From NCBI GenBank assembly GCA_031257835.1, contig JAIRNY010000026.1, positions 1-43,024 on the forward strand: a stretch of DNA of 43,024 bases. Direction: 5' to 3'. The notes beneath the pieces are model-generated. The model did not search any database and was not told the DNA's origin. It saw only the letters and a list, made by a program, of their open reading frames with translations. Origin of the DNA: Candidatus Endomicrobiellum cryptotermitis. Lineage in GTDB: Bacteria > Elusimicrobiota > Endomicrobiia > Endomicrobiales > Endomicrobiaceae. Positions 1-43,024 of the stretch are shown here, in pieces (position 1 is the stretch's first letter; every line of letters begins with the position of its first letter). Position numbers and translations under genes: made by a program.

Positions 1-219
1 AAAAAACCCTAATGCCTATAATTGCAAGGATATGCGCTAAGGTTTTTAGACAGACCTTATTCATTGTTTGAAGCTAAATACAGTTAACTCTTGCTTGTCT
101 TATCATTTTGCTAGTTTGCTATTTTGTTTAAATGTTTACTTGCGATTGCTATCTTAGTGAATCACTTGTAACGTAGTTAAGATACTATACTAATTATCTC
201 ATTATGTGCTAACTATACA
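1..219. other. Left-edge stretch without a supported gene
   Basis: This AT-rich stretch lies downstream of the minus-strand DUF2779 gene. I see no tRNA or other RNA. A short hairpin near 37-58 (TAAGGT pairing with ACCTTA around a 10-base loop) could be a weak terminator. On the minus strand an ATG at 64 opens a frame of about 21 codons that runs off the left edge, but it has no ribosome binding site and cannot be called a gene. Confidence 0.4.
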
Positions 220-1680
220 CTAACTGTATTTATTTTTAGCAATATTAATTAAAAATTGATGTATATAAATCATAGCAGCAGTATCTTTTGCACAATATTT
301 CAATAAATTCATTTTTGTTTGCTCTATCTGTTTTTCATCATACATTCCCATAGCCATAAAAGCAAAAGAAGCTGCAGCATCACCACCATAACCTATTTCT
401 AAATCTAAGTAAGTTTCTTTTGGTACCAAGACAGGTAAAACTTTTTTTATTGAACTTCGTCCATGAAAATTTACATCATAATAATTTTTCTTTAAAATCA
501 GTTCTAAATCAACAATTCGATCAACTATTTTGTTTAAGCTGTCACTTAAATCTTCAAACAACCTAGCAAGCTTTAATATAGATATACGTTCTGAGTTTGA
601 ATAAGTTATAATAGTACCATCTTGTTTTAAACACTTAATAAGCTGCATTGCAAATTCTCTACGACAATCTTTTGTATAGTCTGCAATATATTCGTAATGA
701 TTTAATATATTTCCTACATTGTCAGTTTTATCCAAAGAAAACTGTGTTAATACTTGAGTGTGCGGAGCAATGTCAGGATATAAAGGCATTATCATAGTAA
801 CAGACTCAAAATCAAGATAATAATACGGTTGTTTTATATTGCTAAGCTCACTAAGCAAAGTATTAGAAATGTAAGTTGTGTTTGTTAAAACGCTGTCCTT
901 AACTATTTTTTGCATCTGAGTAAGTTTAAAATCATCTGGAACCTTATCAATGGTGTCTACTTTAAGTGCTATTAACTCTTCCATAACAGGAACAGATAGT
1001 CTTGGCAAGTCAAAAATATGATTGTTAACATTTTTACCCATACATATATCAAACACAGGACAATTCTTACAACTTCTTTTTAAGTATGGTTCAGGCATAT
1101 TTTCAGAACTTATTTCTTTTATTGCTTGGTCTGAAACGGAAAGAAAATCTAAAAGTGTAAGTTCTACTTTTTCAGTAGAATCTATTTCTTTAAAAAGACT
1201 ATCTATTTGCATGCCTAAACGATAACTATTCGATAAATATAACACACTGTACTTAGACACATTTATATTTGCTTTTGATAAAACCATCGCAGCAAAAGCC
1301 ACATCGTTTATATATTTTACCTTATACTTGCTACCAGACTTTACTTCAAACAAGTGCCATGAATTTTTGTCAATCCTTTTTAATATATCTACTTTTACAT
1401 AATATCCGCCTTGAACAAAACAAGCATTACAAACTGTATCTATATTATAGTCTGCAACCAACTTTTTTGTCTGTAAAAACACATCTTCATCTCCAACTTT
1501 TTTTTGTACAACAACATTATTAAAAATTTGCCATGCTTTTTGACGAATAATTTTGCCTTCATATACAAGAAAATCGTTATTTAAACCTGTAAGTTTTGGG
1601 ATTTTATTTCTTTTAGTAAGCCATGCAAGAGTAGGACAATTTAAATAATTTATAAAAACCGTTTTATTTATATATTCCAT
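220..1680 (-). CDS. DUF2779 protein: RecB/Cas4-like Fe-S nuclease domain plus DnaQ-like exonuclease domain
   Basis: This 486-residue protein looks like two nuclease modules in one chain. The N-terminal half carries a PD-(D/E)XK core: D98 followed by E112-V-K114 in the context FEVKSG. Cys15 plus Cys204, Cys207 and Cys213 match the split four-cysteine pattern that holds a 4Fe-4S cluster in Cas4, AddB and RecB-type nucleases. The DUF2779 half begins near residue 286 with YLDFES, like exonuclease motif I of the DEDD (DnaQ) fold. It ends with a YCxxDTxAM segment near residue 465, like motif III. A role in DNA repair or processing of foreign DNA is inferred; the substrate is unknown. The start overlaps the stop of the PHP relic by one base and has no clear Shine-Dalgarno, so translation was probably coupled to that gene when it was whole. 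The frame is intact. Confidence 0.8.
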   Translation of the reverse strand: MEYINKTVFINYLNCPTLAWLTKRNKIPKLTGLNNDFLVYEGKIIRQKAWQIFNNVVVQKKVGDEDVFLQTKKLVADYNIDTVCNACFVQGGYYVKVDILKRIDKNSWHLFEVKSGSKYKVKYINDVAFAAMVLSKANINVSKYSVLYLSNSYRLGMQIDSLFKEIDSTEKVELTLLDFLSVSDQAIKEISSENMPEPYLKRSCKNCPVFDICMGKNVNNHIFDLPRLSVPVMEELIALKVDTIDKVPDDFKLTQMQKIVKDSVLTNTTYISNTLLSELSNIKQPYYYLDFESVTMIMPLYPDIAPHTQVLTQFSLDKTDNVGNILNHYEYIADYTKDCRREFAMQLIKCLKQDGTIITYSNSERISILKLARLFEDLSDSLNKIVDRIVDLELILKKNYYDVNFHGRSSIKKVLPVLVPKETYLDLEIGYGGDAAASFAFMAMGMYDEKQIEQTKMNLLKYCAKDTAAMIYIHQFLINIAKNKYS

Positions 1681-2042
1681 TATATCATTAACTTGTTTAA
1701 TTGTTTTTTGTTTGCCATTTTTAAATTATCTAAAATATAATAAGGTACCTTTATTCTACCCATAAGAGAAGCATCTTTTTCAAATGGACCATGACAGTCA
1801 GACCCCCCTCCCCCTGTTATAAGAAGATTAAATTCTTTTGCTAATTCTAAAAACTTTTTCACTAAACTATCAGTATGTTTTACACGCCAAACTTCTATTC
1901 CACCAAGACCACTATCAACAAGGTTTCTCAACAAAGATTTATCGTTATAATGCGCATAATAAGGATGCGCCATAATAGACAAACCACCAACACCTACTCC
2001 AAAAATATTTTTACCTATCTTAATTCCATCACTCTTAAACAC
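1680..2042 (-). pseudogene. C-terminal remnant of a PHP-domain phosphoesterase
   Basis: About 120 residues match the C-terminal half of PHP-domain metal-dependent phosphoesterases (TrpH/YciV-like). Visible are the metal-site segments GGLSIMAHPYY, GGIEVW and GGSDCHG. Family members are usually about 270-290 residues and begin with a DLHxHT-type motif, which I cannot find upstream. The frame stays open back to about 2129, where a TAA closes it, and the extra residues do not resemble the family. The only candidate start at 2042 is a GTG without a good ribosome binding site. I infer N-terminal deletion and loss of function. The remnant overlaps the start of the downstream nuclease gene by one base, so its transcript may still deliver ribosomes to it. 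Confidence 0.7.
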
Positions 2043-2387
2043 TTCTTGAGTCCCTTTAAATGTACAATCTATTCTTTGTTTATATTCTAAATTTGTAACT
2101 AAACTGTACCTGTGTGTATATTTTTTATTTTAATTTACCATTTTACATATCCAAAATCAAACCATACTGTATCGTTTTACTTCAAACACACAAACACACA
2201 AATTTGTAATCATTAAAGTCTATAGCAATTTCTTGCCAAATGTAAGGTTTTAACAACCCTACCAAAAAAGCTAAACTAGTCAAAATTATATGCTGCCAAA
2301 AAAATTTGTTTCATCTTTTCTTTTTTCTTTTCGTAGCTTTTGTAGATAAATCTATAAAATAGTGTAAAACACTTTAAATTTATGCTC
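2043..2387. other. Intergenic stretch, probably decayed sequence
   Basis: Divergent region between the PHP remnant (minus) and glyQ (plus). It is very AT-rich, with runs such as TTTTCTTTTTTCTTTT near 2313-2330. Six-frame reading finds no PHP N-terminal motif and no tRNA. It most likely contains the eroded 5' half of the PHP gene. The glyQ promoter follows at its right end. Confidence 0.4.
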
Positions 2388-2418
2388 TTGAACAATTTGT
2401 TTTGTATGTATACATAAT
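2388..2418 (+). promoter_or_regulatory. Candidate sigma70-type promoter for glyQS
   Basis: TTGAAC at 2388-2393 and TACATA at 2411-2416 are separated by 17 bases; an alternative -10 is CATAAT at 2413-2418. A start near 2424 would give a leader of about 45 nt that includes the GAGGA ribosome binding site just before the glyQ ATG. No T-box-like structure is evident in so short a leader. The call rests on sequence match only. Confidence 0.4.
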
Positions 2419-2469
2419 TTTTTGTTAAAATATGTTTTCAAATTTATTGCATGGTAATTAGAGGACTAC

Positions 2470-3315
2470 ATGAATTTTCAAGAAATCATTTTTAAACTAC
2501 AACAATTTTGGGCAAAACAAGGTTGTTTGATATGGCAACCTTACGATTTAGAAAAAGGTGCTGGAACATTTAATCCTGTCACTTTCTTGCGCGCTCTAGG
2601 ACCAAAACCTTGGAATGTAGCTTATGTAGAACCTTCAAGAAGGCCAACTGACGGCAGATATGGAGAAAACCCAAACAGGTTACAACATTTTTATCAATTC
2701 CAAGTACTTATGAAACCTGTTCCTAAAGATATACAAACTATTTATTTAAAAAGTTTAAAAACTATAGGGCTAGACCCTAAAAAACACGATATAAGATTCG
2801 TCGAAGATGACTGGGAGTCTCCTACGCTTGGGGCTTGGGGACTTGGGTGGGAAGTATGGGTTGATGGAATGGAAACTACACAATTTACATATTTTCAACA
2901 AGTTGGTGGCATATCACTAAACCCAATATCAGCTGAAATTACGTACGGTATTGAACGTTTAGCACTGTATGTACAAAAAAAAAATAGTGTTTACGACTTA
3001 CAATGGAATGATGAGTTAACATATGGAGACATACATAAGGAAGATGAAATAGAATGGTCTCATTACAATTTTGAACATGCTGACACTAGTATATTAAAAC
3101 AACATTTTGCAGATTGGGAAAAAGAAGCACAAAAACTTAGCAAAAAAAATTTGCCACTGCCTGCTTATGATGCTGTAATGAAATGTTCTCACTTGTTCAA
3201 TTTGTTAGACGCTAGGGGAGCAATTTCTGTATCTGAAAGAGTTGGATACATTTTAAGCGTACGCACAATCGCAAAAACGGTTGCAGAAAAATATATACAA
3301 ACAATATCTAAATAA
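2470..3315 (+). CDS. glyQ: Glycyl-tRNA synthetase alpha subunit
   Basis: The catalytic subunit of the bacterial (alpha-beta)2 glycyl-tRNA synthetase, which activates glycine and charges tRNA-Gly. At 281 residues it is a little shorter than the usual ~290-300. It opens with the family hallmark [17 protein letters not shown]. The class II motif 2 region ([21 protein letters not shown], about residues 57-77) and the [11 protein letters not shown] segment near residue 159 are intact. The ATG is preceded at good spacing by GAGGA. glyS follows after 20 bases, so the two subunits are co-transcribed. This is the heterotetrameric form, not the single-chain archaeal/eukaryotic type. Nothing in the frame suggests decay. 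Confidence 0.98.
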
Positions 3316-3335
3316 CATATAAATCGGAGCACATA

Positions 3336-5450
3336 ATGAGCACAGCAAATATTCAAACCGCATTACTTGAAATAGGTGTAGAAGAAATTCCTACGTCTTA
3401 CATTGACCCTGCTTTAGACCAAATTAAACAGTTTGCAACTAAAACTCTTACAAATTATGGTTTAAATTTTAACAACATAAAAGCTTACGCTACACCTAGG
3501 AGACTTGTGCTAATTATTGAGGATCTTCATGAAAAAAGTAACGACATAACTGAAGAACTTTTAGGACCTTCTATAAAAGCTGCAAAAGATATTAATGGCA
3601 ATTTTACAAAAGCAGCCTTAGGATTTGCCACAAAAAATGGTACTACAGTAGAAAAACTACAAACAAAAGTCACTGAAAAAGGTGAATATCTCTGTTTTAC
3701 AAAAAAAATTAAAGGTGAAAAAACACAAAAACTTTTAAGAACAATTTTTTCTGAAATTATAAAAAGTATAAGTTTCCCTAAAAGTATGACTTGGGAAGAA
3801 AGTGGCTTTAAATTTGCTAGACCTATAAGGAACATAGTTGCTTTATTTGGCAAAAATATAATTAAGTTTAAAATTGCAGACGTTACATCCTCTAATTGGA
3901 CAATAGGGCTTCATTCTTACGATAACAGAAAAATAAAAATAGATTTACCTGAAAACTATCTATCTATATTAAAAAATAAATCTGTAATAGTAAATCAAGA
4001 TGAGAGAAGAAAAGAAATAGAAAGTTCTATTAAATCTTCCATTAACAATATAGGCACCATATTGCCTGACCAAACACTTATTAACGAAGTAAATTATCTT
4101 GTAGAGTATCCTACTTCAATTTGTTGTTCTTTTGATAACAAGTACCTTAACCTTCCTAAAGAAGTTTTAACAGTATGTATGAGAAAAAGTCAAAAGTGTT
4201 TTGCTGTAAATGACAAAAACGAAAATTTTTCAAACCATTTTGTAGGAATAAAAAACGGTATTTCAACATATCAAGATATAGTTAAAGAAGGTTATCAAAA
4301 AGTTGTCTCAGCAAGACTTGCTGATGCAGAATTCTTTTATAACAATGACTTAAAAAATGGTTTAGAAAATAATATTGAAAAGTTAAAAGGTGTTGTGTTT
4401 CACAAAGAAATAGGAACTGTTTACGAAAAGGTTTTACGTATAAAACAGATTGCTTTGTTCTTGAATAAAGAATTCAATTTAAATGTAGATAGTGTTTTAA
4501 TAGAAAAAGCTGTAATGTTGTCCAAAGCAGATTTAGTAAGTGAAATGGTTTTTGAATATCCCCAACTGCAAGGGATAATGGGTAAAATTTATGCTTTAAA
4601 ACTTAAAGAAAGTTCAGAAGTTGCACAAGCATTACAAGAGCACTACTTTCCATTAACTTCGTCTGGAAGTTTACCAACATCCAAACTAGCTTCTATAATA
4701 TCTATGGCAGACAAAATAGACACTTTAGCAACAAATTTTTCTATAGGTTTAGAACCGTCAGGTTCAGCAGACCCTTACGGTCTTAGAAGAACAGCCATGG
4801 GTTTTATAAGAATAGCTATAGAAATAGTGCCATGGGAAGATTTATCGCAAGTAATAAAGTATGTTTTTGAGTTTCTTCCAGATCATATAAAAAATAACAT
4901 AACAGCAACAAACCTTCAAGAGAAATTAACAAACTTTCTATGGCAAAGAATAGAAAGTCTTATTGAAACTGAAGGATTTGATTCTTCTGAAATTAAAGCT
5001 GTTATAAATGAATCAAAAATATATGGAATTAAAAAACTTGCTTCATTAAAATTAAAACTTTTATCTTTACAAAAAGCAAAACAAAAAGGGGATTTTACTT
5101 CTGTTGCTGGCGTGTTTAAAAGAATAAACAACATTTTAAATCAAGCAAAAAAACAAAATATAAAAATTAAAAATACAGTAGACACATCTTTACTTAGCGA
5201 AGAGTCAGAAAAAAATCTCTTTGAAAAAGCTACAATTTCAAAAGACCTAATTGAAAAATATACAACAAACAATGATTACGATAAAATATTTGACACAGCC
5301 TTAGAGCTAAAAATGAGTATTGATTCTTTTTTTGATAAAGTTATGATTATGGTAAATGAAGAAAATATTAAACTTAATAGAATTTCTCTTTTAATGTACA
5401 TAAAAAATATATTTTCTGGTTTTATAGATTTTTCTATATTGCAGAAATAA
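3336..5450 (+). CDS. glyS: Glycyl-tRNA synthetase beta subunit
   Basis: The 704-residue beta subunit, needed for tRNA recognition by the glyQ-encoded catalytic chain. It starts with the conserved LLEIGVEEIPTSYI, followed by the YATPRRLVLII segment near residue 50. The HD-like core shows EYPQLQGIMGKIYA (about residue 409), GSADPYGLRR (about residue 478), and a C-terminal anticodon-binding-like helical region. The length is close to the ~690 residues typical of the family. An SD-like GGAG lies 9 bases before the ATG. The gap to glyQ is 20 bases, so a two-gene operon is likely. No obvious terminator hairpin follows the stop. Confidence 0.98.
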   Translation: MSTANIQTALLEIGVEEIPTSYIDPALDQIKQFATKTLTNYGLNFNNIKAYATPRRLVLIIEDLHEKSNDITEELLGPSIKAAKDINGNFTKAALGFATKNGTTVEKLQTKVTEKGEYLCFTKKIKGEKTQKLLRTIFSEIIKSISFPKSMTWEESGFKFARPIRNIVALFGKNIIKFKIADVTSSNWTIGLHSYDNRKIKIDLPENYLSILKNKSVIVNQDERRKEIESSIKSSINNIGTILPDQTLINEVNYLVEYPTSICCSFDNKYLNLPKEVLTVCMRKSQKCFAVNDKNENFSNHFVGIKNGISTYQDIVKEGYQKVVSARLADAEFFYNNDLKNGLENNIEKLKGVVFHKEIGTVYEKVLRIKQIALFLNKEFNLNVDSVLIEKAVMLSKADLVSEMVFEYPQLQGIMGKIYALKLKESSEVAQALQEHYFPLTSSGSLPTSKLASIISMADKIDTLATNFSIGLEPSGSADPYGLRRTAMGFIRIAIEIVPWEDLSQVIKYVFEFLPDHIKNNITATNLQEKLTNFLWQRIESLIETEGFDSSEIKAVINESKIYGIKKLASLKLKLLSLQKAKQKGDFTSVAGVFKRINNILNQAKKQNIKIKNTVDTSLLSEESEKNLFEKATISKDLIEKYTTNNDYDKIFDTALELKMSIDSFFDKVMIMVNEENIKLNRISLLMYIKNIFSGFIDFSILQK

Positions 5451-5496
5451 TTTTTCTACAAACATCGTCACTGTAAGTTGGTTTAGTATAGATGCC

Positions 5497-5694
5497 ATGC
5501 TAGACGGTGCAGAAATGTTAGTACCTATTGACAATGAAGGGAATGCAATATTGTCAATAGAAATTATTCACAGTCATGACAACCACATAATTTTTAACGT
5601 ACCAGTTTCTCCAGATCTGGTACGTAACACTATTACTACACGTCGTTTAACTAATAAATTAACAATCAACACAACAATGAAAGACAACAAATAA
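5497..5694 (+). CDS. Small unrecognised ORF, possibly a gene fragment
   Basis: A 65-codon frame between glyS and the convergent rpsA. I do not recognise it. Composition is protein-like rather than random: it includes LVPIDNEGNAILSIEII and a threonine-rich tail ending in a lysine-rich end. The frame stays open upstream of the ATG (TNIVTVSWFSIDAM...) into the end of glyS, without any start or ribosome binding site. That suggests the 3' end of a formerly longer gene whose front was lost, but a chance ORF is also possible. No signal peptide or membrane segment is visible. Confidence 0.25.
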   Translation: MLDGAEMLVPIDNEGNAILSIEIIHSHDNHIIFNVPVSPDLVRNTITTRRLTNKLTINTTMKDNK

Positions 5695-5765
5695 GTAATA
5701 AAACATCATGCTAGCTAGATTTGCTACTTTTAAAATATTTTCGTAATTAGTTTTTACAAAAATTG

Positions 5766-7454
5766 TTATTCTTCAGAAAGTGTTTCTCCTAAAGTAACTG
5801 CACTATTTTGATTTGAATACTGTTTTATTAAATCTTTTTGTCTCTCTAACTCTAATCTTTTTATAGAAATCTCTATCTTACGATTTTTTAAATCAACCTT
5901 TATTACTTTAGCTTCTATATCTTGCCCTTCTTTAAATAAACTTTGAGATCTTTCATTATTTAACATAGAAGAAAATTCATTATTTCTTATAAATGCTTCT
6001 ACTTCTGATTCTAATTCAACAGAAGCCCCATAATCTACAACTCTAACAACTTTACCTTTAACTACATTCCCTATTTTATATTTTTTATAAGGGTTCTCTT
6101 TAACATGCTTTAAAGAAAGAGAGATTCTTTCACTTTTTGGATTAAGTTCTAAAATAATTACTTCAACTTCGTCACCTCTTTTCAACATACTTTCAGGATT
6201 TTTTATTGTTTTGGTCCAAGAAAAATCACTTATATGTATAAGACCTTCCACCCCTTCTTTAAGTTTAACAAAAGCTCCAAAAGGCATAATATTTGCAACA
6301 ACACCTTTAACCTTTGTTCCTGGAGTATAGTGTTTAAAAGCTACATCCCAAGGACTTTCTTGTATTTGTTTTACAGATAAAGCAATCTTTTTGGTTGCTT
6401 TATCTACACTTATTATTTTAACTTCTATTTCTTGTCCTTTTTTAATTTCTTTCTTCAGCAATGCTGCACTATTATTCCACGCATATTCAGACGAATGCAA
6501 TAAGCCAGCTATTCCTGGCTCTATTTCAACAAAAACTCCATAATCTACAATTGAAACTACAATTCCTCTTGTTATAAGTCCTATAGGAAACCTTTCATCA
6601 AAATTATCCCAAGGATGTGGAGCAAGATTTTTCATACTTAATGAAATTTTACCTAAAGTTTTGTCTACCTTTAAAACTTGCACTCTTATTTGTTGTCCTA
6701 TATGAAGTAAGTCTTCAACTTTTTTAACTTTGTACCAAGCAAGTTCTCCGATATGTAACAAACCCTTTACGCCATTAAGGTCTACAAAAGCTCCAAACTT
6801 TTTAATATTTGAAATTGTGCCATCAATTATTTGCCCTTCTTCAATTTTTTTCAAAGCCTCACTAAGAGCAACATCTTTAGCTTCTTGTAAAAGTTTCCTT
6901 CTTGATAAAACTACGTTTTTCTTATTCCTATAAAATTCTATAATTATAAAATCATAAGTTTGTCCAACATAACTATTTATATCCTTGGCAAAACGAATAT
7001 CCACTTGAGAAATAGGCAAAAATGCTCTTACACCAGAAATATCTACAAAAAAACCACCCTTTTTTGTTTTAAGTATTGTACCTCGTATATGTTTAGATTG
7101 TTTAAATGTTTCCTCTAACTCATTCCATTTTGCTTTTTCAATGGTTGCCTTGTACGATAAAACAGGACGCCCTCGATTCTTTATAAACTTAGCTTTTACA
7201 ACAGCACCCACTTTAAGTTCATCAGGGATCTTACCATCTTCAAATTCTGACTTAGGAATTATTCCCTCACATTTCATTCCTAAATTTACCATAAACCCAG
7301 TAGAATTCTCTTCAGTAATAGTTACATCTAACTCTTTACCTAAATTAATATTCTCTAAAGAAAGATCATAGTCTTTTAATAAGTCTGCCATACTTACATT
7401 TTCAGTATCGTCAAAATTTGTAATCACTTTGTCTGAACTATTATTTTCTAGCAT
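5766..7454 (-). CDS. rpsA: 30S ribosomal protein S1
   Basis: A 562-residue S1 protein with six successive S1 (OB-fold) RNA-binding repeats, starting at about residues 38, 121, 206, 290, 375 and 460. Repeats 3-5 have the classical GAFVxLxxGVxGLLHIxEL/F-type core. The six-repeat layout and length match Gram-negative S1, which docks on the 30S subunit and melts mRNA leaders. A strong Shine-Dalgarno (AAGGAG, 5 bases before the ATG) fixes the start. It lies 18 bases downstream of ispH, an arrangement seen in many bacteria where ispH and rpsA are adjacent or fused. It is the last gene of the aroA(broken)-plsC-ispH-rpsA run. The last stretch (after residue 540) is a short Gln/Ser-rich tail. Confidence 0.97.
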   Translation of the reverse strand: MLENNSSDKVITNFDDTENVSMADLLKDYDLSLENINLGKELDVTITEENSTGFMVNLGMKCEGIIPKSEFEDGKIPDELKVGAVVKAKFIKNRGRPVLSYKATIEKAKWNELEETFKQSKHIRGTILKTKKGGFFVDISGVRAFLPISQVDIRFAKDINSYVGQTYDFIIIEFYRNKKNVVLSRRKLLQEAKDVALSEALKKIEEGQIIDGTISNIKKFGAFVDLNGVKGLLHIGELAWYKVKKVEDLLHIGQQIRVQVLKVDKTLGKISLSMKNLAPHPWDNFDERFPIGLITRGIVVSIVDYGVFVEIEPGIAGLLHSSEYAWNNSAALLKKEIKKGQEIEVKIISVDKATKKIALSVKQIQESPWDVAFKHYTPGTKVKGVVANIMPFGAFVKLKEGVEGLIHISDFSWTKTIKNPESMLKRGDEVEVIILELNPKSERISLSLKHVKENPYKKYKIGNVVKGKVVRVVDYGASVELESEVEAFIRNNEFSSMLNNERSQSLFKEGQDIEAKVIKVDLKNRKIEISIKRLELERQKDLIKQYSNQNSAVTLGETLSEE

Positions 7455-7472
7455 AGGAACTCCTTGGTTTAT

Positions 7473-8348
7473 TTAAATTCTTCTAATATTCCCTTTTATA
7501 TTATCGCCAATTTCTTTTACTTTAATTTCAACATTTTTTATTATCCAGTCAGGAGTGGACGCCCCTGCAGTCAACCCAACAGTAGAAATATTTTTAAACC
7601 AACTCTTCTTTAAATCCTTAAAAGTTTCTATATGGTAAGTTCTAGCTTTACAAGAACATATCTGCGCAAGTCTAGTAGTATTACCAGAATTTTTACCACC
7701 TATAACTATCATTAAATCTACATTACAAGCAAGCTCCTCTGCAGATTGCTGTCTATCCAAAGTTGCTCTGCATATAGTGTTATATACTGCTGTCTTATGA
7801 TTTTTACTTAAAATATTTACTATATTATTAAAATTTTCAGAAGTCTGCGTTGTTTGGCTTACAATACTTAAATTTTTACTGCCTTTAAATATTTTTGCTT
7901 CTTGGGGAGTTTCTATAACAACACACTTTTTATTACTATAAGAAACCAACGCAACTACTTCAGGATGAATTTTTTCTCCTACAATAATATTATTTGAATT
8001 TTCAACTGTCTCGTTATTACTCAACTCTTTTACCACAGCTTGAGCTCTTTTTACAAAAGGACACGTAGAATCAATAACGTTAATATTTTTATTTTCATTA
8101 AGTTTCTTATGAATGTCAAAAGGAATACCGTGCGTACGTAAAATTACATACCCATCTCGTATTCTACTTACAGATTTCAAAGTTTTTACACCTTGCTTTT
8201 CAAGACGCTTCACTTCTTGAGGATTATGAATAATTGGACCTAAAGTATAAACTTTAGATTTATTTTTTAAAGTCTTCTCAGCAATTTCTATTGCTCTTCT
8301 AACACCAAAACAAAAACCAGCATTTTTAGCCACTTTAATTTTTAACAT
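7473..8348 (-). CDS. ispH: 4-hydroxy-3-methylbut-2-enyl diphosphate reductase
   Basis: The last enzyme of the MEP isoprenoid pathway. It reduces HMBPP to IPP and DMAPP with a 4Fe-4S cluster. The 291-residue chain shows the three cluster cysteines in AGFCFGVRRAIEIA (residue 13), STCPFVKRAQ (near 95) and TICRATLDRQ (near 193). It also shows the conserved histidine segments RTHGIP and KIHPEV, the TQTT loop, the GGKNSGNTTRL phosphate-binding segment and the C-terminal GLTAGASTPDW. All catalytic landmarks are present. The gene lies 33 bases after plsC and 18 before rpsA on the same strand. Retention implies that isoprenoids are still made by the cell itself. Confidence 0.96.
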   Translation of the reverse strand: MLKIKVAKNAGFCFGVRRAIEIAEKTLKNKSKVYTLGPIIHNPQEVKRLEKQGVKTLKSVSRIRDGYVILRTHGIPFDIHKKLNENKNINVIDSTCPFVKRAQAVVKELSNNETVENSNNIIVGEKIHPEVVALVSYSNKKCVVIETPQEAKIFKGSKNLSIVSQTTQTSENFNNIVNILSKNHKTAVYNTICRATLDRQQSAEELACNVDLMIVIGGKNSGNTTRLAQICSCKARTYHIETFKDLKKSWFKNISTVGLTAGASTPDWIIKNVEIKVKEIGDNIKGNIRRI

Positions 8349-8381
8349 ACCCTATATTCACCTTGCCCTTATATAAAAAAA

Positions 8382-8972
8382 TTACATTTTAGAAATCTCT
8401 TCTAAAACTCTTTGCGACAAAACAACATAATCATTTTTAGTAAACTCTTTTGGTGGGTATATAGGCCTTCCAAATTTAATTTTTATTTGCTCAAGTTGTA
8501 ACATCTTATTGGTATTTTCTATTTTCACAGGAATTAAAGGTACTTGTGCATTACAAGCCACCATTGCAGGGCCAGCCTTTGCTACACCTAACTTACCATC
8601 TTTTGAACGTGTACCTTCAGGAAACATCAACAACAAATGCCCACTTTCTAATAATGAAAAGGCATGTTTCATTGCATTCACGTCTTGTCTACCTCTTTTT
8701 ACAGGAAAAGCATTTGTACGCTTTATCGTCCAACCAAAAACTGGTATATCAAATAACTCTTTTTTAGCCATAAAATATAGAGGTCTTCTCATCGCAGAAC
8801 CTGCCAAAGGAGGATCAAAAAAACTCATATGATTTGGTGCTATAATAGCGCCCCCTGTTTTAGGGATATTTTCCACACCTTTAATGTCCCACCTATAAAA
8901 CAATTTAAACATTATCCTAAACATTTGCCTGCCAAGTAAAAATAAGAATGTAGATTTTTCTCTTATTTGCAT
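8382..8972 (-). CDS. plsC: 1-acyl-sn-glycerol-3-phosphate acyltransferase
   Basis: This enzyme acylates lysophosphatidic acid to phosphatidic acid at the inner membrane. The 196-residue protein has the catalytic HX4D motif in NHMSFFDPP (H48, D53) and the glycerophosphate-binding FPEGTRS (residues 117-123). A basic-hydrophobic N-terminus (FLFLLGRQMFRIMFKLFYRW) could anchor it to the membrane. Length is at the short end of the family. It overlaps the 3' end of the broken aroA by 10 bases, so it must share its transcript. In many bacteria cmk sits between aroA and plsC here; no cytidylate kinase is seen. The frame is intact. Confidence 0.95.
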   Translation of the reverse strand: MQIREKSTFLFLLGRQMFRIMFKLFYRWDIKGVENIPKTGGAIIAPNHMSFFDPPLAGSAMRRPLYFMAKKELFDIPVFGWTIKRTNAFPVKRGRQDVNAMKHAFSLLESGHLLLMFPEGTRSKDGKLGVAKAGPAMVACNAQVPLIPVKIENTNKMLQLEQIKIKFGRPIYPPKEFTKNDYVVLSQRVLEEISKM

Positions 8973-9855
8973 ATATTTTTTAAAACCTCATAAAACCCCG
9001 GGAAGGAAGTATTTACACAATTTGAATCTTTAACTATAGTTTCACCTCTAGCTATTAAAGAAGCAATTGCTAAAGTCATCGCCACTCTATGGTCCTCAAA
9101 ACTATCCAAAAGAGTACCTGTTAAATGCAAACTGCTAGAACCGTTTATAATGAAACCGTCTTCTAAAGATTCTACTTGAACACCAAGTTTTTTAAATTGA
9201 CTAGCAATCGCAAAAATTCTATCACTTTCTTTTAGTCTAAGTTCTTTAGCGCCTGAAATTCTAGTAATGCCCTCTGCCTGCGTTGCAACAAGTACGAACA
9301 CTGGTATTTCGTCTACCATTCTTGGCACAATATCGGAACTAACATTTATAGCTTTAAGTTTTGAATATTTCACGTTAATGTCACAAACTGGTTCATTAGA
9401 AACTTCCCTTAAGTTTGTTAAAGTAATATTTGCGCCCATTTGTAACAAAGGGTGCATAACCCTCTACCCATTGGTCTTTTTGAAAGGCTCTGGTCACCTG
9501 TAATAAAAGATTCAAAATTTTGTCCAGCAAGAATTCCAGAAAGTAACCTGGCTGTTGTTCCGGAGTTTCCTGCATAAAATTCATACTTATCATCTTTAGG
9601 CGGTGGAAAATCTAAACCTCCACCTTTTATGTGCAAAGTTCCCTTTTCTATTTTAATTTGTGTACCCATCTGACGAAAAACTTCTATAGTTCTATTACAA
9701 TCACCTGAAGGTAAGTAGTTCCTAACTATAGATTCTCCACTAGCAAGAGAAGAAAGCATAATAGCTCTATGAGTTATAGACTTATCTGCTGGTACTTCTA
9801 TTACACCTGACAAATTATTAACTTTTTCTAATTTAACATCCACTTTTATACCCAT
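8963..9855 (-). pseudogene. aroA: EPSP synthase (aroA), internal deletion plus frameshift
   Basis: This gene once encoded 5-enolpyruvylshikimate-3-phosphate synthase, the sixth shikimate-pathway step. The first part (9418-9855) has VPADKSITHRA, the GNSGTTARLL loop and GDQSLSKRPMGR. There the frame breaks: two extra bases at 9461-9462 move reading into the second part (9457-8963), which resumes as VMHPLLQMGANI and continues through MVDEIPV, ELRLKESDRI and DHRVAM. Two lesions are visible. One is the frameshift. The other is a missing block of about 140 codons between the two places where the family has a PL/LxxMGA segment. The lost block normally carries the VASAQ and SRDHTERM segments needed for catalysis. 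About 297 codons remain against roughly 430 in intact enzymes. A split gene or programmed frameshift cannot rescue the missing part. Confidence 0.92.
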
Positions 9856-9968
9856 CTATGAACATTTAGCACTTCTTTTTTTATTTTAACCTTTTTAAAT
9901 TTTTGTTATTTAAATAAAAAAACATGAAATCATAGATCACTACTTAAAACAACAGTTTTTATTATTAC

Positions 9969-10854
9969 CTATAAAAGCTTCCTACCAACAGCATTTGCAA
10001 CTAATTCAAGAGCTTTCATCAACCGCCTAAATTGTTCAGGCAGCAAACTTTGAATTCCATCAGAAAGAGCCTTTTCAGGCTCAGGATGAACTTCTATAAT
10101 AAGTCCATCAGCTCCTGCAGCTATACAAGCTTTAGCCATTACCCCAACATGCTCACTTATACCTATACCATGAGACAGATCTAAAACAACAGGCAGATGA
10201 GAAATTTTTTCAATACAGGCACAGCATTTAAATCCATTGTAAATCTTGTAGATGTTTCAAAAGTTCTTATTCCTTTTTCACACAAAATAACATTATAATA
10301 CCTTGAGAAAGAATATACTCTGCAGAAAGTAAAAGTTCTTTTATTTTTGTAGCCATACCCCTTTTTAAAAGTACAGGTTTTTTTTGTTTACCAATAGCTT
10401 TTAGTAAATCATAATTCTGCATATTTCTTGCTCCAATTTGAACAATATCACAATATTTACTTGTTCTACAGTAATAGCTTCACTTATTACAAGCATATGA
10501 AAATTATTACTCGCACCTTTCCTTTCATATACTTTAAACCTTTTTCACCAAGACCTTGAAAAGCATATGGAGAACTTCTAGGCTTATAAGCTCCTCCTCT
10601 AAGTATTGTACCTCCCGCATCTTTAACAATTTTAGCTATGTGAAATATCATTTTTTATTTTCGACAGCACAAGGTCCTGCAATAACGTGTATTTTTTGGG
10701 CAATCTCAACATTCTTGTTAATTTTTACTATTGTGTTTTCTTTTTTAAATTCTCTCAATGAAAGTTTTACTATCTTTCTATCAATTTGATCTATCAAGTC
10801 TCTACCGCACTTTAAATTAGATATCACAACAACCTCCATACCACAAAAATCCAC
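9969..10854 (-). pseudogene. DAHP synthase pseudogene (Thermotoga-like class with N-terminal ACT/ferredoxin-like piece)
   Basis: Reading the minus strand with frame changes gives a nearly complete 3-deoxy-D-arabino-heptulosonate-7-phosphate synthase, the entry step to the shikimate pathway. In order come [106 protein letters not shown], and a clean stop at 9969-9971. At least four frameshifts lie between these blocks: after VENK (~10665), after KGLKYMK (~10525), near 10460 and near 10290. The C-terminal 60 codons are still open. The N-terminal regulatory domain looks shortened. It sits upstream of the broken aroA on the same strand, so the two probably formed an aromatic biosynthesis operon that died as a unit. 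Confidence 0.88.
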
Positions 10855-10874
10855 GAATCAGCTAAATGTTTTAT

Positions 10875-11177
10875 TTATAAAAGCTCCTTAAGTTTTTCTA
10901 TTTCATTACTATATAAAATATCCATGTTTGCTACAATTTTTTCTATATTCCAATTCCACCATTGAATTTTTAGCAAAGTATCTATTCTATTACCTCATCT
11001 GAAAAACATTTTCATTTTCAAATTATTAGTAGTTCCACTATTGTTATCATAGTATGTATAATCGCCAACAACTATATTTTCCCGCCTTATAACATTTTTT
11101 TAAAAACATGTACGTTCAAGATTTGCCGTTACTTGATATAATTTATTAGGCAAAATGAAATCTATATCTTGAACCAT
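10875..11177 (-). pseudogene. CatB/Vat-like hexapeptide acetyltransferase relic lacking its middle
   Basis: The minus strand from 11177 has a textbook ribosome binding site (AAGGAGG, then GTGTA before the ATG). It opens like CatB/Vat-family O-acetyltransferases: a short N-terminus, then KNVIRRENIVVGDYTYYD. It then jumps to the family C-terminus, LLKIQWWNWNIEKIVANMDIL, ending KLKELL and a TAA at 10875-10877. The hexapeptide-repeat core and catalytic histidine (roughly 120-140 codons) are gone. There is an in-frame TAA at 11100-11102. Near the deletion joint an extra T and a tandem five-base duplication (ATAGA twice) cancel to keep frame. These enzymes acetylate antibiotics or sugars; the original substrate is unknown. 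Its intact expression signals suggest recent death. Confidence 0.78.
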
Positions 11178-11258
11178 TACACCTCCTTTTTATACGTATT
11201 ATACCATACAATATTATTTATAAACTAGTTAATATCTCATTTTAAATCGCTTATTGTG

Positions 11259-12344
11259 TTATATTACGAATTTAGAAACAATCTCATTAAAAAGAAATTC
11301 GTAGCCTTTAGCAAATTTTATTACATTATCATTTTGCACTAAAACTTTTTCATCTATACATTTTTTAAGTACGTTTTGATAATACTTATTATTAAAATGT
11401 TTAATACTTACTCCTTCTTTTAAAAGTCTAAGCCCTAACATAATAGACTCAAAGGAGTATAATTTATCATCAATATACTCTTTTTCAAACTGAGCATTTA
11501 AACCTTTATTTACCAACTTTATATATTCTTTTATATTTTCAACATTCTTATATCTAAACCTATTTAAATAACCGCTTGCTCCTGCACCAATTGCAATATA
11601 TTCCTTATTACGCCAATAATTTGTATTATGGAAAGACTCGTTACCACTTCTAGCCCAATTAGAAATTTCGTAATGGTTATATCCATTCTGCTCTAAAAAC
11701 TCCACGCTAAAATCATACATATCTCTTTGAACATATTCAGACGTAACAATTCCTCTTTTATAAAACATCGTATCTTTTTCTATAGAAATAGGATATAAAG
11801 AAAGATTTGCACTGTTAAAACTTAAAACTTTTCTTAAAGCATTTTCCCAATCTTTTAGAGTTTGATGTGAAATCCCGTACATCAAATCAATACTAATATT
11901 GCTAAAACCAACTTGTCTTGCAAGATCATAAGCATTACAAAAATTGTTAAAATTATGAACTCTACCTAACAAACTAAGAAGTCTATCATCTACAGATTCA
12001 AGACCAATACTTAACCTATTTACATTATAATTTTTTAAAATAGTCAATTTTTCTAGAGTTGTAGAATCTGAATTCAATTCAAAAGTAAATTCAAAAAGTT
12101 TAGAAAGATCAAAATTATCATTTATACAACATAATAACTTTTCAATTTGTTTAGAAGACAAAATAGACGGCGTACCTCCGCCAATATACACAGAATCTAA
12201 AGCTTTGTCTTTAAAATCCAAACTATGCTTAATTAAAGCGTTTATATATTCGTCTGCAAAATCTTTCTCATATCTAATTGAAAAAAAATTGCAATAAAAA
12301 CATTTCTGCTTACAAAATGGTATATGAATATATAAACCCAACAT
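11259..12344 (-). CDS. hemW: Radical SAM heme chaperone HemW / coproporphyrinogen-III oxidase-like protein
   Basis: A 361-residue radical SAM protein of the HemN/HemW family. The N-terminus is compact, with LYIHIPFCKQKCFYCNFFS; the CxxxCxxC cysteines (C11, C15, C18) bind the 4Fe-4S cluster that cleaves SAM. The GGGTPS segment and the RLSIGLESVDDRLLSLLGR segment are typical. The chain starts right at the radical SAM domain and lacks the long N-terminal extension of true HemN, so HemW (heme insertion chaperone) is the better name. No Shine-Dalgarno is visible before the ATG at 12344, but the IHIPFC motif needs this start. The 78-base gap upstream holds a short hairpin (TTTACAT paired with ATGTAAA, 12366-12382). 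Confidence 0.88.
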   Translation of the reverse strand: MLGLYIHIPFCKQKCFYCNFFSIRYEKDFADEYINALIKHSLDFKDKALDSVYIGGGTPSILSSKQIEKLLCCINDNFDLSKLFEFTFELNSDSTTLEKLTILKNYNVNRLSIGLESVDDRLLSLLGRVHNFNNFCNAYDLARQVGFSNISIDLMYGISHQTLKDWENALRKVLSFNSANLSLYPISIEKDTMFYKRGIVTSEYVQRDMYDFSVEFLEQNGYNHYEISNWARSGNESFHNTNYWRNKEYIAIGAGASGYLNRFRYKNVENIKEYIKLVNKGLNAQFEKEYIDDKLYSFESIMLGLRLLKEGVSIKHFNNKYYQNVLKKCIDEKVLVQNDNVIKFAKGYEFLFNEIVSKFVI

Positions 12345-12422
12345 AGATTTTTAAAATAACATATATTTACATGTAATGTAAAAATACATACATATTATCT
12401 CTTTTTTACAAACAATACCTAT

Positions 12423-13606
12423 TTAAGCAGCTCCGAGGATATCTTTAACAGCATTAGTAGAAGTTTTAGTTCTACGTTTTGCATCTTCTATTATCCTTTT
12501 AAACGATATCTTGTTTATCGAATAGTTTAACACTGCTAAACTTATAGCTATTTGCCTACTTTCTGTTTCTTTTGACTCTATCAAACCTGACTTTTCTACT
12601 CTGTTTACATAACTTGCCATTACTTCTCTTTGCTCTTCAAATGTTGATGTAGACGATTCCTCTTCCATCAACCTCTCTGCTTCTTTAAAATATTCTTGTA
12701 AACTTCCATTACTATCAAACTTCTCTGGACTTGCTAAATACCCTTTTACTAATACCACCCCTAACGCCTGCCTGTCTGTCACACTGTTTATATTATACAC
12801 TTCTTGCGTAAAGTCAAATGCTCTCATATACCTGTTTACAAGCGATGCTTCTACTAATCCCCTTGCAAATCCTACCGCTTCCAGCACTCGCTCTGCCCCC
12901 TGCTCGTCTACTCCTGCTCCTTTCTAACACTCCTTCTCCCTTCACCGCCTCCTCACACCTCTTCCCTAATCCCTTCTTTAACTTCCCTCTCAACTCTTTG
13001 ACTATCTCTTCATCACTCCTCCCTTTATAATACTCCCCTTTCACCACCGCTTCACTTATCCTTCCCAGCTCTTCCTTATTTATACTTTCCCCTCCCAACT
13101 CCTTGCTACCCTCTATATACCTAAACGACCTTTCTACACTCCCTACACTTCCGTCTAACCTTCCCATCTCTTTCATTAACCCTTCCATCGCACTATCTCC
13201 AATCTCTCCCAGCTTCTTATCTAATCTTTCTATCTGTTCCCTATACTTCTCTTCCACCCCTTTCAGCTTTCCTACTAACTCTTCTCTCTTCTCTTTCCCC
13301 TCTACCCTATACCCTTTCGCCCTCAACTTCTCCTCTATCTTACCTATATTATCTTTCATCAGCTTCGCTGCTCTCTCCTTTATCCCTCCTCCTTCTCCTA
13401 TCCCTTCTCCCAACCCACTTCCTACTCCCTCTATCAACCCCTTCCAATCCTCCCCCTTCATACAAGTTATACCCTCTCTTCTTTAACTCTTCCTTCAACT
13501 TCCCTATCCCCTCTTTAAATCCCTTCCCTAGCAGCCCCTCTACCCCTTCCTTGATAAAATCAGACAAACTTTTCTTATCATCTGAAACATCAAACATCTT
13601 TCCCAA
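12423..13606 (-). pseudogene. 3' end of the giant gene: charged G/K/E-rich part and C-terminal helical domain
   Basis: Three overlapping frames (13606-13349, 13461-12814, 12887-12423) form one reading. The first runs to KRGYNLY, then slips near 13460 into EDWKGLIEGVGSGLGEGIGEG and a long charged helical stretch. A slip near 12925 joins GVLE to GAGVDEQGAERVLEAVGFARG and the C-terminal domain, which ends ...KDILGAA at 12423. Codon use is odd: many GGG, GAG and AAG codons in a genome that elsewhere prefers GGA, GAA and AAA. The tail after about 12730 returns to ordinary composition. Confidence 0.6.
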
Positions 13607-13629
13607 GTAATTTCTGAAAGAGAGAAGAA

Positions 13630-15047
13630 TTAAAAAATACTTGTAATACCCAAAATTACAAGCGCCATTGGGACTAACATATTTACTACACCTTTAAAAC
13701 CATCTTTAGGATTAAAATTAAGAGCTGAAGTTATAACACTACTGCCAAAACCACCAATTTGATATGAATTTATAACACTAAACATTCCAAAATAGTTCGG
13801 GGAGTTATTTTGTGAGTTGTTTGATGAATTATTAGTTTCAAGCTGCTGATTTGACAAAACAGATTTTGCCTTATTAAGGTTGACCAAGAACATTGAACTA
13901 ACAGTTGTAGGTAACTGATATAATCTGCTTTGCTCAAAACCGTACGCAGGTCTGTTATATGTAGTTTTTCCAGGCTCTACAGTCTCTACTTCACCTTTCT
14001 TTGAAATTTTTGATAATAAATTTTTTAAAAACCTTTTTATCAAATCCATTTTCAGCCAAATCTCGCAAAAAAGCAAGAATCATCACAATTTCACCACTAA
14101 AACTTAAAACATAAGATGATACAAACTTGATCACCAACATAACAGTTCCAACTATTGAACCTAATGGCACAAAGAAATAGACAACATAAAAAGTAACCAC
14201 TAAAAGAACAAGCGCTATTAAAACAATTGCAGCTTTAAATTTTTGTTTAGGGTTCGTCAATCTTCCAAAATCTAGATTAAAAACTTTGCTAAGTAAGAAA
14301 CCAACTGCACTCTTAAAATTACGCAAAATTGACCCACTAGTGTCTATATAAATCTCTTCCATTAAATCTTGAACAGACTTTACTTCTTCCTTTAGTTCAC
14401 CTCTTTTGAGTTTTAAATAATCTGAATTTAAAGCTTGACTAAACTCAAAGAGAACGATCTTTGATTTTTCTTCAGAAATGTAATCATAATAAGCTGCTAT
14501 GGCCTTTATTAAATCAACACTACCATTTTCAACATCCACAATATCTTTATTTTGCATATATTTAGGCAAATTTAAGATTTTTACTATTAAAGCCAGGCTT
14601 TATGTCAAAAATTTTTGATATTGCAGGGAATTTATTTTTAAAGTCTTCTATAGACAAGTTATAAAGACTTGGACCTTATACAAAAAAATTAAATAAATCT
14701 TGCCATTTTTTATCTGTCATAGCATCAATAGAAGAGTCTTCTGTTGTACTATCTAAAAGTGTTTGCTTTTTCAACAATAACACTTTTTCCATTGAATTTA
14801 TTTTATCTGCTACTTTAAGTTGCGTTAATTTTATTTGTTTTTGCAATCTCTGTACTTCTGTTTCCTTCTCAAACATATTAAATTTTAAAGCAACAACTTG
14901 TATAAGTTTCTCTAAACGCTCTTTTCTTTTTATAAGTTTAGCTCTTTCATAAGATTGTTCTAAATCTAATGCACGACTTTCAAACAGTTTTAATCTCTCT
15001 GTTAGCTTTGAAATTTCATTATTAACAAATATTATTCCACCTTCATT
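13630..15047 (-). pseudogene. Giant-gene fragments: coiled coil, membrane segments and Asn/Ser-rich linker
   Basis: After the TAA at 15048 the same frame continues as coiled coil (SKLTERLKLFESRALDLE ... MFEKETEVQRLQKQIK) to another stop at 14676, and then, in the same frame, to about 14555. A slip leads into 14569-13991, which has two hydrophobic helices (AAIVLIALVLLVVTFYVVYFF and SIVGTVMLVIKFVSSYVL). A further slip near 14050 leads into 14076-13630, with an Asn/Ser-rich linker (ETNNSSNNSQNNSPN) and a hydrophobic end (MLVPMALVILGITSIF). In the +1 frame that helix extends as LILLSFRNYLGK into the next fragment, so one T was probably lost from a T-run near 13620-13630. Confidence 0.6.
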
Positions 15048-16361
15048 TTATATTTGCTTTTCAACAGTCTTTTCTAAAGATAACCGTAGCTCTGTGTTAA
15101 GTTTTTTTATTTGTGTAGTTAAATCATCAATTTTTGTTGACACTGTTTTTATGTCATTTTGAAGTGTTTGTAAATTATTTAGATTAGTACTATTTTCGCT
15201 AATCTCATTACCTATTGTTAAAGTAAAATAAGTAGCCGTTTTCAAATCCGTTTTTGTAACTGGATTCATTTGCAATAGAATATAAATTATTGATTCTCGT
15301 AAAGAAAAAGATGCTTTCTGTCCCGATTCCCCAAAACTAGAAACATCTATATTTAACTTATCATTTACCCCAAAAGCGTCTAATCCTAGTTGTCTAATCC
15401 ATATGGATTAGACAACAAATAAAAACCTACATCCTTTGCAATTTTTTTTAATGCTTCTTCTCTTTTTTCTGTAGATATTGATTGAAAACTTTCAGGCAGC
15501 AACAGTTTTATTTTGTTAAACTCACCTAAAACTACTTTTTGATACAAAACTTCATTAAACAAATCTAAGTAAGAATTTACAGTTTTGCTATTTGCAATAT
15601 CCTGCATACCTGTAACATCTATAATGTTTAAATCTAACATACGTTTTAACACTATTGCAGAAGATATAGGTAAAGCTTAACTTAAAACATTTTGTAAATT
15701 TTCTCCTTTTTTAAACTTTTCAAATAAGTTTTCTTCTGCTTTAACAATCAAAGCTTTTTTAAGACAATCCAACATAAAAGTAGAATTATTCTTTTCGTAA
15801 CTCTTAGATTTAGCATCTATACCATCAACTATATCTCTTACATCTGTATTTTCTTTTTTAAAATAATTTAACAAATCATTTATTACAACTATATCCTTAT
15901 AACCACTTGTATACAATCCTGTAGTATCAAAAGAATTACTTCTAAAAGTTGAAAAATCTGGAGCCCTTACTAATTTTTAGTTTTACCATCGTAAGAATTT
16001 ATGTCATCAGTTAATTGCTGGGCTACATATTCATCTTCATCAATAGTACCAAAACTCATTAATATAGCTTTTGTTATTACAGCCTGAGGGTTTAACTCAT
16101 GAAACTCTTTTATTTTTTGAACTAAAAACTTGTCCTTAATATATTTAAAATATTGTTAAAATCCTTCAAATCAGTCGACGAGAATCTTGAAAGTATATTT
16201 TTGATCTTAAAAGATAAGCTTCCTATTAAGTTCCTTGTAATTACACAAAAAAAGTCAAGCAAATCCATAACTGAAATAAACATACTTTCGATTAAAGGGG
16301 CACTTTTATGTATCCATTTTATTATTATATCAGAAGACTTTATATATGATTGACGTCTCAA
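15048..16361 (-). pseudogene. Giant-gene central fragments joined by stops and slips
   Basis: Several short open pieces chain together here: 16361-16122, a second frame with KEFHELNPQAVITKAILMSFG (about 16140-15980), 15916-15677, 15652-15386 and 15275-15048. Between 15677 and 15652 only one in-frame TAA interrupts a continuous reading (NVLS-stop-ALPISSAIVLKR). Between 15386 and about 15375 a 14-base duplication shifts the frame; afterwards reading resumes with GLDAFGVNDKLNIDVSS. The piece at 15275-15048 is a heptad-rich coiled coil (TVSTKIDDLTTQIKKLNTEL). Another single TAA at 15048 separates it from more coiled coil downstream. Confidence 0.6.
15389..15416. repeat. 28-bp perfect palindrome with a third copy of one arm
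   Basis: The arms GTTGTCTAATCC (15389-15400) and GGATTAGACAAC (15405-15416) flank ATAT and form a perfect palindrome. A further copy of GTCTAATCC lies at 15378-15386, 14 bases from the matching arm. On the minus strand this reads as a 14-base tandem duplication inside the giant pseudogene. The coding sequence for LSNPYGLD is itself nearly palindromic, so a replication slip at a hairpin is the simplest explanation. Confidence 0.75.
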
Positions 16362-16399
16362 TTCGTGACGTACAAAAACTTGTAATAAATTTTGATTTA

Positions 16400-17164
16400 T
16401 TATGTTCCCATTTTTATCAAAAAATTTAGCTTTAAAAAATCGTAATTAATTGATATCCTCCTTTCTTTAGACAACATTGAAATACTTTCATTGTCAGAAA
16501 AAGCCTCGCTAAAACCAGATATCTTTTGAATTAGTTCAGTCTCGTTTGAATCTAACACTGTGTCTATCGCTCTACTTTTATCAATATTTAAAGCTTTAGA
16601 AACAAACTCTTGTACTAAATCTAGTGGAAGAGCTTTGGCTATCTTTTTAAAGATGACAACACTCTCTAAACCATCAGGAATGTCAGTTTGACTAAGAGAT
16701 TTTTTAGACAAAAAGCCTTTCATGTAAAACTGAAACCCAATAAATGGAATTGAGCCTAAAACAATCAAAAGTGGAACTAAAAACCATATGAAAGAAGAGA
16801 GTGGAGAAAAAATAATAGCCATACTTATTGCTACGCCTACAGCCATAGTGATATAAAACCCCAATTTTGCTCTAAAATAGTCAATAATAGAATCAAGAAA
16901 AGATTTTTGTTTGGTTTGTTGAGGTTGTGCTACAATATTTTCCACAAAAGCTTGACCATCATAGACATATTCCTTAACATTGTTGTCTTTAGTAACAAAA
17001 AGCCGTACTTGGTCTAAATTATTTATATCGCCAGAAAGTTCAGCCTTTATTACTTCAGATTCAAAAGCTTTTAGTATTTGATTGATAACCTGTAACTTGT
17101 ATCCTTTCTGTGTTAAAATACCCGATGCCTCAATAAGCCCTTGCTCTACTGTAACTTCAGACAA
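16400..17164 (-). pseudogene. Giant-gene fragment with a membrane hairpin
   Basis: A 254-codon open piece. Its apparent start is internal: sequence upstream to about 17250 is the same frame (LVVTPNVGSGIKLAQDAYYALAKEQ). It contains two strongly hydrophobic helices (about residues 98-120 and 124-148: GFYITMAVGVAISMAIIF and FIWFLVPLLIVLGSIPFIGF), flanked by polar helical sequence. The frame ends at 16400, where a T-run slip moves reading into FFDKNGNIINQNLL and on into the next fragment (16361-16122). It has no RBS of its own. Confidence 0.6.
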
Positions 17165-17386
17165 AGGTAATGTTGCAAGTGCCTGGAAAAGTATTTTACT
17201 TTGCTCCTTAGCTAAAGCATAATATGCATCTTGAGCTAACTTTATCCCACTACCAACGTTTGGAGTTACAACTAAATTAAGATATACCCTTATCAGATAA
17301 CAACTCTGATACCCCTTGGGTATGAAAACCCCCAGTAACTACTATATATATATTTTTTTGCATCTTTAAGAGACCTTACAACTTTA

Positions 17387-18787
17387 TCAACAGAAGGCAA
17401 ATGAAACATTTTCTATTTGACTAATCTCTTCATTTAAACCATAAATATTATTTATAAAATAATTATTTCTACTAAGATTTACTTCATAAAATTGGTTTGC
17501 TATCTTTTCATATAGCTCTAACATGTCAATTTTTTTATTATCAACATATTTAACCCACAGTCTTTTATATTTTTTTATATTATTTTTATAATACTTATAG
17601 TCGTCAGATGTAATTTTACTAGTTAGATAATCCTTTAAATACCGTTCAAAAGTAGCTAAAAATGCTATGTCCTTTTGTCCATCATCACTTCCAAGAGCTA
17701 TACTGATTTCCCCTTTTAAGTTTTCTTCTTCTTTAACCATTTCCAAAGAATTAATTTTTTGACTCAACTCTATATAATTTAAAAATTTATTTAAATTAGG
17801 GAAATCCTTAGATAAATCTAGATTGTTTTCTCTTGCAAGTTTAACTAAATATGTATACAACTTATCTGTTTCATTAAAGCTAGCTGTAGCATCAAGTAAC
17901 ATCTTATACACGCCATAGGGCATTAATCCTCTCAACTTTAAAATAAACTCTTTCAACTCACTAGTTGTTTTATCATAATTTATTTCTCTTCCCAATTTTA
18001 AAAGCATAATATAAGTTTTTATATTCTCATATTTATCTATATCTATACCAAAACTATTGGCATATTTGTCCATAAGATGAAAATACTTTTCTGAACTCAT
18101 TGTCCAAAATTCCGATTCAGAGTAGATTTCTTCAACCTTCTTTTGTTTACTATTGTAGTATAAAGACTTAAGATATTTTATATCATCATACATCCTTGTT
18201 ATTATATTCAAGATTTCTGATTGATAGTTTAAAATATCTCCAAATCTTTTTAAGTTTTCCAAATAAGGTTCTTTGTTTTCTAACCCCTTTACCAAGTCTG
18301 TACGATTACTAATAGCAGAATAATACTCCACACCTGTTAACATCCCAGTTGCAAAAATGGAATCTATTATTTTTTCGCCACTATTTTTTATTTTAGTAAG
18401 CCAAGAATTATCTAATTGTCCATATGCACCTTCTAAATATACACTCTTTACTCCATAACTTTTATCAAAAGAAGATATAATATTGCTTATATTTTTTTGC
18501 ACATCTGGATGCAAATGTAAATCTTGTATATTTATTACTACAATATCACTACCTGTATAATTTACATTTGTTATTTTTCCATAGGAATACGGTAAAGTAA
18601 AATCATCAAATATTTGTTTGTATTGTGCATCTAACCTTGTTTGTTCTAACACTTGAGCAACAGCTTGACCATAAACATAAGAAAGAAGAAAACAATTAAC
18701 TAATACTATGGATATAATTTTTACACACGTTAGCTCCATAAAATAGGATTTGGCCTTTAACTTAGCCTTTGAAAATAAAAAAAACAT
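17387..18787 (-). pseudogene. 5' fragment of the giant gene: signal anchor and HIQD/GGFH-type domain
   Basis: This is the longest open piece, 466 codons. It starts with a basic stretch and a hydrophobic helix (VKIISIVLVNCFLLSYVYG), so export or membrane anchoring is likely. The INIQDLHLHP and YLEGAYGQLD motifs follow at about residues 85-130, then a mostly helical region. The true start was probably the ATG at 18818 (MKKEV...). It joins this frame across a T8 run near 18785-18792, where a one-base slip explains the present mismatch. At the 3' end the frame closes at 17387, but the next frame continues with LPSVDKVVRSLKDAKKYI and then, after two more slips, with VVTGGFHTQGVSELLSDKG. An annotation pipeline may call this piece as a stand-alone hypothetical protein. 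Confidence 0.7.
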
Positions 18788-18818
18788 TTTAAAAGTCTTG
18801 TTTTAACCTCTTTTTTCA

Positions 18819-19472
18819 TGTGTTCAAATCTCTTCTCTTTTATTATTTATATTTTTCAAATTGTGTATATATAAAATGCAACAACCTACCTTTATAACTA
18901 TAAAGCTAGGTTATTATAATATTACTTTTTATTATTTTGTATAGTTTGTCTTTAGGTATACCTCTAGGCAACACCAAACAGTAAGAATTAAAAATAATAA
19001 AATAAATCTTATAAATTCTCTATTTTTTAAAAAATAAAAATTAAAACTATCATTTATATCAACACAAAAACTTCTGCTACACCTACAAACTTTTGACAAA
19101 CTGTTTAACGGCAATACCATCATTGTGAAATTAATTAATTTATCTGCTTTTTGTTGATTGCCATTTTGAGCAAAACAACAACATTTTACAAATTCTTCAC
19201 TTATTAAATTATTTTCATATACACATAAACCAAATATACCATTTGTTATTTTGATCACTGGAATATTTATACTTTTATAAACCTTTATGTACACTGGACA
19301 TACAGCAAATAAAAACACCTTCTTAAATTACACTAAAAAACTTTACCTAACAAAATTGATTCTCATGTATACTTTATACAAAAATCAAAAAGAAAAGAAA
19401 ATACTTTATAAATTTTGTACAATATTTAAACTAGGAAGAAACTTTCAAATTAGCAAATCATATACTAATTTT
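18819..19472. other. Region between giant relic and lptF; hairpin at 18883-18912
   Basis: About 650 bases with no confident gene. A strong imperfect hairpin lies at 18883-18912: AACCTA pairs with TAGGTT and CTTTA with TAAAG around a TAACTA-like loop. It could terminate the weak minus-strand ORF at 18932-19318. The right part contains the lptF upstream region; a plus-strand frame is open from 19287 into lptF, but its extra 62 codons are not family-like. No tRNA is seen. Confidence 0.4.
18932..19318 (-). CDS. Doubtful small cysteine-rich protein with a C-terminal membrane helix
   Basis: A 128-codon minus-strand frame that I do not recognise. It has clustered cysteines (KCCCF near residue 45, VCRCSRSFC near residue 77) and a convincing C-terminal hydrophobic helix (FIRFILLFLILTVWCCLEVYL). 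A good Shine-Dalgarno before the ATG is lacking. It overlaps the possible 5' region of lptF on the other strand. It may be a real orphan gene, a decayed one or a chance ORF; the hairpin just downstream at 18883-18912 is the only support beyond length. Confidence 0.25.
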   Translation of the reverse strand: MFLFAVCPVYIKVYKSINIPVIKITNGIFGLCVYENNLISEEFVKCCCFAQNGNQQKADKLINFTMMVLPLNSLSKVCRCSRSFCVDINDSFNFYFLKNREFIRFILLFLILTVWCCLEVYLKTNYTK

Positions 19473-20621
19473 ATGATAAAAAAATTACATTTATATATTA
19501 TTAAAGAGTTTTTCATTTCTTTTATTTTCGGAATATTAGTATTTTCACTTCTCCTTATTCTAAACATAGCATTTGAGCTAGCAGAACTTGCTTTATCTAA
19601 AGGTGTCGCTATTTTTCTTGTCTTAAAATTATTTGTTTTCTACTTACCTAACATTCTAACACTCTCTATACCAATGTCAGTACTATTTGGCGTTTTACTT
19701 TCATACGGCAAATTATCTTCAGATAACGAAATTACGGCCATGAAATCTTGTGGGCTAAACTATAAAACATTAACAATTCCGGTAATATATTTCGTATGTA
19801 TTCTTTCAATATTTTTAATTTTTTTTAACCACTTTATAGCCCCTACAATAAGCAATCACTCTAAACATCTTTACGAAGAAATTATAACAAAAAGTCCCCT
19901 AGCTAGATTTGATGCAAAATCAATCACAAATATTGGAAATTATAGTTTATATGCAAACAAAGTAAACAACAAAACAAATTCTTTATTTGGTCTTAATATA
20001 TACAAATTCGAAAATAATGATGAAGATACAAGTAAAAAAAACAAAAAGAATATTTTGCCTCAAAACGACAAAGAAAGTTGGAGAATATCTGCTGCTAGCT
20101 CCTCAGTAAAAGCTTACGATAACGGAATACAACTTACATTACACAATGGATATTTACAAAAAGCAAACCCAGCTAACATGTCAGAAATTACACATATGAC
20201 TTTTAAAAAATATATCTTTTTTATTTCTCTTGGAGAAAACATTAAAAAAGATACTATTACACTTGCATCAATACAATCTCCTCAACTTCTAAAAATCATA
20301 AATGAGTGTAAACAACAGGCAATGCCATTGTCATCATACGTAAATTATCAAAGAGACTTCTGGCTTAGATGGGTTTTTGCAATAGCTCCAATTGCTTTTG
20401 TTATTATCGCATTACCTATAGGGTTTATAAACAACAAAAGAGGTAAAGTAATGGGCTTTGGGGTAAGTTTAGGAATAACTATGCTTTATTATATGCTTTT
20501 TCTTATATCTACAAGTTTAGGTGAAAAAGAATATGCTCCTTTAAGTATAATAATGTGGTTACCTAACTTTGTAACTACGTTAATAGGCTCATATTTGTTT
20601 TTTAAAATGGTAAAAAAATGA
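19473..20621 (+). CDS. lptF: LPS export permease LptF
   Basis: One of the two membrane subunits of the LptBFG ABC transporter that extracts lipopolysaccharide from the inner membrane. From the ATG at 19473 the protein has 382 residues. It begins MIKKLHLYIIKEF and has three N-terminal membrane helices, the conserved ILTLSIPMSVLFGVLLSYGKLSSDNEITAMKSCG region, a periplasmic jellyroll-like part, and three C-terminal helices. The frame is open for 62 more codons upstream, but those are polar, unlike the family and without RBS, so I use the later start. No clear Shine-Dalgarno precedes it. The stop overlaps the lptG start (ATGA). Retained LptF and LptG argue for an outer membrane with LPS or a similar glycolipid. 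Confidence 0.92.
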   Translation: MIKKLHLYIIKEFFISFIFGILVFSLLLILNIAFELAELALSKGVAIFLVLKLFVFYLPNILTLSIPMSVLFGVLLSYGKLSSDNEITAMKSCGLNYKTLTIPVIYFVCILSIFLIFFNHFIAPTISNHSKHLYEEIITKSPLARFDAKSITNIGNYSLYANKVNNKTNSLFGLNIYKFENNDEDTSKKNKKNILPQNDKESWRISAASSSVKAYDNGIQLTLHNGYLQKANPANMSEITHMTFKKYIFFISLGENIKKDTITLASIQSPQLLKIINECKQQAMPLSSYVNYQRDFWLRWVFAIAPIAFVIIALPIGFINNKRGKVMGFGVSLGITMLYYMLFLISTSLGEKEYAPLSIIMWLPNFVTTLIGSYLFFKMVKK

Positions 20622-21700
20622 TAAAAGTTATTTATAGTTATATTATTAGAAACTTTATTAAAATATTCTTTTTTACTACAGCAGCATTTTCGCTTGTAGT
20701 AACAATATCAGTACTATTTAACCATATAAATTTTTATATGGAATACAAAGCTTCTTTGTACACAATAATGTTGCATTTGTATTCTAATCTTCCAGGATGG
20801 CTCATAGAAGGACTTCCTATAGCTACTCTTCTTGCTCTTTTATTTTCTCTAGGTAATTTATCAAAAAATAATGAAATAACTGCAATAAAAGCATCTGGCA
20901 TAAATTTATGGAATATCATCATTTTGTTTATGATTATAGGATTTACAATAGCCATTGTAGATTTTTCAGTAAGAGAACTTGTAATCCCTAAAACAAGTCT
21001 TTATAATGAAAAAATCAAACATGAAGCAATTAAAAAGGAAGATGTAACATTACAAACAGATTTTTACAACAAAATAGTTCCTCTTCCAAATAACATAAGA
21101 ATGACAATTGGACACTTAGATACAAAAGCAAAAACAATGAATAATATTATTATGGAAAAATATGACCAAAACTTTGTTCTAAAACGCCTTGTGTTAGCGC
21201 AAGAAGCAGTATGGGAAAATAACTACTGGATTCTAAAAAATGGCATTAGGAGAAATTTTGACTCTGATTTTTGGAACAAAATCAATTTTAAAAGTTACAA
21301 TTCACATATAAATATTACACCATCTGACATGTCTGTACAAGACATGCGTTATGACACAATGAATGTTAAACAATTTAAAAAATATATACACCAATTAAAA
21401 ATTTTTGGACAATCTGCAGTCAAAGAAAGAATAGTATTAAATATGCGTTTTGCTTCAGTTTTTGCCCATATTATAGTTATGATGGTTGGCATACCCTTTG
21501 CTTTAAGTCCTGGGAAAAGAACTAGCAGAATTTTAAGCTTTACACTTGCACTTGTAGCAGTCTTGACGTACTGGATAGTTCAGGCTATAACTAAAACACT
21601 TGGAGAAAATCTTGTATTTTCTCCTTTTATAGCAGCTTGGCTTCCAAATATTATATTTCTAATTATAGGTATATACTTGCTTAATAAGGTAAGAAAATAA
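20618..21700 (+). CDS. lptG: LPS export permease LptG
   Basis: The partner of LptF in the LptBFG extractor. The 360-residue chain has the same layout: an N-terminal helix, the GLPIATLLALLFSLGNLSKNNEITAIKASG coupling region that faces the LptB ATPase, a periplasmic beta domain (about residues 125-260) and C-terminal helices ending in NIIFLIIGIYLLNKVRK. It overlaps lptF by four bases (ATGA), so expression is coupled. lptB and lptA/C are not in the window. The nickel genes follow 38 bases later on the same strand and may be read through. Confidence 0.92.
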   Translation: MIKVIYSYIIRNFIKIFFFTTAAFSLVVTISVLFNHINFYMEYKASLYTIMLHLYSNLPGWLIEGLPIATLLALLFSLGNLSKNNEITAIKASGINLWNIIILFMIIGFTIAIVDFSVRELVIPKTSLYNEKIKHEAIKKEDVTLQTDFYNKIVPLPNNIRMTIGHLDTKAKTMNNIIMEKYDQNFVLKRLVLAQEAVWENNYWILKNGIRRNFDSDFWNKINFKSYNSHINITPSDMSVQDMRYDTMNVKQFKKYIHQLKIFGQSAVKERIVLNMRFASVFAHIIVMMVGIPFALSPGKRTSRILSFTLALVAVLTYWIVQAITKTLGENLVFSPFIAAWLPNIIFLIIGIYLLNKVRK

Positions 21701-21738
21701 TATCATTTATATAATTCTCTTTTATATGGAGGCTTATC

Positions 21739-22416
21739 ATGCACATACCAGACGGCTTTTTGAATAATAACTTAGCAGGAGGTATGTTAACTGGTTCTGT
21801 TTGTATGCTTGGATATTGTTTTGGAAAAGTATTAAAAGCTATACCAGTATCATCACAAATCTTAGCAACAAATTGTGGAAATACTACTCTTAAGCAAGAT
21901 AGCTTATTACTTTCTAAAAACTCAAGACAAACTTTTTTAAATTTAGCATTTATTGGTTCTTGGATATTTGCTTTTCAAATGTTTAATGTGCCTATACAGT
22001 CTGCTACATCTGCTCATTTTATAGGTGGAGTATTTGCTGCAATTTTAGTTGGCCCTTTTTTTGGTTTTATTATCATGTCTTCAGTATTGACAGTTCAAGC
22101 TCTGTTTTTTTCTGATGGAGGGTTACTTGCTCTTGGGGCAAATATTTTTAACATGGCATTGGTTGGTTGCTTTCTTTCATATTACGTTTACAAATTTATA
22201 AAGAAATTTAATTATGTTTTAGCAACTTTCATAGCATGTCTTTTTTCTGTAATGTGCGCATCTATATTATGCCTTACAGAGCTCAGTCTTTCTAACAATA
22301 TAATATTTTCTCAAGTAGCTAAGTACATGCTAAACATACACTTAGGGGTATCTTTTTTAGAAGCAATAATAACTTTAGTTTCAGTAAAAGTATTTAATGG
22401 AGATATAAATGAATAG
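21739..22416 (+). CDS. cbiM: CbiM-type nickel/cobalt ECF transporter substrate-capture subunit
   Basis: A 225-residue membrane protein that starts MHIPDGFLN. The N-terminal Met-His2 pair is the metal-coordinating signature of CbiM/NikM S-components, so the start is certain. A GGAGG ribosome binding site supports it. Hydrophobic helices follow, including QSATSAHFIGGVFAAILVGPFFGF with the conserved SAH/HFIGG segment. Given the downstream larBCE genes, nickel is the likely metal (inference). The energising CbiQ/CbiO components are not in the window and must be encoded elsewhere or shared. The ORF overlaps the next gene by 8 bases. Confidence 0.92.
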   Translation: MHIPDGFLNNNLAGGMLTGSVCMLGYCFGKVLKAIPVSSQILATNCGNTTLKQDSLLLSKNSRQTFLNLAFIGSWIFAFQMFNVPIQSATSAHFIGGVFAAILVGPFFGFIIMSSVLTVQALFFSDGGLLALGANIFNMALVGCFLSYYVYKFIKKFNYVLATFIACLFSVMCASILCLTELSLSNNIIFSQVAKYMLNIHLGVSFLEAIITLVSVKVFNGDINE

Positions 22417-22675
22417 AAAAATTATACTTCCAGTACTTGTTATACTATTTGCTAGCATCTTTGCATCAAAATATCCAGACACACTTGAAGCACTTGCTAT
22501 TAACTATGGGTTTGCAAATAAAACAAAAGAAACTTTATCTTTATTTGCAGGATATTCATTCCCTTTTATAAAAAATAGTTTTCTATCTACATTATGTGCT
22601 GGTCTTACAGGACTGTTAATTATTTACTTGCTTTTTCAAACGACAAAAAAAATTACAACTTATTTCATAAAGTAG
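22409..22675 (+). CDS. CbiN/PDGLE-type small transporter subunit
   Basis: An 88-residue protein with an N-terminal hydrophobic helix (IILPVLVILFASIFASKY), then PDTLEALAINYGF, which resembles the PDGLE domain (S.xPDGLE) of CbiN/NikN-type accessory subunits, and a C-terminal helix (LCAGLTGLLIIYLLF). These small subunits sit beside CbiM/NikM and stimulate metal uptake. The Gly of PDGLE is replaced by Thr. It overlaps cbiM by 8 bases, so translation is coupled. It probably completes the uptake half of a nickel operon. Confidence 0.78.
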   Translation: MNRKIILPVLVILFASIFASKYPDTLEALAINYGFANKTKETLSLFAGYSFPFIKNSFLSTLCAGLTGLLIIYLLFQTTKKITTYFIK

Positions 22676-22697
22676 TTTGCAGTTTTCTAAACAATAA

Positions 22698-23456
22698 ATG
22701 AATAAAACAGAACTTTTAAATTTATTAAATCAAGTTAAAAAATCTAAAATTTCTCCTAAAGACGCTTTTTCTCTGATAAAATCACCTAATATTGAAGATT
22801 TAGGATATGCAAAAATAGACTGTCATAGACAATTAAGGCAAGGGGTGTGCGAAGTAATTTTTGGAGAAAACAAAACATATCAACAACTTAAAAATATACT
22901 GTCTAGTATGGTTAATAAAAACTTTAAAAACATTATAATAACAAGAATTTCAAAACAAACTGCCAAACTTCTAAAAGCAAAATTTGATATAACTTATTTT
23001 CCACAAGCACATATTGCAATTGTTGCCAAAAATAAAACAATAAAAAAAGTTGGCAACATAGTTATCGCTTCTGGAGGAACAAGCGATATCCCCATATGCG
23101 AAGAAGCCGCTATAACAGCTGAAACTTTAGGCAATAAAGTACATCGTCTATACGATGTTGGAGTTGCAGGCATACATAGACTTTTATCAAATCAAGAAAT
23201 TCTTCAAGAAGCACGTGTCATAATAGCTGTAGCTGGTATGGAAGGTGCTTTACCTAGCGTAATGGGTGGTATTGTAAACTGCCCTATTATTGCAGTGCCT
23301 ACAAGTATAGGCTACGGAGCAAACTTCAATGGCATTAGCGCGCTACTTTCTATGCTCAATTCTTGTTCAACTGGAATCTCTGTAGTAAACATAGACAATG
23401 GTTTTGGTGCAGGATATATTGCTAATCGGATAAATAAAATGGAGAGCATCACATGA
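22698..23456 (+). CDS. larB: LarB, nickel-pincer cofactor biosynthesis (NaAD carboxylase/hydrolase)
   Basis: LarB carboxylates nicotinic acid adenine dinucleotide at C5 and cleaves the phosphoanhydride, starting synthesis of the nickel-pincer nucleotide (NPN). The 252-residue protein has the conserved N-terminus (AKIDCHRQLRQGVCEVIFGE) and the PurE-like C-terminal domain (GGTSDIPICEEAA, YDVGVAGIHRLL, GMEGALPSVMGG, SIGYGANFNGISALLSMLNSC). Cys223 in LNSCSTG corresponds to the active-site cysteine that attacks the nicotinamide-type ring in characterised LarB (family knowledge). No Shine-Dalgarno is visible; the gap from the previous gene is 22 bases. The end overlaps larC by four bases. Confidence 0.95.
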   Translation: MNKTELLNLLNQVKKSKISPKDAFSLIKSPNIEDLGYAKIDCHRQLRQGVCEVIFGENKTYQQLKNILSSMVNKNFKNIIITRISKQTAKLLKAKFDITYFPQAHIAIVAKNKTIKKVGNIVIASGGTSDIPICEEAAITAETLGNKVHRLYDVGVAGIHRLLSNQEILQEARVIIAVAGMEGALPSVMGGIVNCPIIAVPTSIGYGANFNGISALLSMLNSCSTGISVVNIDNGFGAGYIANRINKMESIT

Positions 23457-24658
23457 ATATTCTCTATTTACAATGCCAAATGGGTGCCTCTGGCGATATG
23501 ATAATGTCTTCTTTATTTGAGTTAATTGAAAATAAAAAAAACTTCTTAAACAAAATAAACAATTTAGGGATCAATGGTGTAAAAATAACTGCAAAAGAGG
23601 TAATTAAATTTGGTATTAAAGGCTCACACTTAGAAGTACTTGTCCACGACAAAAAAGAACTTTTGCATAGTAAAAATCAGTCTCATAAATCCACAAATTT
23701 AGGAACAATAGAAAATATAATAGAAAAGTTAAATATATCTAGAACAGTAAAAAAAAACTCCTTACAAATTTACAAAATTATTGTAAATGCAGAAGCACAT
23801 ATACACAATAAAAAAGTCAATCAAATTCATTTTCATGAAGTTGGAAATCTAGACGCCATAGTAGACATTGTTGGTTCATGTTTACTAATAGAAAACATTT
23901 CTCCTGACAAAATAATTGCATCTTCAATAAACTTAGGAAATGGGTTTACAAGTTGTATGCATGGTATACTGCCTGTACCAGCACCAGCAACAGCGTTCAT
24001 ATTAAAGGGTATACCAACATATTCAAACGCTGTAGACGGAGAACTTTGCACGCCAACAGGTGCTGCAATTTTAAAATTTTTTGCTACTGAATTTAATACA
24101 ATGCCAGAAATGATAATAAACAAAATTGGTTATGGTATAGGTAGTAAGGATTTTAAAATCTTCAACTGCTTAAGAGCTTTTTTAGGTAAAACAAATGCAA
24201 AAAGTTTAACTGCTAACGAGTCTATAACAAAACTCGAATGCAATTTAGACGACATGACTGGCGAAGCAATAAGCTTTGCTACAAACACACTATTAAAAAA
24301 TGGAGCTTTAGATGTGTACACAACAGCAATACAAATGAAAAAAAATAGGCCTGGCATTTTGCTTACCTGTCTATGTAATGTTGATCAATCAAACTTTTTT
24401 GCAGACCTTATACTAAAACATACTTCCTCTTTAGGAGTTAGAATTTCAACATGCAAAAGATGTAGTTTGGATAGAAAAATTAGCAAAATTGCAACCCCAT
24501 ATGGAAACATCAATATAAAAGTATCTAAAAATCGTAACATTGAAAAATCTAAAATAGAATATGATGATATAGCAAAAATAGCAAAACTAAAAAATATATC
24601 TTTCGATAAAACATTAAAAATTTTAAGAGAACATAATGACCATTCAACAAAAATATGA
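23453..24658 (+). CDS. larC: LarC, nickel insertion protein (CTP-dependent cyclometallase), single chain
   Basis: LarC inserts nickel into the pyridinium bis-thiocarboxylate to finish the NPN cofactor. The 401-residue chain contains both parts: the LarC1-like region (MNILYLQCQMGASGDMI start, QIHFHEVGNLDAIVDIVGS near residue 125, DGELCTPTGAAIL near residue 190) and the LarC2-like region (LECNLDDMTGEAISFA, MKKNRPGILLTCLC, LGVRIS). In Lactiplantibacillus plantarum the two parts are joined by a programmed frameshift; here they are in one frame. The start overlaps larB (ATGA) and the end overlaps larE by 23 bases, so larB, larC and larE are tightly coupled. Confidence 0.95.
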   Translation: MNILYLQCQMGASGDMIMSSLFELIENKKNFLNKINNLGINGVKITAKEVIKFGIKGSHLEVLVHDKKELLHSKNQSHKSTNLGTIENIIEKLNISRTVKKNSLQIYKIIVNAEAHIHNKKVNQIHFHEVGNLDAIVDIVGSCLLIENISPDKIIASSINLGNGFTSCMHGILPVPAPATAFILKGIPTYSNAVDGELCTPTGAAILKFFATEFNTMPEMIINKIGYGIGSKDFKIFNCLRAFLGKTNAKSLTANESITKLECNLDDMTGEAISFATNTLLKNGALDVYTTAIQMKKNRPGILLTCLCNVDQSNFFADLILKHTSSLGVRISTCKRCSLDRKISKIATPYGNINIKVSKNRNIEKSKIEYDDIAKIAKLKNISFDKTLKILREHNDHSTKI

Positions 24659-25445
24659 ACACTTAAAACAATATTTGCTAAGCTTAGAAAGTGTAGCTGT
24701 AGCGTTTTCTGCAGGAGTAGACTCAACTTTTTTGTTAAAAGTAGCAAGCATTGTGTTAAAAGATAAAATTGTTGCTATTACTGCAAAATCAAAATCTTTT
24801 CCTAAAAGAGAGTTAAATCAAGCTATAGAATTTTGTAAAAATGAAAACATAAAACATATAATATGCGATTCGGAAGAATTAAATATTGAAGGTTTTTCCA
24901 AAAATCCTAAAAATCGCTGTTATTTATGCAAAAAAGAACTATTTTCTAAAATATTAGATATTGCAAAAATTAATAATATTAAAAGTATAATTGAAGGATC
25001 TAACATTGATGACATCCACGATTATAGACCAGGAATTAAAGCTGTAGAAGAGTTAAACATAAAGAGTCCTCTTAAAATTGTAAATCTTAACAAAACAGAA
25101 ATTAGAACACTCTCAAAGGAACTAAACCTTAAGTCTTGGGATAAACCATCTTTTGCCTGTTTATCTTCTAGGTTTCCATATGGAGAGTATATTACTCCTC
25201 ACCGTTTAAATATGATAGAGGCAGCAGAACAATTTTTATTAGATAAAGGGTTTAAGCAAGTACGAGTAAGGTACCACAACAATCTAGCAAGAATAGAAAT
25301 AGACGAAAATAGTTTTGGCATTTTTAACAATAAAAGTCTTAGAGAAGAAACATACAACAAATTTAAAGCATTAGGGTTTACTTACATATCCATAGATATA
25401 TTAGGATACCGCACAGGCAGTATGAACGAAACCTTAGCATTTTAA
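24636..25445 (+). CDS. larE: LarE, sulfur transferase for nickel-pincer cofactor (probable 4Fe-4S type)
   Basis: LarE adenylates the pyridine dicarboxylate intermediate and swaps its carboxylate oxygens for sulfur. The 269-residue chain has the PP-loop (FSAGVDST, residues 24-31) of N-type ATP pyrophosphatases and the C-terminal PSFACLSSRFPYGEYIT segment with Cys175. It also has Cys95 and Cys98 in RCYLCKK. LarE enzymes with only the last cysteine sacrifice its sulfur. Those with all three cysteines bind a 4Fe-4S cluster and can turn over catalytically (family knowledge), so this one is probably the cluster type. It overlaps larC by 23 bases. An AT-only hairpin covers its stop. Confidence 0.94.
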   Translation: MTIQQKYEHLKQYLLSLESVAVAFSAGVDSTFLLKVASIVLKDKIVAITAKSKSFPKRELNQAIEFCKNENIKHIICDSEELNIEGFSKNPKNRCYLCKKELFSKILDIAKINNIKSIIEGSNIDDIHDYRPGIKAVEELNIKSPLKIVNLNKTEIRTLSKELNLKSWDKPSFACLSSRFPYGEYITPHRLNMIEAAEQFLLDKGFKQVRVRYHNNLARIEIDENSFGIFNNKSLREETYNKFKALGFTYISIDILGYRTGSMNETLAF

Positions 25446-25460
25446 TAAGTAGTTATTAAA
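25441..25460. terminator. Weak AT-only hairpin at the larE stop
   Basis: TTTAATAA and TTATTAAA pair perfectly around GTAG and include the larE TAA. A second hairpin (TTAATG with CATTAA) lies at 25476-25497. Neither has GC pairs or a convincing U-tract, so termination here is only possible. Confidence 0.25.
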
Positions 25461-25519
25461 CTGTGTCCAATTTTATTAATGCTTTTATTATCATTAAGCA
25501 AAGACGCTCTTCTCTTTTT

Positions 25520-25766
25520 TAACTTTCTGGTTAGAAGCAGCATTATAGTGAACAACATTTTTTTTAGCAGCTTTATCCCAGAGAGAAAAAGCAACAGCTA
25601 ATTGCTATAAAGCAAGGTTAACATCATTACTTTTTACAGCCTGTTCAAAACTTTTTTATTGAAGTTTTAATCTTGCTTTTAATGCTCATGTTTCTTTGAG
25701 TCCTTTTATCAGTTTTCATAACTATTTAAGAACAGAACTATATCTTCCTATTTTAAATTTTGCCAT
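25520..25766 (-). pseudogene. rpsT: Dead second copy of rpsT (ribosomal protein S20)
   Basis: The minus strand from 25766 is a recent inverted copy of the intact rpsT at 36635-36916. The homology starts just upstream, at the ribosome binding site (AGGGCAAAGTAAA here, GGGACAAAGTAAA there). It includes long near-identical runs encoding MSIKSKIKTSIKK and AVAFSLWDKAAKKNVVHYN. Differences kill it: a one-base loss and stop after SVLK, an added base that restores the frame at the A-run before the EQAVKSND codons, and GAG changed to TAG at 25605-25607. Similarity stops near 25520, before the last 15 or so codons. No promoter like that of the true rpsT is seen upstream. Confidence 0.9.
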
Positions 25767-25994
25767 TTTACTTTGCCCTCTTACTTCTTACTCTTAACCG
25801 AACCATCTAACTTCAATCATTTAAATTCCCTCACAGCAATATTTTAGTAGTATATGTTTTCTTGTACCACAAATAGTAATATTTAATAACATATGTTTAT
25901 TAGTTCAACAAAAATGGCAAAAATAATATATACTAATACTCATAATCAGATATATAATAAACATTGATATAATTTAAACCACAAGGGACAAACT

Positions 25995-26192
25995 ATGAAA
26001 AGATTACCAATAGGGACACAGGCATTTAAGAAGTTAAGAACAGATAATGCAGTATACGTAGACAAGACAGAGTATGTATATAACTTAATAAATAATGGCA
26101 GTGTATACTTTTTATCGCGACCAAGAAGATTTGGGAAGTCGTTGTTAGTAAGTACATTAAAGAACTTATATGAAAGTTACCCTCTAGGATGA
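25995..26192 (+). pseudogene. N-terminal stub of an AAA-ATPase-like / PD-(D/E)XK family gene
   Basis: The first 60 codons match the start of the AAA-ATPase_9 family (PF09820-type): MKRLPIGTQAFKKLR, AVYVDKTEYVYNLI, and SRPRRFGKSLLVSTLK with the Walker A lysine. Whole proteins of this family are usually about 500 residues and end in a nuclease-like domain. Here homology stops near 26176 and the last codons are the antisense of the xerD 3' end, so the rest was removed. A GGGAC ribosome binding site precedes the ATG, and TATAAT at 25968-25973 may be an old promoter -10. The family often occurs in many copies and spreads within genomes, so this stub may mark an old insertion followed by deletion. 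Confidence 0.8.
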
Positions 26193-27061
26193 TACAATTT
26201 ATGTTGTTCTATTATTTTATCTTTATTTAAATGAGTATAAATTTGTGTTGTAGAAATTGAAGAATGGCCTAACATCTCTTGAACAAACCTAATATCTGCT
26301 CCCTTTGAAAGTAAGTGAGTTGCAAAAGAGTGCCTTAATGTATGAGGAGTAATATTTTTAGTTATACCTACATTTTTTGCTATATTTTTTAACTGACGCC
26401 AAAATTCTACTCTAGAAATTTTTTTACCTAGTCTAGAAAGGAAGATATTGTCACTAACACTCAAAATAGGTTTCCTTTTAGAAAGATAAATATCTATAAA
26501 ATTTTTAGCTTTCTGTCCAAAAGGGACAAGCCTTTCTTTAGAACCTTTACCTAAAACCCTTACAAAACAATCTTGCAAATTAACATCACAAAATTTAAGA
26601 TTAACAAGTTCAGAAACTCTCAAGCCCGTTGCATATAACAACTCTAACATTGCCTTATTACGAACGTTCATTTCACTTTCATTATCTATAGAATTCAATA
26701 AATTAACAACTTCATCAAAAGTAAGCATCTGCGGTAACTCTTGAGGTATTTTTGGAACAGTTAAATAAATGGTTGGATTATTTTTAGACAATTCTTCAAT
26801 AGTTAAAAATTTATAAAACTGTCTTAAAGACTCTACAACCCTATACACCGACCTCGGTTTTAAACCACTTGACTTTGATTCCCACAAAAAGTTTGTTATG
26901 TCATGATGTTGTAAATCTTCAATTAACAGATTGTTTTTTTTTACAAAACTAACAAACTTTAAAATGTCCGTTTTATATGCTAAAGCTGTATTTTTAGCAA
27001 GTCCTTTCTCAACAATTATATAAGAAATAAAATCTTTTAGAATTTTATTATAATCTAACAT
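26177..27061 (-). CDS. xerD: Tyrosine recombinase XerD/XerC
   Basis: A 294-residue site-specific recombinase that resolves chromosome dimers at dif with FtsK. The N-terminal SAM-like core-binding domain covers about residues 1-100. The catalytic domain shows the R in TGLRVSEL, HTLRHSFATHLL (H-x-x-R) and the tyrosine in STTQIYTH, with LGHSS between them. All catalytic residues are in place and the C-terminus (KLYHPRG) is typical of full-length Xer proteins. XerD fits slightly better than XerC, but one Xer could serve both roles. It lies 8 bases after recN and ends against the AAA-ATPase stub on the other strand. Confidence 0.9.
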   Translation of the reverse strand: MLDYNKILKDFISYIIVEKGLAKNTALAYKTDILKFVSFVKKNNLLIEDLQHHDITNFLWESKSSGLKPRSVYRVVESLRQFYKFLTIEELSKNNPTIYLTVPKIPQELPQMLTFDEVVNLLNSIDNESEMNVRNKAMLELLYATGLRVSELVNLKFCDVNLQDCFVRVLGKGSKERLVPFGQKAKNFIDIYLSKRKPILSVSDNIFLSRLGKKISRVEFWRQLKNIAKNVGITKNITPHTLRHSFATHLLSKGADIRFVQEMLGHSSISTTQIYTHLNKDKIIEQHKLYHPRG

Positions 27062-27069
27062 AAATACCT

Positions 27070-28737
27070 TTATTTAGACTGGTTAGATGATAATATTAAA
27101 TCTCTAGCATGTTCTAAAGCAAAATCAGTTACATTTTTGCCAGATATCATCCTTGCAACTTCTTCAATATGTTCTTCTTGGCTTAACATTACTGCCTTTG
27201 TATACGTTCTAGATTTTTCTATTTCTTTATAAATCTTTATATGTGTCTGAGCAAAAGCAGAAACTTGAGCTAAATGCGTTATAGCAAAAACCTGTTTCTT
27301 TGTTGAAAGTTCAAACAATTTCTCTCCTATTTTTTCTCCTGTTCTACCACTTGTTCCTGTATCAATTTCATCAAAAACTGTTGTTTGATCGCTTTTTATT
27401 TGAGATGCTAACTCTATAGCAAGTAATACCCTTGAAAGTTCCCCACCTGAAGCTGTATTTTTTAAAGGTAAAACTTTTTCTCCTTTATTTGCACAAAACA
27501 TAAATTCCACTACATCAAAGCCATTTTCAGATGGTTCTCTTTTATCGAACTTTATATCAAAAATAGCATTTTTTATTTCAAGGTCAAATAGCTTCTCTTG
27601 AATTAATTTTTTAAAACCTATAGCAACTTTTTTTCTCTTTTGACTTATAGTTTCACACACTTGTGTTAAGCGCTCAGTTTCCTTTACAAGATCTTCTTTC
27701 ACTTTAGAAGAATTTTCCTGATAGTTGTTTAAAGCATTAAGTTCTTCTTCTGTTTTATTTTTGTACTCTAATATAGTCTCAATTGTACTTCCATATTTTT
27801 TCTTAAGTCTTTTAATAAGTTCTAACCTTTCCATATAACTATTTAACAGTTCTGGATCCAATTTGGTTTTTGATAAAATTAATTCTATTCCTCTATAGGC
27901 CTCTTCTGTCTGATAATAAGCTTGCTCTATTAAAGACAAAGCTTCTGAAGTATTTGCTCCATAAGTGTTCATTGTTTCTATATTTTTCTTTACTTTTAAA
28001 ATATTAGTTAAAGTCGCATTTTCACAAGAATATAAAATAGATATTACTTCTTTAGCTAAATCAGATATCTTTCTCACATTTTTTAATTTTGGTAGTTCTT
28101 CTTCAAGCTCTTCATCTTCCCCAACTCTAAGTTTAGCTTCTTGAATTTCTTTAATCTGAAACGAATATAAGTTAACCGTCCTTAATCTATCAATTTCAGA
28201 CATGTTCATGGCTTCCAGTTTTGCTTTTAGTCTTTTAACATTTGACTGTAAAATAGAACATTTACTAAGCAAAAGTTTAATTTGGTCTACTTTACTATCC
28301 AAAACTTCTAGTTGAAAATCCAAATCTAAAAGAGAGTGTCTTTCATATTGATCATGAAAATCTATTAACAATTGTCCAAGACCAGATAATACAGACAAAC
28401 TTACTTGAACATCATTTATAAAAGCTTTACTTTTTCCTGAAAGTTCTATAGTTCTACGTATTAAAATTATATTATCTTCTAAAGGAATAGAAAATCGATT
28501 TAAAAAATCTGTGATTTTAGGATTATTATATTCAAAATTAGCTGTTATTAGACACTCATTACAGCCTGAACGTATTGAAGATAGCTCGGCTCTTTTCCCT
28601 GTAACAAGCTCCATAGACTTAATTAAAATAGATTTACCAGAACCAGTTTCGCCAGTAATAACTGTAAAACCTTTTGAAAAATTAATACTTAAATCTTCAA
28701 TCAAAGCATAATTCTTTATTGACAACTGTGTAAGCAC
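27070..28737 (-). CDS. recN: DNA repair protein RecN
   Basis: An SMC-like ATPase for double-strand break repair. The 555 residues include the N-terminal Walker A (TGETGSGKSILIKSM, about residues 30-44), a long central coiled coil (about residues 150-370), the ABC signature ASGGELSRVLLAIEL, and Walker B with TVFDEIDTGTSGRTG. The start is a GTG directly after the nadK stop (TAA then GTG), an arrangement that implies translational coupling. Length matches the family. Retention alongside comEC and xerD indicates that recombination functions are still kept. Confidence 0.95.
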   Translation of the reverse strand: MLTQLSIKNYALIEDLSINFSKGFTVITGETGSGKSILIKSMELVTGKRAELSSIRSGCNECLITANFEYNNPKITDFLNRFSIPLEDNIILIRRTIELSGKSKAFINDVQVSLSVLSGLGQLLIDFHDQYERHSLLDLDFQLEVLDSKVDQIKLLLSKCSILQSNVKRLKAKLEAMNMSEIDRLRTVNLYSFQIKEIQEAKLRVGEDEELEEELPKLKNVRKISDLAKEVISILYSCENATLTNILKVKKNIETMNTYGANTSEALSLIEQAYYQTEEAYRGIELILSKTKLDPELLNSYMERLELIKRLKKKYGSTIETILEYKNKTEEELNALNNYQENSSKVKEDLVKETERLTQVCETISQKRKKVAIGFKKLIQEKLFDLEIKNAIFDIKFDKREPSENGFDVVEFMFCANKGEKVLPLKNTASGGELSRVLLAIELASQIKSDQTTVFDEIDTGTSGRTGEKIGEKLFELSTKKQVFAITHLAQVSAFAQTHIKIYKEIEKSRTYTKAVMLSQEEHIEEVARMISGKNVTDFALEHARDLILSSNQSK

Positions 28738-29559
28738 TTATACGCTCCAATGCAATTTGGCCTTTAACGTCTCAAAATACGATTTACTACAATTTTTTAT
28801 AAGTTTAAGAGGTTTTTTATATAAAGAAAATTTTACTTTAGTACCATTATCAACAGTAAAATTTTCTTGACCATCAATAGAAACAATAATTTTACCATTA
28901 CTATATTTGTTTTTTGCTGTACAAAAAATACTGTTTCTGTCAGACAAAAGCATTGATCTTTGAGTTAATGTATGAGATGAAATAGGTGTAAGAATAAAAA
29001 CAGGAAGGTTTGGATAAACAATTGGACCAAAAGCTGCTAAAGAATAAGCAGTAGAACCTGTAGGGGTTGAAACTATCATACCATCGCATTTATATTCTGC
29101 CGTAAAGTTTTTATCTATTTCTACATCTACAGAAATAAGTTTACCGCCAGATAACGACCTAACAACAGAATCGTTAGCTGCAATTTTTTTAACCTTTTTA
29201 TTTTTATATTCAAACTCAACAGCTAGCAAAACTCTCTTTTCTATTTTTATGCCAACTTTAAAAATATTATTTAAAAGCTCATAAATTTCTTTTGTATCTG
29301 TGTCTGTCAAAAAACCTAAAGAACCTAGGTTAATACCTTTGACTGGCACAGACAAAGGAGAAAATGTTCTTATAACTTTAAGCATAGTACCGTCTCCACC
29401 TAAAGATAAAACAAAATCCAACTTTTGAGGTTTTATAGACATGGACTCACTCACAAAAACCTTACAATCATTTTGTTTAAGCCAAGACGAAATTTCAAGT
29501 GCAAGTTTTTTTGCATTTGATTTAGCCTTATTATAAATAACCCCAACATGATATTTCAT
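28738..29559 (-). CDS. nadK: NAD kinase
   Basis: Phosphorylates NAD to NADP. The 273-residue protein carries GGDGTMLK (about residues 55-62), GINLGSLGFLTD, NDSVV (the NE/D motif region) and STPTGSTAYSLAAFGP, all of which form the NAD/ATP site. It lies directly before recN (zero spacing) and 42 bases after comEC on the same strand. nadK-recN is a common gene pair in bacteria. No lesion is visible. Confidence 0.95.
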   Translation of the reverse strand: MKYHVGVIYNKAKSNAKKLALEISSWLKQNDCKVFVSESMSIKPQKLDFVLSLGGDGTMLKVIRTFSPLSVPVKGINLGSLGFLTDTDTKEIYELLNNIFKVGIKIEKRVLLAVEFEYKNKKVKKIAANDSVVRSLSGGKLISVDVEIDKNFTAEYKCDGMIVSTPTGSTAYSLAAFGPIVYPNLPVFILTPISSHTLTQRSMLLSDRNSIFCTAKNKYSNGKIIVSIDGQENFTVDNGTKVKFSLYKKPLKLIKNCSKSYFETLKAKLHWSV

Positions 29560-29601
29560 ATGTTTATTATACCTAAAAACAAATATTTTTTATTAAATGT
29601 T

Positions 29602-30999
29602 TTAAACAAGCAAAAAATTTAAACTTAAAACTATACTAGAAAATATAATCCTACTTTTATTTTTAAAAGTGAAAACCAAAAATAAAAACATATAAAACAA
29701 TAAAAGTTCTAAAATAGAAGGCCTGTTTACCACAATAGATGAAAACTGTAAACTGCCTAAAAAAGTTGTAACGTACATAATAAAACTTACAAAAATGTTT
29801 AAAATATAAGCAAAAAACATTGCTAAATGTTTAGATAAAAAAGTCGAAATATAAAATACAATTGCACAACCTAAAACAACACCTGTAATCGGCACAACTA
29901 TTATATTTGCAAAAAAAGATACTATTGACAATTTAGAAAAATAAAACATAAGTACAGGCATTAAGGCAAGCTGAGCAGAAACTGTAACTGAAGCCACACC
30001 ACAAAAAAAACTTAAAACTGAATTTTTAACACTTTTAAATAATTTAAAGACTTTATTATATAAAAAAACTATCCCACCAGTTGCTAAATATGACATTTGA
30101 AAAGAAGCTAAAAAAAGGGCCTGAGGTTTAAATATTAATATAATTAATGCTGATAAAACTATTGAATTATATATCAACGGTTCTCTGTCTAAAGCAAGTG
30201 AAATAAATATACAAGTAAGCATTATCGCAGCTCTTACTGCAGGAGGGTTACCCCCTGTGGAAATAACATAAAAGAATATAAAAGGTGTGCTAATCAAAGA
30301 TGCTTTATTTAAAGGAATACAAAACAATTTTAACACAAAAAGAATTATTAGACTAACAAGACCAACATGAAGTCCACTTACAACTAAAATATGAATTACT
30401 CCTGAATCAGAAAAAATGCTTTTGATTTTTTGGTCAAGAGAAGTTTTGTCTCCAATAATTAAAGATTTTAAAATAGCTGAACTAGGGTATAAAAAATAAT
30501 CATCTATTTTGTTAACTATATCGCCTTTAAGATCAATAGCAATCTTCTTAATAATGTTTGATTGAGATCTTATATATTCAAAAGAATAAACTCTTAAAGC
30601 AAAAAATATCTCATTTCTTTCTAAATATTTTTGATAATCAAATAAATTAGAGTTCTTAGAACTTACTGGTCTATACAGCTTGCCTTCAACAGTTATTATA
30701 TCACCATAATTTATTACATATCCTACTGGCATGCTAACAAGAATCTGTTCTTTAACTTCGATGTGGTTGATAGAACTAGTCTTTAATATAAACTTTTTTG
30801 CGTTGTCTGACACATAGGGGGCTGAGACAACTTTTCCTTCTACTAAAACATTTACACTGTCTTTAAACAACTTAAAAATATTACTTCTACTTTGTAGTGA
30901 AAAATACCCTAACCAATTTAAAACTATAAGTGACACAAAATAAACAACAAAAACTGTTATAACTGGTCTTGTAAATACAAGTTTTAAAAGATATTTCAT
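29602..30999 (-). CDS. comEC: ComEC/Rec2-family DNA-uptake channel protein, short form
   Basis: A polytopic membrane protein of 465 residues. It has an N-terminal helix pair, a DUF4131/OB-like part (about residues 45-155), then the Competence domain with SGLHVGLVSLIILFVL (about residue 205), GGNPPAVRAAIMLTCI and several helices to the C-terminus. Full-length ComEC proteins add a C-terminal metallo-beta-lactamase-like domain; it is absent here and no remnant follows. Short forms occur in nature and may still import single-stranded DNA. The frame is intact in a neighbourhood rich in pseudogenes, so the protein is probably under selection. A -10-like TATAAT lies only about 12 bases before the ATG. 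Confidence 0.88.
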   Translation of the reverse strand: MKYLLKLVFTRPVITVFVVYFVSLIVLNWLGYFSLQSRSNIFKLFKDSVNVLVEGKVVSAPYVSDNAKKFILKTSSINHIEVKEQILVSMPVGYVINYGDIITVEGKLYRPVSSKNSNLFDYQKYLERNEIFFALRVYSFEYIRSQSNIIKKIAIDLKGDIVNKIDDYFLYPSSAILKSLIIGDKTSLDQKIKSIFSDSGVIHILVVSGLHVGLVSLIILFVLKLFCIPLNKASLISTPFIFFYVISTGGNPPAVRAAIMLTCIFISLALDREPLIYNSIVLSALIILIFKPQALFLASFQMSYLATGGIVFLYNKVFKLFKSVKNSVLSFFCGVASVTVSAQLALMPVLMFYFSKLSIVSFFANIIVVPITGVVLGCAIVFYISTFLSKHLAMFFAYILNIFVSFIMYVTTFLGSLQFSSIVVNRPSILELLLFYMFLFLVFTFKNKSRIIFSSIVLSLNFLLV

Positions 31000-31002
31000 A
31001 GG

Positions 31003-31031
31003 TAGCTTTTATTATATCAAAATTATATAAT
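31003..31031. promoter_or_regulatory. Overlapping divergent -10 elements for comEC and thiL
   Basis: The gap between the two divergent starts is only 41 bases. TATAAT on the plus strand (31026-31031) lies 9 bases before the thiL ATG. TATAAT on the minus strand (31016-31011) lies 11 bases before the comEC ATG. Neither gene has a Shine-Dalgarno. If both elements are used, the two mRNAs would be leaderless or nearly so. No good -35 is seen for either. Confidence 0.4.
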
Positions 31032-31040
31032 TTAAAAATA

Positions 31041-32030
31041 ATGAAAACACAAACAATCTCTTATATTGGTGAATTTGGACTTATAAATTTAATTAAAAAA
31101 ACTTTTTCAAATATAACAAAAGATAAAAATATTATCGTTGATATAGGTGATGATTGTTTTTGTTTTAAGGCTGGTAAAGATTATATTCATATAACCAAAG
31201 ATATGCTAGTAGAAGAGGGCCATTTTAAAACAAGCTGGACAAGTCCATACGAGCTAGGCAAAAAAGCAATAGAAGTAAATATAAGCGATTTAGCTGCTAT
31301 GGGAAACGTTATTCCAAAATACATCTTTATTGGTTTGGGCACACCCGCTAACACGTCTGAAGATTTTGTCAGAAATTTGCTAAAAGGTATCCAACAGGCT
31401 TGTAATAAATATAATATTGCTCTTTCTGGTGGAGATACAGTAAAAGCAGATAAAATTATAATATCTGTAACAGCTATAGGAATAAGTAAAAATAAACCCC
31501 TAACAAGAACCGGATCACAAATCGGAGATCTAATAGGAGTAACAAACAGTTTTGGTGATTCTGGTGCAGGAGTTTATTTGCTTAACAAGTACGGAACAAA
31601 GCACAAATATACAAAACATGAACGAGCTTTAATAAAGGCGCAAAATAGTCCTTCAGCAATGCTTAACGAAGCTTGTAAAGTGTCTAAGTACTTAACTTCG
31701 CTAATAGATGCTTCAGATGGACTGTTTGTTTCATTAAATTTGCTTATTCAAGGTTTTTCTAAAGGCGCAAACATAAATATAGAACAAATACCTGTTTCAA
31801 AAAACTTAAAAGCAGTGTTCAATAACGATAAACAAATTTTAAATTTTGCTTTGTTTGGAGCAGAAGATTACCAGTTAGTATTTACTGTGCCAAAATTAAA
31901 AGCAAAAATTGTAAAAAAGTTAGTTCCTAGTATTACGTATATAGGTAAAATTACTACGGGTACAAAGGTAAAATATTTTTATAATGGTAAAGAACAAAAA
32001 GTCAAATATTGCGGCTTTAAACACTTTTAA
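31041..32030 (+). CDS. thiL: Thiamine-monophosphate kinase
   Basis: Phosphorylates thiamine monophosphate to thiamine diphosphate. The 329-residue protein has the family signature segments: GEFGLINLIKK at the N-terminus, VDIGDDC, KDMLVEEGHF, ISDLAAMGN, ALSGGDTVKAD, SLIDASDGL and FGAEDYQLVF. No ribosome binding site is visible before the ATG, and a TATAAT lies just upstream. The last 47 bases overlap the tsaE frame. Other thiamine genes are not in the window, so salvage from host thiamine is possible (inference). Confidence 0.93.
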   Translation: MKTQTISYIGEFGLINLIKKTFSNITKDKNIIVDIGDDCFCFKAGKDYIHITKDMLVEEGHFKTSWTSPYELGKKAIEVNISDLAAMGNVIPKYIFIGLGTPANTSEDFVRNLLKGIQQACNKYNIALSGGDTVKADKIIISVTAIGISKNKPLTRTGSQIGDLIGVTNSFGDSGAGVYLLNKYGTKHKYTKHERALIKAQNSPSAMLNEACKVSKYLTSLIDASDGLFVSLNLLIQGFSKGANINIEQIPVSKNLKAVFNNDKQILNFALFGAEDYQLVFTVPKLKAKIVKKLVPSITYIGKITTGTKVKYFYNGKEQKVKYCGFKHF

Positions 32031-32451
32031 AAATAAAGCTTTTATAACAAAAACTCCTCAAGAAACAAGAAACTTAGCAAAAAAGTTTGCTTCTGTATTA
32101 AAAAGTGGCGACATTGTTTTTTTAAATGGAGACTTGGGTAGCGGCAAAACAACTTTTACTCAGGGTATAACAAAATTTTTTGGGAACAAAGGATTTGCCA
32201 GAAGTTCTAGCTTTATGATTGTAAATGAATACCAAGCTTTTGATAATTTAAAACTTTTTCATCTAGATTTATACAGACTAAATAAGTCAAGCATTTTTGA
32301 TATCGGTATAGAAGAGTATCTTTATAGTGATAATATATCTTTAATAGAGTGGCCTCAAAGACTTAGTGACGGACAAAATAAAAATCATTGGAATATTAAA
32401 ATTGAAAACTTAAGAAATAAAAGGAAAATTACAATAGAGAAGAAAAAATGA
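31984..32451 (+). CDS. tsaE: TsaE, tRNA t6A biosynthesis ATPase
   Basis: A P-loop ATPase that, with TsaB and TsaD, makes threonylcarbamoyl-adenosine at tRNA position 37. The 155-residue protein shows FLNGDLGSGKTTFTQGI (Walker A), the SSSFMIVNEYQ switch region, LFHLDLYRL and LIEWPQRL. The family core begins at FITKTPQETRNLAKKFA. The 18 residues before it are extra, and the start overlaps thiL by 47 bases, which is long. No later ATG is available before the core, so I keep this start. It overlaps tsaB by four bases. Confidence 0.92.
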   Translation: MVKNKKSNIAALNTFKNKAFITKTPQETRNLAKKFASVLKSGDIVFLNGDLGSGKTTFTQGITKFFGNKGFARSSSFMIVNEYQAFDNLKLFHLDLYRLNKSSIFDIGIEEYLYSDNISLIEWPQRLSDGQNKNHWNIKIENLRNKRKITIEKKK

Positions 32452-33104
32452 AAATCTTAAGTATAGAAGCGTCTGGAAAAACTTTTAGTATTGCGTTAAA
32501 CGAAAACAGTAAAACTATAGCGTCTTTTTATTATGAATATGGTCATATACATTCTGAAATTATTATTACTGCTGTAGAAAGAGTTTTAGAAGATACAAAC
32601 AATTCTTTTGAAAGTATAGATAAATTTGCTCTCTCTGTAGGGCCAGGCAGTTTTACAGGCATAAGAGTGGCCATGACTGCTATCAAAACGTTTGCACAAG
32701 TATTAAATAAGCCTATAGTTGCAATTGATACATTATCTATATTAGAAGCTTCTTTACCAAACATTAAGGGTATAAAAATAATAGCATCTATTGATGCCTT
32801 AAGGAATGAGGTTTACATTAAACAAGGTAAGAAAATCATTATAAAAAATATAGACTTATTCATTAAAAGTCTAAAAAAATATAATAACAAAATTATTGTA
32901 ATAGGAAGTGCTTCTATAGTTTATAAAGAAAAATTATTAAAAGAATTAGGAAGTTTAATTGTATCTTTGCCAGAAACAATGCACATGCCTAAAGCAAGCG
33001 TACTAGCCACTTTAGCGTACAAATCTACAAACGATTTAAGTTATAGTGAAGTAAAACCTTTATACATCCGCAAATGTTGGGCAGAAGAGTCAAAGAAACA
33101 ATAA
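32448..33104 (+). CDS. tsaB: TsaB, tRNA t6A biosynthesis protein
   Basis: The scaffold partner of TsaD in t6A synthesis. The 218-residue protein has the ASKA-fold signature: ILSIEASGKTFSIAL, YGHIHSEII, ALSVGPGSFTGIRVAM and VAIDTLSILEAS. Length matches the family (~220). It overlaps tsaE by four bases (ATGA). The C-terminal codons (SKKQ, stop) lie inside one arm of a long palindrome shared with the convergent rsfS; the two stop codons abut exactly. Confidence 0.93.
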   Translation: MKILSIEASGKTFSIALNENSKTIASFYYEYGHIHSEIIITAVERVLEDTNNSFESIDKFALSVGPGSFTGIRVAMTAIKTFAQVLNKPIVAIDTLSILEASLPNIKGIKIIASIDALRNEVYIKQGKKIIIKNIDLFIKSLKKYNNKIIVIGSASIVYKEKLLKELGSLIVSLPETMHMPKASVLATLAYKSTNDLSYSEVKPLYIRKCWAEESKKQ

Positions 33105-33121
33105 TTATTGTTTCTTTGACT
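33088..33121. terminator. 34-bp perfect palindrome across the abutting tsaB and rsfS stops
   Basis: Positions 33088-33121 are a perfect inverted repeat whose centre falls exactly between the two stop codons (TAA|TTA). Each arm encodes SKKQ-stop of one gene. RNA from either strand would fold to a hairpin of about 15-16 pairs, AT-rich at the tip and ending in TTTCTTTGACTTAC-like sequence without a pure U-run. A bidirectional terminator is the likely role; Rho-independent efficiency is uncertain. Confidence 0.6.
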
Positions 33122-33530
33122 TACTTTTTAATAGAGTAGATTTCTTTTTTACTATTTTCTTAACAACTTCATTCTTTGTTTCTTCAAGCTTTACAATATC
33201 TGCACTGCTCCACAATTTCTCAAAAGAATATGCAGCTCTTATTGCTGGAGACATCACATGCACAAGAATACCCCCAAAATCTATAACTCTCCAAGACGCA
33301 CTAGAAACACCTTCTCTTCTTAATGGTTTTAAGTTACTTATCTTAAATTGCTTTTCAATTTCATCACATATTGCATTTATTTGCAGTGTAGATTCTGCAG
33401 TAGTTATAACAAAATAGTTTGCTACAGTTGTTAATTTCTGTATATCTAAAATAACGGTATCAGCAGCTTTTTTACTTTCTGCTATTTTTGCAGCTTGTAA
33501 CGCAAATTTATAAAAATTAATTTTTGACAC
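33105..33530 (-). CDS. rsfS: Ribosomal silencing factor RsfS (Iojap family)
   Basis: RsfS binds L14 and blocks 50S joining under starvation. The best start is the GTG at 33530 (VSKINFYKFALQAAKIAESKKAADTVILDI), with AGAGGAAAA just upstream, giving 141 residues. The open frame reaches back to 33590, but the extra residues are antisense-like to the lytR gene end. Family marks are DTVILDI, NYFVITTAES, NAICDEIE, GWR-like SSASWRVIDFGGILVHVM and the SFEKLW segment. A lysine-rich tail of about 25 residues follows the domain. It overlaps the lytR-like gene by 14 bases. Confidence 0.92.
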   Translation of the reverse strand: MSKINFYKFALQAAKIAESKKAADTVILDIQKLTTVANYFVITTAESTLQINAICDEIEKQFKISNLKPLRREGVSSASWRVIDFGGILVHVMSPAIRAAYSFEKLWSSADIVKLEETKNEVVKKIVKKKSTLLKSKSKKQ

Positions 33531-34590
33531 CTTTTCCTCTGGCTTTATCAAAATTATCGTATATACTACAATCCTGACCAATGTAAACACTTATATCATA
33601 ATATACTTTATTATTGTAAGAAATTAAAATTTTACCTGTTTTTAATATCCTAGCAACACCTAAACATTTTCTAAAATTACCTTTAAAATCTTTTATTAAT
33701 GTTCTTTTATAAACTATGTTAAAATTGCTCCAATCTAAAACATCAAATTTATTTTCTCTTAATAACCATGTGACTTTCTGAGCCATACGAGGTTTTCCTG
33801 AAGCATTTTTAATGTCAACAAAACAATTTTTATTGTTATAATCAGCATCAATATTAACATAATAGACTTTATTTAAAAATTCTTCCGCATTTTGCACGTC
33901 AAGCTCAACTCGTCTTGTTGTATATTTAACAGGAAGCTCACAAAACGTAATTAAAGGTTTTTTTGTTGCAAACCTTGTAAGTAACGCTAAAAAAGACATT
34001 TTTGAAATATTTGTATTTACTAAATTATATTGCTTAAAAACATTAATTGCCTTGTACGGCATAAGTTTTAACGTACGCTCTACAACATCTAAATTATTTA
34101 ATGATTTTAAATCTTTATTTGAAAAGTCATCTTCTAATATCATACGATTTAAATCCTTGTCAGCCATCATTAAAAGAAATGATTCAAAGCTCATATTGAT
34201 ATAAAAATCACTTTTTTTATAACATTTAAGAAGTTCACTTAAATCTGTATACAAATTTTCTATAGAAGATTCCAAACCTTTATTTAAATTTTCATAAAAG
34301 AAATTTTTCAAGCTATTTACTTTTTTATATTTTCTCAACAAGACTATATCTGTATTTATTGATAAAACTTTTAAACAATTATCGTTTTTATTATAACTTA
34401 CCTGATAACAATTTAAAAGATTAGGCGAAATATTCCCTGTACTGTACAACAATACAGAACAAGTTATAGTGTCGTTATTGTTAATTTTTTTAATAACAAA
34501 TGAAGTTTTATAAAAAAGATAAAAAGTAAATATTACTACCAAAAATAATATTGATACAACAATTATTGCTTTACTTATCTTTACAAACAT
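33517..34590 (-). CDS. LytR-CpsA-Psr-like protein with LytR C-terminal domain
   Basis: A 357-residue membrane-anchored protein: one N-terminal helix (about residues 8-28), an extracytoplasmic LCP-like region (about residues 40-220), and a LytR_C domain (about residues 257-345, starting VDIKNASGKPRMAQKV and ending in DISVYIGQD). LCP proteins transfer glycopolymers to peptidoglycan. Here the usual SIPRD catalytic segment reads LSINTDIV, without the arginine, so transferase activity is doubtful. Position in the nadD-yqeK-lytR-rsfS order seen in many bacteria supports the family call. It overlaps yqeK by 20 bases and rsfS by 14. Confidence 0.72.
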   Translation of the reverse strand: MFVKISKAIIVVSILFLVVIFTFYLFYKTSFVIKKINNNDTITCSVLLYSTGNISPNLLNCYQVSYNKNDNCLKVLSINTDIVLLRKYKKVNSLKNFFYENLNKGLESSIENLYTDLSELLKCYKKSDFYINMSFESFLLMMADKDLNRMILEDDFSNKDLKSLNNLDVVERTLKLMPYKAINVFKQYNLVNTNISKMSFLALLTRFATKKPLITFCELPVKYTTRRVELDVQNAEEFLNKVYYVNIDADYNNKNCFVDIKNASGKPRMAQKVTWLLRENKFDVLDWSNFNIVYKRTLIKDFKGNFRKCLGVARILKTGKILISYNNKVYYDISVYIGQDCSIYDNFDKARGKGVKN

Positions 34591-35152
34591 AAAAATTCCA
34601 AGTATCTATAGCTCTAATGCATAGCCAACCATAACTAGAAATAATATAATTTATTTTTTCTTGAAGTACCTTTATAAAAGCTTTATCTAAATTTTCTTTA
34701 GCTAAACAAAAAATACTCTTAGCTCCTTTAAATTTTCTATCCTTAGAGCAAAAATCAGCGATAAAAACTATTTTTTCTAATTTGCTCATATTAGGTCTAC
34801 CTAAAGTATGGTTTTTTATACTATTTAAAATGTCTTGGTTTTGTATTTTAAATTCTTTTTTTGCAACAATCTCGCCTGCAAAAGAGTGAAGTAAGTTCGG
34901 AGAAAATTTATATAAATTAAAAAAAAACTTTATATCTTTTTGTTTTGTTAAAAGACTTATAAGTTTTTTAACATTTACATTCTTTGCACAATCATGTAAA
35001 AGTCCAGCAATTTGTGCATTTAAAATATTTTCATTATTTTTTAATGCAAGTTTTGTAGCAAGCATTGCAACATTATAAGAATGTTCAAAGCGACTAGGGC
35101 TTAAATGGTCACATAAATAGTCAAATATTTGTTTTTCCAAACTTTTATTCAT
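34571..35152 (-). CDS. yqeK: YqeK-type HD-domain Ap4A hydrolase
   Basis: A 193-residue HD-domain phosphohydrolase. Characterised YqeK proteins cleave diadenosine tetraphosphate symmetrically to ADP. The metal-binding residues are visible in SRFEHSYNVAMLA (H) and QIAGLLHDCAKN (HD), with a further H in HSFAGEIVA and KNHTLGR, and D in VFIADFCS. It overlaps nadD by four bases and the lytR-like gene by 20. The linkage to nadD is widely conserved. Confidence 0.88.
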   Translation of the reverse strand: MNKSLEKQIFDYLCDHLSPSRFEHSYNVAMLATKLALKNNENILNAQIAGLLHDCAKNVNVKKLISLLTKQKDIKFFFNLYKFSPNLLHSFAGEIVAKKEFKIQNQDILNSIKNHTLGRPNMSKLEKIVFIADFCSKDRKFKGAKSIFCLAKENLDKAFIKVLQEKINYIISSYGWLCIRAIDTWNFYVCKDK

Positions 35153-35727
35153 TTATACAATCCATTTTCTATTATGTAATTGTAAACATTTGCACACAAC
35201 ATCTTTGACGCTTCTTGTTTATTATTTTTTAAACAACATCTTACTAAACTGGAAGAAATATTTGCTATTTCTTTATCTACAAAAATACATCTGTCCAAAT
35301 ATTTCGTGGCTGAATTTACACAAATACCTGGTCTTCTAGCAACTATAAACTTATACTTGCTAGCTAAATAATCTATATTTTTCCAAGTAGGTAAATCAAC
35401 TAAAGAATCTGAACCTAGAACCATACATATTTCATCTGGCTGGTACATCTTTTGAAAATAATCTAACGTTTGATACGAGTACACTATATTTTGTTTTTCT
35501 GATTCGTATAAACTAACTTCAACGTTGTTCAAATTTTTAGTAGCTAACCTTAACATTTCTATTCTATCTTTAACGTTTGCGTATTGTTTATCTTTATGAG
35601 GAGATGTATACGCTACAACAAAAATTAACTTCTTTAAATTAGATGTTTTTAACACCGCCTCTGATATTTGTATGTGAGCTTTATGTACAGGGTCAAACGA
35701 TCCACCAAATATAGCAATTTTACTCAT
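35149..35727 (-). CDS. nadD: Nicotinate-nucleotide adenylyltransferase
   Basis: Makes NaAD from nicotinate mononucleotide and ATP, for NAD synthesis. The 192-residue protein starts IAIFGGSFDPVHKAHI with the (H/T)xGH-type nucleotidyl-transfer motif (HKAH). It has VLGSDSLVDLPTW in the centre and NISSSLVRCCL (the ISSTxIR-like motif) near the end. With nadK it keeps NAD(P) metabolism in this window. NaAD is also the substrate of LarB, so NadD supplies both pathways. It overlaps yqeK by four bases and the batE-like gene by eight. Confidence 0.94.
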   Translation of the reverse strand: MSKIAIFGGSFDPVHKAHIQISEAVLKTSNLKKLIFVVAYTSPHKDKQYANVKDRIEMLRLATKNLNNVEVSLYESEKQNIVYSYQTLDYFQKMYQPDEICMVLGSDSLVDLPTWKNIDYLASKYKFIVARRPGICVNSATKYLDRCIFVDKEIANISSSLVRCCLKNNKQEASKMLCANVYNYIIENGLYK

Positions 35728-36460
35728 TTATGTTTCCTACATCACTATTACGTATCCAACCACTTAAATCTTTTCTGTTTGACTTAAATTTTATATTAAT
35801 CCAATCACCACTTTGAGCTACTATATGAACCAATTTCCCCTCAGACACAGTAAATATTTCAGGATTATTGTCTCCAGGCCCACTTCTTATGCTAACAGAA
35901 GATAAAATGACAGCTTCTTTTAGCGTAAATTCTTGGCAACCTTTAAGAACTAAAATACAACTGCAAAGAAACAAAACTAATACAAGAAATACGACAAAAT
36001 GTTTAACAACTAAAATTTTTCTTATAATAAATAAAGATAAAACACAAAGAAACAAAACTAACAATACAGAAGTGAGTATGGTTATCTCATTTAAAGTAAA
36101 CTGTTTTAAAAAAGTATCTTTTAGAGTTCGTTCTTGATTATGCCCTACAACAGTGTAAAGAAAATGCATATTATTTTTTATTTCTTTATCTCTAGGAGCA
36201 ATCTTAAATGCCTTTTCTATATTTAATATTGCTTTACCAAGATCCCCGTTTCTATAATAAGCATTAGAAAGATTATAATAAATGTATGGATCTTGTACTT
36301 TTTCTATTTTTATTAAACTTTCATATATCTCAATACTATTAGAAAAATTTCCCTCTTTAAAACTTTTTTCAGCATTGTCTATTTGATAGTGGTAAAGATT
36401 AGTTGAAAAACAAAAACTAGAAAAAACAAAAAGCAAAGCAAAAAAAATAATATTTCTCAT
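35720..36460 (-). CDS. BatE-like protein: TPR, two membrane helices, SH3 domain
   Basis: A 246-residue protein with an N-terminal signal sequence (IIFFALLFVFSSFCFS), two to three TPR repeats (about residues 25-100: AEKSFKEGNFSNSIEIYESL, YYNLSNAYYRNGDLGKAI), two membrane helices (about residues 126-146 and 152-172), and a bacterial SH3 domain at the end (VSIRSGPG near residue 190, WINIKF, SGWIRN). This is the BatE architecture of the Bacteroides aerotolerance (Bat) cluster. The usual partners BatA, BatB, BatC and BatD are not adjacent. AGAGGT lies before the ATG. It is probably the first gene of the operon running into nadD-yqeK-lytR-rsfS. Confidence 0.72.
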   Translation of the reverse strand: MRNIIFFALLFVFSSFCFSTNLYHYQIDNAEKSFKEGNFSNSIEIYESLIKIEKVQDPYIYYNLSNAYYRNGDLGKAILNIEKAFKIAPRDKEIKNNMHFLYTVVGHNQERTLKDTFLKQFTLNEITILTSVLLVLFLCVLSLFIIRKILVVKHFVVFLVLVLFLCSCILVLKGCQEFTLKEAVILSSVSIRSGPGDNNPEIFTVSEGKLVHIVAQSGDWINIKFKSNRKDLSGWIRNSDVGNINE

Positions 36461-36567
36461 ATATTTTACCTCTAAATTTAATTAATTTCCCCTCTACAAG
36501 AAAGATGAAGTGAGAGTAAACAAAAAGATATATTACAAGTGTAGGTATAAGGTTATGATACAGAAAT

Positions 36568-36597
36568 TTGACTATATTGTAAAATTTTAAGTATAAT
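36568..36597 (+). promoter_or_regulatory. Near-consensus promoter for rpsT
   Basis: TTGACT (36568-36573) and TATAAT (36592-36597) with an 18-base spacer. A start near 36604 gives a leader of about 30 nt containing AGGAGGG. This matches the high expression expected for a ribosomal protein. The dead rpsT copy lacks an equivalent. Confidence 0.7.
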
Positions 36598-36634
36598 CCA
36601 ACACAAACAACAAACATTAGGAGGGACAAAGTAA

Positions 36635-36916
36635 ATGGCAAAGCTTAAAACAGGTAGACATACTTCTGCTCTTAAAGAAGTTAGGAAAACTGATAAAAGA
36701 ACTAAAAGGAATATGAGCATTAAAAGCAAGATTAAAACTTCAATAAAAAAAGTTGAACAAGCTGTAAAAAGTAACGATGTTAAACTTGCTTTAGAGCAGT
36801 TAGCTGTTGCTTTTTCTCTCTGGGATAAAGCTGCTAAAAAAAATGTTGTTCACTATAATGCTGCTTCTAACCAAAAAGCTAGACTTTCTAAGTTAATCTC
36901 TAAAATAAAAAAATAA
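36635..36916 (+). CDS. rpsT: 30S ribosomal protein S20
   Basis: A 93-residue, lysine-rich, all-helical protein that binds 16S rRNA early in assembly. It begins MAKLKTGRHTSALKEVRKTDKR and has the conserved NMSIKSKIKTSIKKVEQA and LWDKAAKKNVVHYNAASNQKARLSKLI. AGGAGGG lies 8 bases before the ATG. It is single-cistron: strong promoter in front, clear terminator behind. A degraded copy of this gene lies inverted at 25520-25766. Confidence 0.96.
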   Translation: MAKLKTGRHTSALKEVRKTDKRTKRNMSIKSKIKTSIKKVEQAVKSNDVKLALEQLAVAFSLWDKAAKKNVVHYNAASNQKARLSKLISKIKK

Positions 36917-36952
36917 ACTGTATATATAAAACAATATACTTAAGTCAAAAGT

Positions 36953-36997
36953 AAGGTGGAGCAGATATAATTTATATACCTACTCCACCTTTTTTTG
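36953..36997 (+). terminator. Rho-independent terminator after rpsT
   Basis: AAGGTGGAG (36953-36961) pairs with CTCCACCTT (36983-36991) around an AT-rich loop. Seven Ts follow. It is the clearest intrinsic terminator in the window. The reverse strand would give the same stem with a weaker U-tract for the convergent hisS operon. Confidence 0.85.
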
Positions 36998-37009
36998 TTT
37001 AGAACCTGA

Positions 37010-37027
37010 CTTAAAACCGGTTTTAAG
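37010..37027. repeat. 18-bp perfect palindrome downstream of hisS
   Basis: CTTAAAACCGGTTTTAAG is a perfect inverted repeat with ACCGGT at its centre, between the rpsT terminator and the hisS stop. It may be part of the hisS operon terminator, although no U-run follows on either strand, or a protein-binding site. Its role is unknown. Confidence 0.5.
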
Positions 37028-37082
37028 CGAAAATGAAGAATTTATACATACTAAACTGATATTCATCTTAAATAACAACAAA

Positions 37083-38330
37083 TTATTGCAGTTTGTTTAT
37101 TAAAACTTCTGTTTGTGTTTTGTCTTGCATGTTTTTTATTAATACTTTGCCCTTTTCAAACTCTGTCTTTGCAAAAATTATTGTTTTAGAAACACCAATT
37201 TTATCTGCAAATTTTAATTGTGAAGTTAAGTTTTTATTATTTAATGGACCAAAAACAGAAATATTGTTATTTCCAGCTAAACCATTTCTTGTCAACTTTA
37301 TAGAAAAAGCAAAAGCTTCACTAAAAAGTTCTTGATCTACTATAGCTATAAAAATCTTTTCACTTTTATTTAAAGTGTTAAAAAAGCCACTGTTTTGAGC
37401 AGCCATTAACACTCTTTCTGACCCAAAAGCAAAGCCTACCACAGGCGTATCTTGCCCACCAAGCTCTTTAACTAAATTATCATAACGTCCACCTGCAGCA
37501 ATAGCATCTTGTGAATCAAGCACATTAGAACGAATTTCAAAAACAGTCCTTGTATAATAGTCAAGACCTCTTACTAATTTTGGCTCTACCACATAATCAC
37601 AATTTGCACTTTTAAGTAAAGCCTGTACTAAATCAAAATGATCTTTACACTCACCACATAAAAAATGTTCCATTTTAGGTACATTTATAAATTTATCCGT
37701 ATCAACTTTACAATCTAAAAGTCTTAAAGGATTTAGCTTAAGTCGTCTTACACAGTCTTGGCACAAGTCATCAAAAGAACTAAAATAATTAACTAATACT
37801 TCTCTAAACAATGGTCTACATTTTTGGCAACCTAACGAATTTATGGTTACATTTATTTGGTTTATACCAGAAGAAGAAAGAATATCACAAGCAAGTAAAA
37901 TAATTTCTGCATCTGCGCTTGGGGATACACTTCCATAAAATTCAGCACCTATCTGATGAAATTGTCGATATCTCCCAGTTTGAGGCCTTTCGTATCGAAA
38001 CATCTCTCCAATATAAAAAAACTTGCCTGCAGGGTTAGAAATATCAAACCTATGCTCAATATATGCTCTTACAAGAGAAGCTGTACCCTCTGGGCGAAGC
38101 GCTAACTTTCTACCTTTTTTATCTTCAAAAATATACATTTCTTTTTCTACAATATCACTTGCTTGCCCTATTGACCTTGTAAATAAAGATGCATCTTCAA
38201 AAATAGGAGTTCTAATTTCTTCAAAACCATGTTTTGCAAAAATCTGTTTAGACTTTTGTTCAAATATGCTCATGCTTAAAGCATTAACTCCAAATATATC
38301 ATGAGTCCCTCGTGGCACTTTATAATTCAT
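37083..38330 (-). CDS. hisS: Histidyl-tRNA synthetase
   Basis: A class II aminoacyl-tRNA synthetase of 415 residues. Motif 1 lies in the N-terminal PRGTHDIFG region; motif 2 is FRYERPQTGRYRQFHQIGAEFYG-like (split here as FRYERPQTGRYRQF, then HQIGAEFYG); the histidine-binding signatures LVRGLDYYTRTVFE and AAGGRYDNLV follow; motif 3 is GFAFGSERVLMA. A cysteine-rich insertion (CQKC, CQDC, CGEC, about residues 168-225) looks like a zinc site; it is found in some bacterial HisRS. The C-terminal anticodon domain is complete. The start overlaps the DUF502 gene by 11 bases. It is the last gene of its operon. Confidence 0.96.
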   Translation of the reverse strand: MNYKVPRGTHDIFGVNALSMSIFEQKSKQIFAKHGFEEIRTPIFEDASLFTRSIGQASDIVEKEMYIFEDKKGRKLALRPEGTASLVRAYIEHRFDISNPAGKFFYIGEMFRYERPQTGRYRQFHQIGAEFYGSVSPSADAEIILLACDILSSSGINQINVTINSLGCQKCRPLFREVLVNYFSSFDDLCQDCVRRLKLNPLRLLDCKVDTDKFINVPKMEHFLCGECKDHFDLVQALLKSANCDYVVEPKLVRGLDYYTRTVFEIRSNVLDSQDAIAAGGRYDNLVKELGGQDTPVVGFAFGSERVLMAAQNSGFFNTLNKSEKIFIAIVDQELFSEAFAFSIKLTRNGLAGNNNISVFGPLNNKNLTSQLKFADKIGVSKTIIFAKTEFEKGKVLIKNMQDKTQTEVLINKLQ

Positions 38331-39003
38331 TAACTCGTGATCTCCTTGACTTTTTACCTTGTTTTATTTTTCTCCCATGTGCTTCATCCATGTTTATTAC
38401 ACCAACAGAAATAATAAATTGAAAAGCCTTGTCTACTGGATAATCTGAAAAAATTACATCTTCTTCTTGGCACAACAATAAAAATCCAGTTGTTGGATTT
38501 GGAGTTGTTGGCATGAATACACATAAATATTTCTTATCGCCAATATTTTGTGTTCCAGTTAAAAAGGCTACACTATACATGTCTTTTTTGGGGTAACAAA
38601 CAAAAACAACTTGTTCAAAACTTTTTTTGCTGTCTGTACCAAAAAGGAAACCTATAAATTGCTTAGTTGAAGAATATAGTGTGCCCAAAACAGGAATTTC
38701 TTCTATAAGACTTTCTATATAACCTAATGCTCTTTTCCCAAAAACTCTGTTGGCTATAAAACCTAAAAGCAGTATACTTAAAATTGAAGCAAAAAAACTT
38801 AAAGTTTTTGCTATAATGATTACCCAATACTTGTCTACAATATAATATTTTACAATAGGGAAGGTAAAATTACTTACCCACTTAAAAACAATAGCTACTA
38901 CAAAATATGTAAGCCAAATAGGAATCACTACAACAAGCCCTGTAATTAGATATTTTTTTAACTTACCTAAACTTTTACTCTCTTTTTCATTTTCCATACA
39001 CAA
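38320..39003 (-). CDS. DUF502 family membrane protein
   Basis: A 227-residue protein with two N-terminal membrane segments (about residues 16-42 and 60-84: YLITGLVVVIPIWLTYFVV and IIAKTLSFFASILSILLLGF). The conserved DUF502 region follows (EEIPVLGTLYSSTKQFIGFL, FVCYPKKDMYSVAFLTG, FMPTTPNPTTGFLLL, DYPVDKAFQFIISVGV), with a basic tail. The function of the family is not known. The start could be the first or second Met (MCMENEK). It overlaps phosphomannomutase by 17 bases upstream and hisS by 11 downstream, so it is tightly coupled in the operon. Confidence 0.88.
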   Translation of the reverse strand: MCMENEKESKSLGKLKKYLITGLVVVIPIWLTYFVVAIVFKWVSNFTFPIVKYYIVDKYWVIIIAKTLSFFASILSILLLGFIANRVFGKRALGYIESLIEEIPVLGTLYSSTKQFIGFLFGTDSKKSFEQVVFVCYPKKDMYSVAFLTGTQNIGDKKYLCVFMPTTPNPTTGFLLLCQEEDVIFSDYPVDKAFQFIISVGVINMDEAHGRKIKQGKKSRRSRVNEL

Positions 39004-40411
39004 AATCCTTCCCTGCTTTTAACAATTTATTGAGCTTAATTTGAGAGTCAGATTCTAAATATAATCTAACAACAGGTTCTGTACCTGACAACCTAAAACC
39101 TATCCAGTTATTATCATCTAAAATAAACTTATTCCCATCAATATTTACATATTTTTTAATTTTTATACCAGCAAAACTACTCGGAACTTTAGCTTTTAAA
39201 GTAACTTTAAAAGATTCCATTGCTTGCGAGTCTAAACGAAAATTTAATCTTGAAGTTAAAACTTCTCCAGTAATCTTTTTGATATCTTTTAAAAGCTCCG
39301 TCACAGACTTTTTGCTCATTGCAACAGCTTCTGCAACTAAAAGACAAGCTAAAATACCATCCTTTTCAGGTACATGTCCTCTAATTGTAAGACCTCCTGA
39401 CTCTTCCCCTCCTATTATAAACTCACTAGGATTATTTGTCATGATATTGCCAATATATTTAAAACCTACAGGCGTTTCTTTTACATCAACTCCTATTTTT
39501 GCTCCAATTTTGTCTATAAGCTGCGTAGTCATAACACTCCTTGCTGCAATTCCACTCCAACCTCTTGTTTTATGTAAGTGATACAGCAAAAGAGATATAA
39601 CCTGATTTGGAGTTATAAAAGTTCCATTAGAATCTATAACACCAAACCTATCAGCATCACAGTCAGTAGAAAACCCTAATTTATATGATTCTTTCTTTAC
39701 TAAATTAATTAATTCTTTAAGATTGTTTTCTGAAGGTTCTGGAGCTCCGTCATTAAACATCACATCTATATTTTTATTTATTGTAGTATTTTTAATTCCT
39801 GCCATATCAAGTAAAGTATCCAAATAACCATTAGCTGTACCATGTAAAACGTCAACAGCAATTTTTATTTTAGATTTTTTTAAAGCTTTAAAATCAACAA
39901 GTTCTTTTATCTTTTTAATATAAGCACTGCTAGGATTATGCATTTCTATAATTTTACTTTTAACACCCGTCTCAAAAGAAATGTATTTTATATCTTTGTT
40001 TTTTAAAGAGGTACTATATTTTTCTATCTTCTTTGTTGTCTCTGGCAAAGCTGAACCGCCCCAAGAAGGAGAATATTTTAAACCATTATACTGATAAGGG
40101 TTATGACTTGCAGTAAAATTTATACCACCTGCAAGTTTAGAGTTTACAATATTGTAAGCTATAACTGGGGTTGGAGTGCTTCTTTTACAAAACAACACTT
40201 TAATGCCATTACCTGCAAAAATTTCAGCTGCAACTTTTGCAAAATCTTCAGCCATAAACCTTGTATCATAACCTATAACAATGCTAGCTTGCCCTTTTTT
40301 GTACTCTTTATTAATAACATTTGCAATTGACTGAGAAATAATAGCGACATTATCATATGTAAAATCTTTAGCAGTAATTCCTCTCCAACCTGAAGTTCCA
40401 AATTTTATCAT
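38987..40411 (-). CDS. Phosphomannomutase/phosphoglucomutase
   Basis: An alpha-D-phosphohexomutase of 474 residues that interconverts sugar-6- and sugar-1-phosphates. The catalytic serine loop TASHNPYQYNGLKYS (about residue 100), the metal-binding loop STDCDADRFGVID (about residue 250), the sugar-binding GGEESGG (about residue 335) and the phosphate-binding GTEPVVRLY near the C-terminus are all intact. It starts GTSGWRGI, typical of the family. AGAGGAAC precedes the ATG. It lies 15 bases after the fused nucleotidyltransferase, which has a degenerate mutase domain, so this gene probably supplies the real mutase step. Mannose or glucose specificity cannot be decided. Confidence 0.92.
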   Translation of the reverse strand: MIKFGTSGWRGITAKDFTYDNVAIISQSIANVINKEYKKGQASIVIGYDTRFMAEDFAKVAAEIFAGNGIKVLFCKRSTPTPVIAYNIVNSKLAGGINFTASHNPYQYNGLKYSPSWGGSALPETTKKIEKYSTSLKNKDIKYISFETGVKSKIIEMHNPSSAYIKKIKELVDFKALKKSKIKIAVDVLHGTANGYLDTLLDMAGIKNTTINKNIDVMFNDGAPEPSENNLKELINLVKKESYKLGFSTDCDADRFGVIDSNGTFITPNQVISLLLYHLHKTRGWSGIAARSVMTTQLIDKIGAKIGVDVKETPVGFKYIGNIMTNNPSEFIIGGEESGGLTIRGHVPEKDGILACLLVAEAVAMSKKSVTELLKDIKKITGEVLTSRLNFRLDSQAMESFKVTLKAKVPSSFAGIKIKKYVNIDGNKFILDDNNWIGFRLSGTEPVVRLYLESDSQIKLNKLLKAGKDFVYGK

Positions 40412-40426
40412 TGTTATGTTCCTCTT

Positions 40427-42931
40427 TTAAATTTGCCATTCTTTAATTTTTTCAGAATATATTTCAAGCAATCCTAACGTTGTCGTTTTATCTTTTGCTT
40501 CTGCCCAAATATGAAACAAGGCCTCATTAGTATCTGGCACCAAAAGTACCCAACCATTATTTGTATATACTTTAACGCCATCAACAAGCTCGTATTTTTT
40601 ATCTTTAACTTCTTCTAAGGCTTTACGCATTGTCTGACCTTTTTTATCCCAAGAGCACGAGACTGTTCTATGTAACACTTCAAAATATGGAATCTCCTTG
40701 CTTATATTACTAAGAGATACATTTTCTTGCGACATGATTTCCATTATTTTGCCTATAGCATACATTGCATCAAAAGCATTTTGAAATTCAGGAAATATAA
40801 AACCACCCATACTATCGCATATTAAAACAAGTTCTGAATTTTTCTTATAAGTCATTATATTTCTTGAACTAGTTGCAGTCCTTTTAACCTTTATACCAAA
40901 CTGTTTAGCAAGCTCATCTATTGTTGAAGTTGCATTTACAGGGACAGCAATTGCAACATTTCTATCTTTATTAATTCTCATTACAAGATAAGACACCACA
41001 AGCATTGCAACATCGTCACGTAAAATAGTGCCCCTTTCATCTACCAAAAACACTTTTTCAGAGCCAGAATCTATCAAAAAACCTGCATTTGCTTTTAAAG
41101 TTATAACAATATCTGAAAGCTGGTTTAAAGAATTTGCAAATTCCTCATAAGATTTAGTATTTTTTGAAGAATTAATAAACGCATTCAACGCAACAACATT
41201 CACGTCCAAGTCACCCAAAATAGCTGGAAATATCATAGAAGAAGAAGAATGAGCATAATCTATAACAATTTTATATTTTGACTTTTTTATAACTTCTTCA
41301 TTTATAGCATTTAGATAACCAGTTTTATAATAATCTAAAGCTCTTGGAGGGACTGTTATTTTTCCAATAGAGCCCATGGTTGCACGCTTAAAATCTTCTC
41401 TAAAAAATAACTGTTCTATAGCCTTTTCTTGACTTATTGAAAGATCAGCACCTTTATTGTTAAAAAACTTTATATCTACAGACCTTCCATCACAAGGAGA
41501 TTGTCTTATATATATTCCACCAGATTCGCCTTCATTGCCAATTTCGTACCTTAGAACTGGTATTGGAAGTCCCCTTAAATCGCCAACTTCTATACCTGCA
41601 GAAAGTAATCCAGAAATAATGCCTCTTTCTATCATACCAGATGCAGGGTGTTCATCTCGCGAAACAATAATATATGAACTTTCTCCTATATACGCCCCAT
41701 ATGCAGACCCTATTTTTGCAGCAAATTCTGGAGTAATCTCTACATTCCCTAACCCGCTTATACCACAAGCATTAAATAAAGCTTTATTCCATTTTTCACC
41801 CCAAACCAAACTACTTGAAAGGATTGCTCCTGCACCTATAACTTTATGAGGCCAAATTCTTAAATTTGTCCTAACAACAGCATCATTACCTATTATGCAT
41901 TCATCTGCAACTATTGTTCCAACCTGAACTACAACCCTATCGCCTATCTTTGTAGAAGTCCCTATAACATTTTCTTTAATTCTTGACTCTTGCCCAATTG
42001 TAACATTGTTCCACAACACAGAACCTAAAATCTCTGAACCTTGCGCAATTTTAGTGTTATCCCCTACAACAGAACGAGATAAAACTACATTATCTGCAAT
42101 AGTAACATTATCCCCTAAAATTACTTGTCCATCTACTTCAACATTTTTACCTATGGACACATTTTTGCCAACTAATATCTCATTTTGCCCAACTTTTACT
42201 TTTTTATAATCTATCTCAACTTTAACTTTGCCATCCAATATATCGTAATGAACAAATCTATACTCATCGTTATTGCCAATATCTTTCCAATAGCCGTCAA
42301 CAATATATCCATACAAAGCTTTATTTTCCTTTAAAAAGGCTGAAAACAAATCTTTAGAAAAATCAAAAGACATATCTTCTGGAACATAATTAAATACTTC
42401 CGGTTCTAAAATATAAATCCCAGTGTTTACTGTATCTGAAAAAACTTTACCCCATGAAGGTTTCTCTAAAAACCTTTCAATTTTACCATCTTTAGAAGTT
42501 ACTACTACCCCAAACTGTAAAGGATTATTCACTCTTGTAAGGACTATTGTTGCAATAGCTTTTTTACTTTTATGAAAATCTACAGCCTTTTTTAAATCAA
42601 AGTCTGTTAAAATATCTCCAGATATTACCAAAAAAGTATCTTTTATATTTTGACTTGCAAACTTAACACTTCCTGCTGTACCAAAATCAGATTCTGGTCT
42701 TATATACTTTATGCTTACTCCAAAATCTTTACCATATTCAAAATAGCCTTTAATAGTTTCTGGCTGATAGTATAACATCATTGTTAAATCTAAAAAATCG
42801 TACTTTTGTAAAAGGTTAACTATATGGTAAAGTATAGGTTTGTTTGCTACTGGAGCCATAGGTTTTGGCAAACAACATGTGATAGGTCTTAATCTTGTAC
42901 CAAATCCACCCGCCATAATAACAGCTTGCAT
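40427..42931 (-). CDS. Mannose-1-phosphate guanylyltransferase-like protein fused to a degenerate phosphomannomutase
   Basis: An 834-residue protein in three parts. Residues 1-230 are a sugar-1-phosphate nucleotidyltransferase with MQAVIMAGGFGTRLRPIT at the very start. About 245-370 is a left-handed beta-helix (repeated hexapeptides such as IGKNVEVDGQVILGDNVTI). About 385-834 has the fold signature of phosphohexomutases but not their chemistry: the TASHNP loop is replaced by IRQSPCDGR and the DxDGDR loop is missing. This three-part form is known in several phyla as GDP-mannose (or glucose-1-phosphate) pyrophosphorylase. I place the start at 42931, where AGGAGG lies nine bases upstream; the frame is open to 42970 but those codons lack an RBS. 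It heads the operon with phosphomannomutase, DUF502 and hisS. Confidence 0.88.
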   Translation of the reverse strand: MQAVIMAGGFGTRLRPITCCLPKPMAPVANKPILYHIVNLLQKYDFLDLTMMLYYQPETIKGYFEYGKDFGVSIKYIRPESDFGTAGSVKFASQNIKDTFLVISGDILTDFDLKKAVDFHKSKKAIATIVLTRVNNPLQFGVVVTSKDGKIERFLEKPSWGKVFSDTVNTGIYILEPEVFNYVPEDMSFDFSKDLFSAFLKENKALYGYIVDGYWKDIGNNDEYRFVHYDILDGKVKVEIDYKKVKVGQNEILVGKNVSIGKNVEVDGQVILGDNVTIADNVVLSRSVVGDNTKIAQGSEILGSVLWNNVTIGQESRIKENVIGTSTKIGDRVVVQVGTIVADECIIGNDAVVRTNLRIWPHKVIGAGAILSSSLVWGEKWNKALFNACGISGLGNVEITPEFAAKIGSAYGAYIGESSYIIVSRDEHPASGMIERGIISGLLSAGIEVGDLRGLPIPVLRYEIGNEGESGGIYIRQSPCDGRSVDIKFFNNKGADLSISQEKAIEQLFFREDFKRATMGSIGKITVPPRALDYYKTGYLNAINEEVIKKSKYKIVIDYAHSSSSMIFPAILGDLDVNVVALNAFINSSKNTKSYEEFANSLNQLSDIVITLKANAGFLIDSGSEKVFLVDERGTILRDDVAMLVVSYLVMRINKDRNVAIAVPVNATSTIDELAKQFGIKVKRTATSSRNIMTYKKNSELVLICDSMGGFIFPEFQNAFDAMYAIGKIMEIMSQENVSLSNISKEIPYFEVLHRTVSCSWDKKGQTMRKALEEVKDKKYELVDGVKVYTNNGWVLLVPDTNEALFHIWAEAKDKTTTLGLLEIYSEKIKEWQI

Positions 42932-42976
42932 TGAGAAGTACCTCCTGGGGAAGAAAACAGTACTTGACAAGGGAAG

Positions 42977-43005
42977 ATTTTACTAAATTTGACACCTAAA
43001 AGCAA
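42977..43005 (-). promoter_or_regulatory. Promoter of the nucleotidyltransferase-hisS operon
   Basis: On the minus strand, TTGCTT (43005-43000) and TAAAAT (42982-42977) are 17 bases apart. A start near 42970 gives a leader of about 39 nt with the AGGAGG site. This also supports the 42931 start over 42970. Confidence 0.6.
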
Positions 43006-43018
43006 AAATGGGTATAAT
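42989..43018 (+). promoter_or_regulatory. Consensus outward promoter at the right edge
   Basis: TTGACA (42989-42994) and TATAAT (43013-43018), both perfect, with an 18-base spacer. It overlaps the minus-strand promoter and points out of the window, to a divergent gene or RNA that begins beyond 43024. Confidence 0.7.
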
Positions 43019-43024
43019 CTCTCA

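Follow-up and report, generated by a model that had tools for sequence, protein, structure and literature searches.

Between an intact hemW-like gene and an intact lptF, the window (the whole stretch of DNA analysed, 43,024 nucleotides; G000:C20:1-43024) carries a run of minus-strand fragments at positions 12423-18818 that are the co-linear remains of one gene, preceded by the remnant of a small companion gene (Table 1). The source genome, of 1.05 Mb in 28 contigs, is 87% complete. Endomicrobiellum lives in termite flagellates, and the host setting of this genome is most likely the inside of termite-gut protists. The nearest named homologues belong to Candidatus Endomicrobiellum incisitermitis, roisinitermitis, guadaloupense, and siamense, which makes this organism very probably a member of that genus. 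Endomicrobiellum has been described as an endosymbiont genus (PMC11257099), and a text search of the available part of that article found neither giant genes nor pseudogenes mentioned.

When the intact orthologue from a genome of the same genus (G009, 3840 aa) was used as a tblastn query, ordered matches were obtained along window positions 18787-12423 on the minus strand. This orthologue is an uninterrupted 3,840-codon open reading frame (ORF; locus L036) that likewise lies between lptF/lptG and hemW. In three further sister genomes with the same neighbours, contigs break within the giant gene. The initial annotation had taken the fragments for a single giant gene, now dead, and had proposed a search for an intact orthologue next to lptF/hemW; both the ordered matches and the same-genus gene bear this out. 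Its size estimate of about 2,100 codons (6.4 kb) was too low, as the intact orthologue puts the parent gene at ~11.5 kb.

Table 1. Features of the relic locus and its intact flanks, by position in the window (G009 aa, residues of the intact orthologue)
Feature	Position	Strand	Evidence and remarks
lptF, intact flank	19470..20621	+	PF03739, E 6.3e-71
Companion relic	18911..19290	-	~60 first codons absent; frame change near 18977; LPRGIP readable at 18955-18971
N-terminal domain: signal-like hydrophobic segment and TIKI/ChaN-like domain, with QDLH and LEGAYG motifs	17387..18787	-	Longest remaining open frame, 466 aa
GGFHTQG motif of the N-terminal domain, shifted frame	17277..17375	-	GGFH invariant: G484, G485, H487 of alignment
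Post-domain fragment with membrane hairpin	16400..17338	-	G009 aa up to 802; hydrophobic segment 650-686 of G009
Fragments in two frames	15970..16445	-	tblastn: G009 aa 792-900 at 16439-16101, 879-940 at 16167-15976
Fragment	15386..15976	-	tblastn: G009 aa 941-1141 at 15976-15392
Helical/coiled fragment	14574..15407	-	tblastn: G009 aa 1138-1406 at 15389-14574
Fragment with membrane segment	13991..14599	-	tblastn: G009 aa 1404-1606 at 14581-14009
K/E/G-rich middle, reduced remnant	12931..14037	-	Low-complexity tblastn matches at 14037-12931; 40% GC, strong purine skew
Last 170 residues of conserved C-terminal domain	12423..12923	-	G009 aa 3671-3840 at 12923-12426; 56% identity to G009; alignment A3
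hemW-like radical SAM gene, intact flank	11259..12344	-	PF04055; 94-96% identity to closest sisters

Of the parent gene, the relic retains the last 170 codons and, interrupted by frameshifts and stops, roughly the first 1,600. Two blocks are deleted (~aa 1607-1822 and 2870-3670 in G009 numbering), the second being the ~800-codon deletion that directly precedes the C-terminal piece, and the K/E/G-rich middle is reduced. A large deletion junction lies near 14009-14037, where the nucleotide match to the sister genome G017 skips from nt 4833 to 5622. The single-base slips and lone stops first described as joining the pieces are present, but the two large deletions join pieces as well. The N-terminal domain is 91-92% identical to intact sisters, and tblastn places G009 aa 18-802 at 18784-16406. 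All three segments picked out from the sequence at the outset (DLHLHPDVQ, LEGAYGQLD, and GGFHTQG) were recovered, the last in a shifted frame, and the membrane segments and charged, coiled-coil-like stretches noted with them are likewise visible. Window positions 13001-14000 have a GC content of 40% and a GC skew of -0.59, compared with 29% GC for the genome; both the rise and the skew follow from the Gly, Glu, and Lys codons that abound where the minus strand encodes the middle of the giant.

The companion is an upstream ORF of ~160-220 codons on the same strand, found directly before the giant in 41 of the 67 loci inspected (L043-L122 flanks); at some giant loci a recognisable companion is absent. 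At its C-terminus, a hydrophobic stretch leads into the motif L-[PTKA]-R-[GSRN] or a near match to it (LPRG-, LTRR-, and LPRS-like forms), LPRGIP being the commonest. A DNA motif of the LPRGIP type occurs at a single site in the window, within the broken companion, and at none in shuffled sequence.

Two further relics lie on the minus strand of the window: aroA (8966-9846), from which codons ~143-270 are gone, and pheA (9972-10836), which is split over several frames. G009 has an intact ORF for each, and in the sister genomes G031 and G017 the hemW-plsC gap is too short to hold either. Their presence beside the dead giant points to decay of the whole neighbourhood.

Decay of the locus

Compared with G017 over positions 14009-18846 (4.8 kb), the relic has 12 indels, nine of them frame-breaking, and three in-frame stops. 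The pair G031/G017, whose giants are scored as intact in frames that run off contig ends, differs by four indels, all of which preserve the frame; frame-breaking indels are likewise absent from lptF/G and hemW. Frame-breaking lesions, the mark of a pseudogene, are thus found in the relic and in neither the intact relatives nor the flanking genes. The dN/dS of the relic against G017 and G031 is 0.41-0.42, that of the intact pair is 0.33, and lptF and hemW of the same species give 0.14-0.22 (the lptF comparison with G009 being left out). By subtraction, dN/dS on the relic branch is ~0.48, which fits a recent death, and the closest intact relatives remain under selection.

The same genome holds a second dead giant of the same family (G000:C4:35583-45533; loci L038, L002-L004), a ~10 kb remnant. 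Its parent gene had ~8,300 codons; of a repeated ~500-residue module a single copy is left, the internal repeats having apparently collapsed. Multiply broken copies also occur in other species of the genus (G014:C18:71741-73088 and G019:C12:32380-33412), apparently representing other stages of decay.

Assembly or sequencing error in a gene that is intact in the organism might be suspected in an incomplete 28-contig assembly, the more so as giant repeats break the sister assemblies. We consider this highly improbable: the lesion counts set against their controls, together with a companion and a second giant that are likewise broken, leave sequencing error no reasonable account of the locus, and in addition the contig is continuous through the large deletions and the dN/dS of the relic is slightly raised. 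That the fragments are unrelated neighbouring genes, a reading for which their differing frames and the abrupt shift in base composition at 13-14 kb might speak, is refuted with near certainty, since a single intact ORF, found at this site in a relative, accommodates all of them in order.

A family of giants in Elusimicrobiota

We defined the family by its ~480 N-terminal residues and searched 295 Elusimicrobiota genomes with the corresponding profile. Matches were found in 65 genomes, including 42 of the 77 Endomicrobiaceae, and reached 78 per genome in distant Elusimicrobiota groups; the longest open frame has 12,656 codons. The resemblance to Elusimicrobiota proteins that the initial annotation had suggested for the relic is borne out by intact relatives in the phylum. 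Genome shares can be large: 18 copies in G037 total 122,474 codons (367 kb, ~10.8% of 3.4 Mb) and the 17 copies listed for G072 amount to ~9.8% of 1.8 Mb, both shares being estimates based on rounded genome sizes and on frames that contig ends in some cases truncate.

Within Endomicrobiaceae, 14 of the 42 genomes of Endomicrobiellum have any match, ~8 of which look intact with the rest degraded or reduced to traces, compared with 28 of the 35 genomes of other genera, which carry 3-24 matches each. This difference agrees with the suggestion that the gene decayed in a host-restricted lineage. However, intact giants persist in other species of this symbiont genus, and no family match occurs in G080, inferred to be free-living (1.6 Mb, single contig), so loss is not a matter of host restriction alone.

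Alignment of the G009 giant with an 8,305-codon paralogue pairs aa 9-1060 with 12-1056 and aa 3185-3840 with 7640-8305, with almost nothing in between; judged from such alignments, the ends of the giants are conserved and the middle is variable. Intact members contain ~8-20 hydrophobic segments. Sequence matches to the conserved C-terminal domain (~650 residues, alignment A3) are confined to this genus, apart from a faint co-linear trace in G039. At the DNA level, this domain is ~94% identical between two paralogues in G031 and 99% identical over a 139-bp overlap in G017, compared with 67% between the paralogues of G004 (loci L143, L154, L146, L156, L162, and L164). The G031 and G017 values suggest recent gene conversion, and near-identical C-terminal domains produced in this way would explain why sister contigs break within the giants.

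No family above cut-off emerged when all fragments were scanned against Pfam and NCBIfam and three intact giants against Pfam. Searches of PDB sequences with profiles of the N- and C-terminal domains yielded chance matches only. Scans of IMG/VR with both domains returned no relatives, and hence no sign of a phage gene.

The head domain and its possible role

The N-terminal (head) domain begins with a hydrophobic, lysine-containing segment that ends in YGQA and resembles a Sec signal or anchor, from which the head is predicted to lie, probably, outside the inner membrane. In an alignment of 51 relatives, D88, H90, and E118 (D-x-H with a Glu at +28) and the GGFH motif (H487) are invariant. In the TIKI superfamily, VvRRSP has a 2His/2Glu site formed by E3900/H3902/E3930/H4030, and Bcr135 has the His-Glu pair H85/E113 (PMC6254334). 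The head domain shares the acid-x-His motif with a Glu ~28 residues on, but its first acid is Asp rather than Glu, and it also has the second His near the domain end (GGFH, H487, corresponding to G-N-G-H of ChaN in alignment A4).

Profiles of the N-terminal domains of Endomicrobia giants and of distant Elusimicrobiota giants align with each other (hhalign 100%, E 8e-39), and all four distant members examined match PF04187 (ChaN), the best at 29.6 bits against a cut-off of 27.7. The PF04187 matches in the phylum fall within ORFs of 1,513-4,771 codons. The 51 members of the Endomicrobia family have no Pfam match beyond chance, the N-terminal domain of the window and the intact Endomicrobiellum proteins match no Pfam or NCBIfam family above cut-off, and hhalign of the Endomicrobia family against ChaN proper is not significant. 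TraB (PF01963) and Ere (PF05139), considered as sequence bridges, are essentially absent from the phylum.

AF2 models of two heads, from proteins ~40% identical, have pLDDT values of 84 and 88. Foldseek against the PDB ranked EreC first for both (E 0.44 and 0.041) and listed Bcr135 for both, with HopBA1 and RRSP lower down for the second model. No hit reached E ≤ 0.001 and TM-scores were low, probably owing to a helical insertion of ~300 residues; the recurrence of four TIKI-superfamily members among the hits seems unlikely to be due to chance. Nothing significant was found when a head model was compared with a viral structure library. The identification of the head as TIKI-like has, in our view, good but not final support.

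The locus is a recently killed copy of a two-gene cassette that is widespread in Endomicrobia, with distant giant relatives elsewhere in Elusimicrobiota, and we propose, as moderately likely, that it encoded an exported TIKI/ChaN/Ere-like head on an envelope giant. The first gene of the cassette encodes the small membrane-tailed companion, and the second the giant, with a putative export signal, the TIKI/ChaN/Ere-like domain, membrane hairpins, a repetitive variable middle and, in this genus, the conserved C-terminal domain. Once exported, the head may cleave peptide or ester bonds through a 2His/2acid site or, in the manner of ChaN, bind haem or another ligand; the hairpins and the coiled, charged helical middle would anchor it and extend it in the cell envelope, and its target could be an envelope component, neighbouring cells, or the protist host. 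The companion is perhaps needed for export or stability of the giant. Decay would proceed through frameshifts, stops, and the loss of internal blocks, the latter probably by recombination between internal repeats.

Two other functions deserve weighing. The giants could instead form a structural or adhesive envelope coat, or a tether for cell contact, with the TIKI-like head binding a ligand or haem and having no catalytic role. The many hydrophobic segments and the long, charged, variable middle suit such a role, the Pfam match is to ChaN, the haem-binding branch, and giant ORFs of Omnitrophota have been interpreted as coats and adhesins in the available sections of PMC10066038. We regard this as a real but minority possibility, because the invariance of the His, the Glu, and GGFH across 51 sequences suggests an active site and the Pfam and NCBIfam scans found no adhesin domains. 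Inter-bacterial or host-directed attack, with the head as a cleaving effector and the remainder as its delivery structure, appears unlikely: some effectors that cleave proteins of the host do carry TIKI-fold domains (PMC6254334), and high copy number and variable middles fit antagonism, but a head placed N-terminally, after a signal-like segment and before membrane hairpins, is unlike known delivered effectors, and the same scans found no toxin domains.

Extended beyond the window, the proposal of an exported TIKI-like head on an envelope giant leads to a broader one that we favour on balance, namely that these proteins form an undescribed, phylum-wide class of giant envelope proteins with a TIKI-like hydrolase head. 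In Endomicrobia their genes would share cassettes with that of a membrane-tailed partner bearing the LPRG motif, and the class would be present in dozens of copies taking up about a tenth of some genomes, conserved at its ends and freely evolving in the middle, and progressively lost with intracellular symbiosis.

Giant ORFs with few or no recognisable domains are already known from Elusimicrobiota and Omnitrophota, as far as the accessible portions of the reports go (PMC10066038, PMC11573180, and PMC12057145), and this near-absence of domains has made their function hard to state. A literature search, with preprints and most subscription journals outside its scope, returned no paper that links the giants to TIKI/ChaN or to the companion, or that describes the family. 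What gives a direct handle on such giants is a head that is conserved, testable, and seemingly equipped with an active site, together with the partner gene and a range of species in which the copies are whole, decaying, or missing; the relic itself is a snapshot of a giant gene dying in an endosymbiont. It would be difficult to account for perhaps ~10% of some genomes being given over to the family if it had no strong function.

Among Omnitrophota, Velamenicoccus archaeovorus has a giant ORF of 39,678 aa (Seymour et al. 2023, PMC10066038). By published description, Omnitrophota giants resemble those studied here in having thousands of residues, several membrane helices, and few annotated domains, and in occurring in some host-dependent bacteria; neither a TIKI-like head nor a companion gene is mentioned in the sections of that paper available to us. 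Elusimicrobiota, the phylum of the present giants, have been reported to be rich in proteins of >5,000 aa; the same survey (PMC11573180) reports that the huge proteins of this phylum have no COG assignment, and its available text names no family or domain for them.

The Ere family (EreC, Bcr135; PF05139) provides the best structural hits for the two head models, although these are individually not significant, and Bcr135 shares the His-to-Glu spacing of 28 (PMC6254334). The head nevertheless has no sequence match to the Ere family, and PF05139 was not found in 120 Elusimicrobiota genomes. ChaN (PF04187) is linked to the head by the distant giants that exceed the Pfam cut-off and by the acid-x-His, Glu, and G-x-H motifs common to both, but the head differs from ChaN in its ~300-residue helical insertion, and the Endomicrobia members lack a match to the ChaN model. 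ChaN proteins of the same phylum are free-standing and ~270-380 codons long, whereas the head described here fronts proteins of thousands of residues.
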